A stretch of 64,000 nt of DNA from Pseudonocardia oroxyli (GTDB lineage: Bacteria; Actinomycetota; Actinomycetes; Mycobacteriales; Pseudonocardiaceae), in NCBI RefSeq assembly GCF_900102195.1, contig NZ_FNBE01000006.1, positions 1 to 64,000 of the forward strand, written 5' to 3'. Below the pieces are notes generated by a model. That model made no database searches. It was not told where the DNA came from and was given only the letters and a program-made list of their open reading frames with translations. Every line of letters begins with the position of its first letter. The first letter of the stretch is position 1. The position numbers and the translations under genes are program-made. Shown one piece after another: positions 1 to 64,000 of the stretch.

Positions 1-268
1 GCCTTGGTGGGCCATCACCCCACCAACAAGCTGATAGGCCGCGGGCCCATCCCCCACCGAAAAACTTTCCACCAACCCCCATGCGAAGGAAGGTCATATC
101 CGGTATTAGACCCAGTTTCCCGGGCTTATCCCAGAGTGGAGGGCAGGTCGCCCACGTGTTACTCACCCGTTCGCCGCTCGTGTACCCCGAAAGGCCTTAC
201 CGCTCGACTTGCATGTGTTAAGCACGCCGCCAGCGTTCGTCCTGAGCCAGGATCAAACTCTCCAACAA
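1..268 (-). rRNA. rrs: 16S ribosomal RNA, 5' portion (partial)
   Basis: The minus strand carries the universal 16S 5' sequence: reading down from about 268 it contains AGAGTTTGATCCTGGCTCAG (261-242), followed by the GACGAACGCTGGCGGC block. Only the first about 268 nt are inside the window; the gene continues beyond position 1. The mature 5' end is placed 7 nt before AGAGTTTG by analogy with E. coli and could be a few bases off. Confidence 0.97.
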
Positions 269-520
269 AAACTGGCTCTAGCTGACAGGCTCGCCCCCGA
301 CGGGATCGGAGAAACGAGCCCCAAAAAGAACTGGCACAAACCGCCAGTCCCGATAATCTAGCTCGACACACTGTTGAGTTCTCAAAAGACACCCGCACAC
401 CATGGAACGCCTCACGAGGAGGTGAACGTCCGGGGCGTCAGTCGTTCTGTTCGAGAGCCTACCAGAACCTGACCGGCTCGGAGGCAACTCTCTTATGTTA
501 CTTCGTTCGGAGCGCCGGGG
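269..520 (-). promoter_or_regulatory. rRNA operon leader with boxA-like antitermination signal
   Basis: On the minus strand 390-364 reads TTTTGAGAACTCAACAGTGTG within a longer conserved stretch typical of actinobacterial rRNA leaders, where it acts as a boxA-type antitermination and processing signal. Nearer the 16S end a small hairpin (ACTGGC / GCCAGT, 348-330) is followed by a U-rich stretch. A possible promoter lies inside the leader: TAGGCT at 461-456 with TTGCCT at 487-482, but the 20-bp gap is long. The stretch 521-778 between this leader and the next gene holds no gene; it contains the second promoter candidate listed separately. Confidence 0.7.
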
Positions 521-665
521 CAAGCCCTGGTTTCTCCGGCCGAAGCCCGCGTGACTCCACCCTGCTGGGTGTCGCTTCCGCGGAGGTGGTCCCCATCTCG
601 GCTAGCGGACCCGTTCCGGAGATCCGGCCCGTTTCGTCTCGCTGCCCGCCGTGGCGACGAAGAGA

Positions 666-695
666 AAGTTACACACCCCCTCCAGGGCCACGCAA
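666..695 (-). promoter_or_regulatory. rrn P1 (candidate): candidate distal rRNA promoter
   Basis: On the minus strand TTGCGT (695-690) is separated by 18 bp from TAACTT (671-666), an acceptable sigma-70 type -35/-10 pair. It lies about 400 bp upstream of the 16S 5' end, a normal distance for the distal promoter of an actinobacterial rRNA operon. This rests on motif and position only. Confidence 0.4.
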
Positions 696-778
696 ATCGC
701 CCCCCTGAAACGTGGTGTGACCTGCGAAAACAGTCCGAAACCGGGGTCACGGAAGATGATCTTGGATGCGCCGAACGG

Positions 779-2950
779 TCAGCCCTGACGGAGCTCGTCC
801 GACGGGCTCCGACCAGGCTCGACGTCCTCGGCCACGCTCGCCGGAGCACGCACCGAGGTGCCCTCCGGGCGTCGTTCGTCGGGCGCCGCGGCCTCCGAAG
901 AAATCTCGGAAATCTCCGGAGACGCGCCGGACGGTGCCTCTCCCCGGGCCAAGCGGCGCAGCATCGCGTTGTACGCCTTGAGGTCCGCATCGCCGTCGGC
1001 GTCGGCCCGACGATCATCGCGTCGTGCCGACCGCTCGTCGTGGCGCGACCATTGGACGAGCAACGCGACCAGGACGATCAACAACGGCACCTCGCCCGAG
1101 GCCCACGTGATCCCGCCGCCCAGGCGTTGGTCCACCAGCGGGTCGGTGACCCACGGCAGGGCCAGCGAGCGGTAGAAGTCGCCCCCGATGACCTGGTCCG
1201 CTCCCATCAGCGCCACCCCGAAGAAGGCGTGGAAGGGCACCGACAGGAAGAGCACCCCCAGCTTCACCACGTGGTTGAGCCGCCGCGGCGCGGGGTCGAC
1301 CCCGATGATCGGCCAGAAGAAGATCAGGCCCGCCAGCAGGAAGTGCACGTTCATCGCGACGTGCGCCCAGTGCTCGTTCAGCGCCCAGGCGAACAGGTCC
1401 GAGAAGTAGAGCGCGTAGTAGGACCCCACGAACACCGGCAGCGCGAAGAGCGGGTGGGTCACGAAGCGCGCCACCGGCGAGTGCACCGCGGCGAGGATCC
1501 ACTCCCGCGGCCCCGGCGGGTTCCCCCTGCCCGCCACCGGGATCGCGCGCAGCGCGAGGGTGATGGGCCCGCCGAGCACCAGGAGGATGGGCACCACCAT
1601 CGACAGCATCATGTGCATCGCCATGTGGGCGCTGAACATCGCGGGCGCGTACTTGCCGACCCCCGAGCTCGTCGCCACCAGGAACACCGCGCACCCGGCC
1701 AGCCAGGCGATCGTGCGCCCCACGGGCCAGGCGTCCCCGCGGCGCCGCAGCCTCCGCACGCCGAGCAGGTAGAGCACCGCGAGGAGCACCGCGGCGGTGC
1801 CGAGCAGCAGGTCGAAGCGCCAGTCGAACACCAGCCGCGCGAGGGTCGGCGGCCCGTCGAGGTCGTACCCGATCACCACCTCCGTCCTCGACGGCGGCGC
1901 CGCGGCCGTGGCGGGCGGCGCCGAGCGGCCGAGGGCGACGGCCAGCCCGATCGTCGCGAGCATCAGCAGCACCTCGACGCCGCCGAGTCGCAACAGTGCC
2001 CGCCGTTCGCCCCGACCCGCAGCGTCCACGGTGTGCCTGCGGTGCAGGGCTCCCAGGCCACCCAACGCCAGCAGGGCCACGGTCTTGCCGAGCAGCAGGG
2101 CGCCGTAGGTGGTCCCCACCAGGTCGGGCAGTGGCACCCGGATCAACGCGTTGATCACACCGGTGGCGGCGAGCACCACCCAGCACCACAACGCGACCCG
2201 GGAGAACCGCCGCACCGCCACCCCGAGCACGTCGGTGTCCCGGTGCGCCGCCAGGGACAGGACCGCCACGAGACCACCGACCCACACCGAGGCGGCGAGC
2301 ACGTGCAACACCAGGCTGTTGGTCGCGACGTCGTGCGCCCCGCCGGAGGCGGAGTGCCCGGTCAGCGCCACCGGTAGCGGGCCGGCCAGCGCGAGGCCGA
2401 ACGCGACGACCGTCCACCCCCACGTCAGCACCACCCGGGTGGCGACCAGGACGAGCAGGGCGACGATCGCCGTCAACAGCCACGACAGCGAGTCCGACAG
2501 CTGCGGGATGAGGCTCAGCAGCAACGACGGGTCGAGCACCTGCCCGACCGGCCTGCCCACCGCGTCCGCCGCGGTCAGCGGCACCAGCAGCAGCGCGCAC
2601 GCCGCCCAGGCCGCCGCGGCCCACGAGGCGGCCCGCAGGCCCCGGTAGCCCGGGACGTCCAGGTACCCGTTCGGTCGCGGCGGCACGAAGAACGCGGCGA
2701 GCAGGAGGAACCCGATCGTGAGGACCGCAGCGACCTCCCCCGCGGCGCGCACCGCCGGGAGACCGATCGCCGTGAGCGTTCCGGGGTCCGGCAGGCCCAG
2801 GTTCTCGATGGGCCGAGACCCGGTGAGCGCGGTCAGCCCCCCGGCGACCAGCACGGCCACCGCCGTGCCGAGCCCGACCAGCCCACCGATGCCGGACGGC
2901 GGGCGTTCGGCCTGCTCGGGCGGGCGGGTGTCGGACGACGTGGCGGACAT
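779..2950 (-). CDS. CopD/CtaG fusion: copper import and cytochrome c oxidase assembly membrane protein
   Basis: A 723-residue polytopic membrane protein. Residues about 20-345 form a CopD-type copper-resistance domain, and about 370-640 a CtaG (caa3 oxidase assembly) domain with the metal-ligand-rich stretch FSAHMAMHMMLSMVVP and later WAHVAMNVHF. The last about 80 residues are a charged cytoplasmic tail. This two-domain architecture is common in actinobacteria and is thought to deliver copper to the CuB site of cytochrome c oxidase; the role is inferred from the family. The stop is at 779 and the ATG start is followed by a short polar N-terminus before the first membrane helix. It stands alone, reading toward the rRNA operon. 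Confidence 0.88.
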   Translation of the reverse strand: MSATSSDTRPPEQAERPPSGIGGLVGLGTAVAVLVAGGLTALTGSRPIENLGLPDPGTLTAIGLPAVRAAGEVAAVLTIGFLLLAAFFVPPRPNGYLDVPGYRGLRAASWAAAAWAACALLLVPLTAADAVGRPVGQVLDPSLLLSLIPQLSDSLSWLLTAIVALLVLVATRVVLTWGWTVVAFGLALAGPLPVALTGHSASGGAHDVATNSLVLHVLAASVWVGGLVAVLSLAAHRDTDVLGVAVRRFSRVALWCWVVLAATGVINALIRVPLPDLVGTTYGALLLGKTVALLALGGLGALHRRHTVDAAGRGERRALLRLGGVEVLLMLATIGLAVALGRSAPPATAAAPPSRTEVVIGYDLDGPPTLARLVFDWRFDLLLGTAAVLLAVLYLLGVRRLRRRGDAWPVGRTIAWLAGCAVFLVATSSGVGKYAPAMFSAHMAMHMMLSMVVPILLVLGGPITLALRAIPVAGRGNPPGPREWILAAVHSPVARFVTHPLFALPVFVGSYYALYFSDLFAWALNEHWAHVAMNVHFLLAGLIFFWPIIGVDPAPRRLNHVVKLGVLFLSVPFHAFFGVALMGADQVIGGDFYRSLALPWVTDPLVDQRLGGGITWASGEVPLLIVLVALLVQWSRHDERSARRDDRRADADGDADLKAYNAMLRRLARGEAPSGASPEISEISSEAAAPDERRPEGTSVRAPASVAEDVEPGRSPSDELRQG

Positions 2951-2992
2951 GACCCCAGGCTAGGCCGTGTCCCTCGGGCGGCGGCGCGGGCG

Positions 2993-3784
2993 CTAGCTGC
3001 GCACCTCGGCGGCAGCCCCGACGAGCCGCAACGGATGCGGGGCCACCTCGCTCGCCTCCACGACGTCCGCGACGATCGCCGTGATGTTGTCCGGTCCCCC
3101 GCCGTCGTTCGACAGGGTGATCAGCTGGTCGACGGCCACCTCGGGCGGGGTGGGAGCGGCCAGCACGTCGAGCACGGCCTGGTCCGGCAGCACCGCGGTC
3201 ACCCCGTCGGAACACAGCAGGAAGCGGTCGCCGGGGCGCGGGTCGAGGAACTCGAGGTCCGCCTCCACCGGGTGGTCGGTGCTCAGCGCGCGCATCAGCA
3301 CCGAACGCCGCGGGTGCACGAGCGCCTCCTCGGGCGTGATCTGCCCTTCGTCGACGAGTTGCTGGACCATCGTGTGGTCGCGGGTGATCTGGGTGAGCGC
3401 CCCGTCGCGGCACAGGTAGATGCGGGAGTCGCCGACGTGCGCCAGGGCCAGCCGGTCGCCGTCGAGCAGCAGCGCGACGACGGTCGTCCCCATCCCCTGG
3501 GTGTCGGGATCGGTCTGGGCGTGCTGGGCCAACCGCGCCGAGGCGTCGTCCACCGCGGCGGTCAGCTCGGCGAGCAGATCCAGCCCCGAGGCGTCCGCGG
3601 GCAGCCGCTCGTCCATGTCGATCATCGCGGCCACGGTGAGCGCGCTGGCGAGCTCACCGTGCGCGTGTCCCCCCATGCCGTCGGCGACGACGAGCAGGCG
3701 GTCCCCGGCCGCACCGGAGTCCTCGTTCGCGGTGCGCCGACGCCCGACGTCGGAGCCGATCGCGGAGCGCAGTCCCAGTGCCAT
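2993..3784 (-). CDS. PP2C-family serine/threonine protein phosphatase
   Basis: A 263-residue protein that is essentially a single PP2C domain: NEDS near residue 19, the metal-binding VVADGMGGHAHG, an SDGVTAVLP motif and a C-terminal DNITAIVAD. It should dephosphorylate Ser/Thr phosphoproteins using Mn2+/Mg2+. Unlike mycobacterial PstP it has no transmembrane segment or extracellular domain, so it is predicted to be cytosolic. The ATG at 3784 is preferred over an in-frame upstream start at 3937 because the extension is low-complexity and unlike the family. A CATACT hexamer 7 nt before this ATG suggests a leaderless mRNA. No kinase gene is adjacent. Confidence 0.9.
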   Translation of the reverse strand: MALGLRSAIGSDVGRRRTANEDSGAAGDRLLVVADGMGGHAHGELASALTVAAMIDMDERLPADASGLDLLAELTAAVDDASARLAQHAQTDPDTQGMGTTVVALLLDGDRLALAHVGDSRIYLCRDGALTQITRDHTMVQQLVDEGQITPEEALVHPRRSVLMRALSTDHPVEADLEFLDPRPGDRFLLCSDGVTAVLPDQAVLDVLAAPTPPEVAVDQLITLSNDGGGPDNITAIVADVVEASEVAPHPLRLVGAAAEVRS

Positions 3785-3937
3785 AGGGGACAGTATGGAT
3801 CTCGCCCCCCGAGGCCGTGCGGGCGGACACCGCCGAACCACCGGGTGACGTCGGGGAACGGCGCCCACCGCACCCGGACGGGGTGATCGGAGGGGCGGGC
3901 ATGCCTTAGGCTCTGGCCCGGCGGCCACCGGCCCCAA

Positions 3938-4011
3938 GCCCTCGTAGCTCAGCTGGATAGAGCAAGAGCCTTCTAATCTCTAGGTCGCAGGTTCGAGTCC
4001 TGCCGGGGGCA
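3938..4011 (+). tRNA. tRNA-Arg (anticodon TCT)
   Basis: A complete cloverleaf: acceptor GCCCTCG/CGGGGGC, D arm GCTC...GAGC, anticodon loop CTTCTAA (anticodon TCT), variable AGGTC, T arm GCAGG TTCGAGT CCTGC, and discriminator A. The anticodon stem has a C/T mismatch next to the loop. CCA is not encoded. It reads AGA codons, which are rare in this high-G+C genome. Confidence 0.95.
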
Positions 4012-4136
4012 CACATGAGGCGAATCGCGCCCCTGCCCGGCCCGCGGTGGTGTGCCGCGTTCGTGCAGGTGCGCCCGGGAGGGCTCGCGGTTCCGCCCTC
4101 CCGTCACGTCATGCTGCCGATGAGCCCGGCCCGGCG

Positions 4137-4490
4137 GTGAGCGACGTCGAGCCGTGGGCACGGCAGGTGCACGACGCGCGCAGCCCCTACCCCGCACACG
4201 CCCACTGGCTGGAGATCGGCTGGGCCGTCCGCCACCGGTTCCGGGGGCAGGGGTACGCGACCGAGATCGGACGGGCCGGCCTGGTCTTCGCCTTCGACGT
4301 CCTCGGCGCCCGCGCCGTGGTCTCCTGCACGCTCCGCCACAACGACCGCTCGCGCGCCGTCATGGAACGCCTCGGCATGAGGCTCGCCGGTGAGATCGCG
4401 AGCCGCGGCCTGGTCGAGGGGGCCGTCCGCGAGCAGGACGACGCCCCTTACGTCGTGCACGTCCTGCTCCGCCACGAGTGGCCCGGATAG
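4137..4490 (+). pseudogene. GNAT acetyltransferase remnant lacking the N-terminal half
   Basis: The frame encodes the C-terminal half of a RimJ/RimL-type N-acetyltransferase: WLEIGWAVRHRFRGQGYATE is the acetyl-CoA pyrophosphate-binding region (V/I-x-x-x-x-RGQGYA) and RAVMERLGM is the conserved C-terminal helix. About 70 N-terminal residues expected of a 170-190 residue family member are absent. The frame can be opened upstream to 4047, but the extra residues are arginine- and proline-rich and unlike the family; a GTG at 4137 is the best internal start. It lies about 125 bp after tRNA-Arg, so the 5' part may have been lost in a rearrangement next to the tRNA. A short functional protein cannot be excluded. 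Confidence 0.55.
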
Positions 4491-4496
4491 GCCCCC

Positions 4497-5129
4497 TCAA
4501 CGGTCGCTGCCGAGGTGTCGGCGGGGGTCGCTGTTGGCTCGGGGGTGGGAGGCGAGCCACCGGCCGAAGCCGTGGGGGTCGCGGCGTTCGAGCTCGTCGA
4601 GCAGGGCCTGCCGGATGGCCGCGACCTCGCAGCGTTCCTCGACCGGCATGTCCTCCAGCACCCAGAAGCTGCGTTGCCACGCGATGCAGAGGGACGCGGT
4701 GCTGAGCCGGTGGGTCCGCGCGGGCAGCGGCCCGGCCGGCGCCGACCCCGCCGGGTGTCTGGAGGGCCGGGGCCGGGGGGCCACGAGCCGCTCACGCCAC
4801 CGGCGGCGGAGACCGCGATGCCGCCACGCCCACACCGCGGCCGCGGCGACCGCCACGAGGATCACGGGCGCCGTCGCGGGCCCGAGCACCACGCCGACGC
4901 CCGCGACCACGCAGGACGCCGGTATCGCGACCCCGGTGGCGACGGCGCCGCGGCGCGCGGCGAGGGCAAGGTCCGGGCGGACGCCGTACACCAGGAACGC
5001 GACGGTCGGGCCCACGACGAGCAGCGCGACGATCCACAGCACCAGCACCGCGGACGGCGCCCCGACCAGCCCGACGGCGGCGGCGAGGGCCGCGGCCGAC
5101 GCCGCCAGGGCGCGCAGGACGCGGTTCAC
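4497..5129 (-). CDS. small membrane protein of unknown function, translationally coupled to whiB
   Basis: A 210-residue protein not recognised as a named family. It begins at a GTG (5129) that overlaps the TGA of the upstream WhiB gene (GTGA overlap), so the two are co-translated. The N-terminal half has three to four hydrophobic segments (ALAASAAALAAAVGLVGAP, VLWIVALLVVGPTVAFLVYG, VVAGVGVVLGPATAPVILVAV). An Arg-rich linker follows, and the last about 60 residues form a soluble segment with an acidic helix (MPVEERCEVAAIRQALLDEL) and HGFGRWLASHP. A membrane-anchored partner of WhiB signalling is possible but is inference from gene order only. Confidence 0.7.
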   Translation of the reverse strand: MNRVLRALAASAAALAAAVGLVGAPSAVLVLWIVALLVVGPTVAFLVYGVRPDLALAARRGAVATGVAIPASCVVAGVGVVLGPATAPVILVAVAAAAVWAWRHRGLRRRWRERLVAPRPRPSRHPAGSAPAGPLPARTHRLSTASLCIAWQRSFWVLEDMPVEERCEVAAIRQALLDELERRDPHGFGRWLASHPRANSDPRRHLGSDR

Positions 5130-5389
5130 GATCCCGCCCGCCGCAGGACCGTCCGGTCGTGCTCGTCGGTGCCGCCCCAGATCCCGACGCTCCGGGTCGA
5201 CAGCGCCCACCGCAGGCAGTCCGTCCGCACCGGGCAGCGGCGACACACCGTCTTGGCCATGGCCCGTTGCAGCAGGGCGGGGCCGCTGGTCCCGGTGGGG
5301 AAGAACAGCTCGGGATCGATGTCCTCGGTGTGACACACCCCCCGGTCGGTCCAGGCCGCACTCGGACGCCCGGGGCGGGTCGGGCTCAT
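5126..5389 (-). CDS. WhiB-family iron-sulfur transcriptional regulator
   Basis: An 87-residue protein with the four WhiB cysteines (GVCHTED, AKTVCRRCPVRTDC: C-Xn-C-X2-C-X5-C), which ligate a [4Fe-4S] cluster. After them comes the GIWGGTDEHDR turn and a short basic C-terminus (RTVLRR) replacing the longer DNA-binding tail of some members. It is predicted to work with the primary sigma factor in redox-responsive transcription. The ATG at 5389 gives a normal family length; an in-frame GTG at 5527 would add 46 Pro-rich residues and is less likely. Its stop overlaps the start of the following membrane-protein gene. Confidence 0.88.
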   Translation of the reverse strand: MSPTRPGRPSAAWTDRGVCHTEDIDPELFFPTGTSGPALLQRAMAKTVCRRCPVRTDCLRWALSTRSVGIWGGTDEHDRTVLRRAGS

Positions 5390-5583
5390 CGCCACCACCG
5401 GCCCCGCGGGAGGCACCCCGTCGAGCGGGGGCGGGCTGACTGGGATGCCATCGATGACCTCGGCTCTCCGGAGGAGGGGACACGGAGCGGACGACGACGG
5501 CCGGACCACGGGGACGTGGTCCAGCACTTGCCCGGCCGGTCCGGCCTAAACCACCGGATTCGCAGAAGCCGCGGCGGCCTCCC

Positions 5584-6141
5584 TCACCAGGTCACGTCGG
5601 CCGCCGGGACCACCTCGGTGCGCACCCCCGGGTACTCGGTGTCGCCGACGACGAAGTTGGTGAACGCGACCATCTCGCGCGCACCGACCGGCACCGAGCT
5701 GCCGTCGGGCAGGGGCAGGTCCCACGGGCCCTCGTCGGTGGTGTGCCCGTCGGCGACCAGCACCGTGTCGTAGCCCTCGATCTGCGACCGGGCGGCGGTG
5801 CTGCGGATGCACGCGTCGGTGGCCGCGCCGCACAGCACCAGCCGGGTCACCCCCAGCGCGTCCAGCCGGGCCTTGAGGTCGGTGTCGGCGAAGGAGCCCA
5901 GGTAGCGCTTGCCCAGCACGGTGTCGCCCGCGCCGGGCCGCACCTGCTCCAGGATCTGCCAGGTGTCGGACCCGGGGACGAAGGGTCCCGCCTCGTGCTG
6001 GATCCAGATCACCGGCACCCCGTCGGCCCGGGCGCGGTCGATGAGCCCCGCGATGCGGCCGACGACCGCGTCGCGGTCCCAGCCCTCGGCCGTGTTGCCC
6101 TGCTGGACGTCGATGACGAGGAGCGCGGTGGTCGGGGTCAT
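5584..6141 (-). CDS. isochorismatase-family cysteine hydrolase
   Basis: A 185-residue protein with the full isochorismatase/nicotinamidase fold signature: LLVIDVQQG (catalytic Asp11), GKRYLGSF (Lys78) and LCGAATDACIRSTA (nucleophile Cys111 after the conserved cis-peptide region). It should hydrolyse an amide or vinyl-ether bond of a small molecule; the substrate cannot be told from sequence. The ATG at 6141 overlaps the TGA of the upstream App1-like gene (ATGA), indicating co-translation. Confidence 0.88.
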   Translation of the reverse strand: MTPTTALLVIDVQQGNTAEGWDRDAVVGRIAGLIDRARADGVPVIWIQHEAGPFVPGSDTWQILEQVRPGAGDTVLGKRYLGSFADTDLKARLDALGVTRLVLCGAATDACIRSTAARSQIEGYDTVLVADGHTTDEGPWDLPLPDGSSVPVGAREMVAFTNFVVGDTEYPGVRTEVVPAADVTW

Positions 6142-7235
6142 CGTTCTCCCACGGTCTCGGTGCGCACGGCGGCGACGGCGGCGGGCTGCAGCAGCCCGAT
6201 CCGCGCGGCGTGCACGGCGATCTCGGTGCTGTCGCCCACGGTGAGCATCGGGACGCCGAGGGCGGTGATCCGCTGCGCGAGGGCGCGGACCTCCCGGTCC
6301 CGGCGCACGTCCCAGGCCGCGGTGCGGCGCACGTAGATGGCGCGGACGCGGTCCGGGGCCGCCTCGGCGACGGCGGCGTAGATCTCGGGATCGAGCTGGC
6401 CGGTGTCGCCGACGAGGACGAGCGCGAGGCCGGGGTGCTCGTCGAGGATGTGCCGGATCAGCCCGGTCTTGTGCTCGCGCGCGCCGATCCGGAACAGGTT
6501 GCCGTGGCCCGGGCCCCAGTCGGTGAGCAGCAGCGGCCCGAGCGGGAAGCGGCGCAGCGCGATGAACTCCAGCAGGGTGCTGTGCAGGTTCCACGGGCTG
6601 GTCGACACGTAGAACACCGGCCGCGGGACCTCGGTGTCCACCAGCGCGCGGTACAGCGCCGCCGAACCCGGCAGCGGCGCCCGGTCCTTCGTCTCGGTCA
6701 GCAGCGAGGCGCGCAGGAAGGCCAGCCCGCGACCGACCCCGGTCTCGAGGATGGTGTCGTCGACGTCGCTGACCAGGGCGACGTCCGCGCGCGGGTCCAC
6801 CACGAGCACCTGCGCGACGGAGGTGGTGCCGTCCGCCAGTCCGATGTCGACCTTCCGCCAGCCGGGCTCCAGCCCGGGCCGGTCGATGACGGCGTCGACG
6901 TAGCCCTCGGCGTCCGCCCGCACCTCCTGCTCCCCCGCCGGGGTGCGGATCAGCACGCGCGCCCGCGGGATCTCGATGGTGAAGAACCGGCTGAGGCTCT
7001 CCAGCAGCACGCGCCGCCGCGACGGCGGCCCCGGGTCGCCGGGTTCGGTGTCCGCGTCCGGGTGCCCCATGGCGATCCGGGCGCCGATCCGCACGCGTTC
7101 GGGGGTGCCGTGCCCGAGGAACGGGATGACCAGCGGCCTGCGCCGCCCCCGCACGAGCACCACGAGGATGACCACCCGGCCGAGCAGCCGCTCCGCCAGC
7201 TCGGCGACGCGGACGAGGACGGCCTTCACGTTCAC
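6138..7235 (-). CDS. App1-like phosphatase (DUF2183, HAD-type catalytic domain)
   Basis: A protein of about 365 residues related to the catalytic domain of yeast phosphatidate phosphatase App1. Its HAD-like motif VSDVDDTIL (DxDxT) lies near the middle, with a second conserved block YVSTSPWNLHSTLLEFI and later LVGDTGQLDPEIYAAV. The N-terminal 150 residues form a beta-rich domain (RARVLIRTPAGEQEV). Family members dephosphorylate phosphatidate or a similar phosphomonoester. The GTG at 7235 is chosen because upstream codons are non-homologous; a second GTG at 7229 is equally possible. It is divergent from the ABC exporter and is the first gene of a pair with the isochorismatase. Confidence 0.82.
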   Translation of the reverse strand: MNVKAVLVRVAELAERLLGRVVILVVLVRGRRRPLVIPFLGHGTPERVRIGARIAMGHPDADTEPGDPGPPSRRRVLLESLSRFFTIEIPRARVLIRTPAGEQEVRADAEGYVDAVIDRPGLEPGWRKVDIGLADGTTSVAQVLVVDPRADVALVSDVDDTILETGVGRGLAFLRASLLTETKDRAPLPGSAALYRALVDTEVPRPVFYVSTSPWNLHSTLLEFIALRRFPLGPLLLTDWGPGHGNLFRIGAREHKTGLIRHILDEHPGLALVLVGDTGQLDPEIYAAVAEAAPDRVRAIYVRRTAAWDVRRDREVRALAQRITALGVPMLTVGDSTEIAVHAARIGLLQPAAVAAVRTETVGER

Positions 7236-7364
7236 AGGATGCAGCCTGACGGGGCGACGATCTCGGCGCCACTCCGGGTGCTCACCCACAGCGACCCCCC
7301 GTGTCCACCGAACGGGACGATCACTGCGACCCGCTCCGCTCGTTAGGCCGAACGGGGGAACAAC

Positions 7365-8029
7365 ATGATCGAGCTGGAGCACGTGTCCAAGGTCTACCGG
7401 ACCGGGGACATCGAGCTGCGCGCGCTCGACGACGTGTCCCTGCGCATCGACGACGGGGACCTCGTCGCGATCATGGGGCCCTCGGGCTCCGGCAAGTCGA
7501 CCATGATGAACATCCTCGGCTGCCTGGACGTTCCCAGCTCCGGCACCTACCGGCTCGACGGCGTGGACGTCGGCGGGCTCTCGGACAACCGGCTCGCCGA
7601 CATCCGGCTGGAGAAGATCGGCTTCGTCTTCCAGTCGTTCAACCTGCTGCCGCGGACCTCGGCCATCCGCAACGTCGAGCTGCCGATGGTCTACGCCGGG
7701 ATCAAGAACCGACGTGGGCGGGCGCAGCGGGCGCTGGCCAGGGTCGGCCTCGGCGACCGCACCCACCACCAGCCCAACGAGCTCTCCGGCGGCCAGCAGC
7801 AGCGCGTCGCCGTGGCCCGGGCGCTGGTCACCGACCCGTCGATGATCCTCGCGGACGAGCCGACGGGGAACCTGGACACCGCCTCCACCGTGGACGTGAT
7901 GACCCTGTTCGTCGAGCTCCACGAGGCCGGCCGGACCGTCGTGCTGATCACCCACGAGCCCGAGGTGGCCGAGTTCGCCAAGCGGGTGATCACCCTGCGG
8001 GACGGCCGCGTGGTCGAGGACGTGCGCCG

Positions 8030-8033
<4 letters not shown>
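7365..8033 (+). CDS. MacB-type ABC transporter ATP-binding protein
   Basis: A 222-residue ATPase with Walker A GPSGSGKST (residues about 40-48), Q-loop FQSFNLLPR, signature LSGGQQQRVAVARAL, Walker B ILADEPTGNLD and H-loop LITHEP. It belongs to the LolD/MacB/FtsE class that powers mechanotransmission exporters. The ATG is preceded by GGGGGAA. Its TGA overlaps the GTG of the permease gene, and the adaptor gene follows 13 bp after the permease, so the three form one operon. Confidence 0.95.
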
Positions 8034-9238
<1,205 letters not shown>

Positions 9239-9251
9239 GGGGTACCTCCAC

Positions 9252-10820
9252 ATGTCTCGCACCCGGCTCGCGTGCAGTCTGCTGCTCGCCGGACTGTTCG
9301 CGACGGCCTGCACCTCCGAGCAACCCCCCGCGCCCACCGTCGTCGTGGACCGCGGTGCGGTGTCGCAGGTCGTCTCGGCGTCCGGCTCGCTGGTGTCGAT
9401 CACCCAGCAGAACCTCGGCTTCGCCGACGGCGGGCAGGTCGCCGAGCTCCTGGTGAAGGTCGGTGACACGGTGGCCGCGGGCCAGCCCCTGGCCCGGCTC
9501 GACGACGCCGCGGCCCGCTCCCAGATCGCGAAGGCCCAGGCGGGCCTGGACCAGCAGAACGCCACGCTCGGCAAGGTGAGCGGGGCGAACACGGTGGCGT
9601 CGGCGCAGGCGGCCCTGGACTCGGCCCGCTCGGTCCTCGACGCGACCCGGTCCCAGGTGGACGCCACGAACGCGGCGGACGAGTCGGCCGTGCGCCGCGC
9701 CCGGGTCCAGCTCGACTTCGACCGGTCGCAGCTGGAGCGGGCGAAGAAGCAGCTCGCCGCGGCGAAGGCGGCCTGCGCCTCCCCGACCACGCCGACGACG
9801 ACCGCGCCGCCCGCGCTGCTCGCCATGGGTGGTACCGAGGGCAGCGCGGACGCCGCGGATCCCGCCGCCGCGTGCCAGGAGCAGGTCGCGACGGCCCAAC
9901 AGGCCGTGCAGACCGCGAAGGGCACCGTGATCGCGTCCGAGACCGCCCTCGACTCCGCCGAGGGCAAGCGGAGCGTCGACGCCGCGTCCGGCCGTGTCTC
10001 GATCGCCAACGCCGAGCAGGCGGTCTCCAGCGCCGAGCAGCAGCGGGCGGGTGCCGCGAACGACGCCCCCGCGGACGTCGCCGTCCAGGACGCCGTCGTG
10101 GCGGACGCGCGCAACACCCTCGCCGACGCGCAGCGGGCCCTCGCCAACACCGTCCTGCGCGCTCCGGTCGCGGGCACCGTGTCCGCGATCAACGGGGCGG
10201 TCGGGGACTTCCTGTCGGCCGCCGGCGGCGCGAGCGCGCTCGCGCCCGGCAGCGACGCCCGCATCCCCGAGGCCGTCGGGACCGCGACGGCGGGCGGCGC
10301 GGCGGCCTCCCCGGCCGCGAGCGCCTTCATCACCCTCAACGACCTGCAGACCTACCAGCTGGTGGTGCCGTTCGAGGAGAGCGACGCCGCACGGGTGACC
10401 GCGAACCAGCCGGTCGACGTCTCCGTGGACGCGGTCCCGGACCTGACCCTGCCGGGCACCGTGGTCGCGGTGGCGCCGACCGCGGACCAGATCTCGGGCG
10501 TCGTCAGCTACTACGCGACGGTCGTGCTCAACCAGACCGACCCGGCGCTCAAGGACGGCCAGACGGCCCAGGCCGACGTCCGCACCGACACCCGCGAGAA
10601 CGTGCTCCGGGTGCCCGCCTCGGCGGTCCGCCAGGAGGGCGGGAAGTCGGTCGTCAGCGTGCCGGGCCCGGACGGCACCCCGGTGACCAGGGAGTTCACC
10701 CCCGGCCTCGTCGGCGACCGGTACACCGAGGTGCGGTCCGGCCTGGACGAGGGCCAGCAGGTGCTGCTGCCCCAGGCCACCGTGGGTGCGACCCCGCAGG
10801 GCGCCCGCGGCGGCGGGTGA
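9252..10820 (+). CDS. HlyD/MacA-like adaptor lipoprotein of the ABC exporter
   Basis: A 522-residue protein with a lipoprotein signal (LLLAGLFATAC, lipid on Cys19 or nearby) followed by a lipoyl-like half (GGQVAELLVKVGDTVAAGQPLARL). A long Ala/Gln/Ser-rich helical hairpin covers residues about 90-290, then come the second lipoyl half (NTVLRAPVAGTVSAINGAVGDFL) and beta-barrel domains to the end. This is the MacA plan adapted to a Gram-positive envelope. An Ala/Thr/Pro-rich insertion (PTTPTTTAPPALLAMGG) sits in the middle of the hairpin. The 3' 125 bp are overlapped on the other strand by the tail of the truncated nitronate monooxygenase frame. Confidence 0.92.
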   Translation: MSRTRLACSLLLAGLFATACTSEQPPAPTVVVDRGAVSQVVSASGSLVSITQQNLGFADGGQVAELLVKVGDTVAAGQPLARLDDAAARSQIAKAQAGLDQQNATLGKVSGANTVASAQAALDSARSVLDATRSQVDATNAADESAVRRARVQLDFDRSQLERAKKQLAAAKAACASPTTPTTTAPPALLAMGGTEGSADAADPAAACQEQVATAQQAVQTAKGTVIASETALDSAEGKRSVDAASGRVSIANAEQAVSSAEQQRAGAANDAPADVAVQDAVVADARNTLADAQRALANTVLRAPVAGTVSAINGAVGDFLSAAGGASALAPGSDARIPEAVGTATAGGAAASPAASAFITLNDLQTYQLVVPFEESDAARVTANQPVDVSVDAVPDLTLPGTVVAVAPTADQISGVVSYYATVVLNQTDPALKDGQTAQADVRTDTRENVLRVPASAVRQEGGKSVVSVPGPDGTPVTREFTPGLVGDRYTEVRSGLDEGQQVLLPQATVGATPQGARGGG

Positions 10821-11508
10821 GGCCCGGGGGGCCACCCCACGGTGGGATAGCGGTCAACCCGCGAGATGGCGCCGCGCCAGCGACGCGCACGTGCACCGGG
10901 GACTCCCGCGTGGCGACCATCCGCGTGCCCATCTGCACCCCCTCGGCGCCGAGCGCGAAGGCCGCCGCCATCGAGCGACCGTCGGCGATCCCGCCCGCGG
11001 CGATGACCGGCACCCCGACCTGGGACGCGACCAGCGGCAACAGCACCATGGACGAGACCTCGCGCGGGGCCTTGAACCCCGCGCCCTCGCTGCCCTCGAC
11101 CACCAGCCCGTCGACCCCGGCCTCGATCGCCTTCCGCGCGCCCCGCAGCGACGGGACGACGTGGAACACCGTGAGCCCCGCCTCCTTGAGCCGCGGGGTG
11201 TGGGCGGTGGGCGACCCGGCGGACGTCGTGACGAAGCGGATCCCCTCCTCGACGATCATGTCGACGATCGCGGGGTCCTTGACGAACGCCAGCGGCAGGT
11301 TGACCCCGAAGGGCTTGTCGGTGAGCTCGCGGGTGCGGCGGACGTCCGCGCGCACCTCGTCGATCCCCGACGACCCCGGGACCAGCCCCATCGCGCCCGC
11401 CTCGGAGACCGCGGCGACGAGCGTCGGCTTGGCGATGAACCCCATCGGCGCCTGCAGGATCGGGATGTCCACGCCGAGCAGCTGCGTCACGCGGTTCGCG
11501 AAGGCCAC
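10696..11508 (-). CDS. nitronate monooxygenase-like flavoprotein, C-terminally truncated
   Basis: Residues 1 to about 213 match the NAD(P)H-dependent flavin oxidoreductase/nitronate monooxygenase family: LGVDIPILQAPMG at the N-terminus, GVNLPL, and the FMN-phosphate loop GGIADGRSMAAAFALGAEGVQMGTR. After ATRESPVH (about 10905) the similarity ends, and the remaining 57 residues are Pro/Arg/Gly-rich and read through the antisense of the adaptor gene's 3' end. Normal members have about 310-350 residues, so some 100 are missing. The product may be non-functional. A TAGTTT hexamer 6 nt before the GTG start suggests a leaderless promoter overlapped by an ACGATCGT site. Confidence 0.65.
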   Translation of the reverse strand: MAFANRVTQLLGVDIPILQAPMGFIAKPTLVAAVSEAGAMGLVPGSSGIDEVRADVRRTRELTDKPFGVNLPLAFVKDPAIVDMIVEEGIRFVTTSAGSPTAHTPRLKEAGLTVFHVVPSLRGARKAIEAGVDGLVVEGSEGAGFKAPREVSSMVLLPLVASQVGVPVIAAGGIADGRSMAAAFALGAEGVQMGTRMVATRESPVHVRVAGAAPSRGLTAIPPWGGPPGLTRRRGRPAGSHPRWPGAAAPAGPRPGRTAPRCTGRRRGRG

Positions 11509-11521
11509 GACGTCAAACTAG

Positions 11522-11607
11522 ACGATCGTTCACTCAGTTGTCGAGGTTGCTCCACGAAACGATACGACCGTATTGACGTCGGCGGACCGTTGTCCATACG
11601 ATCGTAT
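11522..11607. promoter_or_regulatory. three ACGAYCGT operator-like palindromes in a divergent promoter region
   Basis: The core ACGATCGT occurs at 11522-11529 and 11598-11605, and ACGACCGT at 11564-11571. The rightmost is embedded in the perfect 12-bp palindrome ATACGATCGTAT (11596-11607), and the middle one in the near-palindrome ATACGACCGTAT (11562-11573). The left site abuts the TAGTTT -10 of the minus-strand gene, and the right one covers the TACGAT -10 of the plus-strand gene at 11609. This is the layout expected of a repressor operator, but no regulator gene is adjacent. Confidence 0.6.
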
Positions 11608-11608
11608 T

Positions 11609-12226
11609 GTGAAAACGACCGGATTCGGTGCGGTGGCCGCGATGGAGCGGGACGGCTGGGCGAGCCTGGGGCGCTGGGTGCGGCGCCGCCCGGACGTCGA
11701 GCCCGACACGCAGACGTTCGCCTACCACGGCGCCACCCTGCCGCTGATGATCGTGTTCACCGTGGTCTCGGCGCTGGAGGTCGTGGCGGTCGACGTGATG
11801 GTGCCCTGGTCGCCGGCGTGGCTGTGGCTGCGGGTCACGCTGCTGGTCGTGGGGGTCTGGGGCGTCACGTTCGCGCTCGGGATGGTGGCCGGGGTGCTCG
11901 TGCACCCACACACGGTCGGACCGGACGGGATCCGGATCCGCGGCGGGCGCGCGCTCGACATCCGGCTGCCCACCCCCGCGATCGCGCGCGTGCGGGCCGC
12001 CCGACGCACCCGGGACGGGAGGTCCGTGCAGGTCGAGGACGGCGTCCTGTACCTGCCCGCGGCGAGCCAGACCACCGTCGAGATCGAGCTGACCGAGCCG
12101 CGCGCCCTGACCGTGCCGCGACTCGGGGAGGTCACCGTGCGGGCGATCCACCTGCACGCCGACGACGCGCGCGGGTTCGCCCGCGCCGCTCAGCCGGACC
12201 GCTCGACGGGCCGTCGGGCGCAGTAG
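11609..12226 (+). CDS. membrane protein of unknown function
   Basis: A 205-residue protein not recognised as a named family. Two long hydrophobic segments (about residues 40-65 and 75-100: LMIVFTVVSALEVVAV; WLRVTLLVVGVWGVTFALGMVAGVLV) are followed by a soluble beta-rich C-terminal half (DGIRIRGGRALDIRLP, VEDGVLYLPAASQTTVEIEL) resembling a PH-like domain. The GTG at 11609 lies 6 nt after a TACGAT -10 that is itself inside a perfect palindrome, so the gene is probably leaderless and repressible. Its 3' end overlaps the convergent methyltransferase gene by 37 bp. Confidence 0.65.
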   Translation: MKTTGFGAVAAMERDGWASLGRWVRRRPDVEPDTQTFAYHGATLPLMIVFTVVSALEVVAVDVMVPWSPAWLWLRVTLLVVGVWGVTFALGMVAGVLVHPHTVGPDGIRIRGGRALDIRLPTPAIARVRAARRTRDGRSVQVEDGVLYLPAASQTTVEIELTEPRALTVPRLGEVTVRAIHLHADDARGFARAAQPDRSTGRRAQ

Positions 12227-12759
12227 ACGAGCGCGGGCGGCACGTTCGCCCAGATCGTGCGGGTGAGCACGAGCTCGTCGAACGCCGCCCGCAGCTGCCC
12301 GAGCTGGCGGCGCGACGGCGGGGCCCACCGCGTCCAGGTGTAGGTGAACTGGGTGAACACGCCCTGCGGGCCGAGCACCGAGGCGATGGTGCGCGGCAGG
12401 TCACCCCCCGCGTAGGCGGCCCACGGGAGCCCGCTGACGACCGCGTCGACCGTCCGGACGCCGCGCTCGGCGAGCATCGCGGGGAGGTCCTGCGCGCTGC
12501 CGGTCACCACCTCGACCTGCGGGAACCGCTCCCCCAGGGCCGCCGCGAGCCCGCGGTGCAGCTCCACGGCGACGTGTCGTCCGGGCGCCCGCTCCTGCAG
12601 CGCCGCGGTGAACACCCCGGTCCCCGGACCGAGCTCGACGACCACCGGCGCCGCCCGCGGCACCGGCCTGACCATCGCCCGGGTCAGCGCCGCCGAGCTC
12701 GGGGTGATCGAGGCCGTCGCGAGGGGGTCGCGGACGAACTCGCGCAGCAGGACCGTCAT
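12190..12759 (-). CDS. class I SAM-dependent methyltransferase (phospholipid N-methyltransferase-like)
   Basis: A 189-residue protein with motif I VVVELGPGTGVFTAAL (about residues 40-55), an acidic motif II (VAVELHRGL) and motif IV VDAVVSGLPWAAY, the pattern of PmtA/KsgA-like Rossmann methyltransferases. Pseudomonad and rhizobial relatives methylate phosphatidylethanolamine, but the acceptor here is not certain. The ATG at 12759 follows a purine-rich GGTGGGC; an in-frame GTG two codons upstream is the alternative. It converges on and overlaps the preceding membrane-protein gene. Confidence 0.8.
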   Translation of the reverse strand: MTVLLREFVRDPLATASITPSSAALTRAMVRPVPRAAPVVVELGPGTGVFTAALQERAPGRHVAVELHRGLAAALGERFPQVEVVTGSAQDLPAMLAERGVRTVDAVVSGLPWAAYAGGDLPRTIASVLGPQGVFTQFTYTWTRWAPPSRRQLGQLRAAFDELVLTRTIWANVPPALVYCARRPVERSG

Positions 12760-12792
12760 GCCCACCAGCCTCGACGCCGCACCTGAACAGGT

Positions 12793-12834
12793 CGTGAGCG
12801 GCGATCGTCGCCATAGCGACCATCGCCGCTCACG
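12793..12834. repeat. family B palindrome, copy 1
   Basis: Left arm GTGAGCGGCGATCGTCGC (12794-12811), loop CATA, right arm GCGACCATCGCCGCTCAC (12816-12833), with one arm mismatch and an extra flanking C/G pair. This is the only copy lying between two divergent starts rather than after a stop codon. Three more copies lie at 52908-52949, 55829-55868 and 63505-63546. Confidence 0.9.
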
Positions 12835-12857
12835 GCGGGACCTCTAAGGTTTCGTCC

Positions 12858-13151
12858 ATGGCCTTCTTCGCCGTGACCTACAGCTATTCCACCGACGACG
12901 CCACCCGCGACCAGGTGCGCGCCGAGCACCGCGACTACCTGCGCGAGCTCGCGACGGAGGACGCCCTGCTGCTCTCCGGCCCGTGGGCCTCGGGCGAGCT
13001 GCCCGGCGCCCTGCTGCTCTTCCGGGCGGACGACCGGGCGGCGGTCGAGGAGATCGTGGCGAAGGACCCGTTCACCGAGGCGGGCGTGATCAGCGAGTAC
13101 TCGGTCACGGAGTGGGAGCCCGTGCTGGGCACCCTCTACAGCGAGATCTGA
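12858..13151 (+). CDS. YciI-family protein
   Basis: A 97-residue single-domain YCII/DGPF-like protein: MAFFAVTYSYSTDD start, HRDYLRELA (conserved His), LLSGPW, ALLLFRADDRAAVEEIVAKDPF and SVTEWEPVLGT. The fold is dimeric alpha/beta, of the kind seen in small hydrolases and muconolactone-isomerase-like enzymes; the substrate is unknown. TAAGGT 7 nt before the ATG and the absence of a Shine-Dalgarno point to a leaderless mRNA. Confidence 0.85.
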   Translation: MAFFAVTYSYSTDDATRDQVRAEHRDYLRELATEDALLLSGPWASGELPGALLLFRADDRAAVEEIVAKDPFTEAGVISEYSVTEWEPVLGTLYSEI

Positions 13152-13156
13152 CCGGA

Positions 13157-13942
13157 CTACGTCAGCCCCTTCCGGAGCTCGGCGAGGGTCTTCGCCAGCA
13201 ACCGGGAGACGTGCATCTGCGAGATGCCCATCCGCTGCGCGATGGACGTCTGGGTCATCTCGTCGAAGAACCGCAGGATCAGGATCTCCCGCTCGCGTGG
13301 CGGGAGCTCGTCCAGCAGCGGACGCAGGGCCTCGCGGTTCTCGACGAGCTCGAGCCGCCCGTCCAGGTCGCCCAGTCGGGCGACGGGGCTCACACCGTCC
13401 GGGTCGTCGCCCCCGTCGAGGGTGCCCGCGTGCTGGTTGGCCTGGGCGTCGAGGGCCTCGATGATCTCCTCGACGTCGACGCCGAGCCGCGCGGACAGCT
13501 CGCTCGGTCGCGGCGCGCGGCCGAGCTCGTGTGACAGCGCCCCGGTGGCGTGGCGGATCGACACGCTCAGGTCCTTGAGCCGCCGCGGCACCCGCATCGA
13601 CCAGGTGCGGTCGCGGAAGTAGCGCAGCATCTCCCCGCGCACGCACGGGACCAGATAGGACAGGAAGTCCCCGCGGGAGCGCTCGGGGTCCCACCGGTCC
13701 ACCGCCGTGATCAGCGCGATCGTGCCGACCTGCTCGAGATCCTCCATGCCGCCGGGGTAGCCGCGGCCGTGTCGGCGGGCGAGGTTGCGCACCACCGGCA
13801 GGTAGCCGAGCACGAGCTCGTCGCGCAGGGTCTGCCGCTGCGGGTCGGCGGGATCGAGTTCCGAGAAACGCTCGAGGACGGGCATCAGCTCGGCGTACTC
13901 GTCGAGCCCCTGGACGTGCTTGTGCGGGGCGACGGTCGTCAT
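13157..13942 (-). CDS. SigB/SigF-type RNA polymerase sigma factor (group 3 sigma-70)
   Basis: A 261-residue sigma factor with all three main domains: region 2 (GYLPVVRNLARRHGRGYPGGMEDLEQVGTIAL and GDFLSYLVPCVRGEMLRYFRDRTWSMRVPR), region 3 (RLKDLSVSIRHATGALSHELGRAPRPSELSARLGV) and region 4 with its helix-turn-helix (REREILILRFFDEMTQTSIAQRMGISQMHVSRLLAKTL). This is the stress/sporulation SigB/SigF class of actinobacteria. The ATG at 13942 follows AGGAGGG. No anti-sigma (RsbW-like) gene is adjacent, so its control lies elsewhere. It converges on the YciI gene with 5 bp between stops. Confidence 0.93.
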   Translation of the reverse strand: MTTVAPHKHVQGLDEYAELMPVLERFSELDPADPQRQTLRDELVLGYLPVVRNLARRHGRGYPGGMEDLEQVGTIALITAVDRWDPERSRGDFLSYLVPCVRGEMLRYFRDRTWSMRVPRRLKDLSVSIRHATGALSHELGRAPRPSELSARLGVDVEEIIEALDAQANQHAGTLDGGDDPDGVSPVARLGDLDGRLELVENREALRPLLDELPPREREILILRFFDEMTQTSIAQRMGISQMHVSRLLAKTLAELRKGLT

Positions 13943-14101
13943 CGTGGGTACGGCCCTCCTACGGTGGTTGATCACCGACTGCGGAAGGGCGGACTTCTTC
14001 ACCCAGGTCTCCCGACCGTACCCACACCCGAGCAGGACGGCATCTGGTGCGCGGCCCGGCCGTCGTTTAACGTTCGTTCGTTCGGCTACGAGGAGGTAGG
14101 C

Positions 14102-14923
14102 ATGTCCGTGGTGGAGGTCGACCGTCCCCGCGAGGGGATCGTCCGGATCACGCTGAACCGTCCCGAGCGGCTGAACACGCTGACGGGCGAGCTGGTCGCC
14201 GCGCTCTTGGCGGAGCTCACCCGACTCGCGACGGACCGGACCTGCCGGGTCGTGGTCCTGACCGGGGCCGGTCGCGGGTTCTGCGCGGGCCTGGACCTGA
14301 CCGGCTACACCGGCACGCAGGAGCAGCCCGCCGACGAGGCCCCCGCCCCGCACGTCGACCCCATCGCGGGCCTGGACCGCCAGCGGGACATCGCCCGGCT
14401 GGCCGTGCAGCTGCACCAGCTCCCGCAGCCGGTGATCTCCGCCATCAACGGGCCCGCCGCGGGCGGCGGACTGGCGCTGGCCTGCGCGAGCGACATCCGC
14501 ATGGCGGCGACGGGGGCGGTGTTCGCCGTCGGGTTCCTCCGTGCGGGCTTCTCCGCCTGCGACATCGGGCTCTCCTGGCTGCTCCCGCGCATCGTCGGGA
14601 CCGGGCGGGCCCACGAGCTGATGCTGACCGGGCGGCGCTGGGACACCGCCGAGGCCCTGCGGATCGGCCTCGTCACCCACGTCGCCGAGCCCGAGGACCT
14701 CATGGACCTGGTCCTGGAGGAGGCCGCGGAGATCCTGCGGAACCCGCCCTTCTCGGTGGAGCTCACCAAGCAGGGCATGTGGGCGTCGGTGGAGAACCCC
14801 AGCTTCACCAACGCGGTGGAGTTCGAGAACCGCCAGCAGATCCTGTCCAGCCTCACCGCCGACCGCGCCGAGGCCGCCCGGGCGTTCCTGGAGAAGCGGG
14901 ATCCCGACTACGTCTGGGGGTGA
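14102..14923 (+). CDS. enoyl-CoA hydratase/isomerase family protein
   Basis: A 273-residue crotonase-fold protein: NRPERLNTLTGEL at the N-terminus, oxyanion-hole segments GAGRGFCAGLDLTGY and INGPAAGGGLALACASDIRMA, then GLSWLLPRIVG and the C-terminal FLEKRDPDYVW. The catalytic-position acid is not clearly the classic Glu pair (ACDIGLSWLLP), so hydratase, isomerase or another crotonase activity is possible. A strong GAGGAGG lies before the ATG at 14102. The sigma factor gene is divergent from it, and the next gene overlaps its end by 16 bp on the other strand. Confidence 0.88.
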   Translation: MSVVEVDRPREGIVRITLNRPERLNTLTGELVAALLAELTRLATDRTCRVVVLTGAGRGFCAGLDLTGYTGTQEQPADEAPAPHVDPIAGLDRQRDIARLAVQLHQLPQPVISAINGPAAGGGLALACASDIRMAATGAVFAVGFLRAGFSACDIGLSWLLPRIVGTGRAHELMLTGRRWDTAEALRIGLVTHVAEPEDLMDLVLEEAAEILRNPPFSVELTKQGMWASVENPSFTNAVEFENRQQILSSLTADRAEAARAFLEKRDPDYVWG

Positions 14924-15495
14924 GCGACCCGCAGCTCGGGCCTGCTGGGCGGGTCGGCCAGGCGGCCGATCTCGGCGGCCGCGTCGCCCGAACCCTGCAC
15001 GCCCGCCCACAGCAGCTCGGGGAGCCTGCGCTGCCGGTCCACCCGTCCGGTGACCCACGAACGGGTGGCGGCGAGGCGCTCGGCCTGCTCGCACAGCGCC
15101 CACGGGCGCGAGCCCCGGTCGGTCACGTCCGTGAAGTGGGGCGCGCCGCCGGTACGCCTGCGGTAGCCGCGCTCCGGGCCGGACACGGCGTGCACCAGGG
15201 TCAGACCCAGTCCGGCCAGCCCGGTCGCGGCGACGACGCCCGCGAGGAACCAGAGCAGGCCGAGCAGCCAGCCGTCGGCGAGCAGGAGGGCCGTCGCGGC
15301 GCCCGCGGCGAGCACGGCCAGCGCCGTCGTGCCCGCGGGCAGCCGGGTCCAGACGAGGGTGCCGTCGTCGTCGATCACGTAGCGGGTGCCCGCGATCAGG
15401 GCGGGATCGAACACCCGGTACCCGTGGCGGGTGCGGATCAGGGTGGGGAGTCGGTCGACAGGGGTCTGCCTACGGAAATCGGGGGACGTGCTCAC
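14908..15495 (-). CDS. membrane protein of unknown function
   Basis: A 195-residue protein not recognised as a named family. A soluble N-terminus (RTRHGYRVFDPALIAGTRYVIDDDGTLVWTRL) precedes two hydrophobic helices (about residues 55-75 and 78-103: TALAVLAAGAATALLLADGW, LLGLLWFLAGVVAATGLAGL). A cytoplasmic Arg-rich tail of about 90 residues follows. Its stop overlaps the 3' end of the convergent enoyl-CoA hydratase gene. The ATG is the first in frame, followed by an ordinary polar N-terminus. Confidence 0.65.
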   Translation of the reverse strand: MSTSPDFRRQTPVDRLPTLIRTRHGYRVFDPALIAGTRYVIDDDGTLVWTRLPAGTTALAVLAAGAATALLLADGWLLGLLWFLAGVVAATGLAGLGLTLVHAVSGPERGYRRRTGGAPHFTDVTDRGSRPWALCEQAERLAATRSWVTGRVDRQRRLPELLWAGVQGSGDAAAEIGRLADPPSRPELRVAHPQT

Positions 15496-15607
15496 TACTG
15501 CCTCGTACGAAAAGCGGGCCGACCGGGAACGCAGGGGCGGTCTCCCGCCCCTGCATTCATCGCAACCGAGAACACCCCTGTTACGTGCCGGAAACGTGAT
15601 CGAGACC

Positions 15608-16702
15608 TCAGGCCGTCCGGCGTGTTGCGAGCGTGTCGCGACCCGACCCGGTGAGGGCCAGGGCGGCGCGCAGGGCGCTGGCGGCGTCGAACGTCGCGTC
15701 GTGCGCGGCCCGGCTGAGCGCGGTGAAGCTGGCGTAGCCGTGGGTCAGCCCGGCGAACCGCCGCGCGACGACGGGCACGCCCGCCTCGCGCAGCCGCTCG
15801 GCCAGCTCCTCCCCCTCGTCCCGCAGCGGGTCGAAGCCCGCGGTGGAGAGGTAGACCGGCGGCATGCCGGAGAGGTCGGTGGCCCGCAGGATCGCACCGC
15901 GGTCGTCGTCCACCGGGACGCCCTCGGGCAGGTACATCTGTTCCATCTCGGCCAGCGACGCGGCGGTCAGGCCGAAACCGCTGCCGAAGTCCGCCCGGGA
16001 GCCGCCGGTGCGGTCGGCGTCGGTCGCCGGGTAGAGCGCGACGACGAACGCGGGCACCGGCTGGTCGGCCACGGCCTGCTCGTGCGCCACGACGAGCGCG
16101 AGGTTCCCGCCCGCGCTGTCGCCGCCGGTCGCGATCAGCGTCTTCTCGGCGCCCAGGTCCTCGGCGTGGTCGCACGCGTACCGGAACGCGGCCAGCGCGT
16201 CGTCGAGCGCCGCCGGGTAGGGGTTCTCGGGCGCGAGCCGGTACTCCACCGACAGCACCCGTACACCCGCCTGCGCGCACAGCAGGCGGCACAGGGGGTC
16301 CGCCGAGGCGATCGAGCCGTAGACGAACCCGCCGCCGTGGTAGTAGACGAGCAGGCCGGAGCGCCCGTCGGCGCCCGGGGGCGTGTACAGCCGGGCCGGG
16401 ATGGGGTGGGCGGCCCCGTCGACGAGCAGGTCCCGGGCCACCACGTCGTCGAACACCCCCTCGGCGGCCAGCTCCGCGGCGTCGTCCGCCTGGCGGCGCT
16501 GCTCGGCCAGCGCGGCCGTGCCGACCTGGGTGCTCGCGTACCAGCCGAGCGCGGTGTTGAGCAGCTGCAGGTCGAGGTCCAGGAGCTGGCCCTCCAACCG
16601 CACCTCGCGCCCGGCGAGCACCCGCTTGAGGGGCCGCGGGAGCCCGAACAGCAGCCGGATCGCGAGTCGCCACATGAGGACCCGCAGGGAACGCGTGATC
16701 AC
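15608..16702 (-). CDS. alpha/beta hydrolase, hormone-sensitive lipase (HSL/GDXG) family
   Basis: A 364-residue esterase with the HSL oxyanion motif YYHGGGFVYGS, nucleophile elbow GGDSAGGNLALV (Ser), acid segment FDPLRDEGEEL (Asp) and histidine GLTHGYASF. About 90 N-terminal residues form a cap, starting with a basic amphipathic segment (MWRLAIRLLFGLPRPLKRVLAG) that may bind membranes. It should hydrolyse short acyl esters. The ATG at 16702 is the first plausible start. It lies 21 bp downstream of the CobW-like gene on the same strand and may share its transcript. Confidence 0.9.
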   Translation of the reverse strand: MITRSLRVLMWRLAIRLLFGLPRPLKRVLAGREVRLEGQLLDLDLQLLNTALGWYASTQVGTAALAEQRRQADDAAELAAEGVFDDVVARDLLVDGAAHPIPARLYTPPGADGRSGLLVYYHGGGFVYGSIASADPLCRLLCAQAGVRVLSVEYRLAPENPYPAALDDALAAFRYACDHAEDLGAEKTLIATGGDSAGGNLALVVAHEQAVADQPVPAFVVALYPATDADRTGGSRADFGSGFGLTAASLAEMEQMYLPEGVPVDDDRGAILRATDLSGMPPVYLSTAGFDPLRDEGEELAERLREAGVPVVARRFAGLTHGYASFTALSRAAHDATFDAASALRAALALTGSGRDTLATRRTA

Positions 16703-16723
16703 GCCCCCGATGTTACTCGCGAG

Positions 16724-17734
16724 TCACCCACCGAAGGTGTACCGCAGCACCGGCAGCATGGCGTCCGGGTCGGTGCGGCTGTCGTCGTCGACGACGCAGG
16801 CCGCCAGCTCGGCGCGGATGGCCGCGGTGTCGATCCCCGACCCGATGAGGACCAGGCTGGTGCGGCGCGGCTCGCCCGCAGCCCAGCGGGTCCGGCGGAA
16901 GCGGACGTACCGCCCGACCGTGTGCAGCACGTAGCGCTGCCGGTGCCCGGGCACGCCGAAGGCGACCACCCCCTTGATCCGGTACACCCCGGCCGGGCGC
17001 CGGTCGAGCAGGTCCCGCAGGCGCTGCGGGTCCAGCGGCTCGTCGCTGGTGAACGACACGGAGTCGTAGGTCGCGTGCAGGTGCGCCGCGTGATCGTCGG
17101 CGTGGTCGATCGCCTCGCCCAGCATCAGCTGCCTGCCGGGGACGACGGTGATGTCGAAGAGCAGCCGGGGGTCCACGGCGGAGTGGGTGGCCGGGACGAT
17201 CGGGGCGGCGTCGTTGAGCTCGCGCAGCAGCCTGCGCACGCGCCAGACCTTGCCGGGGTCGGCACGGTCGACCTTGTTGAGCACCAGCAGGTCCGCGAGC
17301 CCGACGTGCTTCTCGACCGTGGGGTGGCGGCGCAGCAGCGCCTCGAACTCCACGGCGTCGACCATCTCGACCAGCCCGCCGAACACCAGGCGCGGGTTCC
17401 CCGCCGCCAGGACCATCTGGACGAGCGTGCCCGGCTCGGCGATCCCGCTCGCCTCGATGACGATCACGTCCGGGCCGTCCCGGTCGTCTCGCACCAGGCG
17501 GTCCAGGACCGGCCCGACGCCGTCCTCCCCCACCGCGCAGCACAGGCACCCGTTGTCCAGCGAGATCGTGCCGCCCGACCCGGACACCAGCATGGCGTCG
17601 ATGCCGACGGCCCCGAAGTCGTTGACCACCACGGCGATCCGCGCGCCCCCCGAACGGGCGAGGAGGTGGTTGAGCAGCGTCGTCTTCCCCGAGCCCAGGA
17701 ACCCGGCGACGACCACGACCGGGATCCTCCGCAT
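16724..17734 (-). CDS. CobW/COG0523-family GTP-binding metallochaperone
   Basis: A 336-residue G3E GTPase: Walker A GFLGSGKTTLLNHLL, Mg motif, metal-binding CXCC in LDNGCLCCAVGED (residues about 60-72), Walker B IVIEASGIAEP, guanine motif NKVD, and the C-terminal CobW_C domain (GVYRIKGVVAFG). Members insert or deliver Zn, Co or other metals; which one is not told by the sequence. No Zur-type operator was recognised upstream. It is divergent from the SRPBCC gene with 33 bp between the starts. Confidence 0.92.
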   Translation of the reverse strand: MRRIPVVVVAGFLGSGKTTLLNHLLARSGGARIAVVVNDFGAVGIDAMLVSGSGGTISLDNGCLCCAVGEDGVGPVLDRLVRDDRDGPDVIVIEASGIAEPGTLVQMVLAAGNPRLVFGGLVEMVDAVEFEALLRRHPTVEKHVGLADLLVLNKVDRADPGKVWRVRRLLRELNDAAPIVPATHSAVDPRLLFDITVVPGRQLMLGEAIDHADDHAAHLHATYDSVSFTSDEPLDPQRLRDLLDRRPAGVYRIKGVVAFGVPGHRQRYVLHTVGRYVRFRRTRWAAGEPRRTSLVLIGSGIDTAAIRAELAACVVDDDSRTDPDAMLPVLRYTFGG

Positions 17735-17767
17735 CCGCCTAGAACTACCAGAGGGCAGGATGAGCCC

Positions 17768-18205
17768 ATGGCACAGGTGACCGCGACCGCCGAGAAGACC
17801 GTCCCCGCCCCCGTCGAGGCCGTGATCGCGGCCGTCGCCGACTACGCGACGACCCGCCCGAAGATCCTCACCGAGCAGTACACCGACTACGCCGTGCTCA
17901 GCGGCGGGCAGGGCGACGGCACGTCCGCGACCTGGAAGCTGCACGCCACGAAGAAGCGCACCCGGCACGTGAAGGCCGAGGTCACCCAGCCCACGCCGGA
18001 GACCGTGGTCGAGAAGGACGCGAACTCCTCGATGGTGACCACGTGGCGGGTCGTTCCCGCGGGCGAGGGCGCCTCGCAGGTCTCGATCACCACGACCTGG
18101 AACGGCGCGGGCGGGATCGGCGGGTTCTTCGAGAAGACCTTCGCGCCCAAGGGCCTCGCCCGGATCTACGACGGCGTGCTGGAGAACCTGCGCAAGGCGG
18201 TATGA
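17768..18205 (+). CDS. SRPBCC (START-like) family protein
   Basis: A 145-residue helix-grip protein: MAQVTATAEKTVPAPVEAVIAAVADYATTRPKI is the N-terminal strand and capping helix, and the C-terminal long helix is FFEKTFAPKGLARIYDGVLENLRKA. Such proteins bind hydrophobic ligands in a cavity. An AGGGCAGGA Shine-Dalgarno precedes the ATG. Its TGA overlaps the ATG of the AlkZ-like gene, so the two are co-translated, and the PfkB kinase follows with an 8-bp overlap. Confidence 0.82.
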   Translation: MAQVTATAEKTVPAPVEAVIAAVADYATTRPKILTEQYTDYAVLSGGQGDGTSATWKLHATKKRTRHVKAEVTQPTPETVVEKDANSSMVTTWRVVPAGEGASQVSITTTWNGAGGIGGFFEKTFAPKGLARIYDGVLENLRKAV

Positions 18206-19239
18206 GGACGCTCTCCGCCGAGGCGCAGCGCAAGGCCCTGCTGGGCAGGCAGCTGCTCCTGGAGCGCGCGCCGCTGGACCCGGTGCGCGCGGTCGAGAAG
18301 GTCGGCGGGCTGCAGACGCAGTACTCGCCGTCCGGCTACGTGGGGCTGTGGTCCCGGCTCGCCGCGTTCTCCCGGGACGATCTCACCGAGGCCTTGCACC
18401 GCGGGCGGATCGTGCAGGGCTGGATGATGCGCTGCACGATCCACATGGTGTCCGCGGCGGACTGGGCCCCCCTCACGGAGGCCGTGCGGGAGGCGCGTCG
18501 CGCGCTCTGGCTGCGGACGGTGCCGGCGGCCCGGGAGCTGGACATGCCCGCCGTGGCGGCCACGGTGGCGGAGCTCCTCGCGGACGGGCCGCGCAAGCAG
18601 GCGGAGATCACCGCGCGGCTGGTCGCGGACGGGTTCCCCACACTCGCCTGGCAGGGCGTGCAGCTGTGGCTGGACCTGGTGCGCATCCCCCCGGCCGGGA
18701 CCTGGGACTCGCCGCGGGCGCACGTCTACGAGCTCGCGTCCCGGTGGCTGCGCGCGCGGTCGGTCACCGACCCGCAGGAGCTGCTGGTCCGCCGGTACCT
18801 GGGCGGGTTCGGGCCCGCGACCCCGCAGGACGTCGCCCGGTACGCGGGCTGGTCGATCACCGACACCCGGGCCGTCCTCGCGCGGATGTCGCTGCGGGAG
18901 TTCGCCGACGGGTTGGTCGACCTGCCCCGCGCCCCCCTGCCCGCCCCGGACACCCCGGCACCGGTCCGCTTCCTCGGCCCCTGGGACGCCGTGCTCCTGC
19001 TCGGGCACGCCAAGCGCACCGGGATCCTGCCCGCCGAGCACCGGGACAAGGTCTTCCACGTGCGGATGCCGCAGTCCACGCCCACCTTCCTGGTCGACGG
19101 CCGGGTGGCCGGGACCTGGACCCACCTCGACGGGGCCGTGCGGGTCACCCCGTTCGCGCCGCTGTCCCCGGCGGCGCGGGACGAGGTGGACGCCGAGGCC
19201 GCGCGACTGGCGGCGTTCTACGCTGTCGGGCGTGGCTGA
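18202..19239 (+). CDS. winged-helix (HTH_42) AlkZ-like protein
   Basis: A 345-residue protein of the HTH_42 superfamily that includes the interstrand-crosslink DNA glycosylase AlkZ. GLQTQYSP at residues 36-43 supplies a Q-x-Q motif (Gln38, Gln40) in the place of the catalytic QxQ of AlkZ. The usual tandem winged-helix segments follow (RCTIHMVSAADWAPL, KQAEITARLVADGFPTLAWQGVQLWLDL, RRYLGGFGPATPQDVARYAGWS). A C-terminal beta domain ends in FLVDGRVAGTWTHL. Repair of alkylated or crosslinked DNA is the best guess. The start overlaps the SRPBCC stop (ATGA), and the PfkB start overlaps its end. Confidence 0.8.
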   Translation: MRTLSAEAQRKALLGRQLLLERAPLDPVRAVEKVGGLQTQYSPSGYVGLWSRLAAFSRDDLTEALHRGRIVQGWMMRCTIHMVSAADWAPLTEAVREARRALWLRTVPAARELDMPAVAATVAELLADGPRKQAEITARLVADGFPTLAWQGVQLWLDLVRIPPAGTWDSPRAHVYELASRWLRARSVTDPQELLVRRYLGGFGPATPQDVARYAGWSITDTRAVLARMSLREFADGLVDLPRAPLPAPDTPAPVRFLGPWDAVLLLGHAKRTGILPAEHRDKVFHVRMPQSTPTFLVDGRVAGTWTHLDGAVRVTPFAPLSPAARDEVDAEAARLAAFYAVGRG

Positions 19240-20176
19240 TGTGATCGCGGTCGCGGGCGAGGCGTTGGTCGACGTCGTCCCGGCCCCTGCCGACGGGTAC
19301 TTCGAGTTCGCGCCCGGGGGCAGCCCGGCCAACGTCGCCGTCGGGCTGTCCCGGCTGGGCGTCCCGGCCCGGATGCTCGCCCGCCTGGGCACCGACCTGC
19401 TCGGCCGCCGGTTGCGGGCCCACCTGCAGGACAACGGGGTCGACCTCACGCACGCCGTCGAGGCGACCGAGCCGTCCTCCCTGGCGATCGTCGAGGTCTC
19501 CGCGGACGGGGTCGCGGACTACGACTTCCGCATCGACGGCACGGCCGACTGGCAGTGGACGGCGGCGGAGCTCACCGGCGCCTTCGACGACGTCGTGGCC
19601 GTGCACTCCGGGTCCCTGGCCCTGACCCAGGAGCCGGGGGCGTCGGTGCTGCGGGCGGCGCTGGCGAAGGCCGCCGCCACCGCGACGATCAGCTACGACC
19701 CCAACGCCCGCCCGCGCCTGATGGGCGACGCCGCGGGCGTCCTGCCGGGGGTGTACGAGCTGCTGGGCGTCTCGGACGTGGTCAAGGTCAGCGACGAGGA
19801 CCTGCGCTGGCTGCTCCCCGGGACCCCGCCCGGCGAGGTCCTCGACGACTGGCTCACCCGCGGTCCCGCGCTCGTCGCGATCACCCTGGGCGGCGACGGG
19901 GTGCTGGCGGGCACCTCCGCGGGGCTGCGGACGACGGCGCCCGGCCGCGCCGTCGACGTCGTGGACACCGTGGGCGCCGGGGACTCGTTCTCGGCGGCGC
20001 TGCTCGCCGGGCTCGCCGGTCGCGGGCTGCTGGGCGCCGCCCGCCGCGCGGCGCTGCGCGAGGTCGAGCCCCTGGTGCTCGACGAGATCCTCGAGGAGGC
20101 GGTCACCGCCTCGTCGATCACCTGCTCCCGCCGCGGGGCCCAACCCCCGACGCGCTCCGAGCTCGACCGCGGCTGA
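19232..20176 (+). CDS. PfkB-family carbohydrate kinase
   Basis: A 314-residue ribokinase-like enzyme: N-terminal GEALVDVVP, substrate-side PGGSPANVAVGLSRLG, and the ATP/catalytic motif DTVGAGDSFSAALLAGL with the catalytic Asp of GAGD. This fits a fructokinase or other sugar kinase; the sugar cannot be assigned. The GTG start at 19232 overlaps the previous gene by 8 bp. An unusual C-terminal extension (EVEPLVLDEILEEAVTASSITCSRRGAQPP) carries part of the typical final helix. Family A palindrome copy 1 begins 8 bp after its stop. Confidence 0.9.
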   Translation: MADVIAVAGEALVDVVPAPADGYFEFAPGGSPANVAVGLSRLGVPARMLARLGTDLLGRRLRAHLQDNGVDLTHAVEATEPSSLAIVEVSADGVADYDFRIDGTADWQWTAAELTGAFDDVVAVHSGSLALTQEPGASVLRAALAKAAATATISYDPNARPRLMGDAAGVLPGVYELLGVSDVVKVSDEDLRWLLPGTPPGEVLDDWLTRGPALVAITLGGDGVLAGTSAGLRTTAPGRAVDVVDTVGAGDSFSAALLAGLAGRGLLGAARRAALREVEPLVLDEILEEAVTASSITCSRRGAQPPTRSELDRG

Positions 20177-20183
20177 CGCCGCC

Positions 20184-20225
20184 CGTGCGTGGTAAGTGGT
20201 GCCAGAGCACCACTTACCACGCACG
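20184..20225. repeat. family A palindrome, copy 1
   Basis: Left arm GTGCGTGGTAAGTGGTGC (20185-20202), loop CAGA, right arm GCACCACTTACCACGCAC (20207-20224): 18 bp perfect, plus a flanking C/G pair. It starts 8 bp after the PfkB kinase stop and faces the convergent GH16 gene. The remaining 108 bp to the GH16 stop at 20334 show no gene. Other copies lie at 25036-25077, 32092-32133 and 48466-48535. Confidence 0.95.
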
Positions 20226-20333
20226 ACCGCACGCGCACGGGGACGGCGACGAGGGCTCCCCAGCATCGTCGCCGTCCACGTGGTTCACGGGAGCGAGGCG
20301 GCCCCAGTACCTTTCGCCCCGCCCCCGTGAGTC

Positions 20334-21320
20334 TCAGTCGCCCCGGCCGGTCCGCGCCGCGCCGCCCGCGCTGCCCGCGCCGTCCGGGACGGCGGCCGCG
20401 GGCAGCTCGTCGAGCGGCTTCGGGGTGCGGTCGGGGTGCAGGTCCCCCTGGCCGGTGGCCGGGGCGCCCGGGGCGAGTGACAGCTGCGCCGGGACGCTCT
20501 CCGGCAGCGCCCACTGCCGGGCCCAGTCCAGCTGCATCGAGGTCTCGCCGAAGACCGGCGGGAACATGTCGAGCTGGACGGTCATGTTCATGGCGCCGGG
20601 CGGGAAGTGGCCGGTCTCCGTGGTGGAGTACCACTCCTTGCCGTCGACGTAGGCGGTGATCCGCTCGGGGGTCCACTCCAGCGCCCACGCCGTCCACTCG
20701 GTGGCGTCGTGGGTCACCGTGCCGTACTCCTGGTCGTTGTTCTCGCCGTAGTGCAGGAAGAAGTCGGCGTCCTGCCGGTCGTCCGCGCTGATCTCCATCC
20801 AGTCGATCTCGCCGCCGACGGGCCAGTCCTCCTTCACCGGCCACAGCAGGATGACCGGGTGGTAGCCGCCCGCGCCCGGGGCGGAGCGCACGCAGGCCTC
20901 CCAGCGGCCGTACTGCTGACCGGGGTGCCAGCTCATCGCGCCGGTGTCGCCCTGCTCGTCCCCCGCGACCGTCACGACGCCGTCGGCCACCGTGATCTGC
21001 TCCGGCGTCCGCTGCCCCTTCTTGTCGTGCCCGGGCTCGGGGCCGTAGGCGTGCCAGTCCGGCGGCAGGCTCGTGCCGTCGAAGTCCGACTGCCGGGTGG
21101 GCCGCCCCCAGCCGAGGGTGTCCGCGGCGGTCGTGGCGCAGTGGGACGGCTGCGTGCCGGACGGGGCCGGCTCGGCGGCCGGGACGGGAGCCGGCTCGGC
21201 GGCCGGGACCGGGGTCTGCTCGGCGGCCTCGGCCGGGGTCGCGGCGAGGCCGGTCAGTGCCACCACCGCGCACCCACTCAGCGCGAGGGCGAGCATCCGC
21301 GACCGGACCGTGGAGCGCAT
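20334..21320 (-). CDS. secreted glycoside hydrolase family 16 protein
   Basis: A 328-residue secreted protein. A signal peptide (RSRMLALALSGCAVVALTGLAATPAEAA) is followed by a Pro/Ala linker with a repeated PVPAAEPA unit. A GH16 jelly roll then runs from about residue 75 to 290, with the catalytic E-x-D-x-x-E motif in GGEIDWMEIS. It probably cleaves beta-1,3 or mixed beta-glucans. The C-terminus is again Pro/Gly-rich. The ATG at 21320 follows AAGAGG at normal spacing; the GTG three codons upstream overlaps that ribosome-binding site and is rejected. The 188 bp between its start and the next gene hold no evident gene. Confidence 0.9.
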   Translation of the reverse strand: MRSTVRSRMLALALSGCAVVALTGLAATPAEAAEQTPVPAAEPAPVPAAEPAPSGTQPSHCATTAADTLGWGRPTRQSDFDGTSLPPDWHAYGPEPGHDKKGQRTPEQITVADGVVTVAGDEQGDTGAMSWHPGQQYGRWEACVRSAPGAGGYHPVILLWPVKEDWPVGGEIDWMEISADDRQDADFFLHYGENNDQEYGTVTHDATEWTAWALEWTPERITAYVDGKEWYSTTETGHFPPGAMNMTVQLDMFPPVFGETSMQLDWARQWALPESVPAQLSLAPGAPATGQGDLHPDRTPKPLDELPAAAVPDGAGSAGGAARTGRGD

Positions 21321-21508
21321 CACGAGCACCTCTTGTCACATCTGCATCAGGACTGCGCTCATTTCACACCAGATCGTGAGGGATTCCAGCCCAGTCACCC
21401 GGTCGCGCGCCACCCTTTCGTGGCCGAGCGCACTCGCGACACTGCTCACCGTCACCACGGGTCACGGTGGACTCTCACCACCCGTGACCGGCCGGCAGAC
21501 TCGGGCGA

Positions 21509-21898
21509 ATGCCGCCACCCGCGCTCGCCACCGCCCTCGACCTGGCCCCGCACCCCGAAGGAGGGTGGTACCGCCGCACCTGGACCGCGCCCGTCACCGT
21601 CCAGACCGAGTACGGTCCGCGACCGAGCGCCACCGCCATCCTGTACCTGCTCGACGGGGAGTCACAGCGCCATCGGGTCCGCTCGTCCGAGCTCTGGCTG
21701 TGGCACTCCGGCTCCGGGGTCGAGCTGTGGATCGACGGTGGCCGCTACTCCCTCGACGCCCACCACCCCCAGCAGCTCGTCCCGCCGCACGCGTGGCAGT
21801 CCGCCAGGCTCGCCGGGCCGGAGCCCGCCCTCGTCTCCTGTGTGGTGTCCCCCGGCTTCGACTTCGCCGACTTCGAGCCGGCTGTCGATCCGGGCTGA
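21509..21898 (+). CDS. cupin-fold protein (DUF985 family)
   Basis: A 129-residue DUF985 cupin: LAPHPEGGWYRRTW at the start, TAILYLLDGESQRHRVRSSELWLWHSG in the first half and VPPHAWQSAR and SCVVSPGFDFADFE near the end. This family has a double-stranded beta-helix, and some members act on sugars or polyketides; its biochemical role is generally unknown. It lies 44 bp before the DGPF gene on the same strand and may be cotranscribed with the ECF42 module. Confidence 0.8.
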   Translation: MPPPALATALDLAPHPEGGWYRRTWTAPVTVQTEYGPRPSATAILYLLDGESQRHRVRSSELWLWHSGSGVELWIDGGRYSLDAHHPQQLVPPHAWQSARLAGPEPALVSCVVSPGFDFADFEPAVDPG

Positions 21899-21942
21899 TC
21901 CCGTTCGTCGTCACCACGACCGACCGACAGACGGAGGACATC

Positions 21943-22278
21943 GTGAAGTACATGCTGCTGATCTTCGCCGGCACCGACGTGACCGAGCCCGAGTGCACGT
22001 TCCAGGACTGGCAGGTGTGGGACGAGACGCTGCGGGACTCCGGGGTCAAGGTCTCCGGCGAGTCCCTCGCCGATCTCGTCACCGCGACGACGGTGCAGGT
22101 GAGGCAGGGTGCCCGCACGGTGACGGACGGCCCGTTCGCCGAGACCCGCGAGCTGCTCGGCGGGTTCGTGGTGATCGACGTGCCGAACCTGGACGTGGCC
22201 CTGGACTGGGCGGCCTCCTGCCCCGGCTCCCGAGACGGCGGGGCGGTCGAGGTCCGGCCGGTCGCCGACTTCGGATGA
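21943..22278 (+). CDS. DGPF (YCII-related) protein of the ECF42 module
   Basis: A 111-residue protein with the eponymous DGPF motif (RTVTDGPFAETRELLGGFVVIDVP) and a YCII fold. The GTG at 21943 follows CGGAGGA. Such proteins are encoded beside ECF42 sigma factors in many actinobacteria, and the next gene is exactly that, starting inside this gene's stop codon (ATGA). Their biochemical function is not settled. Confidence 0.9.
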   Translation: MKYMLLIFAGTDVTEPECTFQDWQVWDETLRDSGVKVSGESLADLVTATTVQVRQGARTVTDGPFAETRELLGGFVVIDVPNLDVALDWAASCPGSRDGGAVEVRPVADFG

Positions 22279-23456
22279 TCGAGCAGGTCTTCCGCGAGGA
22301 GCGCGGGCGGCTGCTCGCCGCCCTCGTGCACCGCTACGGCGACCTCGACCTGGCCGAGGAGGTGTGTTCCGAGGCCGTCGAGGCCGCGCTACGCACCTGG
22401 CCGCGAGACGGTGTGCCCGCGAAACCCGGTGCCTGGCTGTTGACCACCGCCCGCCGCAAGGCCCTCGACCGGCTGCGCCGGGACAAGGCCTACGCGCAGC
22501 GGCTCGCCCTGATCGCGGCGGAGGGCGAACGCCACGAGCCCGCGCCGGAGCTCGCGGACGGCCTGCCCGACGAGCGGCTGCGCCTGTTCTTCACCTGCGC
22601 CCACCCCGCGCTGGCGCCGGAGGACCGCACCGCGCTGACCCTGCGCTGCCTCGCCGGGATGGAGACCCCGGAGGTGGCCCGCGCCTTCCTCGTACCCACC
22701 GCGACGATGGCGCAGCGGATCGTCCGGGCGAAGAAGAAGATCCGGCAGGCGCGGATCCCGTTCCGCGTCCCCGGGCCGGACGAGCTGCCCGCGCGGCTGC
22801 CCGGCGTCCTGCAGGTCGTCTACCTGGTCTTCACCGCCGGGTACGCCGACGACCGGGTGGACCTCGCGGAGGAGGCGGTCCGGCTGGGCCGGATCCTGCA
22901 CCGGCTCCTGCCGGCACGCGAGGTCGCCGGCCTGCTCGGGCTGATGCTGCTGACCCGCGCCCGGAACGGGACGGTCCCGCTCGAGGAGCAGGACCGGACC
23001 CGGTGGGACGCCTCGGCGATCGCCGAGGGCACCACGCTCGCCGAGACGTCGCTGACCGGCGGGCCGCCCGGACCCTACGGGGTGCAGGCGGCGATCGCCG
23101 CGCTGCACGCCGAGGCCCCGTCGGTCGCGGAGACCGACTGGGCGCAGATCGTCGCGCTCTACGACGTGCTGTACCGGCTGAGCCCCGGCCCCGTCGTCGC
23201 GCTGAACCGGGCGGCGGCCCTCGCCCTGCGGGACGGGCCGGAGGCCGGGCTCGCGGCCCTGCCCGCGGACGCCGAGCTCCGGACCTACCCCCTGCTGCCC
23301 GCCACCCGCGCTGACCTGCTCGAACGGCTCGGTCGCACGGCCGAGGCCATCGCGAGCTACGAGGAGGCGCTGCGCCTGGCGGGCTCCGACGCCGAACGGG
23401 ACCGGCTCCGGAACAGACTGGACCGAATCGGACAAAACACTAAGCTCGGGGAATGA
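22275..23456 (+). CDS. ECF42-type RNA polymerase sigma factor with C-terminal TPR-like extension
   Basis: A 393-residue protein. Sigma region 2 covers about residues 1-70 (VFREERGRLLAALVHRYGDLDLAEEVCSEAV; WLLTTARRKALDRLRR) and region 4 about 110-165 (LTLRCLAGMETPEVARAFLVPTATMAQRIVRAKKKIR). A DUF6596/TPR-like C-terminal domain of about 200 residues (PGVLQVVYLVFTAGYADD; ALYDVLYRLSPGPVVALNRAAAL; EAIASYEEALRLAG) completes the ECF42 architecture. In ECF42 proteins the extension is required for activity and replaces an anti-sigma factor. The start overlaps the DGPF stop, and the DUF1707 gene overlaps its own stop. Confidence 0.93.
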   Translation: MIEQVFREERGRLLAALVHRYGDLDLAEEVCSEAVEAALRTWPRDGVPAKPGAWLLTTARRKALDRLRRDKAYAQRLALIAAEGERHEPAPELADGLPDERLRLFFTCAHPALAPEDRTALTLRCLAGMETPEVARAFLVPTATMAQRIVRAKKKIRQARIPFRVPGPDELPARLPGVLQVVYLVFTAGYADDRVDLAEEAVRLGRILHRLLPAREVAGLLGLMLLTRARNGTVPLEEQDRTRWDASAIAEGTTLAETSLTGGPPGPYGVQAAIAALHAEAPSVAETDWAQIVALYDVLYRLSPGPVVALNRAAALALRDGPEAGLAALPADAELRTYPLLPATRADLLERLGRTAEAIASYEEALRLAGSDAERDRLRNRLDRIGQNTKLGE

Positions 23457-23998
23457 CCGCCGCGCTCCCGGACGATCTCGAACCCCGCCGCCGCGCGGCC
23501 CAGCAGCAGCTGGAACGGGCGGTCGGCGAGGGCCGCCTGACGCTCGACGAGTTCACCGACCGGGCGGGCGCGGTCTGGGCCGCGGGCTCCGGGGCCGAGA
23601 TCGAGCGGACCACCGCGGACCTGCCGGTCCCCGTCGTCGGCGGCACGAAGCCGGGGCGCTCGGCCCTCATCGGGGTGATCGGGGACATCACGCGCCGCGG
23701 ACGCTGGTCCCTGCGCCGCAGGACGACGGCCGTGCTGCTGATCGGAGACGTCGACCTCGACCTGCGCGGCGCCGTCGTCGAGCAGGGGACGGAGCCGATC
23801 ACCGTCGGCACCTGGTCGGTCCTCGGGGACACGGTGCTCACCGTGCCGGAGGGGGTGGAGGTGGAGGTCGGCGGCTTCACCCTGCTCGGGGACCGCAAGG
23901 TCGATCTCGCCCCCGTGCCGCGCGTCCCGGGGACCCCGGTCGTGCGGGTGCGGGTGTGGGGGCTCATCGGGGACGTCACGGTCCGCTCCGCCCGCTGA
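23453..23998 (+). CDS. DUF1707 (SHOCT-like) domain protein
   Basis: A 181-residue protein. The N-terminal about 55 residues match DUF1707 (RAAQQQLERAVGEGRLTLDEFTDRAGAVWAA), a small helical domain found in many actinobacterial envelope and regulatory proteins. The C-terminal half is a repetitive beta domain (LIGDVDLDLRGAVVEQ; LLGDRKVDLAPVP) of the kind in cell-wall-active antibiotic response proteins. There are no membrane helices. It starts within the stop codon of the ECF42 gene, so it belongs to the same module. Confidence 0.82.
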   Translation: MTAALPDDLEPRRRAAQQQLERAVGEGRLTLDEFTDRAGAVWAAGSGAEIERTTADLPVPVVGGTKPGRSALIGVIGDITRRGRWSLRRRTTAVLLIGDVDLDLRGAVVEQGTEPITVGTWSVLGDTVLTVPEGVEVEVGGFTLLGDRKVDLAPVPRVPGTPVVRVRVWGLIGDVTVRSAR

Positions 23999-24005
23999 GG
24001 CCCGC

Positions 24006-25010
24006 TCAGGCGAGCAGCTGCTCCACCGGTCGGGTGTTGCGGATCCGCTCCGCAGGCACCCCGCACTGCACGGCGCGGGTGCAGCCGTAGTCGAGCCAGT
24101 CCAGCTGTCCGGGGGCGTGGGCGTCGGTGTCGAGGGTGAACTCGCACCCCGCCTCGACCGCGAGCCGGAGCAGCCGCTTCGGCGGGTCCAGCCGCTCCGG
24201 GCGCGAGTTGATCTCCACGGCGACGCCGTTCTCGGCGCAGGCGGCGAACACGGCGTCGGCGTCGAACTCCGACTCGGGCCGCGTGCGCCGCCCGGTGACC
24301 ATCCGCCCGGTGCAGTGCCCCAGCACGTCGACGTGCGGGTTCGCCACGGCCGTCAGCATCCGCTCGGTCATCTCCGCGCGCGGCATCCGCAGCTTCGAGT
24401 GCACGCTCGCCACGACGACGTCGAGCTGGGCGAGCAGCTCCTCCTCCTGGTCCAACGCCCCGTCGTCGAGGATGTCCACCTCGATGCCGGTGAGCACCCG
24501 GAACCCGCGCAACCCGGCGTTGAGCTCGGCGATCTGCTCCAGCTGGCGGCGCAGCCGCTCGGGGGACAGGCCGTTCGCGACCGTCAGCCGCGGCGAGTGG
24601 TCGGTGATCACCACGTACTCGTGGCCCAGCGTGATCGCGGTCTCGACCATCTCCCAGAGCGGGGAGCCGCCGTCGGACTGGTCGGTGTGGCTGTGGCAGT
24701 CCCCGCGCAGCGCCTCCCGCAGCGCGACGGCGGCCTGGTCCAGCTCCACGCCCTCGGTCGCCTCCAACCGGCGCAGGTAGACCGGCACCTCCCCCGCCAG
24801 CGACTCGGCCACGCAGCGGGCGGTCACCTCGCCGACACCCTTGACGTCCCGCAGGTCCAGCGTCGCGACGTCCTTGCCGCGCGCCGCCTCCGTCCGCAGC
24901 GCGGCGGCGGCGTTGCGGAAGGCCCGGACCCGGTAGGTCGACTCGTGCGCGCGCTCCAGCAGGAACGCGATCCGGCGCAGATCGGCGATCGGGTCCCGGG
25001 CGGCCGTCAT
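24006..25010 (-). CDS. PHP-domain phosphoesterase with PolX-like N-terminal helical domain
   Basis: A 334-residue protein. The PHP domain (about 110-330) has the metal ligands in GDCHSHTDQSDGG, VITDHSPRL, HCTGRM and DTDAHAPG. The first about 85 residues (LLERAHESTYRVRAFRNAAAALR; DVKGVGEVTARCVAESL) resemble the 8-kDa and helix-hairpin-helix parts of family X DNA polymerases, but there is no polymerase palm. It is thus the two ends of a PolX protein without the middle; exonuclease or phosphatase activity is possible. The ATG at 25010 is used, since upstream codons are only the translation of the palindrome at 25036-25077. Confidence 0.85.
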   Translation of the reverse strand: MTAARDPIADLRRIAFLLERAHESTYRVRAFRNAAAALRTEAARGKDVATLDLRDVKGVGEVTARCVAESLAGEVPVYLRRLEATEGVELDQAAVALREALRGDCHSHTDQSDGGSPLWEMVETAITLGHEYVVITDHSPRLTVANGLSPERLRRQLEQIAELNAGLRGFRVLTGIEVDILDDGALDQEEELLAQLDVVVASVHSKLRMPRAEMTERMLTAVANPHVDVLGHCTGRMVTGRRTRPESEFDADAVFAACAENGVAVEINSRPERLDPPKRLLRLAVEAGCEFTLDTDAHAPGQLDWLDYGCTRAVQCGVPAERIRNTRPVEQLLA

Positions 25011-25035
25011 CGTCTCATTCTGCGGCTTCGCCGCC

Positions 25036-25077
25036 CGTGCGTGGGAAGTGGTGCCAGAGCACCACTTCCCACGCACG
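25036..25077. repeat. family A palindrome, copy 2
   Basis: Left arm GTGCGTGGGAAGTGGTGC (25037-25054), loop CAGA, right arm GCACCACTTCCCACGCAC (25059-25076), 18 bp perfect. Relative to copies 1 and 4 the ninth base is G instead of T and its partner is C instead of A, a compensatory double change. It lies 4 bp beyond the stop codon of the CYTH/CHAD gene (minus strand). Confidence 0.95.
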
Positions 25078-25081
25078 ACCG

Positions 25082-26554
25082 TCAGCGGGAGGCGAGGCCC
25101 TCCTCGATGCGGGCGGCGTCGGCGAGCGCGCGGCCGTAGAGGATGCCGAAGGTGAAACCGTTCTCGCCGTCGGTGTGCGCGCGGGCCCCCAGGTCGCGCA
25201 GGACCTCGCGGCTCACCACGGCGTCCTGGTGCTCGCCGAGGGCTCGCGTGTGGGCCTTGAGCGCCGTGGGCTTGCGGCCGGCCACCTCGACGGCGTAGCG
25301 GGCCCGCTTGCCCGCCTTGCGGGCGTCGTGGAGGGCGACGTCCGCCCCTTCGCCCGCGACGAGCGCGCGCCGCGCCGCCTCCAGCCGCCTGGTGAACCGC
25401 TTGCGCGCCTTCGCCTCGCCCGCCTTCAGCCCCTTCGTCGACCGGGCGTCCTTCGCCAGCGGCGGGTCCTGCAGGAACCGCTCGAGCGCACCGCGCAGCG
25501 CGGTGTAGCGGTCAGAGTCGAGCGCGGCGAGCGTGGCGGCGCGCGCCTCGGCGCGGGCCCGGGCGAAGTGCCGGGTGACCTGCGCCTGCACCGACCCGAG
25601 CACGAGCTCCGCCGGCAGCGCGTCGATCTCCCGCACGATCCGCTCCTCCTGGACCTCCAGGTCGCGGGCCCCCGCGAGCGCCCGGCCGAGCCAGCGCAGC
25701 TCCTCGGCGAGCGCGTCCGCCCGCGGACCCCGCAGCAGTGAGTCGTAGGCCTTGAGCGCGCTGCGGATCCGGCGGGCCGCGACGCGCATCCGGTGCACGG
25801 CGTCCTCCTCGTCGCGGCGGGCGCCGATGTCCGCGGCGGCCAACCGGTCCGCGTGGGTGCCGAGGTAGACGAGCAGCGCCGCACCCGCGGAGCCCTTGCG
25901 GCCACGGGCCCGTTCGGGCGCGGGGGCCGCGGTCCGGCGCAGCAGGGCGTCGAGCTCGGCCTCGGCCGTCGCGTCCGTGGGGACCGCCGCGGCCTGGGCC
26001 AGGCGCTCCCGGAGCGCGTCGGCGAGCGCCGGACGGCTGGTGGTCACCTCCGCCTCGGACCAGTTCTCGAGGGCGGTCTCGGCGCCGAGGGTCGCGAGCT
26101 GGACCTCGTCCCGCACCAGCGCGGCGATCTCGCGGTTGTTGCCCCCGCGCAGCGACGCCCGGGTCCGCACCCGGCGGATCCGACCGACCGGCCCGACCTC
26201 GGCGCCGCGGAGCACGCCGCGGACCAGCTCGTGCAGCTCGTCGGGCAGGGCGGGGTCGACGCCCTCGACGTCCGGCGGCGGCGCCGGGACGCGGAGCTGC
26301 TCCCCCTCGACGGCGTCGGGCAGGTCCAGGTGCCAGTGCGCCTCGGTGCTCGAACGGTGCACGGCGAGCACGATCCCCGAGGTGGCCAGCCGCAGGTCCG
26401 GCGAGTCGTAGCGCTCGACCTCCAGGACCTCCTGGTCGCCCTCCGCCACGGACCGGACGCCTGCCAGCCCGCTCAGGTTGGGCGCGCCCGCCCGGGCGGG
26501 GGCGCGGTAGTGCACGGACGAGGACGCGGCGGAGGTGGTCGTGCGCACAGACAT
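25082..26554 (-). CDS. CYTH and CHAD domain-containing protein
   Basis: A 490-residue protein. The N-terminal CYTH (triphosphate tunnel) domain has an EVLEVERYDSP start and HWHLDLPDAVEGEQLRVP. The CHAD domain of conserved histidines in helices covers about residues 205-490 (EEDAVHRMRVAARRIRSALKAY; VALHDARKAGKRARYAVEV). CHAD domains bind polyphosphate, and CYTH domains hydrolyse triphosphates, so a polyphosphate-associated role is likely. The canonical E-x-E-x-K at the CYTH N-terminus is degenerate here (EVLEVER), so catalysis is uncertain. The ATG at 26554 is used. Confidence 0.9.
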   Translation of the reverse strand: MSVRTTTSAASSSVHYRAPARAGAPNLSGLAGVRSVAEGDQEVLEVERYDSPDLRLATSGIVLAVHRSSTEAHWHLDLPDAVEGEQLRVPAPPPDVEGVDPALPDELHELVRGVLRGAEVGPVGRIRRVRTRASLRGGNNREIAALVRDEVQLATLGAETALENWSEAEVTTSRPALADALRERLAQAAAVPTDATAEAELDALLRRTAAPAPERARGRKGSAGAALLVYLGTHADRLAAADIGARRDEEDAVHRMRVAARRIRSALKAYDSLLRGPRADALAEELRWLGRALAGARDLEVQEERIVREIDALPAELVLGSVQAQVTRHFARARAEARAATLAALDSDRYTALRGALERFLQDPPLAKDARSTKGLKAGEAKARKRFTRRLEAARRALVAGEGADVALHDARKAGKRARYAVEVAGRKPTALKAHTRALGEHQDAVVSREVLRDLGARAHTDGENGFTFGILYGRALADAARIEEGLASR

Positions 26555-26590
26555 GCTCCAGGGGTGCCCGACCCGGCCGCGCGTCAATCG

Positions 26591-27997
26591 TCAGGGTGAC
26601 AGCAGCTTCTTCTGGACCTTGCCCATGGCGTTGCGCGGCAGCGCGTCGGTGTAGCGGATCTCGCGGGGCCGCTTGTGGGGTGCGATCAGCGACGCGACGT
26701 GGTCGATCAACACCGACGGCGCGGGCGGCACCCCCGTCGCGACGACGTGCGCCACGATCCGTTCGCCCAGGTCCGGATCGGCGACCCCCACCACGGCGGC
26801 CTCCGCCACGTCCGGGTGCTCCAGGAGGGCGTTCTCGATCTCCCCGGCCCCGATCTTGTAGCCGCCGGACTTGATCAGGTCCGTGGCCTGCCTGCCGACG
26901 AGGGCGAGCAGGCCGTCGTCGGTCCAGCGGCCGATGTCGCCGGTGCGGAACCAGCCGTCCGCGGTCCGGGCGGCGGCGGTCGCGTCGGGCAGGTCGAGGT
27001 AGCCCGAGAACAGCTGCGGCCCCCGGACCTCGACGGCCCCGAGCCCGTCGCCCTGGTCGACCAGCCGGACCTCGGTGCCGGCCAGCGGCCGTCCGACGGT
27101 CCCGACCACCGGTTCCTCGTCCGCCCTGGCCGCGGTGAGGATGAGGGTCTCGGTGAGCCCGTAGCGTTCCCGGACGGCGAGCCCCGTCGTCTTCTCGATC
27201 CGCGCGTGGTCGACGGCGGTGAGCGCAGCGGAGCCGGAGATCAACAGCCGGGCGCCGCCGACCGCCTGGGCCGCAACGGGATCGGCCTCGAAGTCCGCCG
27301 CGAGCCGGTGGTAGTGGGTCGGAACGCCGAACACCATCGTGGCGCCGCCCGCGACGGCGGCGGCCAGCGCGGCGCCCGAGATCGCGCCGAGGTGCAGCAG
27401 CGAGCCGCCGCGGCGCAGCGGGCCGATCGTGCCGAGGACGAGGCCGTGCACGTGGAAGATCGGGAGGGCGTGGGTGAGGCGGTCCGCGGCGGTCCAGGCC
27501 CAGGCGTCGGCGAGGGCGTCGAGGTCGGCGGCGAGGGCGCCGCGGGAGAGCACGGCGCCCTTCGGCGGGCCCGTCGTGCCGCTGGTGTAGACGACCAGTG
27601 CGGGGCTCGCGGGGTCCGGCTCGGCCGGGACCGGCGCGGGCTCCGGGCGGGCGGCCACGTCGACGGCGATCCGCGGCAGGTCCACGGGGACGTCCTCACC
27701 GGGCGCGGCCAGCACCAGCTCCGGCGCCGAGTTCGCCACGATGTGCGCCAGCTCCCGTGAACCCGCCTTCGGGTTGATCGGCACCACCGGGACCCCGGCG
27801 CGCAGCCCCGCGACGATCCCGGTCGCCGCCGCGAGCGTGGGCGTGGCCCACACCGCCACCCGGCTGCGCCCGGCCAGCCGCGCCCCGAGGTGCGAGGCGA
27901 GCGCCGCCAGCTCCCGGTAGGTCAGCGCCCCGTCGGGGAAGGCGAGCGCGGGAGCGTCGGAGGGATCGAGCAGGCCGGGCAGCAGCGCGTCGGGCAT
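26591..27997 (-). CDS. acyl-CoA synthetase (AMP-dependent ligase, MatB-like)
   Basis: A 468-residue adenylate-forming enzyme: P-loop YTSGTTGPPKGAVLS, A5 RYGLTETLI, A7 GWFRTGDIG, A8 GGYKIGAGEIE and A10 PRNAMGKVQKK with the catalytic Lys. Its short length and close match to malonyl-CoA synthetase-type proteins suggest a small dicarboxylic or short acyl substrate, but this is inference. It lies 37 bp downstream of the renalase-like gene on the same strand. Confidence 0.9.
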   Translation of the reverse strand: MPDALLPGLLDPSDAPALAFPDGALTYRELAALASHLGARLAGRSRVAVWATPTLAAATGIVAGLRAGVPVVPINPKAGSRELAHIVANSAPELVLAAPGEDVPVDLPRIAVDVAARPEPAPVPAEPDPASPALVVYTSGTTGPPKGAVLSRGALAADLDALADAWAWTAADRLTHALPIFHVHGLVLGTIGPLRRGGSLLHLGAISGAALAAAVAGGATMVFGVPTHYHRLAADFEADPVAAQAVGGARLLISGSAALTAVDHARIEKTTGLAVRERYGLTETLILTAARADEEPVVGTVGRPLAGTEVRLVDQGDGLGAVEVRGPQLFSGYLDLPDATAAARTADGWFRTGDIGRWTDDGLLALVGRQATDLIKSGGYKIGAGEIENALLEHPDVAEAAVVGVADPDLGERIVAHVVATGVPPAPSVLIDHVASLIAPHKRPREIRYTDALPRNAMGKVQKKLLSP

Positions 27998-28034
27998 GGG
28001 CGCATTATGCGTGGCCGACCCGACCCGGCCCGGG

Positions 28035-28976
28035 TCAGCGGGTGTGGCGGCGGGCGATCTCGCGGCCCAGGAGGTGACCCGAGCGCCAGGCCGTCTCGAT
28101 GCGGGAGCTGCCCCACCCGTCGCCCGCGAGCGCGATCCCGTTCTCCCCCAGGTGGAACGGCTCGGCGCGGGCGTGCTCGGGGGCGGCGAAGCGCCAGCGG
28201 TGCGCGTCGGTCCAGACGGGGTCGTCGGTGAGGTCGAGGAGCTCCCGCACCGCCTCGACGACCATGGGCACGGCCGCGGCGGGGTCCGCGTCGAACCGGC
28301 GCGCCACCTCGGCGGTGGTGTGCGACACCAGGACCGGGACGTCGTCGCCGCGCCGGGCGCCGTCGTCCGCGACCAGGGTGAGGACGGGATGGTCGTTCAC
28401 GAACGCGGCGGCGAGCTCGGGCCAGGCCCGCGCCGGGTACCCGGCGGCCACGGTGACGGTCGGCCGCCACGGCCGGTCCGCGAGCAACGCGACCTCGGGG
28501 AGCCCCGGGTCGAGGACCCGGGCGGCCTGCGGATCGGGCATGGCCAGCACGACGACGTCCGCGGGCTCGCCGTCCACCCGCGGGCCGGCCTCGACCCGGC
28601 CGACCTCGCGGCGCAGCTCGACGTCCAGCCCCTCGGCGAGCGCGGCGACCAGGCTGCGCAGCCCGGCGGGCGCGGCCCAGCGCATCGGGCCCGGCGCACG
28701 CGAGCGGTCGCCGTGCTCCAGGACCGCGAGCTCGGCGGTCCACGGCCGGGCGAGCCCGGCGGACCGCCACTCCGCCACGACCTCGGCGAACTCCGGGTCC
28801 CGGACGGTGAAGTAGGCGGCGCCCATGTCGACCGGGCGTCCGTCGTGCGGGGAGCTCGCCATCCGCCCGCCGACCGTGGCGGCGCGGTCGACCACCCGCA
28901 CGGGGATCCCCGCGGCGGCGACCGCCCGGGCACACGCGACCCCCGCGAGCCCGGCCCCCACCACCACGACGCTCAT
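28035..28976 (-). CDS. FAD-dependent amine oxidoreductase (renalase-like)
   Basis: A 313-residue protein with an N-terminal dinucleotide fold VVVVGAGLAGVACARAVAAAG, then GGRMASSPHDGRPVDMGAAYFTVRDP. The C-terminal FAD contact is GENGIALAGDGWGSSRIETAWRSGHLLG. This is the compact NAD(P)/FAD oxidoreductase family to which renalase belongs; bacterial renalases oxidise isomeric dihydronicotinamides. The substrate here is unproven. The ATG at 28976 is the obvious start. Confidence 0.87.
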   Translation of the reverse strand: MSVVVVGAGLAGVACARAVAAAGIPVRVVDRAATVGGRMASSPHDGRPVDMGAAYFTVRDPEFAEVVAEWRSAGLARPWTAELAVLEHGDRSRAPGPMRWAAPAGLRSLVAALAEGLDVELRREVGRVEAGPRVDGEPADVVVLAMPDPQAARVLDPGLPEVALLADRPWRPTVTVAAGYPARAWPELAAAFVNDHPVLTLVADDGARRGDDVPVLVSHTTAEVARRFDADPAAAVPMVVEAVRELLDLTDDPVWTDAHRWRFAAPEHARAEPFHLGENGIALAGDGWGSSRIETAWRSGHLLGREIARRHTR

Positions 28977-29052
28977 GACGGGGCCAGCCTAGAACCGATT
29001 CCACCGCGGGCCCAGCCCACGCCCGAGTGACCACATCCCGGCCCGATGGCGG

Positions 29053-29988
29053 TCAGGTGATGAGGCGGCCGGCTCTCTCCCGCCACCACCGCGTGCGTTC
29101 GGCGTCCGCCGCGACCTGGTGGCGGCGGACGGGGTCGGGGGCGCGGCGCAGGACCGGGAGCTCGCCGTTCACCGGGAGCAGGCGGTCGGCGTCGGCCACG
29201 ACGTCGGTGGTGAACAGCCGCCCCGTCCCGAGGCCGCAGGCGTAGTCGAGCGACGGGAGCGCCGCGGCCAGCGCGATCTCCGCGGCCAGCCCCACACTGG
29301 ACTCCAACGCCGAGGACACCACGCAGGGCAGCCCGACCGCCTCCGCCACCTGCAACGCCCGACGCACTCCGCCGAGCGGGAGGGCCTTGAGGATCGCGAC
29401 GTCCGCGGCGTCGGTCAGCGACACCCGCAGCGGGTCGGCGGCCCTCCGGATGGCCTCGTCCGCCGCGATCGGCACGTCCACCCGGCGCCGCACGGCCGCG
29501 AGCTCGTCGAGGGTCGCGCACGGCTGCTCCACGTACTGCAGTCCCCCCGCGGCCCGGTCCAGGGCCCGGATCGCGACCACGGCCTCGTCCACGGCCCAGC
29601 CCGTGTTGGCGTCCACCCGGACGTGCCCGGCGGACCCGAGGGCGTCTCGCACGGCCGCGACCCGCTCGAGGTCCTCCCCCGCGGAGTCCGGGTGGTCGGC
29701 GACCTTGACCTTCGCCGTGGCACATCCGCTGGCGCGCACCATGTCCGCGGCCTGCTCGGGCCCGACGGCGGGGACGATGCAGTTCACCGGGACCATCTCG
29801 CGGACGGGCGCGGGCCAGCCGTCGAACGCCGCCTCCCGCGCCCCGGCGAACCAGGCCGCGGCCTCGGCGTCGGGGTACTCCGGGAAGGCGCAGAACTCAC
29901 CCCATCCGGCGGGGCCCTCGATCAGCAGCCCCTCGCGGACGGTGGTCCCGCGGAACCGGGTGGTCAGCGGGATGGCGTAGACGTCCAC
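29053..29988 (-). CDS. menC: o-succinylbenzoate synthase
   Basis: A 311-residue enolase-superfamily enzyme of menaquinone synthesis that dehydrates SHCHC to o-succinylbenzoate. It has ATAKVKV (catalytic KxK), VDANTGW (metal Asp), VEQPC (metal Glu), AADEA (metal Asp) and ILKALPLGG (second Lys), followed by SSALESSVG. The start lies in the N-terminal MDVYAIPLTTRFRG. No other men gene is in the window. It lies 15 bp before the stop of the monooxygenase gene on the same strand. Confidence 0.93.
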   Translation of the reverse strand: MDVYAIPLTTRFRGTTVREGLLIEGPAGWGEFCAFPEYPDAEAAAWFAGAREAAFDGWPAPVREMVPVNCIVPAVGPEQAADMVRASGCATAKVKVADHPDSAGEDLERVAAVRDALGSAGHVRVDANTGWAVDEAVVAIRALDRAAGGLQYVEQPCATLDELAAVRRRVDVPIAADEAIRRAADPLRVSLTDAADVAILKALPLGGVRRALQVAEAVGLPCVVSSALESSVGLAAEIALAAALPSLDYACGLGTGRLFTTDVVADADRLLPVNGELPVLRRAPDPVRRHQVAADAERTRWWRERAGRLIT

Positions 29989-30003
29989 GGCGCCCGACGG
30001 TAC

Positions 30004-31449
30004 TCAGGCGATCATCTCGTGGTGCCCCGGGTCGATGCGGCGGGTGCGTCTGCGGAAGCTGAAGGTGTAGCCGGGCCACAGGGTGCGGTTGCGGCCGTGC
30101 TCGTCGAGGTACCAGCTGGCGCAGCCGCCGGTGGCCCACACCGCCGTCGACAGCCGGTCCTGGATCTCGGCGTTGAACCGGGCCTGGGCCTCCGGCCGGG
30201 TGTCGATCGCGACGGCGCGGTGCCGGTCGACCGTGCGCATGGCGTCGAGCACGGTGTCGACCTGGGACTCCACCATGAACACCATCGAGCTGTGGCCCAG
30301 CCCGGTGTTCGGGCCCACGATCGTGAACAGGTTCGGGAAGCCCGCCACCGTGGTGCCGAGCAGCGCCTCCGGGCCCTCGGCCCAGGCGTCGGCCAGCTTG
30401 ACCCCGTCCCGCCCGGTGATCGCCATGCTCGCCAGCCCGTCCGCGACCTTGAACCCGGTCCCGAACACGATGACGTCCGCGGGGTGCTCGACGCCGTCCG
30501 CGGTCACCACGCCGGTCTCGGTGACCCGGGAGATCGCGGCGGTCTCCACCGCGACGTTCGGGCGGCGCAGGGCCGGGTAGTAGTCGTTGGACATCAGGAT
30601 GCGCTTGCAGCCCATGGTGAAGTCGGGCGTGACCGTGCGGCGCAGGTCGGGGTCACCCGCGAAGACCTTGCGCAGGTAGGCCTTTCCCAGCCCCTGCACG
30701 GCCCGCATGATCCGCGGGTGCAGGAAGCCCGCGACCAGTGCCTCGTGCCGCCAGTAGAGCGAGAGCCGCTGCAGGCGCTGGAGCAGCGGGAACCGGCGGA
30801 ACCGCCGCCGCGTCGACGAGGAGATGGGCCGGTCCGGCTTCGGCAGCACCCAGGGGGCGGTGCGCTGGAAGAGGGTCAGCCGCGCGACGTCCGGCGCGAT
30901 GGCGGGCACGAACTGGATCGCGCTCGCGCCGGTGCCGATCACCACGACCCGCTTGCCCGCGAGATCCACCGAGTGGTCCCACTGGGCGGAGTGGAAGGCG
31001 GTGCCCGCGAAGCGGTCCAGCCCCTCGATGTCGGGGACCTGCGGCTCGTGCAGGGCGCCGGTGCCGAAGACCACGAACCGGGCGCGCAGGGTCTCGCCGT
31101 CGGCGGTGCGGACGTCCCAGGCGGTGCCGTCCCACTCGGCCCCGACGACCTGCACGCCGAACCGGATCCGGTCGCGCAGCCGGTAGCGGTCGGCCGTCGC
31201 CTCGAGGTAGGCGCGGATCTCCGGCTGGCGGGCGAAGGTCCGGGTCCAGTCCGGGTTGGGGAAGAACGAGAAGGAGTAGAGGTGGGACTCGACGTCGCAC
31301 GCGCAGCCCGGGTAGACGTTGTCCCGCCAGGTGCCGCCCAGCGAGTCCCCCTTCTCGAGGATCAGGAAGTCCCGGCGGCCCGCCTCGTCCAGCTTGACGG
31401 CGGCCCCGAGACCGGCGAACCCGCTCCCGACGATCAGCGTGTCGATCAT
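30004..31449 (-). CDS. flavin-containing / Baeyer-Villiger-type monooxygenase
   Basis: A 481-residue flavoprotein: FAD fold IVGSGFAGLGAAVKL, the BVMO fingerprint F-x-G-x-x-x-H-x-x-x-W-D in FAGTAFHSAQWDHS, NADP fold VVVIGTGASAIQFVP and a C-terminal GCASWYLDEHGRNRTLWPG. It should oxygenate ketones or other hydrophobic substrates. The ATG at 31449 follows AGGGAGGGGA. It is divergent from a TetR gene; the promoter (TAAGTT at 31486-31481, minus strand) sits between two copies of TTACCnnnGGTAA, so repression by that TetR protein is expected. Confidence 0.92.
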   Translation of the reverse strand: MIDTLIVGSGFAGLGAAVKLDEAGRRDFLILEKGDSLGGTWRDNVYPGCACDVESHLYSFSFFPNPDWTRTFARQPEIRAYLEATADRYRLRDRIRFGVQVVGAEWDGTAWDVRTADGETLRARFVVFGTGALHEPQVPDIEGLDRFAGTAFHSAQWDHSVDLAGKRVVVIGTGASAIQFVPAIAPDVARLTLFQRTAPWVLPKPDRPISSSTRRRFRRFPLLQRLQRLSLYWRHEALVAGFLHPRIMRAVQGLGKAYLRKVFAGDPDLRRTVTPDFTMGCKRILMSNDYYPALRRPNVAVETAAISRVTETGVVTADGVEHPADVIVFGTGFKVADGLASMAITGRDGVKLADAWAEGPEALLGTTVAGFPNLFTIVGPNTGLGHSSMVFMVESQVDTVLDAMRTVDRHRAVAIDTRPEAQARFNAEIQDRLSTAVWATGGCASWYLDEHGRNRTLWPGYTFSFRRRTRRIDPGHHEMIA

Positions 31450-31469
31450 GGCGTCCCCTCCCTTGGGTG

Positions 31470-31496
31470 TTACCGGCGGTAACTTACCACCGGTAA
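31470..31496. promoter_or_regulatory. tandem TetR operator TTACCnnnGGTAA x2
   Basis: Two 13-bp inverted repeats, TTACCGGCGGTAA (31470-31482) and TTACCACCGGTAA (31484-31496), centred 14 bp apart in the 63-bp gap between the divergent monooxygenase and TetR genes. The first extends to a 15-bp palindrome (31469-31483). A TAAGTT -10 for the minus-strand gene lies between them, and a TAGGGT -10 (31501-31506) for the TetR gene follows. Both promoters would be blocked. Confidence 0.85.
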
Positions 31497-31512
31497 CCTG
31501 TAGGGTCGAGCC

Positions 31513-32103
31513 ATGAGGACCCGGTTCACCCGCGCGGAACGGGAGGCTCAGATCCTCGACGCGGCCGTGGCCGTGTTCACCGAACGGGGCTACGCCAACA
31601 CCTCGATGGACGCCGTGGCCGAGCGGGTCGGCGTCACCAAGCCGGTGTTGTACACCCATTTCGGCAGCAAGGAGGGCCTGCTGCTGGCGTGCGTCACCCA
31701 GGCGCGGGCGCAGCTGCTCGAGGCCACCTCGCAGGCCGCGATGGAGGCGAGCGGGCCGGAGGACATGCTCCGCCGCGGCACGCTGGCCTTCTTCCGGTTC
31801 CTCGACGATCGGCGCGGTTCCGCGCTCGTCTACGCCGAGTCGAGCGTCACCGCCGAGGCGATCGAGGACATCCGGGCGCAGCAGACGGACTTCATCGCGT
31901 CCCTGCTCGGGGCCGCCGACCCGACCGCGGACCCGCAGCGCCTGCAGGGCTGGGCACGGGTGATCGTCGGCGCCTGTGAACGGTTGGCGCACTGGCGCAA
32001 GCAGGACCCGTCGGTGACCGCCGAACAGGCCACCGAGTACCTCATGGACCTCGCCTGGCAGGGCCTGGGCGCACGCGCAGGCGATTCGGGTCGTGCGCGG
32101 TAA
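31513..32103 (+). CDS. TetR-family transcriptional regulator
   Basis: A 196-residue regulator: the N-terminal helix-turn-helix YANTSMDAVAERVGVTKPVLYTHFGSKEGLL (residues about 28-60), then an all-helical ligand domain. It is divergently transcribed from the monooxygenase and probably represses both itself and that gene through the twin TTACCnnnGGTAA sites. TAGGGT 6 nt before the ATG suggests a leaderless transcript. Its stop codon TAA lies inside the left arm of family A palindrome copy 3, so the last three codons (CGT GCG CGG) are contributed by the repeat. Confidence 0.92.
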   Translation: MRTRFTRAEREAQILDAAVAVFTERGYANTSMDAVAERVGVTKPVLYTHFGSKEGLLLACVTQARAQLLEATSQAAMEASGPEDMLRRGTLAFFRFLDDRRGSALVYAESSVTAEAIEDIRAQQTDFIASLLGAADPTADPQRLQGWARVIVGACERLAHWRKQDPSVTAEQATEYLMDLAWQGLGARAGDSGRAR

Positions 32104-32133
32104 GTGGTGCTCTGGCACCACTTACCGCGCACG
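32092..32133. repeat. family A palindrome, copy 3, containing a stop codon
   Basis: Left arm GTGCGCGGTAAGTGGTGC (32093-32110), loop TCTG, right arm GCACCACTTACCGCGCAC (32115-32132), 18 bp perfect with a flanking C/G pair. The sixth base is C and its partner G, again a compensatory pair relative to the other copies. The loop is the reverse complement of CAGA, so this copy is inverted. The TAA of the TetR gene (32101-32103) is part of the arm. Confidence 0.95.
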
Positions 32134-32158
32134 GGCGACGAAGTCGCAGAATAAGACC

Positions 32159-32884
32159 GTGACGACGACCGCCCCTCGCCTGCTCCAGGTGCGCCGCCGC
32201 ACCGACGTGACCCCGCGCATGATCCGGGTGACCCTCACCGGTGACGAGCTCGCGGGCTTCCCGGGCGAGGGCCCGGACCGTCGGATCAAGATGTTCTTCC
32301 CGGTCGAAGGGCAGCTGCGGCCCGCGGTCCCGCGGGCGAGCACGGGTGGTCCGGTGTGGCCGACGGGTGAGGCGCGCCCCACCATCCGCACCTACACGGT
32401 CCGCCGCTTCGACCCCGCGGCCGCGGAGCTGGACGTCGACTTCGTGGTGCACGACGGCTACGGGCCCGCCGCCGCGTGGGCGCAGGCCGCCGAGCCCGGG
32501 GCCTGGGTCGGGGTGTCGGAGCCCGGCGGGCGCTGGGAGCCGCAGGAGGCCGACTACCACCTGGTGATCGGGGACGAGTCGGCGCTGCCCGCGATCGCGA
32601 CGGTGCTCGAGGCGCTGCCCGGCGCCACCGTGCTCGGGTTCGTCGAGGTGGCGGACGCCGCCGAGGAGCAGGACCTGCCGGTGACCTGGGTGCACCGCGG
32701 GGACGCCCCCGCCGGGGAACCGCTCGTGGCGGCGGTCGAGAACGCGGTCCTCCCCGAGGGCGTGGGCCAGGCGTGGCTCGCGGGCGAGTCCGCCGCGGTG
32801 AAGGAGATCCGCGCACACCTGTTGGGCCCCAGGAGGTTCGACCGGCGCAAGGTCTACGCGACGGGGTACTGGCGGGCGCGCTGA
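32159..32884 (+). CDS. siderophore-interacting protein (FAD-dependent ferric reductase)
   Basis: A 241-residue protein of the SIP family: FAD-binding RTYTVRRFD, the substrate/NAD(P)H domain VIGDESALPAIATVLEALPG, and the C-terminal KEIRAHLLG and KVYATGYWR. Such enzymes reduce ferric siderophores in the cytoplasm to release iron. The GTG at 32159 follows the palindrome by 25 bp; upstream codons in the frame are only the repeat. No iron-box like site was seen upstream. Confidence 0.9.
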   Translation: MTTTAPRLLQVRRRTDVTPRMIRVTLTGDELAGFPGEGPDRRIKMFFPVEGQLRPAVPRASTGGPVWPTGEARPTIRTYTVRRFDPAAAELDVDFVVHDGYGPAAAWAQAAEPGAWVGVSEPGGRWEPQEADYHLVIGDESALPAIATVLEALPGATVLGFVEVADAAEEQDLPVTWVHRGDAPAGEPLVAAVENAVLPEGVGQAWLAGESAAVKEIRAHLLGPRRFDRRKVYATGYWRAR

Positions 32885-32909
32885 CCGCCGTAGCCGGATC
32901 AGCTCGGGA

Positions 32910-34433
32910 TCACGGTGCCGGGTCCACCTGGATGCGCTCGCCGACCCGCGTGACCCGCACCCGCCGCCCGACGACGGCCTCCCCCGGTTCCCCCGCGGGG
33001 CCGTCCGGGAAGAGCGTGAGCGTGCGGGCGCTGGCGGCGTCGCCCTCCGCGGTGCACCCCGCGATGCGGTCGCCGTCGTCGGTGAGCGCGATCAGGTAGG
33101 CCTGGGCGGGGTGGCCGTCCCGGTCGTACTCGACGGTCGCGGCCTCCACCGTGACCTCCCCCGCCGCGTCCACCAGGCGCGGGCCCGGCTCCGCCGCGTC
33201 GTGCGGGACGGGATCGCCGACGTACCCGTCGACGTGCGGTTCCGCCGCCAGGACGACGGCGTGCTGGCGCGTCAGGTACCCGCCGTTCGCGTGCACCAGC
33301 GCCGTCCGCGCGCCCGCCCGGATCCGGTGGGCGCAGGCGGCGAGCGAGTGCAGCGTGTAGCTCGACAGCGGCCCGCCGAAGGCCGAGTGGCCACCGGTCG
33401 CGCCCGCCGTCGCCTCGAGGGGCAGCCCGAGGTAGCGCGCCGCCAGCCGCGGGACGACCGGGAAACAGCAGTAGACGTCGACGAGGTCGAGCTCGTCGGC
33501 CGCGAGACCCGCCGCGGCGAGCGCCCGGTCGAACGTCGAGCACAGGGCGGGCGATCCCGCGAGGTCCGCGCGGCTCAGCACGTCCGCGGTGTCCGCGGCG
33601 CCCGCGCCGCCCCACACGTGCACCATCCGGTTCTCGGGCACCCCGTGCTCGCGGGCGGTCTCGACCGAGGTCACCAGTAGCGCCGCGGCCTGGTCGACCA
33701 GCGGCATCGCGTTCATCGCGAGCGGGTAGGGCTCGCAGATCATCCGGTTCTCGGGGCGGACCGAGGCGACCTCGGAGGCGTTGCGCACCAGGGGGTTCCA
33801 GGCGTACTCGTTCTCGGCCGCCACGCTGGAGAGCGCCGCGAACACCCCGGCGCCCGCCGCCATCGTCTCCGCCGGGCTCTCCCCCAGCGCGTGCCCGAGC
33901 GCCGTGTCGACCATCGGGTAGAAGCGCCGCGGCAGCGCGATCCCGGCGGCGAGCATCGCGGGCGAGCCCAGGTCGTCCGGCCCGATGGGGGCCGGACCGC
34001 CGGGGTCGGTGGTCCAGCCCAGGTCCGCTCCGGGGTCGACGCCCGCCCGGTCCAGCACGGTCGTCGACGCCGCCGCCTCGGCCCCCGCCACCAGCTCGAT
34101 CCGGGTCTCCCCGGCGGCGATCCGGGCGGCGGCGGCGTCGAGCAGCGCGGCGGGCTGGTGTCCGCCCACCGGTGCCGACTCCCGCCGCGCGGGCTCGGCG
34201 GCGAGCCGGTCGGCGAGCAGCCGCGGCAGGTCGTCGTAGGCCCAGCTGGCGGTGTGGGTCAGGGAGATCGCGTCGAGCTCGCGGAGCATCCGGGTGCCGC
34301 GGGCGTCCGCGGCGGCGGCCTGCACGGCGTCCGCGAGCAGGCGCAGCGGCTCGCGGGCCCCCGCCACGGTCCGGTCCCGGTTGCCACGCACCTGGCCGAT
34401 CCCGACCAGCACGGGCGATCTCTCCGGGAGCAC
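32910..34433 (-). CDS. thiolase-like acetyl-CoA acetyltransferase family protein
   Basis: A 507-residue protein of the SCP2-thiolase-like group, with an N-terminal SPVLVGIGQV, a long thiolase-fold body and HANGGYLTRQHAVVLAAEP near residue 380. A C-terminal OB-fold-like domain of about 90 residues (YDRDGHPAQAYLIALTDDGDRIAG) ends the protein. The usual nucleophile cysteine is not evident: GGHQPAALLDAAAARI stands where a Cys-containing motif is expected, so it may not be a true thiolase. The GTG start at 34433 lies 6 nt after TAGGTT, suggesting a leaderless mRNA. It is divergent from the response regulator. Confidence 0.75.
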   Translation of the reverse strand: MLPERSPVLVGIGQVRGNRDRTVAGAREPLRLLADAVQAAAADARGTRMLRELDAISLTHTASWAYDDLPRLLADRLAAEPARRESAPVGGHQPAALLDAAAARIAAGETRIELVAGAEAAASTTVLDRAGVDPGADLGWTTDPGGPAPIGPDDLGSPAMLAAGIALPRRFYPMVDTALGHALGESPAETMAAGAGVFAALSSVAAENEYAWNPLVRNASEVASVRPENRMICEPYPLAMNAMPLVDQAAALLVTSVETAREHGVPENRMVHVWGGAGAADTADVLSRADLAGSPALCSTFDRALAAAGLAADELDLVDVYCCFPVVPRLAARYLGLPLEATAGATGGHSAFGGPLSSYTLHSLAACAHRIRAGARTALVHANGGYLTRQHAVVLAAEPHVDGYVGDPVPHDAAEPGPRLVDAAGEVTVEAATVEYDRDGHPAQAYLIALTDDGDRIAGCTAEGDAASARTLTLFPDGPAGEPGEAVVGRRVRVTRVGERIQVDPAP

Positions 34434-34481
34434 CGGCGAAACCTAGTACAGCGCGGCGGCGCCGCGGCCGGTCACCCCGTC

Positions 34482-34525
34482 CACAGCCGATGCACAGGAG
34501 ACGCTCACCGCCACCACAGCGGTCG
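34482..34525 (+). promoter_or_regulatory. PhoP-box-like array 1 (four 11-bp units) before the response regulator
   Basis: Units CACAGCCGATG, CACAGGAGACG, CTCACCGCCAC and CACAGCGGTCG begin at 34482, 34493, 34504 and 34515, exactly one helical turn apart. The first pair fits CACAGC-N5-CACAG, that is the known mycobacterial PhoP box (TCACAGC-N4-TCACAGC). It ends 16 bp before the regulator's ATG, so autoregulation is likely. Confidence 0.8.
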
Positions 34526-34541
34526 GGGGCACGCTCCTATC

Positions 34542-35285
<744 letters not shown>

Positions 35286-35289
35286 CGGC

Positions 35290-36726
35290 ATGACGCTGCG
35301 CGCCCGGACGCTGCGCGCCCGGCTGGTGGCGACGGTCCTGCTGCTGCTCGCGCTGGTCGGCGCCGTGATCGGGGTGGCGACCACACTGGCGTTGCGCGGT
35401 TTCCTCTACGGACAGCTCGACGCCGAGGTCCTCAGCGCCGCCAGCCGGTTCGCCGTGTCGCGCAGCCAGCCCGCCCCGCCGGGGGCGCCGACGGACTTCC
35501 TCGGTCCCGCGCAGCGTCCGCGCACGGTCGGCGCGGTCGTCGTGGGAGACACCGTGCAGGACGCGGCGGTCACCGACCGGCGCGGCTCGTCCAGCCCGGT
35601 GTCGGCGGCGGACCAGGCGGTGCTCGCCGCCGTCTCCCCCGGTCCGTACCCGCGGACGGTCGACCTGTCGCTGGGTGCGTACCGCGTGGTGGCGCTCACC
35701 ACCGCCGACGGGGTCCTGGTGGTGGGGCAGCCCGCCGAGCAGGTCACGGACGTGGTGAACCGGCTGGTGGTGATCGAGCTGATCGTGATCGGGGTGGCCC
35801 TCGCGGGCGCCGCGGCGGTCGGTCTGGTCGTGGTGCGCCGGGAGCTCCGCCCGCTGGAGGAGGTGGCGGGCATCGCCGCCGCGGTGTCCACGATGGAGCT
35901 GGACTCCGGGGAGGTGGACCTGGCCACCCGGGTCCCCGAGCCCGACGACCGGACCGAGGTCGGTCAGGTCGGGGTCGCGCTGAACCGCATGCTGGACAAC
36001 GTCTCCGGTGCGCTCGACGCCCGTCAGGAGAGCGAGACCCGGCTGCGTCGCTTCGTCGCGGACGCCAGCCACGAGCTGCGTACCCCGCTCGCCGCCATCC
36101 GCGGGTACGCCGAGCTGAGCCTGCGCGACCCGGCGGGCTCGGCGTACCCACTGGCGCGCATCACCTCCCAGGCCGAGCGGATGTCCGCCCTGGTCGAGGA
36201 CCTGCTGCTGCTCGCCCGGCTGGACGCGGGCAGGCCGCTAGAACGCACCGAGGTCGACCTGACCCGCCTCGTGCTCGACGCCGTCTCCGACGCCCACGCC
36301 GCGGGGCGCACCCACCGCTGGGAGCTCGACCTCCCCGACGAGCCGGTGACCGTGACCGGGGACGCCTCCCGGCTCACCCAGGTGCTCACGAACCTGCTCG
36401 CCAACGCCCGCACCCACACCCCCGCGGGCACCCACGTCACGGTCGGCCTGCGCCCGGGCGCGGTGGTGACGGTCTCCGACACCGGCCCCGGCATCCCCGC
36501 CGACCTGGCCCCGCACGTCTTCGAACGCTTCGCCCGCGGCTCGGCGGGCCGGGCCCGGGCCGGCAACGACACCCCCGGCACCGGTCTGGGCCTGGCCATC
36601 GTCGACGCGGTGGTGGCCGCCCACGGCGGCACGGTGCAGCTGACCAGCCGCCCCGGCCACACCGCGTTCACCGTCCGCCTCCCGATGTCCGACTCGCGTG
36701 TCGAGAGTGGGGGACTCGCGGGATAG
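35290..36726 (+). CDS. sensor histidine kinase partner of the PhoP-like regulator
   Basis: A 478-residue membrane kinase. TM1 is about residues 12-35, with an extracytoplasmic sensor of about 120 residues, TM2 about 157-180, then HAMP. HisKA has the phospho-acceptor His261 in DASHELRTPLAAIRGYAEL. HATPase_c has its N-box NLLANARTH, G1 DTGPGIP and G2 GTGLGLAIV. It would phosphorylate the regulator encoded 4 bp upstream. The sensor domain contains a Pro-rich stretch (RSQPAPPGAPTDF) and no recognisable ligand domain; the signal is unknown. Confidence 0.94.
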   Translation: MTLRARTLRARLVATVLLLLALVGAVIGVATTLALRGFLYGQLDAEVLSAASRFAVSRSQPAPPGAPTDFLGPAQRPRTVGAVVVGDTVQDAAVTDRRGSSSPVSAADQAVLAAVSPGPYPRTVDLSLGAYRVVALTTADGVLVVGQPAEQVTDVVNRLVVIELIVIGVALAGAAAVGLVVVRRELRPLEEVAGIAAAVSTMELDSGEVDLATRVPEPDDRTEVGQVGVALNRMLDNVSGALDARQESETRLRRFVADASHELRTPLAAIRGYAELSLRDPAGSAYPLARITSQAERMSALVEDLLLLARLDAGRPLERTEVDLTRLVLDAVSDAHAAGRTHRWELDLPDEPVTVTGDASRLTQVLTNLLANARTHTPAGTHVTVGLRPGAVVTVSDTGPGIPADLAPHVFERFARGSAGRARAGNDTPGTGLGLAIVDAVVAAHGGTVQLTSRPGHTAFTVRLPMSDSRVESGGLAG

Positions 36727-36730
36727 GACG

Positions 36731-36774
36731 CACAGCCGCCGCACAGGTGGAGCACCGTCGGGGCACAGCGGGCC
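36731..36774 (+). promoter_or_regulatory. PhoP-box-like array 2 before the first GT39 gene
   Basis: Units CACAGCCGCCG, CACAGGTGGAG, CACCGTCGGGG and CACAGCGGGCC start at 36731, 36742, 36753 and 36764. This is the same four-unit, 11-bp spacing and the same order of variants as array 1. It lies between the kinase stop (36726) and the GTG at 36792 of the glycosyltransferase. Confidence 0.8.
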
Positions 36775-36791
36775 CGGCCAGGGTCGTCCGT

Positions 36792-38774
36792 GTGACGAGC
36801 ACTCTCTCCCGGCCGACCGCCCCCGACACCCCGGCGCCGCCGTCGCGCGGCCGGGCTCTGGAGCGGGCCTCGGTCGCCGCACTGCTGATCGGCACGGGGG
36901 TCCTCTACCTGGTGAACCTCGCGGCCTCGGGGTGGGCGAACGCCTTCTACTCCGCGGCCGCACAGGCGGGCGGGGAGAACTGGGAGGCGTGGTTCTTCGG
37001 GTCCTCGGACGCCGCGAACTCGATCACCGTCGACAAGACCCCCGCGGCGCTGTGGGTCACCGGGCTCGCGGTCCGGGTCTTCGGGCTGAGCAGCTGGAGC
37101 ATCCTGGTGCCCCAGGCGCTCATGGGGATCGGCGCCGTCGCCCTGCTGTACACGACGGTCCGGCGCACGTCGGGACACGCCGCGGGGCTGCTCGCGGGCG
37201 CGGTGCTCGCGCTGACCCCGGTCGCGACGTTGATCTTCCGGTTCAACAATCCCGATGCCCTGTTGGTCCTGCTCCTGGTGGCCGCGGTCTGGGCGACGCT
37301 GCGGGGCCTGGAGCACGGCCGGGGCCGCTGGCTCCTGCTCGCCGGGGTGTTCCTGGGCCTCGGCTTCCTCACCAAGATGCTGCAGGCCTGGCTGATCGTC
37401 CCGGTCCTGGCGGCGGTGTGGCTGGTGGCCGCCCCGACGGGGATCGGACGGCGCGTCCGGGACGTGCTGCTCGCCGGCCTCGCGATGGTCGTGAGCGCCG
37501 GCTGGTGGGTGCTGGTCGTGGAGCTGTGGCCCGCCGGGTCGCGGCCGTACATCGGCGGGTCGCAGCACGACTCGGTGCTCGAGCTCGTGTGGGGCTACAA
37601 CGGCCTCGGGCGGCTGACGGGCGACGAGACCGGCAGCGTCGGCGGCGGCGCGGGGGGCGGGTGGGGACAGACCGGGCTCACCCGGCTGTTCGGGTCCGAG
37701 ATGGGGTCGGAGGCGTCCTGGCTGCTGCCGACGGCGCTGATCCTGCTGGCCACGCTCGTCTGGTTGACCTGGCGGCGGCCCCGCACCGACCGGCTGCGGG
37801 CCGCGGTGCTCGCCTGGGGCGGCTGGTTGCTGGTCACCGGGCTGCTGTTCAGCTACATGGCCGGGATCATCCACCCGTACTACACGGTGGCCCTGGCGCC
37901 CGCGATCGCCGCGCTCGTCGGGATCGGGGCGGTGGAGCTGTGGCGGGTCCGGGACCGGGCGGCGCCACGGGTGCTGCTGGCCGCCTCCGTGGCGGCCGCC
38001 GCGGTGTGGGGCGCCGTCCTGCTGGGCTCCTGGCAGCCCTGGCTGAGCTGGACGTCCCTGGCGCTGGGCCTCGCTGCCGCCTGCGCGCTGCTCGGCGTGC
38101 ACCGGCTCCCCCGGCTCCTCACCGCAGGTGTGGTGACGGTCGCGGTCCTCGCCTCGCTGGCGGGCTCCGCGGCCTGGTCGATCGCCACCGCGGCCGAGCC
38201 GCACACCGGGGCCATCCCCAGCGCAGGGGCGGCGAGCGCCGCCCGCGCCGGGTTCGGCGGACCCGGCGGACCCGGCGGGTTCGGCGGGTTCGGCGGGCGG
38301 CCGGGCGGCGCGCTGCGCGGCGGCGGTCTCGGGGGCGGGCCGGGTGGTCTCCCCGGCGGCCCCGCCCGGGGCGGTGGCCGCGCGCCGGGGGGCGGGTTCG
38401 CGGGCCTCCTCGGCACCACCACCCCGTCCGCGCAGGTCACGGCTCTGCTCGAGGAGAACGCGGCGGACTACACCTGGGTCGCCGCCGCCGTCGGGTCGAA
38501 CACCGCGGCGGGCTACCAGCTGGCCACCGGGAGCCCGGTCATGGCGGTCGGCGGCTTCAACGGCACGGACCCCTCGCCCACGCTCGCGCAGTTCCAGCAG
38601 GACGTCTCGCGGGGCGAGATCCACTGGTTCGTCGGCGGCGCGATCATGGGCGGCACCGCGACGGGTGGCAGCGACGCCGCGGCCCGCATCGCCGAGTGGG
38701 TGCAGCAGAACTTCGCCGCGACGACCGTCGACGGCGTCACCCTCTACGACCTGAGCGGCGGCACCACCGCCTGA
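36792..38774 (+). CDS. GT39-like polytopic glycosyltransferase (ArnT/PMT type), copy 1
   Basis: A 660-residue membrane enzyme with the GT-C layout. The first helix is VAALLIGTGVLYLVNLA, and the first outside loop holds the catalytic-type acidic pair region (SITVDKTPAALWV). About ten further helices follow. A Gly-rich outside loop (about 275-295) and a long Gly/Pro-rich linker (about 480-540) lead to a C-terminal soluble domain (YTWVAAAVGSNTAAGYQLATG; AVGGFNGTDPSPTLAQFQQ). GT39 enzymes transfer a sugar from polyprenyl phosphate to an outside acceptor. The GTG at 36792 matches the paralogue's start; a GTG at 36747 would lie inside the regulatory array. Confidence 0.88.
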   Translation: MTSTLSRPTAPDTPAPPSRGRALERASVAALLIGTGVLYLVNLAASGWANAFYSAAAQAGGENWEAWFFGSSDAANSITVDKTPAALWVTGLAVRVFGLSSWSILVPQALMGIGAVALLYTTVRRTSGHAAGLLAGAVLALTPVATLIFRFNNPDALLVLLLVAAVWATLRGLEHGRGRWLLLAGVFLGLGFLTKMLQAWLIVPVLAAVWLVAAPTGIGRRVRDVLLAGLAMVVSAGWWVLVVELWPAGSRPYIGGSQHDSVLELVWGYNGLGRLTGDETGSVGGGAGGGWGQTGLTRLFGSEMGSEASWLLPTALILLATLVWLTWRRPRTDRLRAAVLAWGGWLLVTGLLFSYMAGIIHPYYTVALAPAIAALVGIGAVELWRVRDRAAPRVLLAASVAAAAVWGAVLLGSWQPWLSWTSLALGLAAACALLGVHRLPRLLTAGVVTVAVLASLAGSAAWSIATAAEPHTGAIPSAGAASAARAGFGGPGGPGGFGGFGGRPGGALRGGGLGGGPGGLPGGPARGGGRAPGGGFAGLLGTTTPSAQVTALLEENAADYTWVAAAVGSNTAAGYQLATGSPVMAVGGFNGTDPSPTLAQFQQDVSRGEIHWFVGGAIMGGTATGGSDAAARIAEWVQQNFAATTVDGVTLYDLSGGTTA

Positions 38775-38805
38775 CGCCTGCGCCCGAGGACCATCGGCAA
38801 GGAGA

Positions 38806-38835
38806 CCGGCCCGCGCCCACCAGGGCACGGGCCGG
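38806..38835 (+). terminator. hairpin after the first GT39 gene
   Basis: CCGGCCCG (38806-38813) and CGGGCCGG (38828-38835) flank an inner GCCC/GGGC stem with an ACCA loop, one mismatch apart. It lies 31 bp after the stop and has no U-tract, as is usual in high-G+C actinobacteria. It separates the first GT39 gene from the next array-driven promoter. Confidence 0.6.
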
Positions 38836-38869
38836 CCGTCGTGCGCGGCGACCCCCGGGGCCCGCCGTT

Positions 38870-38913
38870 CACAGCCGGCGCACAGGCGGGTCCCACGGCC
38901 CGGACAGCGAGGG
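38870..38913 (+). promoter_or_regulatory. PhoP-box-like array 3 before the GT2-GtrA gene
   Basis: Units CACAGCCGGCG, CACAGGCGGGT, CCCACGGCCCG and GACAGCGAGGG start at 38870, 38881, 38892 and 38903, preserving the 11-bp period and unit order of arrays 1 and 2. The first pair reads TCACAGC-N4-GCACAGG. It ends 17 bp before the ATG of the GT2-GtrA gene. Confidence 0.78.
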
Positions 38914-38930
38914 CCGGAACCGTGATCGTC

Positions 38931-40214
38931 ATGAGCCCAGCCACCACCGAGCCCGCAGACCCGACCAGGTCTCCCGGGCGGGGCGGCCGCGTCGTGCTGG
39001 ACATCGTCGTCCCCGTCTACAACGAGGAGGCGGACCTCGAGCGGTCGGTGCGCCGCCTGCACGCCCACCTCCGCGCCACGTTCCCCTACACGTTCCGGAT
39101 CACGGTGGCGGACAACGCCTCCACCGACTCCACGCCGCAGATCGCCGCCCGGCTCGCCGCCGAGATCCCCGAGGTCCGGCCGACCCGGCTGGAGCAGAAG
39201 GGGCGGGGACGGGCGCTGCAGACCGCGTGGTCGGCGTCGGACGCCGAGGTCCTCGCCTACTGCGACGTCGACCTGTCCACCGACCTCGACGCCGTCCTGC
39301 CGCTGGTGGCGCCGTTGATCTCGGGACACTCCGACCTGGCGATCGGCACCCGGCTCGGCCGCGGCTCGCGGGTGGTCCGCGGGGCCAAGCGCGAGTTCGT
39401 CTCCCGCTGCTACAACCTGATCCTGCGCAGCACCCTCGCGGCCGGGTTCTCCGACGCGCAATGCGGGTTCAAGGCGATCCGGGCGGACGTCGCACGCCGG
39501 CTGCTCCCCCTCGTCGAGGACACCGGCTGGTTCTTCGACACCGAGCTGCTGGTGCTGGCCGAGCGCGCGGGCCTGCGGATCCACGAGGTCCCCGTGGACT
39601 GGGTCGACGACCCGAACTCCACGGTGGACATCGTGGCGACGGCGGTCGCGGACCTGAAGGGGGTGTGGCGCGTCGGACGGGCGCTGGCCGCGGGCACGCT
39701 GCCGATCGCCGACGTCCGCGCCCAGCTCGGGCGCGCCCCCCTGCAACCGGACGTCGCCGGTGTCCCGAAGGGCCTGCCGACCCAGCTGGTCCGGTTCGCC
39801 GCCATCGGCATCGCCAGCACGCTCGCGAACCTGCTGCTGTTCCTGCTGTTCCGGACCTTCGCGGGCCCGATCGCCGCGAACGTGGCGGCGCTGCTGCTCA
39901 CCACGATCGCCAACACCGCGGCCAACCGCCGTCTGACCTTCGGCGTGCGCGGGCGCGCGGGCGCGGCGAGACACCAGGTCCAGGGGCTGATCGTGTTCGG
40001 CCTCGCGCTGGGCCTGACGACCGGTGCGCTCGCCCTGCTCGGCGCCCTGCTCCCGGACGCCCACCAGGCCGTCGAGGTCGCCGCGATCGTCGCGGCGAAC
40101 CTGGTCGCCACCGTGTTGCGGTTCGTCCTGTTCCGCGCCTGGGTGTTCCGGCCCCGAGCCGCGGCGGGCACCGCGGCCGCGGCGACACCCACCACTACCC
40201 GCATCGCCGCCTGA
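38931..40214 (+). CDS. GT2 glycosyltransferase fused to a GtrA membrane domain
   Basis: A 427-residue protein. The N-terminal GT2 domain (about 20-250) has DIVVPVYNEEADLERSV, ADNASTDSTP and the metal motif DVDLSTD. A GtrA-type four-helix domain (about 285-410: LVRFAAIGIASTLANLLLFLLF; NVAALLLTTIANTAANRRLTF) follows. It is expected to charge polyprenyl phosphate with a sugar (as polyprenyl-phosphate mannose or glucose synthases do) and to flip or present it. The two flanking GT39 enzymes would use the product outside. The ATG at 38931 is chosen. The second GT39 gene follows 10 bp later, in one operon. Confidence 0.92.
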   Translation: MSPATTEPADPTRSPGRGGRVVLDIVVPVYNEEADLERSVRRLHAHLRATFPYTFRITVADNASTDSTPQIAARLAAEIPEVRPTRLEQKGRGRALQTAWSASDAEVLAYCDVDLSTDLDAVLPLVAPLISGHSDLAIGTRLGRGSRVVRGAKREFVSRCYNLILRSTLAAGFSDAQCGFKAIRADVARRLLPLVEDTGWFFDTELLVLAERAGLRIHEVPVDWVDDPNSTVDIVATAVADLKGVWRVGRALAAGTLPIADVRAQLGRAPLQPDVAGVPKGLPTQLVRFAAIGIASTLANLLLFLLFRTFAGPIAANVAALLLTTIANTAANRRLTFGVRGRAGAARHQVQGLIVFGLALGLTTGALALLGALLPDAHQAVEVAAIVAANLVATVLRFVLFRAWVFRPRAAAGTAAAATPTTTRIAA

Positions 40215-40224
40215 GAGGACCTCG

Positions 40225-42270
40225 TTGACCGCCACCCTGGCCACCCGGCCCGTCCACGGACCCTCCCCGCACGAGCCCCGCGCCACCCGCGGCCACCGCT
40301 GGGCGGTCGCCGCGCTGCTCGTCGGCACCGCCGTGCTCTACCTCCAGAACCTCGCGGCCTCGGGGTTCGCGAACTCGTTCTACGCCGCCGCCGCGCAGGC
40401 CGGGACGCAGGACTGGACCGCGTTCTTCTTCGGTTCGCTCGACCCGGGCAACGCGATCACCGTCGACAAGCCGCCCGCCGCGCTGTGGGTCATGGCGCTC
40501 TCGGGACGGATCTTCGGGTTCAGCTCGTGGAGCATGCTCGCACCGCAGGCGCTCATGGCCGTGGCCGCGGTGTGGGTGCTGTACTGCGCGGTCAAGCGGG
40601 TCGCGGGCCTGGGCGCCGGACTGCTGGCGGGGACCGTGCTCGCGCTGACCCCCGTCGCGGTCCTCATGTTCCGCTTCAACAACCCCGACGCCTTGTTGGT
40701 GCTGCTCCTGGTTCTGGCCGGGTACACGACGGTGCGGGCGCTCGAGAAGGCCTCCTGGCGGTGGCTGCTGCTGACCGGACTGGTGCTCGGGTTCGCGTTC
40801 CTCACGAAGATGCTCCAGGCCTTCCTGGTCGTACCCGGCTTCGCGCTGGCCTACCTGTGGGCGGCGCCGACGACCGTGGGCAGGCGGATCCGGGACGTGC
40901 TGGTCGCGGGCGTCGGGATCGTGGTCGGCGCGGGCTGGTGGCTCGCCGCGGTGGCCCTGTGGCCCGTCGGGTCCCGGCCCTACATCGGCGGCTCCACCGA
41001 CAACTCCCCGCTCGAGCTGGCCTTCGGCTACAACGGCCTCGGTCGGATCTTCGGTGGGGAGGGCGACCGTGGCGGGGCGGGCCCCGCCGCCGCCGGCGAG
41101 CAGGCCGGGGGCTTCGGTGGCGGCTTCGGTGGCGGCTTCGGTGGGGGCATGTTCGGTGGCCAGCCCGGCCTCGGTCGGCTGTTCACCACGTCGTTCGGCA
41201 CCCAGATCTCGTGGCTGCTACCGGCCGCGCTGATCCTGGCGGTCGCCGCGTTCGTCCTGACCCGGCGGGCGCCGCGGACCGACGCCCTGCGGGCGTCGCT
41301 GCTGGTCTGGGGCGGCTGGACCGTCGTGACCGCGCTCGTGTTCAGCTTCATGAGCGGCACCATCCACCCCTACTACTCGGTGGCGCTCGCCCCCGGGATC
41401 GCGGCGCTCGTCGCGCTCGGCGGCCGCGAGGCCTGGCGGGCCCGCGACACCGGGCTCGGCCGCGCCACCCCGGCCGTGGCGACCGCGGTGACCGCGGTGT
41501 GGGCCTTCGTCATGCTCGGCTGGTCCCCGGCCTTCCTGCCCTGGCTGCGGTGGGTCGTGCTGGTCGCCGGGCTGGTCGTGGCCCTCGCGTTCCTGGTCCC
41601 GATCGGGCGGTGGCGCTGGGCGGGCGTCGTCGCCGGCGCGGCGGTGGTGGTCGGTCTGCTGGCGCCGACGGCCTCCGCCGCCGTCACCGCGGGGACGGCC
41701 CACACCGGGTCCATCCCCTCTGCGGGACCGGCCGTCGAGGACAGCGGGGTCACCGGGGCGGCCGGTGGGCCGGGCGGGGCGTGGCGCGGGCCCCGCGCCG
41801 GTGGCGCCGAGGCACAGGGGGTGCCGGAGGGCGGTCCGGTCGACCTCCCCGGTTTCCCCGGCGGCGTCGGTGACATCGGCGGCTTCGGGGGCGGCTTCGG
41901 GGGCTTCGGCGGACCAGGCGGCGCCGAGACCGTCGATCCCGACCTCGTCACGCTGCTGCAGAACGCGGGCACCCGCTGGGCCGCCGCGACGAGCGGCTCC
42001 CAGGGCGCGGCCGCGATGGAGCTCGCCTCGGGCGCCTCGGTGATGGCCATGGGCGGGTTCACCGGCTCCGATCCCTACCCGACGCTGCCGCAGTTCCAGC
42101 AGTACGTGGCGAACGGCGAGATCCACTACTTCGTCGGTGGGGGGACGGGCGGCGGTCCGGGCGGGCGCGGCGGGGTCTCCGCGGAGATCACCACCTGGGT
42201 CGAGCAGCACTTCACCGCGCAGACCGTCGGCGGCCGGACCGTCTACGACCTGACCGCCCCGACGGGCTGA
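40225..42270 (+). CDS. GT39-like polytopic glycosyltransferase, copy 2
   Basis: A 681-residue paralogue of the enzyme at 36792, sharing LYLQNLAASGFANSFYAAAAQAG, AITVDKPPAALWVM, RFNNPDALLVLLLVL, LTKMLQAFLVVPGF and the C-terminal domain (MAMGGFTGSDPYPTLPQFQQYV). The Gly-rich outside loop is longer and built of a repeated GGFG unit (about 292-312). The start is TTG, following GAGAGGA. It lies in the operon of the GT2-GtrA gene. The acceptor could be a protein or wall glycan. Confidence 0.88.
   Translation: MTATLATRPVHGPSPHEPRATRGHRWAVAALLVGTAVLYLQNLAASGFANSFYAAAAQAGTQDWTAFFFGSLDPGNAITVDKPPAALWVMALSGRIFGFSSWSMLAPQALMAVAAVWVLYCAVKRVAGLGAGLLAGTVLALTPVAVLMFRFNNPDALLVLLLVLAGYTTVRALEKASWRWLLLTGLVLGFAFLTKMLQAFLVVPGFALAYLWAAPTTVGRRIRDVLVAGVGIVVGAGWWLAAVALWPVGSRPYIGGSTDNSPLELAFGYNGLGRIFGGEGDRGGAGPAAAGEQAGGFGGGFGGGFGGGMFGGQPGLGRLFTTSFGTQISWLLPAALILAVAAFVLTRRAPRTDALRASLLVWGGWTVVTALVFSFMSGTIHPYYSVALAPGIAALVALGGREAWRARDTGLGRATPAVATAVTAVWAFVMLGWSPAFLPWLRWVVLVAGLVVALAFLVPIGRWRWAGVVAGAAVVVGLLAPTASAAVTAGTAHTGSIPSAGPAVEDSGVTGAAGGPGGAWRGPRAGGAEAQGVPEGGPVDLPGFPGGVGDIGGFGGGFGGFGGPGGAETVDPDLVTLLQNAGTRWAAATSGSQGAAAMELASGASVMAMGGFTGSDPYPTLPQFQQYVANGEIHYFVGGGTGGGPGGRGGVSAEITTWVEQHFTAQTVGGRTVYDLTAPTG
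41110..41145 (+). repeat. 12-bp tandem repeat encoding GGFG
   Basis: About three near-identical copies of GGCTTCGGTGGC lie in frame in the second GT39 gene and encode GGFGGGFGGGFG in an outside loop. Units of a similar type, 9 bp long, encode GGFGGFGG in the first GT39 gene near 38270-38300. Confidence 0.8.
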
Positions 42271-42316
42271 CCCGACCGGCGGGTGATCACGGCCGGGTCC
42301 ACCCCCGCGTGGTGTG

Positions 42317-43885
42317 ATGGGGGCCGTGACGCTCCGCTCCGCGCTCTCCGCCGCGCTCGGGACCTCCCGGGCACTCGTCGCGCTGACCCGCTCCGGAGTC
42401 GTCCGGCCGGTCCGGCCGGACCGGCTCGTCACCGGGCTGGCCGGGCTCGCCCGGTACCGGCTCACCCTGGCGGGCGGATACGCGTTCGGCGCCGCCCGCC
42501 ACCCGGACCGGCCCGCGATCGTCGACGACGCGGGCACCCTCACCTACGCCGACGTGCACCGTCGCACCGAGGGGATGGCCCGCGGTCTGGCGCGGCGCGG
42601 GGTCACCGCGGACACCCGCGTCGGGGTGTTGTGCCGCAACCACCGCACGGCCGTCGAGGCCATGGTGACCGGGTCGAAGCTCGGGGCGGACGTCGTCCTG
42701 CTCAACACCGGCATGTCCCCCGGACAGCTCGCCGAGGTCGCCGCCGAGCTGACCCTGCACACGGTCGTCGCGGACGAGGAGTTCGCCTATCCCGACGCCC
42801 TGACCGACACCGAGTTCGACGCCCTCGCCGACACCCCCGGCGCACCCGTCCCGCGGCCCGCCCGCGAGGGTCGGATGATCGTGCTCACCTCCGGCACCAC
42901 CGGCACCCCGAAGGGCGCGCGCCGCCCACCGATCTCGAACCTCGGGCCGGCGGCCGCCATCCTGTCCGTCATCCCGCTGCGCGCCGCCGATCCCGCGCTG
43001 ATCGCCGCACCGCTGTTCCACACCTGGGGCAACGCGGGCCTGCTGCTGATCCTGCTCCAGGGCGGCACCGTGGTGCTGCGCAGGAAGTTCGAACCCGAGG
43101 ACCTCCTGGACACCGTCGAGCGCGAGTCCGTCGAGGTGATCATCGGGGTGCCGGTCATGGTCCAGCGGCTCTACGAGACCGGCGAGCCGTGGCGCGGGCA
43201 CCGCCCCCGCGTCGTCGCGGTGTCGGGATCGGCGCTGCCGAGCGGGCTGGCCGAGCGGTTCATGGACCGCTACGGAGACGTCCTCTACAACCTCTACGGC
43301 TCCACCGAGGTGTCCTGGGTCAGCATCGCGAGCCCGCGCGACCTGCGGGAGGCACCCGGCACCGCGGGGCACCCGCCCGCGGGCACGGTCCTGCGGATCC
43401 TCGACGAGGACGGCCGGGCCGTCCCGCCGAACACCGAGGGCCGCGTCTTCGTCGGCAACGACATGCCGTTCGAGGGCTACACCCGTCCCGGCGCCGAGAT
43501 CGAGACGCACGACGGCCTCATCGGCACCGGGGACGTCGGGCACCTGGACGACGCGGGCCGCCTCCACCTCACCGGCCGCGGCGACGACATGATCGTCTCG
43601 GGCGGCGAGAACGTCCACCCCGGACCGGTCGAGGACCTGATCGCCGCGTCCGACGACGTGCGGGAGGTCGCCGTCGTCGGGGTGCCGGACGAGCGTTTCG
43701 GCCAGCGCCTGGCCGCCTACGTCGTGCGCGCGCCGGGGGCCACCGTGGACGAGGACGGCATCCGCGACCTGGTCCGTGCGAAGGCCGCCCGCTACGCGGT
43801 CCCCCGGGACGTCGTCTTCCTGGACGAGCTGCCCCGTAATCAGACCGGGAAGGTCGTCAGCAGAGAGTTACCAGGCGTGCGCTGA
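42317..43885 (+). CDS. FadD-like fatty acid-CoA ligase
   Basis: A 522-residue adenylate-forming ligase: TSGTTGTPKGARR (P-loop), LYNLYGSTEVSWVSIAS (A5), GLIGTGDVGHLDDAGRLHLTGR (A7/A8), SGGENVHPGPVEDLIAA and the C-terminal PRNQTGKVVSRELPG with the catalytic Lys. The long N-terminus with an amphipathic segment is typical of actinobacterial FadD proteins acting on medium or long acyl chains. The ATG at 42317 is used; GTGs at 42314 and 42326 are alternatives. It stands alone after the glycosylation operon. Confidence 0.9.
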   Translation: MGAVTLRSALSAALGTSRALVALTRSGVVRPVRPDRLVTGLAGLARYRLTLAGGYAFGAARHPDRPAIVDDAGTLTYADVHRRTEGMARGLARRGVTADTRVGVLCRNHRTAVEAMVTGSKLGADVVLLNTGMSPGQLAEVAAELTLHTVVADEEFAYPDALTDTEFDALADTPGAPVPRPAREGRMIVLTSGTTGTPKGARRPPISNLGPAAAILSVIPLRAADPALIAAPLFHTWGNAGLLLILLQGGTVVLRRKFEPEDLLDTVERESVEVIIGVPVMVQRLYETGEPWRGHRPRVVAVSGSALPSGLAERFMDRYGDVLYNLYGSTEVSWVSIASPRDLREAPGTAGHPPAGTVLRILDEDGRAVPPNTEGRVFVGNDMPFEGYTRPGAEIETHDGLIGTGDVGHLDDAGRLHLTGRGDDMIVSGGENVHPGPVEDLIAASDDVREVAVVGVPDERFGQRLAAYVVRAPGATVDEDGIRDLVRAKAARYAVPRDVVFLDELPRNQTGKVVSRELPGVR

Positions 43886-43913
43886 GCGCGTCGTTCCAGG
43901 TCACCCGTGCGAT

Positions 43914-43935
43914 TTAGGTGACCCTTAGGTAGAGT
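43914..43935 (+). promoter_or_regulatory. leaderless promoter with iron-box-like repeats
   Basis: TTAGGT occurs twice (43914-43919 and 43925-43930), 11 bp apart, overlapping a TAGAGT -10 hexamer (43930-43935) that lies 6 nt before the ATG at 43942. TTAGGT is the half-sequence of DtxR/IdeR iron boxes, so iron-dependent repression is possible. The copies are direct rather than inverted, which weakens this reading. Confidence 0.45.
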
Positions 43936-43941
43936 CCCGTC

Positions 43942-44823
43942 ATGGCCGGGGAACCGCTGGAGCGCTGCTCGGGGGTCGCGCGCCTGCTCGCCGAACCCCT
44001 CCCCGGTACGGCCCCGGTGGCGCAGCGACTGGTGTTCGTGGAGAGCGTCGGGGCGTGGCCGCGGTCGGTGGACCGCCATCCCGATCCGGCGATCGCCGGG
44101 CTCGCCGCCCGGGCCGCGGACGCCGGGCGGAAGGTCCTCCTGATCCGCAGGCCGGGCCGTCGTCTCGCGCCGGACGCGCCGCGCACGGTGCTGGTCGCGG
44201 ACGTCGCGCCGGGTGCCGCGCGGGTCGGGCGCTTCCTGGTCGACGGACCCGCCAACCTCGCCGCACTCCCCCTGGACACCGGCGGGGAGCCCGTCACCCA
44301 CCCGTCCCTGCTGGTCTGCACGCACGGCACGCGGGACGTGTGCTGCGCGATCGAGGGCCGGGCGCTGGCCGCGGCGGTGGCCGAGACCGGCCAGGTGGAC
44401 GTCTGGGAGTGCTCGCACCTGGGCGGGCACCGCTTCGCCCCCACCGCACTCGTCCTGCCCACCGGCTACCTCTACGGGCGCCTGGACCCGGCGAATGCCG
44501 TCGCCGCGGCCAAGGCCGCGGGCGCGGGCGAGGTGGAGACCGCGCACTGCCGCGGGCGGATGGCGTGGACGGCGGCGGGTCAGGTCGCCGAGCTCGCGGT
44601 CCGTGAGCACACCGGCCTGCGGGATGCGGACGCGCTGGGCGTGACCGAGGTGAGCATGAGCACGGAGCCGTTCACCCGGGTCGTCGTGTCCGGGATCGGC
44701 GCGCAGTGGGAGGTGCGGGTCGAGGAGCAGCGGGGTCCGGCGCGGCCGCTGTCCTGCGCGGGAACCCTCGAGCGGTGCGCCCCGCTGGTGGCCACCGCGG
44801 TCCATTCGGTGACCCGGGCATGA
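43942..44823 (+). CDS. sucrase/ferredoxin-like [2Fe-2S] thioredoxin-fold protein
   Basis: A 293-residue protein of the Suc_Fer-like family, marked by LLVCTHGTRDVCCAIEGR (C-x-H-G-x-x-D-x-C-C) and CSHLGGHRFAP (H-x-x-G-G-H), which together bind a [2Fe-2S] cluster in a thioredoxin fold. Related proteins reduce ferric siderophores or act as electron carriers; the partner is unknown. The start is leaderless (TAGAGT 6 nt upstream). A strong hairpin 2 bp after its stop separates it from the tRNA cluster. Confidence 0.82.
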   Translation: MAGEPLERCSGVARLLAEPLPGTAPVAQRLVFVESVGAWPRSVDRHPDPAIAGLAARAADAGRKVLLIRRPGRRLAPDAPRTVLVADVAPGAARVGRFLVDGPANLAALPLDTGGEPVTHPSLLVCTHGTRDVCCAIEGRALAAAVAETGQVDVWECSHLGGHRFAPTALVLPTGYLYGRLDPANAVAAAKAAGAGEVETAHCRGRMAWTAAGQVAELAVREHTGLRDADALGVTEVSMSTEPFTRVVVSGIGAQWEVRVEEQRGPARPLSCAGTLERCAPLVATAVHSVTRA

Positions 44824-44825
44824 AA

Positions 44826-44861
44826 GAGATCCCCATCCCGGCGCACCGGAATGGGGATCTC
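44826..44861. terminator. bidirectional terminator hairpin
   Basis: GAGATCCCCATCCCGG (44826-44841) and CCGGAATGGGGATCTC (44846-44861) form a 16-bp stem with one mismatch and a CGCA loop, between the Suc_Fer-like stop and the 3' end of the first tRNA-Glu. It is followed by GTTCTGT on the plus strand. It can end transcription from both sides. Confidence 0.8.
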
Positions 44862-44867
44862 GTTCTG

Positions 44868-44940
44868 TAGTCCCGACGGGATTTGAACCCGCGCTACCGC
44901 CTTGAGAGGGCGGCGTCCTAGGCCGCTAGACGACGGGACC
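44868..44940 (-). tRNA. tRNA-Glu (anticodon CTC), copy 1
   Basis: Read on the minus strand from 44940: acceptor GGTCCCG with CGGGACT, D arm region TCGTCTAGCGGCCTAGGACG, anticodon loop with CTC (CCGCCCTCTCAAGGCGG), T arm GCGGG TTCAAAT CCCGT. CCA is not encoded. All 73 bases are identical to the second copy at 45001-45073. Confidence 0.95.
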
Positions 44941-45000
44941 AGGAACAGCACACAACACTTTCTCCAGCATCGAAAACCGCAGCTGTGCTGGGCTTTCGCG

Positions 45001-45073
45001 TAGTCCCGACGGGATTTGAACCCGCGCTACCGCCTTGAGAGGGCGGCGTCCTAGGCCGCTAGACGACGGGACC
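45001..45073 (-). tRNA. tRNA-Glu (anticodon CTC), copy 2
   Basis: Identical over 73 bases to the tRNA at 44868-44940; the copies are 133 bp apart. The 60-bp spacer between them is not repeated. It lies upstream of copy 1 in the direction of transcription. Confidence 0.95.
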
Positions 45074-45117
45074 TGGACATGCTGATGAAATTGCTGGAAA
45101 CAGTGTGTGTGTTTCCG

Positions 45118-45189
45118 CTGGGGTACCAGGACTCGAACCTAGACTAACTGAACCAGAATCAGTCGTGCTGCCAATTACACCATACCCCA
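45118..45189 (-). tRNA. tRNA-Gln (anticodon CTG)
   Basis: Read on the minus strand from 45189: acceptor TGGGGTA/TACCCCA, the typical U1-A72 pair of tRNA-Gln, D arm GGTGTAATTGGCAGCAC, anticodon loop ATTCTGGTT (CTG), T arm TAGG TTCGAGT CCTGG and discriminator G. It lies between gltX and the two tRNA-Glu genes on the same strand, so all four may be cotranscribed. Confidence 0.95.
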
Positions 45190-45246
45190 AGGAGACAGCC
45201 GGACAGTCTGCAGTAGCCCCGCCCGGCGTCCCTTGCAGAGAAGACT

Positions 45247-46713
45247 CTAGACCACGCCTCCCGAGCCCTGCACGGCACCCCCCAGTCGGCGCAGCGAGAC
45301 CACCCGACCCAGCAGTTCCATGGACTCGTAGAGCGGCGGCGACACGGTGCGGCCGCTGATCGCGACGCGGATCGGGCCGAACGCCTTCCGCGGCTTGAGC
45401 CCCAGGCCCTCGACGAGGGACTCCTTCAGGGACTCCTCGATCGCCGCCGTCGTCCACTCCGGGAGGGACTCGAGACCCTTGATCGCCGCGTCGAGGATCG
45501 GCCCGGCGTCCGGGCCGAGGTTCTTCGCGGCGGCGTCGGGGTCGATCTCGAGCTCGTCGACGAAGAGGAAGGCCAGCATGCGCGCCGCGTCGGACAGCAC
45601 GACGGAGCGTTCCTGCACGAGCGGCGCCGCGGCGGTGAGCACCGGGTCGTCCGCGGCCACGGTGAGGCCGATCGCCGCCAGGTACGGGACCACCCGCGCC
45701 GCGAAGTCCGCGGGGTCCAGGGCGCGCAGGTGCGCGGCGTTGATCGCCTCGGCCTTCTTCAGGTCGAAGCGGGCGGCGTTCGAGGAGACCCGGGAGACGT
45801 CGAACGCCTCGACCATCTCGGCGAGCGAGAAGACGTCCCGGTCCTCGGCGATCGACCAGCCGAGCAGCGCGAGGTAGTTGAGCAGGCCCTCCGGGAGGAA
45901 CCCGCGGTCGCGGTAGAGGAACAGGTTGGACTGCGGGTCCCGCTTGGAGAGCTTGCGGCTGCCCTCGCCGGTGACCAGCGGGAGGTGCGCGTAGGTCAGC
46001 GGGCCCTCGCCGATCCCGACCCGCGCCAGCGCTTCGAGCAGCGCGATCTGCCGCGGGGTGGAGGCCAGCAGGTCCTCGCCGCGCAGGACGTGGGTGATGC
46101 CCATGAGCGCGTCGTCGAGCGGGTTGGTCAGCGGGTAGAGCGGCGTGCCGTCCCCGCGGGCCAGCACGAAGTCCGGCACGGTGCCCTGCTTGAACGTGAT
46201 CTCGCCGCGGATCAGGTCGGTGAACACGATGTCGCGGTCCGGCATGCGCAGCCGGTAGACGGGCTTGCGGCCCTCGGCGCGGAAGGCCTGCTTCTGCTCC
46301 TCGGTGAGCGCACGGTCGGCGTTGTCGTAGCCCAGCTTCGGGTCGCGCCCGGCGGCCCTGTGGCGGGCCTCGATCTCCTCGGCGGAGGAGTAGGACTCGT
46401 AGACCTCGCCCGCCTGCACGAGCCGCCCGAGCGCGTCCCGGTAGAGGTCGCCGCGCTCGCTCTGCCGGTAGGGGCCGTGCGGGCCGCCCTGCTCGGGGCC
46501 CTCGTCCCAGTCGAGACCGAGCCAGCGCAACGCGTCGAGGATCGCCTCGTAGCTCTCGACGCTGTCCCGCTGCGCGTCGGTGTCCTCGATCCGGAACACG
46601 AAGTCGCCCTGGTGGTGGCGGGCGTGCGCCCAGTTGAACAGGGCGGTGCGGATCAGCCCGACGTGCGGGGTGCCGGTGGGCGAGGGACAGAAGCGGACGC
46701 GGACTCTACTCAT
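45247..46713 (-). CDS. gltX: glutamyl-tRNA synthetase
   Basis: A 488-residue class I synthetase: HIGH-type [19 protein letters not shown], tRNA and Glu pocket [18 protein letters not shown]-type GSRKLSKRD and a helical anticodon-binding C-terminus. It charges tRNA-Glu and, in actinobacteria, also tRNA-Gln as a substrate for the GatCAB amidotransferase (family knowledge). The three tRNA genes just downstream on the same strand are exactly these substrates. The ATG at 46713 is chosen over an upstream in-frame ATG at 46770 because [14 protein letters not shown] matches the family N-terminus. Confidence 0.96.
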
Positions 46714-46778
46714 GGTGGGGCCGAGAATATCCCTGCATCGCTGGTGCTCGCGGGCGGTGGGAGCGTACATTTCAACGC

Positions 46779-48053
46779 ATGATGAATAACGCGGTGATCG
46801 TCGGTGGTGGTCCGGCCGGGATGGTGCTCGGCCTGCTGCTCGCCCGGGCGGGCGTGGAGGTCACCGTGCTGGAGAAGCACGCGGACTTCCTGCGCGATTT
46901 CCGCGGCGACACCGTGCACCCCTCCACCCTCGAGCTGCTCGACGAGCTGGGTCTGGGCGAGCGGTTCGACGCCCTGCCCCAGCGTCGGATCTCGTCGGTG
47001 AACGCGGTGCTCGACGGGGGCACGCTCCGGATCGGGGACTTCGGCCTGCTGCGCTCCCCGCGGCCCTACGTCGCACTCGTCCCGCAGTGGGACTTCCTCG
47101 ACCTGCTGGCCGAGGCCGCCGCCGCGGAGCCGACCTTCACCCTGATCCGCAACGCGGAGGTCACCGGGCTGGTGCGCTCGGGGGACCGCGTGACCGGGGT
47201 GCGGTGGACGGATCGGTCGACCGGCGCGGAGCACACGCTGGAGGCCGCGCTGACGGTCGGGTGCGACGGGCGGCGGTCCGTGGTCCGGGCGGCGGCCGGG
47301 CTGCGCGGGCGGGCGTTCGGGGTCCCGCTCGACGTCGAATGGTTCCGGCTGCCCCGGGAGGCGGACGACCCCGTGGGCGGGCTCGGCCGGTTCACCCGCG
47401 GCCAGTTCGCCGTGATGATCGACCGCGGGGACTACTGGCAGTGCGGGTACCTGGTCCGCAAGGGCGGCGACGGCCCGCTGCGGGCGCTCGGCATCGACGC
47501 GCTACGCCGCAGGCTCGCCCGTCTGATCCCGTTCACCGCGGACCGCGTGGGCGCCCTGCGGTCCTGGGAGGACGTCTCGATGCTCGACGTCCGCATCGAC
47601 CGCCTCCGCCGCTGGTTCCGCCCGGGCCTGCTGCTGATCGGCGACGCCGCGCACGCGATGTCCCCGGTGGGCGGGGTGGGCATCAACCTGGCGGTCGCGG
47701 ACGCCGTGGCGGCGGCCCGGCACGTCGCGCCCGCCCTCCGCGTCGGGTCGGCCTCGTCCGTGCCGCTCGCGCGTGTGCAGGCTCGGCGGTGGCTGCCCGC
47801 CGCGGTCATCCAGACCGTGCAGCGGGCCGCCCACCACGTGCTCCTGTCCCGGTCGCTGCGCATCGACCCGGACGCGGCCCTCCCCGAGCGGACGGAGCTG
47901 CCCGCGCCGGTGCGGTTCGTGCAGCGCCACCCGCGCCTGCAGATCGTCCCGGCGAGGCTCTTCGGCCTCGGCCTGCTCCAGGAGCACGCCCCCGCCTGGG
48001 CCCGCCGCGCCCCCGCAGTCGACGGTGGTGTGATCGTCGGGTCCACATCCTGA
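46779..48053 (+). CDS. FAD-dependent aromatic-hydroxylase-like monooxygenase (PHBH family)
   Basis: A 424-residue group A flavoprotein monooxygenase: [31 protein letters not shown] (FAD GxGxxG), DG-type motif [15 protein letters not shown] (FAD/NAD contact), and [28 protein letters not shown] (ribityl contact). It would hydroxylate an aromatic or polyketide substrate using NAD(P)H. TACATT 7 nt before the ATG at 46779 suggests a leaderless mRNA. It is divergent from gltX with 65 bp between the starts. Confidence 0.9.
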
Positions 48054-48144
48054 GATGACTTGCCGGCAGTCGGTGGGGCGCCTCGAAGATGGAGGAGCAC
48101 CGCGGCACATCGGCGTGCCGCAGGCCCGAGTCCCGGGAGGAACC

Positions 48145-48459
48145 GTGCCAGTCAGCTTGACCGTCCTGTACCACCACCCCGCCGACGCGGCGGCGTTCGA
48201 CAAGCACTACACCGAGGTGCACGCGCCGCTCGCGGCCAAGATGCCGGACCTGCAGTCCTACACGGTCGTCCGGCCCGGGCCCGGCCCGGACGGGTCCGCG
48301 CCCGCCTACCACCTCGTGGCGACGCTGACCTGGCCGTCGCCGGAGGCGATGCAGAGCTCGATGGCCGGCCCGGAAGGCCAGGCGGGCAACGCCGATCTCG
48401 CGAACTTCGCGCAGGCCGGGACCACGTTCCTCATCGGCGGCGTCGAGCAGGTCGTCTGA
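48145..48459 (+). CDS. EthD-family protein
   Basis: A 104-residue alpha/beta dimeric protein: LTVLYHHPADAAAFDKHYTEVHAPLAAKMPDLQSYTVV, the characteristic EthD core with a conserved His (VHAPL), then YHLVATLTWPSPEAMQSSM and TTFLIGG. Family members assist ring-cleavage or polyketide chemistry. The GTG at 48145 follows GGGAGGAA. It is on the same strand as the FAD monooxygenase 91 bp upstream and may belong to the same transcription unit. Confidence 0.87.
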   Translation: MPVSLTVLYHHPADAAAFDKHYTEVHAPLAAKMPDLQSYTVVRPGPGPDGSAPAYHLVATLTWPSPEAMQSSMAGPEGQAGNADLANFAQAGTTFLIGGVEQVV

Positions 48460-48465
48460 GGATCC

Positions 48466-48535
48466 GCGCCTTCGGCGCCCGTGCGTGGTAAGTGGTGCCA
48501 GAGCACCACTTACCACGCACGGGCGCCGGAGGCGC
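48466..48535. repeat. family A palindrome, copy 4, extended to a 33-bp stem
   Basis: The core is GTGCGTGGTAAGTGGTGC (48481-48498), CAGA, GCACCACTTACCACGCAC (48503-48520), identical to copy 1. Here 15 further bases on each side (GCGCCTTCGGCGCCC and GGGCGCCGGAGGCGC) also pair, with one G-T wobble, giving a 33-bp stem. Its right end is the last base of the leuB stop codon (48535), and it starts 6 bp after the EthD stop. It thus fills the whole gap between two convergent genes. Confidence 0.95.
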
Positions 48536-49578
48536 TAGTTCGCCGCGGCGGTGTCCCGGCTCGACACCAGGGCCGCGAGCCGGTCGCCGATGGCCTGGGT
48601 GTGGCCGGTCGCGCTGTGGTCGCGCGTCGCGAGGTCGAAGGCCACCGCGGCCTCGATGCGCCGCGCGGACTCCTGCTGGCCGACGTGGTCCAGCAGCAGG
48701 GCGACGGACAGCACCGCCGCCGTCGGGTCCGCGATGCCCTGGCCCGCGATGTCCGGCGCCGAGCCGTGGACCGGCTCGAACATCGACGGGTTGCGGCCGG
48801 AGGCGTCGATGTTGCCGCTGGCCGCGAGCCCGATGCCACCGGTGACGGCCGCCGCGAGGTCGGTGAGGATGTCGCCGAACAGGTTGTCGGTGACGATGAC
48901 GTCGAACCGGCCCGGGTCCGTGACCAGGTGGATCGTCGTGGCGTCGACGTGCTGGTAGGCCACCGAGACGTCCGGGTGCTCGAGCGAGACCTCCTCCACG
49001 ATCCGGGACCAGAGGGCCCCGGCGAAGGTCAGCACGTTGGTCTTGTGCACCAGGGTCAGGTGCTTGCGGGGGCGGCGCTCGGCGCGGGCGAACGCGTCCC
49101 GCACCACCCGCTCGACGCCGAACGCGGTGTTCTGGCTGACCTCGGTCGCGATCTCGTGCGGGGTGTCCTTGCGGAGCAGGCCGCCGGTGCCGACGTACGG
49201 GCCCTCGGTCCCCTCGCGCACCACGACCAGGTCGATCTCGGCGTTGCCCGAGAGCGGGCCGCGCACGCCGGGGTACAGCCGCGCCGGGCGCAGGTTCACG
49301 TGGTGGTCGAGCTCGAACCGCAGGCGCAGCAGCAGGCCGCGCTCGAGGATGCCGCTGGGGACCGACGGGTCGCCGACGGCACCGAGCAGGATGGCGTCGT
49401 GCTGCTGGAGCTCGGTCAGGACCGTCTCGGGCAGCAGCTCGCCGGTGGAGTGCCACCGGGCCGCGCCGAGGTCGTACGTCGTGGTCTCCACGTCGGGGGT
49501 CACCTCGGTCAAGACCTTGAGGGCCTCGTCGATGACCTCCGGTCCGATGCCGTCGCCGGGAATGACCGCAAGACGCAT
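48535..49578 (-). CDS. leuB: 3-isopropylmalate dehydrogenase
   Basis: A 347-residue decarboxylating dehydrogenase of leucine synthesis: [15 protein letters not shown] start, [21 protein letters not shown] (substrate arginines), [10 protein letters not shown] (catalytic Lys), [23 protein letters not shown] (metal Asp) and [29 protein letters not shown] (NAD site). The ATG at 49578 follows an AGAGGAC. No leuC or leuD is nearby. Its stop overlaps the end of an extended palindrome. The 236 bp upstream (49579-49814) contain no evident gene. Confidence 0.96.
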
Positions 49579-49814
49579 GCTGCTCGACTGTCCTCTCTGA
49601 TCCGGCCGCACTCGTCGCGGCCGTGGGGGCGATCGCACGCTACTAGCCGGAACCGCCGCCGAACGCCACCGTCCACCCCATCGGGGTCACCCGGGACGGT
49701 GAACTCGTGCCACCCGGCCCGCCGGCACCCGACCGACACACCCCCGAGTGGGTGTGATTGTGCGCCCCGGCACCGACACGCCCGACGGCGGGGTCCCCCA
49801 CGGTCGCGGCCCAC

Positions 49815-52800
49815 TCACCCGTTCGGGTCAGGCAGGACCGCCGCTCGGGTGCCCTCCCCGTTCTGCGGGACCACTACCAGCAGCGCTCCGCCGGGGTCCG
49901 GGAGGCGGGTGCCCGCGTCGGCGGGGGTCAGCAACGGAGCGTCTCCGGCGGGGACCCAGGGCGCGAGATCGACCACGTCGACCGGTGCGGTGGGCTCGCC
50001 CCCCGGCGTCGTGACGTCCACCGGCCCGTAGTCGCCCTCGACCCTGACCTGCATGGACAGCGGTCTCCCCGGCGCGGCGCCGAGCACGGACAGCCGCACC
50101 GGCAGGACCCAGGTGTCGGTGTCGAAGACCCGGGAGTCGACGTCCCCCGGGAGCCCGTTGACCGGGAGGGTGTCCAGCTCGCGGCCCTCGGCGTCGACCA
50201 CCCGAGCGACCAGCACGTCGGTCTCGGGGACCTTCACCAGCCCGACGGCGCGGTCGACGACCCCGTCGCCGTCCACGTCGAACCCGACGGTCGGGACGGT
50301 CGTGGCGCCGACGTCCGGCAGGGTGCCCCACATGGACACGGCGATGCCGATCGTGTCGCCCGCCCGAGCGGCGCCCACCCAGCGGACGTCCCCGCCCCGG
50401 CCGGTCTCCCCCGTGACGCACCCGAGCGCCCGGCCCGGCGCGCAGGCCGGCAGCTCGGGGCTGCTCGCGAGCAGGGAGAACACACCCGCCCGGGACCGGT
50501 AGGCCTCGCTGCCGCTCCCCTGGTCCAGGCCCGCGCCGCCCAGCACGATCCCGTCGCCGCCGCGCTGCGCCGTGAGTGTCGAGACCGGTCTCGGGGCCGA
50601 GGTGACCGGGACGCGCACCTCGCGGCCGCCCGCGGTGAGCACGATCCGGCCGGACGCGTCCGCGACGTACTGCCGGGGTCGTCCGTGCTGGACCGGGCTC
50701 ATCGTGGGGTCGAGGGTGTGTCGCAGCGCGTCGGCCTGCGCGGTGAGGGTGACCGTCAGCGCGCCGGGCACGCCCGGCGCCACGGTGATCGACACCCCGG
50801 GCACCGTCGTGATCGGCTCGTACCGGGCGGCGGAGACCGGCCCGCTGACCTGGATCGTCCGGGTCCGGGTCACGGTCTGCCCGGCGGGCACCTCGACGAC
50901 CCCGAACCCGACGCCGACGGCCGCCCCGTCGCCCGCCAGGACCGGTGGGTCGAGGGCGGCCCTCGCGTCCACCCGCCCACCACCGACCCGCATCGGCGCC
51001 TGGAGCCCGCTGGGCGCGGTGGCGGCTCGGACGTCCGCGGCCGTGGTGACGATCGCCGTCTTGACCTGCGTCGGCGTCCAGTCGGGGTGGGCCTCGCGGA
51101 CCAGCGCCGCGACGCCGGCGACGAACGGCCCGGCCATGGACGTGCCGGTCTCGCTGATCCGGCCCGAGCCGGTGCCCGCGGCGGCCGACACGATCGTCTC
51201 GCCGGGCGCGGCCACGTCCGGCTTCACCCCGGGGCCGCGGGTGCCCCGCGCGGAGCTCTCGCTGACGGTGTCGGCGATCCCGGGGACCCGGGTCGCCACG
51301 GTGCCCGCGAGGGTGCCGTCGAGGTGCACCCGGACCGGGCCCGCGCCGCGCAGGACGGCGGTCGAGGGGCCGTCGAGCTGGAACATCGGGATCGTGGCGT
51401 TGCCGGCGATCCGGGCGCCGCCCTGGTCACCGTCGGTGGCGAGCAGGACGCCGACCGCCCCCGCGGCCTGGGCGTTGTCCGCGCGCACGGCCGAGCCGCA
51501 GGCCCGTTCCGCGGGCCACTCCAGCAGGGCGATCGCGCCCCGCACTCCGTCGAACGGGGCGCAGCCCTCCCCGCCGACGGCCACGACCGGCGCCGTGACG
51601 TCGAGGGTCCCCGTGAAGTCGACGCCGTACTGGCCGGTCAGCTGCGGCCCGCCCACGATCTGCGCCGCGTCGAGGAGCACGCCCGCGTCCCGGACGCTCG
51701 CCACGGCGATCGCGCCGGGTGCGGTCGCCGGCGCGCCGACGGCGTCGGTCACGTCGCCGCCGTTCCCCGCGGCGGCGACCACGGTGACCCCGGCGTCGAC
51801 CAGGCGTGCGACGAAGTCGTTCACCGGGTCGTCGGCGGGCGCGAAGTCCGTGCCGAGGGAGAGGTTGACGACGTCCAGCCGGTCGGTGAGGTCGCCGTCG
51901 CCGTCGGGGTCCAGGGCCCGGTCGAGGGCCTGCGGCAGGAGCGCGGTCGCACCCGCGCAGCCGAAGACGCGGATCGCGTAGAGCCGGGCCTGCGGCGCGG
52001 CGCCGGGCCCGATCCGCATCGCGTCGAGGCTCTCGGGGCCCAGCGCGGAGTAGTCGCCGGTGAAGGTGCTGCCGTCCGCGTTCACGCCGTAGCCCGCGGC
52101 GCTCCCGGCGACGTGGGTGCCGTGGCCCTCGCAGTCGAGCGGGTCGTCGTCGGGGCGCGGGACGGTGCGGGACGGGTCGGTGCTCGCCGAGTCGTAGTCG
52201 TCGCCCGCGAGATCGACGCCGCCGACGACCTTCGCCGTCGGGAACGTCCGGGGCCCGCGGAAGGCCTCGACGGTGCCGGGTCCGCCGAAGTCCGCGTGCG
52301 TGTAGTCGATGCCCGTGTCGACGATCCCGATCCGGACGCCCGCGCCGAGCCTGCCGGTGTCCTGCCAGGTCCGCATGGTCCCGGCGAGCTGGGCGGCCGA
52401 GGCGTTGCTCGGGCGGGCGTCGCTGATCCGGCGGACCGAGCGCACCCCCGGGAGCGCGGCGATCCGGGCGGCCGCGGCGGGGTCTGCGCGGACCGCGACG
52501 CCGGGCACGGCGTTGTGGGTGCGGTAGAGCTCGCGCTCGCCCTCGGCGCCGCGCAGCTGGTCCAGCACCGCGTCGGCGTGGGCGTCGACGCGGGCGCGGG
52601 TGCCCTCGACCATCCGACGGGCGGCGTCCTCGCCCCGGGGCAGCGCGGCCCGCCAGTCCGCCTCCGCGGCGCTGTCGTCGAACTCGACGAACACGGCGCT
52701 CGGCGCGGTGCTGGGCGCGGTGACAGGCGCGGTGACAGGCGCCGCTTCCGCGGGTGGCGCGACGACGACCACCGCCAGCACCGCCGCGACGACCACCATC

Positions 52801-52817
52801 ACCCTGCGCCACGGCAC
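49815..52817 (-). CDS. secreted S8 family serine protease (subtilase) with PA domain
   Basis: A 1000-residue secreted protease. Signal peptide at 1-26 (VMVVVAAVLAVVVVAPPAEAA), then an I9-like prodomain to about 155. The catalytic triad is Asp167 (IGIVDTGIDYTHADF), His232 (GHGTHVAG) and Ser560 (ETGTSMAGPF). A PA domain (CAPFDGVRGAIALLEWPAERACG) is inserted in the catalytic domain near residue 430, as in lactocepin-like subtilases. About 390 C-terminal residues are beta-rich with a probable fibronectin-like segment and no sortase motif, so it is secreted free. It would digest extracellular protein. Confidence 0.94.
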   Translation of the reverse strand: MPWRRVMVVVAAVLAVVVVAPPAEAAPVTAPVTAPSTAPSAVFVEFDDSAAEADWRAALPRGEDAARRMVEGTRARVDAHADAVLDQLRGAEGERELYRTHNAVPGVAVRADPAAAARIAALPGVRSVRRISDARPSNASAAQLAGTMRTWQDTGRLGAGVRIGIVDTGIDYTHADFGGPGTVEAFRGPRTFPTAKVVGGVDLAGDDYDSASTDPSRTVPRPDDDPLDCEGHGTHVAGSAAGYGVNADGSTFTGDYSALGPESLDAMRIGPGAAPQARLYAIRVFGCAGATALLPQALDRALDPDGDGDLTDRLDVVNLSLGTDFAPADDPVNDFVARLVDAGVTVVAAAGNGGDVTDAVGAPATAPGAIAVASVRDAGVLLDAAQIVGGPQLTGQYGVDFTGTLDVTAPVVAVGGEGCAPFDGVRGAIALLEWPAERACGSAVRADNAQAAGAVGVLLATDGDQGGARIAGNATIPMFQLDGPSTAVLRGAGPVRVHLDGTLAGTVATRVPGIADTVSESSARGTRGPGVKPDVAAPGETIVSAAAGTGSGRISETGTSMAGPFVAGVAALVREAHPDWTPTQVKTAIVTTAADVRAATAPSGLQAPMRVGGGRVDARAALDPPVLAGDGAAVGVGFGVVEVPAGQTVTRTRTIQVSGPVSAARYEPITTVPGVSITVAPGVPGALTVTLTAQADALRHTLDPTMSPVQHGRPRQYVADASGRIVLTAGGREVRVPVTSAPRPVSTLTAQRGGDGIVLGGAGLDQGSGSEAYRSRAGVFSLLASSPELPACAPGRALGCVTGETGRGGDVRWVGAARAGDTIGIAVSMWGTLPDVGATTVPTVGFDVDGDGVVDRAVGLVKVPETDVLVARVVDAEGRELDTLPVNGLPGDVDSRVFDTDTWVLPVRLSVLGAAPGRPLSMQVRVEGDYGPVDVTTPGGEPTAPVDVVDLAPWVPAGDAPLLTPADAGTRLPDPGGALLVVVPQNGEGTRAAVLPDPNG

Positions 52818-52907
52818 CCGCGTTCCCCTCCCACCGATCGGTGAGCGAAACGTAGATCAGCACAGGCAGGGTGACGCCGAGTCACACCCGATCCGCTGAC
52901 CCCCGCC

Positions 52908-52949
52908 CGTGAGCGGCGATCGTCGCTCGAGCGACGATCGCCGCTCACG
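52908..52949. repeat. family B palindrome, copy 2 (perfect)
   Basis: Left arm GTGAGCGGCGATCGTCGC (52909-52926), loop TCGA, right arm GCGACGATCGCCGCTCAC (52931-52948): since the loop is itself palindromic the whole 40 bp is a perfect palindrome, extended by a C/G pair. It lies 58 bp after the serA stop (minus strand) and 91 bp before the subtilase start. Nothing else is seen in 52818-53007. Confidence 0.95.
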
Positions 52950-53007
52950 ACGGGGTGATGGCCCGGGCCGAGCAGGCCCTCCCCCCGTCGGGAGAAGAGC
53001 CGCGCGC

Positions 53008-54615
53008 TCAGTCGTCGAAGCTGATCATCCGGGTGGTGCTCGCGCCGACGGAGGCGCCGATCGGCTCGAGCACGCCCGGGTCGATCGCCCGGTCCACGCG
53101 CAGCAGCATGATCGCGTCCGCGCCGTCCGTGGTCTGGCTGATCTGCGCGGCCTCGATGTTCACCGCGGCCTCGCCCAGCAGCGAGCCGACCCGGCCCATG
53201 ACGCCGGGGCGGTCCGCGTACTCCAGGAGCAGGACCTCCCCCTCGGCGCGCAGGTCGAAGTGGCGGCCGTTGACCTCGACGAGCTTCTCGACCTGCGCGC
53301 GGCCGGTGAGCGTGCCGGAGACGGTGATCGCCTCGCCGTCCGGCATGGCGGCGCGCAGCTGCACGACGGAGCGGTGGTTCTCCGACTCCGGGGCGGTGGT
53401 CAGCTCGACCGAGACGCCGCGCTCGGCGGCCAGCGCCGGGACGTTGACGAAGGTCACCTGGTCCTCGACGACGTGGTGGAACACGCCGCGCAGGGCCGCG
53501 AGGGACAGCACCGAGACGTCCTCCGACGCGAGCTCACCCGCGACGTCCACCGTGACGGAGGTGGGCACCCGACCCGCGACGGCGTGCAGCACGGTGCCCA
53601 GCTTCTGCACCAGCGGCAGCCACGGCCGGACCTCCTCGCCGACGGCGCCGTTGATCTGCACGTTCACCGCGTCCGGCACGAACTCGCCCGCCAGGGCGAG
53701 CTGCACCGAGCGCGCGACGTCCGTGCCCGCGCGGTCCTGCGCCTCGGTCGTCGAGGCGCCGAGGTGCGGGGTGACGGTGATGTTCTCCAGCTCGAACAGC
53801 GGGCTCGAGGTGGTGGGCTCGGTGACGTAGACGTCCACGCCCGCGCCGCCGACGTGCCCCGACCGCACGGCCTCGGCCAGCGCGTCCTCGTCGATCAGGC
53901 CGCCGCGGGCCGCGTTGACGATGATCACGCCCGGCTTGGTGAGCGCGAGCTGGTCCTTGCCGATGAGGCCGAGGGTCTCGGGGGTCTTCGGCAGGTGGAT
54001 GGTGATGAAGTCCGCGGTCGCGAGGAGGTCCTCGAGGCTGAGCAGCTCGATGCCCAGCTGCGCGGCCCGGGCCGGGGCGACGTAGGGGTCGTAGGCGACG
54101 AGCCGGACGTCGAACGCGCCGAGGCGCTGCGCGACCAGCTGGCCGATCTTGCCCAGGCCCACCACGCCGACGGTCTTGCCCTGCAGCTCCACGCCGCCGT
54201 ACTGCGAGCGCTTCCACTGCCCCTGGCGCAGCGAGGCGTCCGCCGCCGGGATGTGCCGGGCGGTGGCCAGCAGCAGCGCGACCGCGTGCTCGGCGGCCGA
54301 CACGATGTTCGAGGTGGGGGCGTTGACGACCATGACGCCGCGGGCCGTGGCGGCCGGGACGTCCACGTTGTCGAGGCCGACGCCGGCGCGGGCCACCACC
54401 TTCAGGCGGGTCGAGGCGGCGAACACCTCCGCGTCGACCTTGGTGGCCGAGCGGACCAGCAGCGCGTCCGCGTCCGCCACCGCCTCGAGCAGGGCGGGTC
54501 GGTCGGTGCCGTCCACGTGCCGGATCTCGACCTCGGATCCCAACAGCTCCACGGCGGAGGGCGCGAGCTTCTCCGCGAGCAGGACGACGGGACGGGTGGC
54601 GGCTGCGCTACTCAC
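53008..54615 (-). CDS. serA: D-3-phosphoglycerate dehydrogenase
   Basis: A 535-residue enzyme that starts serine synthesis by oxidising 3-phosphoglycerate. It shows VGVVGLGKIGQLVAQRLGAF (NAD fold), ARGGLIDEDALAEAV (substrate Arg), VDVYVTEP and PHLGASTTEAQDRAG (catalytic His). The intervening allosteric substrate-binding domain of the long actinobacterial type covers about 310-455, and a C-terminal ACT domain (LLLEYADRPGVMGRVGSLLGEAAVNIEAAQ) senses serine. A GTG start at 54615 follows GGAG. TAGACT upstream may be the -10. Confidence 0.96.
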   Translation of the reverse strand: MSSAAATRPVVLLAEKLAPSAVELLGSEVEIRHVDGTDRPALLEAVADADALLVRSATKVDAEVFAASTRLKVVARAGVGLDNVDVPAATARGVMVVNAPTSNIVSAAEHAVALLLATARHIPAADASLRQGQWKRSQYGGVELQGKTVGVVGLGKIGQLVAQRLGAFDVRLVAYDPYVAPARAAQLGIELLSLEDLLATADFITIHLPKTPETLGLIGKDQLALTKPGVIIVNAARGGLIDEDALAEAVRSGHVGGAGVDVYVTEPTTSSPLFELENITVTPHLGASTTEAQDRAGTDVARSVQLALAGEFVPDAVNVQINGAVGEEVRPWLPLVQKLGTVLHAVAGRVPTSVTVDVAGELASEDVSVLSLAALRGVFHHVVEDQVTFVNVPALAAERGVSVELTTAPESENHRSVVQLRAAMPDGEAITVSGTLTGRAQVEKLVEVNGRHFDLRAEGEVLLLEYADRPGVMGRVGSLLGEAAVNIEAAQISQTTDGADAIMLLRVDRAIDPGVLEPIGASVGASTTRMISFDD

Positions 54616-54710
54616 GATGCTCCACAGGTGGGCGGACGGGTCACCAGGAGTCTAGGAGGCCCCGCCGACGGTTCTCGCCCCGAGGTGGCGCACCCGATAC
54701 CACGCGGCGG

Positions 54711-55718
54711 TCACGCGTGGGTGAACTGTGCCGAATCGGACATGAGCCCGGCCAGGAGCTCGAAGCTGCGGAACCACCCGGCCCGGTCGACGACGGGGCA
54801 GGCGACGATCAGCTCGTCCACCCCGACCCGCTGGGCGAAGTCCTCCAGCCAGGTCTCCACGGTGTCCGGCGTGCCGACCGCGGTGTACTTCATCATCCCG
54901 AGGATCTGGCGGCCGGACGGCGTGCTCAGCACGGCCTCCGCCTCCTCGTCGGTCAGCCGGTGGCCACCGCGGGAGAGGAAGAGCTTGACCCGGCTCAGCT
55001 GCGCCCGGTGCTGCCGCTCGGCGGCCTCCTCCGCGGAGTCCGCGGCGATGACGTTGACCCCCGCCAGCACCCGCGGCGCGGCGAGGTGGGCCGACGGCCG
55101 GAACTCGGAGCGGTAGGTCTGCACGGCGGCCTCGAGCTGGTCGGGCGCGAAGTGCGAGGCGAACGCGTAGGGCAGACCGAGGATCGCGGCCACCTGGGCG
55201 CCGTAGAGCGACGACCCGAGGATGAACAGCGGGACCCGGGTGCCCCGGCCCGGGTAGGCGTCGACCCCCTCGATCAGGGACTGGCCGTCGAGGAAGGCCT
55301 GCAGCTCCTGGACGTCCTGGGGGAAGGTCTCCGACGCCCGCGGGTCCCGGCGCAGCGCGCGGAAGGTGTTCTGGTCGGTGCCCGGCGCCCGGCCCAGCCC
55401 CAGCTCGATGCGGCCGGGGAAGAGCTCGGCCAGGGTGCCGAACTGCTCGGCGATCTGCAGCGGCGAGTGGTTGGGCAGCATGACCCCGCCCGCGCCGAGC
55501 GTGATCGTCGAGGTCTGCGAGGCGACGTGCCCGATCATGACGCTCGTCGCCGACGAGGCGATGGAGCGCATGTTGTGGTGCTCGGCGTACCAGATGCGCC
55601 GGAAGCCCCAGCGCTCCGCGCGCTGCGCCAGCTCCACGCTGGCCTGCAGGCCCTCGCGCACCGACTCGCCCTCCGCGACGGTCGCCAGGTCGAGGATGGA
55701 CAGCGGGGGCAGGGACAC
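54711..55718 (-). CDS. LLM-class flavin-dependent oxidoreductase
   Basis: A 335-residue bacterial-luciferase-like monooxygenase: [86 protein letters not shown]. Actinobacterial members often use FMNH2 or F420. The GTG at 55718 is chosen because GGAAGG lies 8 nt upstream; a GTG at 55727 would overlap that ribosome-binding site. It lies downstream of ilvC across palindrome B3. Confidence 0.9.
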
Positions 55719-55828
55719 GACGGGCACCTTCCGATCGGGATCACTCCCCCGTGCCAACACGCCCGCGCCCCGATCTCTTCCGCACACACGAACGGCGCCC
55801 CCGGGATCCGGGAGCGCCGCCGGTGGTC

Positions 55829-55868
55829 GTGAGTGGCGATGGTCGCTCTGGCGACCATCGCCGCTCAC
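55829..55868. repeat. family B palindrome, copy 3
   Basis: Left arm GTGAGTGGCGATGGTCGC (55829-55846), loop TCTG, right arm GCGACCATCGCCGCTCAC (55851-55868), with a single G-T wobble. It begins 4 bp beyond the ilvC stop codon (minus strand). Its right arm is identical to that of copy 1. Confidence 0.95.
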
Positions 55869-55872
55869 AGGG

Positions 55873-57455
<1,583 letters not shown>

Positions 57456-57463
<8 letters not shown>

Positions 57464-59453
57464 CGGACTCCTCCAGGGCCTGGGCGGTGACGTCGGCGAT
57501 CTCGTCGACTCCCGCGGCCAGCTCGTCGCCCTCGAACAGCGGCCGGACGGCGCGGGCGGACATGATCTCGTCGTTGCCGGTGCCCGCGGCGACCATCGGC
57601 CAGACCTGGGCGTCCGCGCCGACGGTGAAGTCGATGACCACGGGCTGGTCGTTGATCTCCATGGCCTGCCGGATGACCGCGTCGACGTCGTCCTTCGACT
57701 CGGCCCGCAGCCCCACGCACCCCATCGCCTCGGCGAGGAGCTTGAAGTCCGGGATGCGGTGCTTGTGGGTGCCGAGGTCGGTGTTGGAGTAGCGCTGGTC
57801 GTAGAACAGCGTCTGCCACTGCCGGACCATGCCCAGGTTGCCGTTGTTGATCACGGCGACCTTGATCGGGATGCCCTCGATCGCGCAGGTCGCGAGCTCC
57901 TGGTTGGTCATCTGGAAGCAGCCGTCGCCGTCGATGGCCCACACGACCTTGTCCGGCACGCCCGCCTTGGCGCCCATGGCGGCGGGGACCGCGTAGCCCA
58001 TGGTGCCCGCGCCGCCGGAGTTCAGCCAGGTCCGCGGGTTCTCGTACTTCACGAACTGGGCGGCCCACATCTGGTGCTGCCCGACGCCCGCGGTGTAGAC
58101 CGCGTCCGGGCCTGCGATCGCGCCGATCCGCTCGATGACGTACTGCGGCGACAGCGAGCCGTCGTCCGGCCAGTCGTAGCCGAGCGGGAAGGTCGTGCGC
58201 CAGCCGTCGAGCTGGGCCCACCAGGCGCCGAGGTCGGTGAGCTGCTCGCCGCGCACGGCGTCGGTCAGCTCGACGATGATCTCCTTGGCGTCCCCCACGA
58301 TCGGGACGTCCGCGCGCCGGTTCTTGCTGATCTCGGCGGGGTCGATGTCCGCGTGGACGATCTTCGCGTCCGGCGCGAACGTGGCGAGCTGGCCGGTGAC
58401 CCGGTCGTCGAAGCGCGCACCCAGGGCGATCAGCAGGTCGGACTTCTGCATCGCCCCGACCGCGGCCACCGTGCCGTGCATGCCGGGCATGCCGACGTGC
58501 TGGCGGTGGCTGTCCGGGAACGCGCCGCGCGCCATCAGGGTGGTGACGACGGGGATGTTCGTGAGCTCGGCGAGCTCGAGCAGCTCGGCGTGGGCCTCCG
58601 CCTTGATCACGCCGCCGCCGACGTAGAGCACCGGCTTGCGCGCGGCCGCGATCAGCTTCGCGGCCTCGCGGATCTGCTTGCTGTGCGGACGGGTGGTGGG
58701 GCGGTAGCCCGGCAGCCTCAGCTCCGGCGGCCACGAGAACGTGGTCTGGGCCTGCTGCACGTCCTTGGGGATGTCCACCAGGACCGGGCCGGGTCGGCCC
58801 GTCGACGCCAGGTGGAAGGCCTCGGCGATCGCCCGCGGGATCTCCGCCGGGTCGGTCACCAGCATGTTGTGCTTGGTCACCGGCATGGTGATGCCGGTGA
58901 TGTCGGCCTCCTGGAACGCGTCCGTGCCGATGAGCGGCCTGGCCACCTGCCCGGTGATGGCGACGACCGGGACGGAGTCCATGTGGGCGTCCGCCAGCGG
59001 GGTGATCAGGTTGGTCGCGCCCGGCCCGGAGGTGGCCATGCAGACCCCGACCTTGCCGGTGGCCTGCGCGTAGCCGGTGGCGGCGTGCCCGCCGCCCTGC
59101 TCGTGCCGGACGAGGACGTGCCGGACCGACGTCGAGTCGAGCAGCGGGTCGTAGGTCGGCAGGATCGTCCCGCCCGGGATGCCGAAGACGACCTCGCAGC
59201 CGATGGACTCGAGTGACCGGACGATGGACTGGGCGCCGGTGACCTGCTCCGGCCCGGATCGCGGGCCGGGGACGACGGAGGCGGGCTCGTGGCGCACCTC
59301 GCCGGTCTTGTCGGGTCGATGCTGGTCGGCGCGCTGCTGGTCGGGTCGCTGCCCCGGGACGCCGGTCGGGCGTCCCGCGGGCACTCCGGTACGTCCCGGC
59401 GGCGGTGCCGGTTTCGGTCCCGGGGTGCCGGGACGGGGAGTCGCGGTGGTCAT
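57456..59453 (-). CDS. ilvB: acetolactate synthase large (catalytic) subunit
   Basis: A 665-residue ThDP enzyme condensing pyruvate with pyruvate or 2-oxobutyrate, the first common step to valine, leucine and isoleucine. It shows [15 protein letters not shown], the catalytic Glu in [20 protein letters not shown]-domain [15 protein letters not shown] and the ThDP motif [15 protein letters not shown]...NNGNLGM. A Pro/Gly/Arg-rich N-terminal extension of about 65 residues is longer than usual and probably disordered. The ATG at 59453 follows GAGGCAGAG. Transcription is governed by the leader attenuator upstream. Confidence 0.97.
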
Positions 59454-59496
59454 CTCTGCCTCACTACTGAGCCGAACATCATGGGTGCCGGACATG

Positions 59497-59533
59497 AAAA
59501 AACCCCCGTCGCCTGGGCCAGGCGGAACGAGGG
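59497..59533 (-). terminator. transcription attenuator of ilvBNC
   Basis: On the minus strand CCCTCGT plus CGCCTG pairs with CAGGCG plus ACGGGGG (59533-59503), loop GCC, with a two-base bulge. The stem is followed by six T (59502-59497), a textbook intrinsic terminator. It lies 35 nt after the stop of the leader peptide and 44 nt before the ilvB ATG, the position of a translation-controlled attenuator. Confidence 0.9.
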
Positions 59534-59568
59534 TGGCGCGTCGGGTCCGAGTACTCGAAAGGTCCTCC

Positions 59569-59616
59569 TCAGACGGTGACGCGCCTGAAAAGTACGAGAA
59601 TTCGGAGGTCGGACAT
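59569..59616 (-). CDS. ilvL-like: ilvBNC leader peptide
   Basis: A 15-codon frame encoding [15 protein letters not shown] with a run Ile-Leu-Val-Leu, i.e. all three branched-chain residues, and 7 of 15 residues branched-chain. When charged tRNAs are scarce the ribosome stalls here, favouring an antiterminator over the hairpin at 59503-59533. Such peptides are known before ilvB in Corynebacterium and Streptomyces. A TAGCGT hexamer 7 nt before the ATG suggests a leaderless start. The competing pairing was not resolved by eye; the self-complementary CGAGTACTCG between peptide and terminator may take part. Confidence 0.88.
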
Positions 59617-59623
59617 GGCGAGG

Positions 59624-59654
59624 ACGCTAGCACGCCGCGGGCGCGGGGCGTCAA
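59624..59654 (-). promoter_or_regulatory. ilvBNC promoter
   Basis: TTGACG (59654-59649) and TAGCGT (59629-59624) on the minus strand, spaced 19 bp, 7 nt before the leader-peptide ATG. The -35 is close to consensus; the spacing is 1-2 bp longer than ideal. Confidence 0.65.
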
Positions 59655-59693
59655 CCGGCTGGGACACCCCGTCCCGGATCGTGGGAGGCGGGG

Positions 59694-60458
59694 TCAGAAC
59701 GGGACCTCCGTCGCCAGCAGGCCGGTGCCGCGTTCGCGCAGGCTGAGGGCCCGACAGAACTCCACGGCGTCCAGCTCGAGGGGCTCCCCACCGCCGCCGA
59801 ACTCCCAGCGGCCGCCCGCCGGGCCGGTGAGCACGAGGGTGCAGGGCGCGCCGTGCCTGCCCGCCCACTCGGTCACGACGTCGGCCACGAGGACGCCGTC
59901 GTGGGCGGCGGTCAGGACGGGTTCGCGGCCGGTCGCCCGCGCGATGTCGACGCGGTGCATCCAGGAGTCCCGGGTGAGGATCGTGTCCAGCAGGAAGCCC
60001 ATCGTCCAAGGCTCCCGCGCCCCGCCCGGCAGCTCGACCCCGCCGACCGGCATCGCCCGCAGGGCCGCGGGCCTGCGCCGCCTGCCTGCCGCCGCGCGCG
60101 GACCGGCCGCGGCGTAGCGCTCGACGATCTCCGCGGGCGCCATCCCGCCGCGCCGCGCGACCTGGCGGGCCGTCATGTGGTCGGTGCTGTTGCCGCCCGC
60201 CCGGTGCTGCGCCCACAGGGACAGGGCGAACTCGCCGGCGAAGCGCGGCAGCGACGCCCCGCACTCGGCCATGCCGAGCATGTGGCTCGCCATGTCCCGC
60301 ACGTCCCAGCCGGGACAGTCGGTGGGCCGGGCCCAGTCGTCGGACCCGAGCCCGCCGAACAGGTCGAGGCCGCGGGCGTACTCGGCGGCGGCGAGGTCCA
60401 TCGCGGTCTCGTGGTCCAGGGCGGCCCGGCGAGCGGAGGTCGGGGCGGGGGCGGTCAT
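59694..60458 (-). CDS. maleylpyruvate isomerase / mycothiol-dependent (DinB-like) family protein
   Basis: A 254-residue protein with the MDMPI N-terminal domain: DWARPTDCPGWDVRDMASHMLGMAE (metal His in ASHMLG) and later TILTRDSWMHRVDIARATGR (second His). These helical-bundle metalloenzymes often use mycothiol. A C-terminal SCP2-like domain (GAPCTLVLTGPAGGRWEFGGGGEPLELDAVEFCRAL) completes the pattern. The ATG at 60458 follows GAGGAGC and overlaps the TGA of the TetR gene (ATGA), so the regulator and enzyme are co-translated. Confidence 0.87.
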   Translation of the reverse strand: MTAPAPTSARRAALDHETAMDLAAAEYARGLDLFGGLGSDDWARPTDCPGWDVRDMASHMLGMAECGASLPRFAGEFALSLWAQHRAGGNSTDHMTARQVARRGGMAPAEIVERYAAAGPRAAAGRRRRPAALRAMPVGGVELPGGAREPWTMGFLLDTILTRDSWMHRVDIARATGREPVLTAAHDGVLVADVVTEWAGRHGAPCTLVLTGPAGGRWEFGGGGEPLELDAVEFCRALSLRERGTGLLATEVPF

Positions 60459-61129
60459 GGCAGCTCCTCGGGTGGTGGGGCGGGCGGGTCCTCGGGTGGT
60501 GGGGCGGGCGGGTCCTCGGGTCGTGCGGTGGGCGGGTCCTCGGTTGGGCGGGGCAGGGCGAGGTCGTCCGCCAGCAGGTCGACCATCCGGCCGAGCAACC
60601 GGACGTAGCGGTCGCCGCCGGGGTCGTTGGACCACTGGGCGGCCACGATCCCGCCGAGGGCGGCGACGAACAGGTCCACGTCGGCGTCGGACACGGCGGG
60701 CCCGAGCGCGCGGAACCGGGCGACGGTCCGCTCCATCGCCCGCAGCGAGGGCGCGTAGCTCTCCGGGCTCGGGGCGAAGTCCGGCAGCACGCGTTGGTCC
60801 ATGAGCTGGTGGCGGACGAGGTCGGCGGTGGCGAAGCCGACATAGAACCGGGCGATCGCGTGCAGCGCCGCGCGCGGGTCGGCGGGCAGCTCCACGGCCT
60901 CGAAGGCCTCGGCGAACTCCTGCCACGCCTGCCCGAACATCGCGTCGTACAGCGCGTTCTTGGAGGCGAAATGCGTGTACAGCGACGGCGCGCGCATGCC
61001 GACGCCGTCGGCGACCGCCCGCAGGGTGAGCCCGCCCAGACCGTCCCGGCGGGCCACCTCCCAGGCGACGGCGAGGATCTCGCCGCGGGCCGACGCCCGC
61101 CGCCGATCCTGCCAAGTTTCTCCTAACAC
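60455..61129 (-). CDS. TetR-family regulator with Pro-rich repeated tail
   Basis: A 224-residue regulator: helix-turn-helix LTLRAVADGVGMRAPSLYTHFASKNALYDAMF (residues about 33-65), then a ligand domain with WHG-type helices. The C-terminal 25 residues are an unusual tandem repeat, EDPPAPPP, encoded by 24-bp DNA repeats. The GTG at 61129 is the family-consistent start. It is co-translated with the downstream MDMPI-type enzyme, which is its likely target operon. Confidence 0.9.
   Translation of the reverse strand: MLGETWQDRRRASARGEILAVAWEVARRDGLGGLTLRAVADGVGMRAPSLYTHFASKNALYDAMFGQAWQEFAEAFEAVELPADPRAALHAIARFYVGFATADLVRHQLMDQRVLPDFAPSPESYAPSLRAMERTVARFRALGPAVSDADVDLFVAALGGIVAAQWSNDPGGDRYVRLLGRMVDLLADDLALPRPTEDPPTARPEDPPAPPPEDPPAPPPEELP
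60465..60545 (-). repeat. 24-bp tandem repeat in the 3' end of the TetR gene
   Basis: Three units of TCCTCGGGTGGTGGGGCGGG plus CGGG start at 60465, 60489 and 60513, followed by a partial one. The first two are identical and the third diverged. Being 24 bp, they keep frame and encode PPAPPPED units. The region is unstable in principle and may vary between strains. Confidence 0.9.
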
Positions 61130-61196
61130 GATTCGGAACTATGGCCGTGATCAGCGATGACGTCCAGTCTCGCCGCTCGAACGGCGCAGTGGGACG

Positions 61197-61655
61197 ATGG
61201 TGTGCGTGAGCGCAGAGAAGTCCCGGCCCGGCATGGCCGAGGGACACGTGTCCGCAGCCGACCCGGTCGCCCGCGGGGAGACGCCGTCCCGCCTGGTCTT
61301 CCGCCGGTCCTCGCTGGCGCTCGCGGGCGCGGCCTTCTTCCTCGTCGCGGCGATCCCGTTCGCGTTCGGGGCGCCGTGGTTCTGGCTGGTCTACCTGGTG
61401 CCGCTCGGCTACGCGTACTGGATCCTGCGGCTACGCACGGTGGTCGACGACGAGTCGGTCACCGCACGTCGTCTCCTCGCGAGCAGGCGCGTACCGTGGT
61501 CGGAGATCAGTTCGCTGCGACTGGGCAAGAAATCCCGGGTCAGCGCGGTGCTGACCGACGACTCGGAGCTACCACTCCCGACCGTCCGCGTCCGAGACCT
61601 TCCCGCGCTCGCCGCCGTCTCCGGCGGCAGGCTGCCCGACCCGGCTGGAGAGTAG
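61197..61655 (+). CDS. membrane-anchored PH-domain protein
   Basis: A 152-residue protein. Two membrane helices at about residues 40-75 ([39 protein letters not shown]) precede a bacterial PH domain ([51 protein letters not shown]). The function is unknown; such genes often precede ilvD in actinobacteria. Its stop is 4 bp from the ilvD start, so the two form an operon. A GTG at 61206 is an alternative start. Confidence 0.82.
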
Positions 61656-61659
61656 AGCA

Positions 61660-63501
61660 ATGCCGGCCCTTCGTTCCCGAGTCACCACCCACGGCCGCAA
61701 CGCGGCCGGAGCCCGTTCCCTGTGGCGCGCCACCGGCATGGGGGACAGCGACTTCGGCAAGCCGATCGTCGCGATCGCCAACTCCTACACCCAGTTCGTG
61801 CCCGGCCACGTGCACCTCAAGGGCATGGGTGACCTCGTGGCGTCGGCCATCACGGCCGCGGGTGGGGTGGCGCGCGAGTTCAACACCATCGCCGTCGACG
61901 ACGGCATCGCCATGGGCCACGGCGGCATGCTCTACTCGCTGCCCTCCCGCGAGGTCATCTCCGACGCGGTCGAGTACATGGTCAACGGGCACGCCGCGGA
62001 CGCGCTGGTCTGCATCTCCAACTGCGACAAGATCACCCCGGGCATGCTGAACGCCGCGATGCGGCTCGACATCCCCACGGTGTTCGTGTCCGGCGGGCCG
62101 ATGGAGGCGGGCAAGGCCGTCGTCGTCGGGGGTGTGGCGCAGGCGCCGACCGACCTGATCACCGCGATCTCGGCGTCCGCGTCCTCCGCGGTCGACGAGG
62201 ACGGGCTGGCCGCCGTCGAGCGCTCGGCCTGTCCGACCTGCGGGTCCTGCTCGGGCATGTTCACCGCGAACTCGATGAACTGCCTCACCGAGGCCCTCGG
62301 GCTCTCGCTGCCGGGCAACGGCTCCACCCTGGCCACGCACTCCGCGCGCCGCGAGCTGTTCCTCGAGGCCGGGCGCACGGTCATGCGGCTGTGCGAGCGC
62401 TGGTACGGGTCGGACGACGCGTCGGTGTTGCCGCGCAGCATCGCCACCCGGGAGGCGTTCGAGAACGCGATGGCGCTCGACGTCGCGATGGGCGGCTCCA
62501 CCAACACGGTGCTGCACATCCTCGCGGCCGCGCAGGAGGGCGAGATCGACTTCACCCTCTCCGACATCGACGCCGTCTCCCGCCGGGTGCCGTGTCTGTC
62601 GAAGGTCTCGCCGAACTCGGACTACCACATGGAGGACGTCCACCGGGCCGGTGGCATCCCCGCCCTGCTGGGCGAGCTCTACCGGGCCGGCCTGCTGAAC
62701 ACCGGGGTCCACTCGGTGCACTCGCCGTCGCTGGAGGAGTGGCTGGCCGAGTGGGACATCCGGGCCGAGTCGCCGTCGGAGCAGGCGGTCGAGCTGTTCC
62801 ACGCCGCGCCCGGCGGGGTGCGGACCACGCAGGCGTTCTCCACGGACAACCGCTGGTCCTCGCTGGACACGGACGCCGCGGGCGGGTGCATCCGGGACCT
62901 GGAACACGCCTACACCGCGGACGGCGGGCTGGCGGTGCTGCGCGGCAACATGGCCGAGCGCGGCGCGGTGATCAAGACCGCGGGCATCCCCGAGGACATC
63001 TGGCGGTTCGAGGGCCCGGCCCTGGTCGTGGAGAGCCAGGAGGAGGCCGTCTCGGTCATCCTCCACAAGACGATCAAGCCCGGTGACGTCCTGGTGGTCC
63101 GCTACGAGGGCCCCGCGGGCGGGCCGGGGATGCAGGAGATGCTGCACCCCACCGCGTTCCTCAAGGGCGCGGGCCTGGGCGCGAAGTGCGCGCTGGTCAC
63201 CGACGGCCGCTTCTCCGGCGGCTCCAGCGGGATCTCGGTCGGGCACGTGGCGCCCGAGGCCGCGGCCGGCGGCGCGATCGGCCTCGTCGAGAACGGCGAC
63301 CGCATCCTGATCGACGTCCGCGAGCGCAGCTTGTCGATCCTCGTCGACGACGAGGTCCTGGCCGAGCGGCGCGCGAAGATGGACGCGAGCGAACGCCCCT
63401 GGACCCCGAAGGACCGGGACCGGGTGGTCAGCAAGGCCCTGCGCGCCTACGCCGCCATGGCCACGTCCGCGGACACCGGCGCCGTCCGCCACGTCCCCTG
63501 A
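61660..63501 (+). CDS. ilvD: dihydroxy-acid dehydratase
   Basis: A 613-residue Fe-S dehydratase, next to last step of valine and isoleucine synthesis. It has cluster and metal ligands in [13 protein letters not shown] and [24 protein letters not shown], and the C-terminal [19 protein letters not shown]. The length is normal. It begins 4 bp after the PH-domain gene with GGAGAG upstream. Palindrome B4 starts 3 bp after its stop. Confidence 0.98.
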
Positions 63502-63504
63502 CCC

Positions 63505-63546
63505 CGTGAGTGGCAATAGTCGCCCGGGCGACTATTGCCACTCACG
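63505..63546. repeat. family B palindrome, copy 4
   Basis: Left arm GTGAGTGGCAATAGTCGC (63506-63523), loop CCGG, right arm GCGACTATTGCCACTCAC (63528-63545). It is a perfect 40-bp palindrome (the loop is self-complementary), extended by a C/G pair. Compared with copy 2 it has three changed base pairs (C-G to T-A, G-C to A-T, C-G to A-T), each altered on both arms. Confidence 0.95.
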
Positions 63547-63572
63547 AGGGGGTCGGGCATAGGTTCGATCAC

Positions 63573-64000
63573 ATGAGCCTTCCCACCCGCACGCTCGGCG
63601 CCCTGACCGTCTCCGCACAGGGACTCGGGTGCATGGGCATGTCCCAGTCCTACGGCGCCGGGGACGACACCGAGTCGATCGCCACCATCCACCGCGCCCT
63701 GGACCTGGGCGTCACGCTGCTCGACACCGCCAACGTGTACGGGGCCGGGGTCAACGAGGAGCTCGTCGGCCGGGCGATCAAGGACCGGCGGGACGAGGTC
63801 GTGCTGGCCACCAAGTTCGGGGTCGTCCGGACGGACGGCGTCCAGGGGGCGCGGGGGGACGCCGCGTACGTGACGCAGTGCTGCGACGAGTCCCTCGCGC
63901 GGCTGGGCGTGGACCACATCGACCTCTACTACCAGCATCGCGTCGACCACTCCGTCCCGATCGAGGAGACGTGGGGTGCGCTCGCCGAGCTGGTCGAGGC
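63573..64000 (+). CDS. aldo/keto reductase (partial, runs off the window)
   Basis: The first 142 codons of an AKR13-like reductase: [23 protein letters not shown] start, catalytic Asp and Tyr in LLDTANVYG, Lys in VLATKFG and His in YYQHRVD. It reduces carbonyls with NADPH. TAGGTT 7 nt before the ATG at 63573 indicates a leaderless transcript. The frame is open at position 64000. Confidence 0.93.

Follow-up and report, generated by a model that had tools for sequence, protein, structure and literature searches.

Genes and regulatory features at the ilvBNC locus

The window analysed here, the first 64,000 nucleotides of contig NZ_FNBE01000006.1 of Pseudonocardia oroxyli, carries an ilvBNC operon on its reverse strand, which is preceded by a compact leader region. 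The following features were annotated:

59649..59654, reverse strand: -35 element TTGACG
59624..59629, reverse strand: -10 element TAGCGT, of the actinobacterial TANNNT type
59569..59616, reverse strand: leader reading frame of 15 codons plus TGA, predicted to be leaderless
59590..59601, reverse strand: putative control codons ATT CTC GTA CTT (Ile-Leu-Val-Leu)
59562..59595, reverse strand: hairpin H1 within the end of the leader reading frame, dG -14.6, excludes H2
59535..59585, reverse strand: hairpin H2, GGCGCGUC...GACGCGCC, dG -25.0, abuts the terminator
59497..59534, reverse strand: intrinsic terminator, stem 59534-59502 (dG -21.2, two-nucleotide bulge UC) and U-tract
57456..59453, reverse strand: ilvB, acetolactate synthase large subunit (NF005860, 1123 bits, cut-off 881)
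56954..57463, reverse strand: ilvN, acetolactate synthase small subunit (NF008864, 227 bits, cut-off 119)
55873..56877, reverse strand: ilvC, ketol-acid reductoisomerase (NF004017, 558 bits, cut-off 336)

The identities of ilvB, ilvN and ilvC, as well as that of the divergently oriented ilvD, are well over the NCBIfam cut-offs. Directly 5' of ilvB, a short reading frame with a run of Ile, Leu and Val codons is present (ATG TCC GAC CTC CGA ATT CTC GTA CTT TTC AGG CGC GTC ACC GTC TGA, 59616-59569), and between this frame and the ilvB ATG at 59453 lies the intrinsic terminator, the stem of which is followed by six T, the last at position 59497. A sequence-only reading of this DNA had described a 15-codon peptide with an Ile-Leu-Val-Leu run, a bulged G+C-rich stem and six T ahead of ilvBNC, and all of these elements are indeed present on the reverse strand. 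The same reading had called the promoter good. This holds by the actinobacterial TANNNT standard, with a spacer of 19 nt between TTGACG and TAGCGT and 7 nt between TAGCGT and the ATG at 59616, but not by an E. coli-consensus promoter scan, which found no promoter at the leader because the -10 element is a TANNNT box. Similarly, a simple E. coli-style terminator scan missed the leader terminator because its stem is bulged.

The upstream gene on the same strand ends with a stop codon at 59694, approximately 40 nt before TTGACG and 78 nt before the leader reading frame. It corresponds to a long reading frame (59694-61247), whose last 254 residues have no NCBIfam match. A gene for an MsnO8-family luciferase-like monooxygenase (54711-55889, TIGR03558) is located on the same strand between ilvC and serA. 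Elsewhere in the window, two tRNA-Glu genes and one tRNA-Gln gene of ordinary appearance were found at 44867-45189, and ARAGORN called a tRNA-Asp with the anticodon ATC at 22645-22735, which is probably a false positive.

How often such an arrangement arises by chance was calculated on the 64-kb window. Both strands were searched for reading frames of 8-32 codons with at least four consecutive Ile, Leu or Val codons and a start 5-9 nt after a TANNNT box. The leader was the sole match in the real DNA, and it is followed by a terminator, whereas 60 randomised versions of the window (first-order Markov), again searched on both strands, produced a single reading frame of this kind and none with a terminator. 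The combination of leader and terminator is not due to chance, its expectation lying far below one. The 120-nt leader also folds better than its dinucleotide shuffles (z = -2.3), 4 of 200 of which were as good.

Conservation of the leader and its promoter

The comparison drew on ilvB loci from 20 congeneric genomes and from named genomes in GTDB, each locus being verified by its in-frame ilvB protein (70-90% identity). Among the named relatives, species of Pseudonocardia are the closest, for example Pseudonocardia pini with 90% identity over ilvB (locus L022). A leader with a downstream T-run was called in 88 of 101 loci, 80 of which are distinct. Among the 13 loci without a called leader, the six that we inspected (L009, L058, L065, L070, L083, L086) do carry a related leader with its terminator, both missed by the filters, and at least three others (L041, L074, L078) contain too little upstream DNA. 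The ilvB upstream regions of Micromonosporaceae (L040, L042, L052, L057, L058, L065, L070, L073, L081, L086) carry a diverged version, in which short leaders end with GTA CTT ATC/ACC TGA, the hairpin (GAGCGCAC...GTGCGCT) and the terminator are different, and the promoter surroundings also differ (TGTGGGATCAGTTGACTC).

The peptide core, the promoter and the gap between -10 element and start codon are conserved over the 80 distinct relatives. A TANNNT box is located 6-8 nt before the ATG or GTG in 71 of the 80 distinct leaders (6 nt in 5, 7 nt in 53 and 8 nt in 13), as compared to a background of 2.1% for TANNNT at exactly 7 nt before RTG triplets picked at random from this DNA. TTGAC is found upstream of the box in all 71 of these, with a spacer of 17-19 nt in 68. 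In contrast to this promoter spacing, purine runs resembling a Shine-Dalgarno sequence precede the leader start in only 2 of 80 distinct relatives, and the P. oroxyli leader, with its gap of 7 nt, has none. Other TTGAC/TANNNT promoters positioned 6-8 nt before a start codon exist in the same genome (G000; C6:6173, C20:343960, C27:178084, C30:483936, C46:45269, C50:329780); these lead into reading frames of at least 71 codons and not into short leaders.

Because the gap of 6-8 nt is conserved and 5' ends have been published for relatives, the prediction that the leader begins right at the 5' end of its transcript, which had been made from the TAGCGT 7 nt before the ATG, is supported by strong sequence evidence. 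Its description as an unusual variation of classical attenuation is not supported, as leaderless ilv leaders have been described since 2000 in Corynebacterium glutamicum (Morbach 2000, as cited in PMC11857589) and also in Streptomyces lividans.

One might argue that the terminator is constitutive and merely lowers ilvB expression or ends read-through from the upstream gene, and that the short reading frame next to it arose by chance, in particular as no more than about 78 nt separate the end of the upstream gene from the leader. However, the promoter sits between this gene and the terminator, and a reading frame with a run of branched-chain amino acid codons, of which chance would yield far fewer than one, has been retained in 80 distinct relatives. 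We therefore regard a constitutive terminator as very improbable.

Conserved RNA hairpins in the leader

The RNA structures were compared in an alignment of 57 sequences. The sequence-only reading had suggested a covariation analysis of the leader in related genomes, and this analysis shows that the pairing of both H1 and H2 is kept with compensatory changes. H2 is paired in 95% of cells, far above slid versions of the helix, and changes on both sides occur at 4 pairs versus 1.8 in shuffles (0 of 500 as high). H1, which the final codons of the leader form together with its stop codon, is paired in 71% of cells versus at most 48% when slid, and has a covariation score of 0.188 versus 0.145 in shuffles (0 of 500). 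The two hairpins are mutually exclusive, with GGCG being common to both. In the terminator, the six outermost pairs hardly vary among the 57 species; column-wise covariation is uninformative for the inner stem, as its arms are not aligned correctly from one clade to another. The last position of H2 is 59535 and the first of the terminator 59534, so that the two abut.

Compact conserved hairpins ahead of an ilv operon could also belong to a T-box or to a ligand-binding riboswitch, such as the ppGpp class, which is known to precede ilv genes in other organisms. Yet the conserved 5' part of this RNA is a reading frame, a search of the 12 kb around the leader (52000-64000) with Rfam covariance models yielded nothing at E <= 1, and tests of the related Corynebacterium ilvB-II motif gave no indication that it binds ppGpp (PMC10272879). 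An RNA sensor of either type thus appears extremely improbable.

Search for an antiterminator

We used a ribosome-occlusion model, resembling the modelling done for Mycobacterium tuberculosis (PMC13236596), to calculate upstream pairing of the 5' arm of the terminator. In the window, this pairing was 0.09 with a ribosome stalled at GTA versus 0.30 with a ribosome at the stop codon. Before the 3' arm exists, the mean values were 0.24 for a stalled ribosome, 0.33 for a ribosome at the stop codon and 0.37 without a ribosome. In this model, stalling hence gave no rise in upstream pairing, and the direction was not the expected one. Duplex tests, in which the energies of four candidate partners with their own or a swapped terminator 5' arm were compared, gave no signal for the 3' arm of H2 (p = 0.43), the stop-codon region (p = 0.98) or the bases following the control codons (p = 0.35). 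For the control codons themselves, a weak signal was obtained (p = 0.04 before multiple-test correction), which stems from the sequences of Amycolatopsis-type, rhodococcal and mycobacterial leaders and is not seen in Pseudonocardia. In those three groups, control codons reading UCGUAC or GCUcGUA are complementary to the terminator 5' arm, GUGCGA/GUACGA or UACAGC (L023, L025, L026, L030, L035, L044, L063, L100; L068, L085, L087; L055, L089, L090, L097). A mutual-information scan over all pairs of alignment columns revealed no clean new helix, and its top pairs are mostly non-standard and look phylogenetic. A switch through a trinucleotide shared by two hairpins, as in C. glutamicum, was considered and does not fit, since H2 and the terminator of the window have 0 nt in common, which likewise holds for 52 of the 57 species.

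Neither the stall model, the duplex tests nor the H2/terminator boundary revealed an antiterminator overlapping the terminator of the window sequence, and by these approaches classical switching with a defined antiterminator was not demonstrable for this sequence. Equilibrium folding is a poor model of a kinetic switch, so that this null result does not weigh strongly against attenuation. One might speculate, with considerable reservation, that in Pseudonocardia and most of its relatives a stalled ribosome defeats the terminator without any mutually exclusive antiterminator helix; for example, the choice between H1 and H2 could influence the pausing of the polymerase or affect the terminator next to H2. 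If so, this mode of switching would be unlike both the trp scheme and the shared-trinucleotide scheme of C. glutamicum.

Rare codons in the leader

Codon usage was also computed on the 64-kb window. In its GC3-rich reading frames, ATT accounts for 0.8% of Ile, GTA for 0.4% of Val and CTT for 0.7% of Leu codons, which places all three among the rarest codons of the window (<1% each); ilvB, ilvN, ilvC, ilvD and serA contain no GTA and no ATT at all. Nevertheless, every leader that could be assigned contains GTA, in 79 of 79 distinct relatives. It is preceded by CTC in 67 and followed by CTT in 43, GTA in 13 and ATC in 12 of them. Within Pseudonocardia, no convincing pairing between control codons and terminator arm was observed (-1.8 kcal/mol in the window). 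Because the control codons have no convincing partner in the terminator arm within the genus, we infer that selection on tRNA supply explains their conservation better than such pairing does. The invariant rare codons, GTA foremost, likely serve as the sensor.

A model for the control of ilvBNC

We propose, with a probability of roughly 0.87 for the explanation as a whole, that the leader is a leaderless, ribosome-mediated attenuator of ilvBNC that responds to branched-chain amino acids. A role as ribosome-mediated attenuator, as the sequence-only reading had assigned it, is well supported by anatomy, conservation and homology to experimentally tested systems. The reading frame, the promoter spacing, H1, H2 and the terminator, together with their conservation, were observed here; leaderless initiation, stalling and the direction of control are taken over by analogy with relatives. 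Transcription would start at or within about 1 nt of the leader AUG, and the ribosome would load onto the leaderless mRNA and read Ile-Leu-Val-Leu, three of them as rare codons. When charged tRNAs are plentiful, the ribosome would reach the stop codon and the polymerase would halt at the GC-rich terminator, leaving a transcript roughly 120 nt long. Under a shortage of Ile, Val or Leu, the ribosome would stall at the control codons and disturb the foldings of H1 and H2, upon which the terminator would fail and ilvBNC would be made. In our literature search, no report of an ilvBNC attenuator for the genus Pseudonocardia was found.

Comparison with known attenuators

In the classical attenuators of the E. 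coli trp and ilv operons, a leader peptide with cognate codons is followed by an intrinsic terminator, as it is in the window. Unlike them, the P. oroxyli leader has no Shine-Dalgarno sequence, and no antiterminator overlapping the terminator was found in it.

Closer parallels exist within the actinobacteria. For M. tuberculosis ilvB1NC, attenuation was demonstrated in 2026 by a terminated transcript of about 120 nt and by ribosome occupancy in the uORF, and changing LVVI to AAAA abolished induction (PMC13236596). The uORF has an LVV core including GUA, the operon is the same, a terminated leader of about 120 nt is also predicted in the window, and the mycobacterial loci can be aligned with the window over both H2 and the terminator. 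In contrast, the leader peptide and the loop sequences differ, and the experimental proof belongs to M. tuberculosis, the window being known from its sequence.

The C. glutamicum ilvBNC leader, or Corynebacterium ilvB-II motif, also encodes a 15-residue peptide rich in branched-chain amino acids (MTIIRLVVVTARRLP in C. glutamicum) with a GTA control codon, and has a hairpin in the leader reading frame, a long second hairpin, a GC-rich terminator and the same operon order; the terminator 5' arm CCCUCG is seen in the C. ulcerans sequence. The C. glutamicum transcript starts one nucleotide from the leader start codon, a likeness to the start predicted for the window; a change of this codon lowers expression by 80%, and Val to Ala changes abolish valine-dependent expression (PMC11857589). 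Work from 2025 attributes switching to a GCC common to the antiterminator and terminator hairpins, mutation of which alters expression (PMC11857589). As the long hairpin and the terminator of the window share no nucleotide, the C. glutamicum scheme is not simply transferable.

In Streptomyces, the ilvL leaders of S. lividans and S. coelicolor resemble the window in their ILVL run, the R-V ending of the peptide, the terminator and the gene order ilvB(N/H)C (PMC8079986, PMC1262725), and S. lividans IlvL, MRTRILVLGKRVG, was reported to be leaderless in 2021 (PMC8079986). The difference is that the mode of control is disputed for S. coelicolor, where changes of candidate codons are reported in PMC1262725 not to affect regulation. 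That result, together with the lack of a detectable antiterminator in the window sequence, would fit a real terminator in a conserved RNA that is controlled independently of stalling at Ile, Leu or Val codons, either by leader translation alone or by another factor acting on the RNA. We consider this improbable, as codon replacement abolished regulation in both M. tuberculosis and C. glutamicum, and GTA is invariant in spite of its rarity, including in Pseudonocardia, where it has no obvious pairing with the terminator. The idea of a rare-codon sensor could be tested in the disputed Streptomyces case.

Candidate leaders of ilvB that are followed by a terminator had been listed for Corynebacterium, Mycobacterium and Streptomyces as early as 2005, when their mode of regulation was called unclear (PMC1262725). 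The P. oroxyli leader is a further member of this known and partly tested actinobacterial family of ilvB attenuators. The leaderless ilv attenuator would be no oddity but a trait general to Pseudonocardiales and Mycobacteriales.
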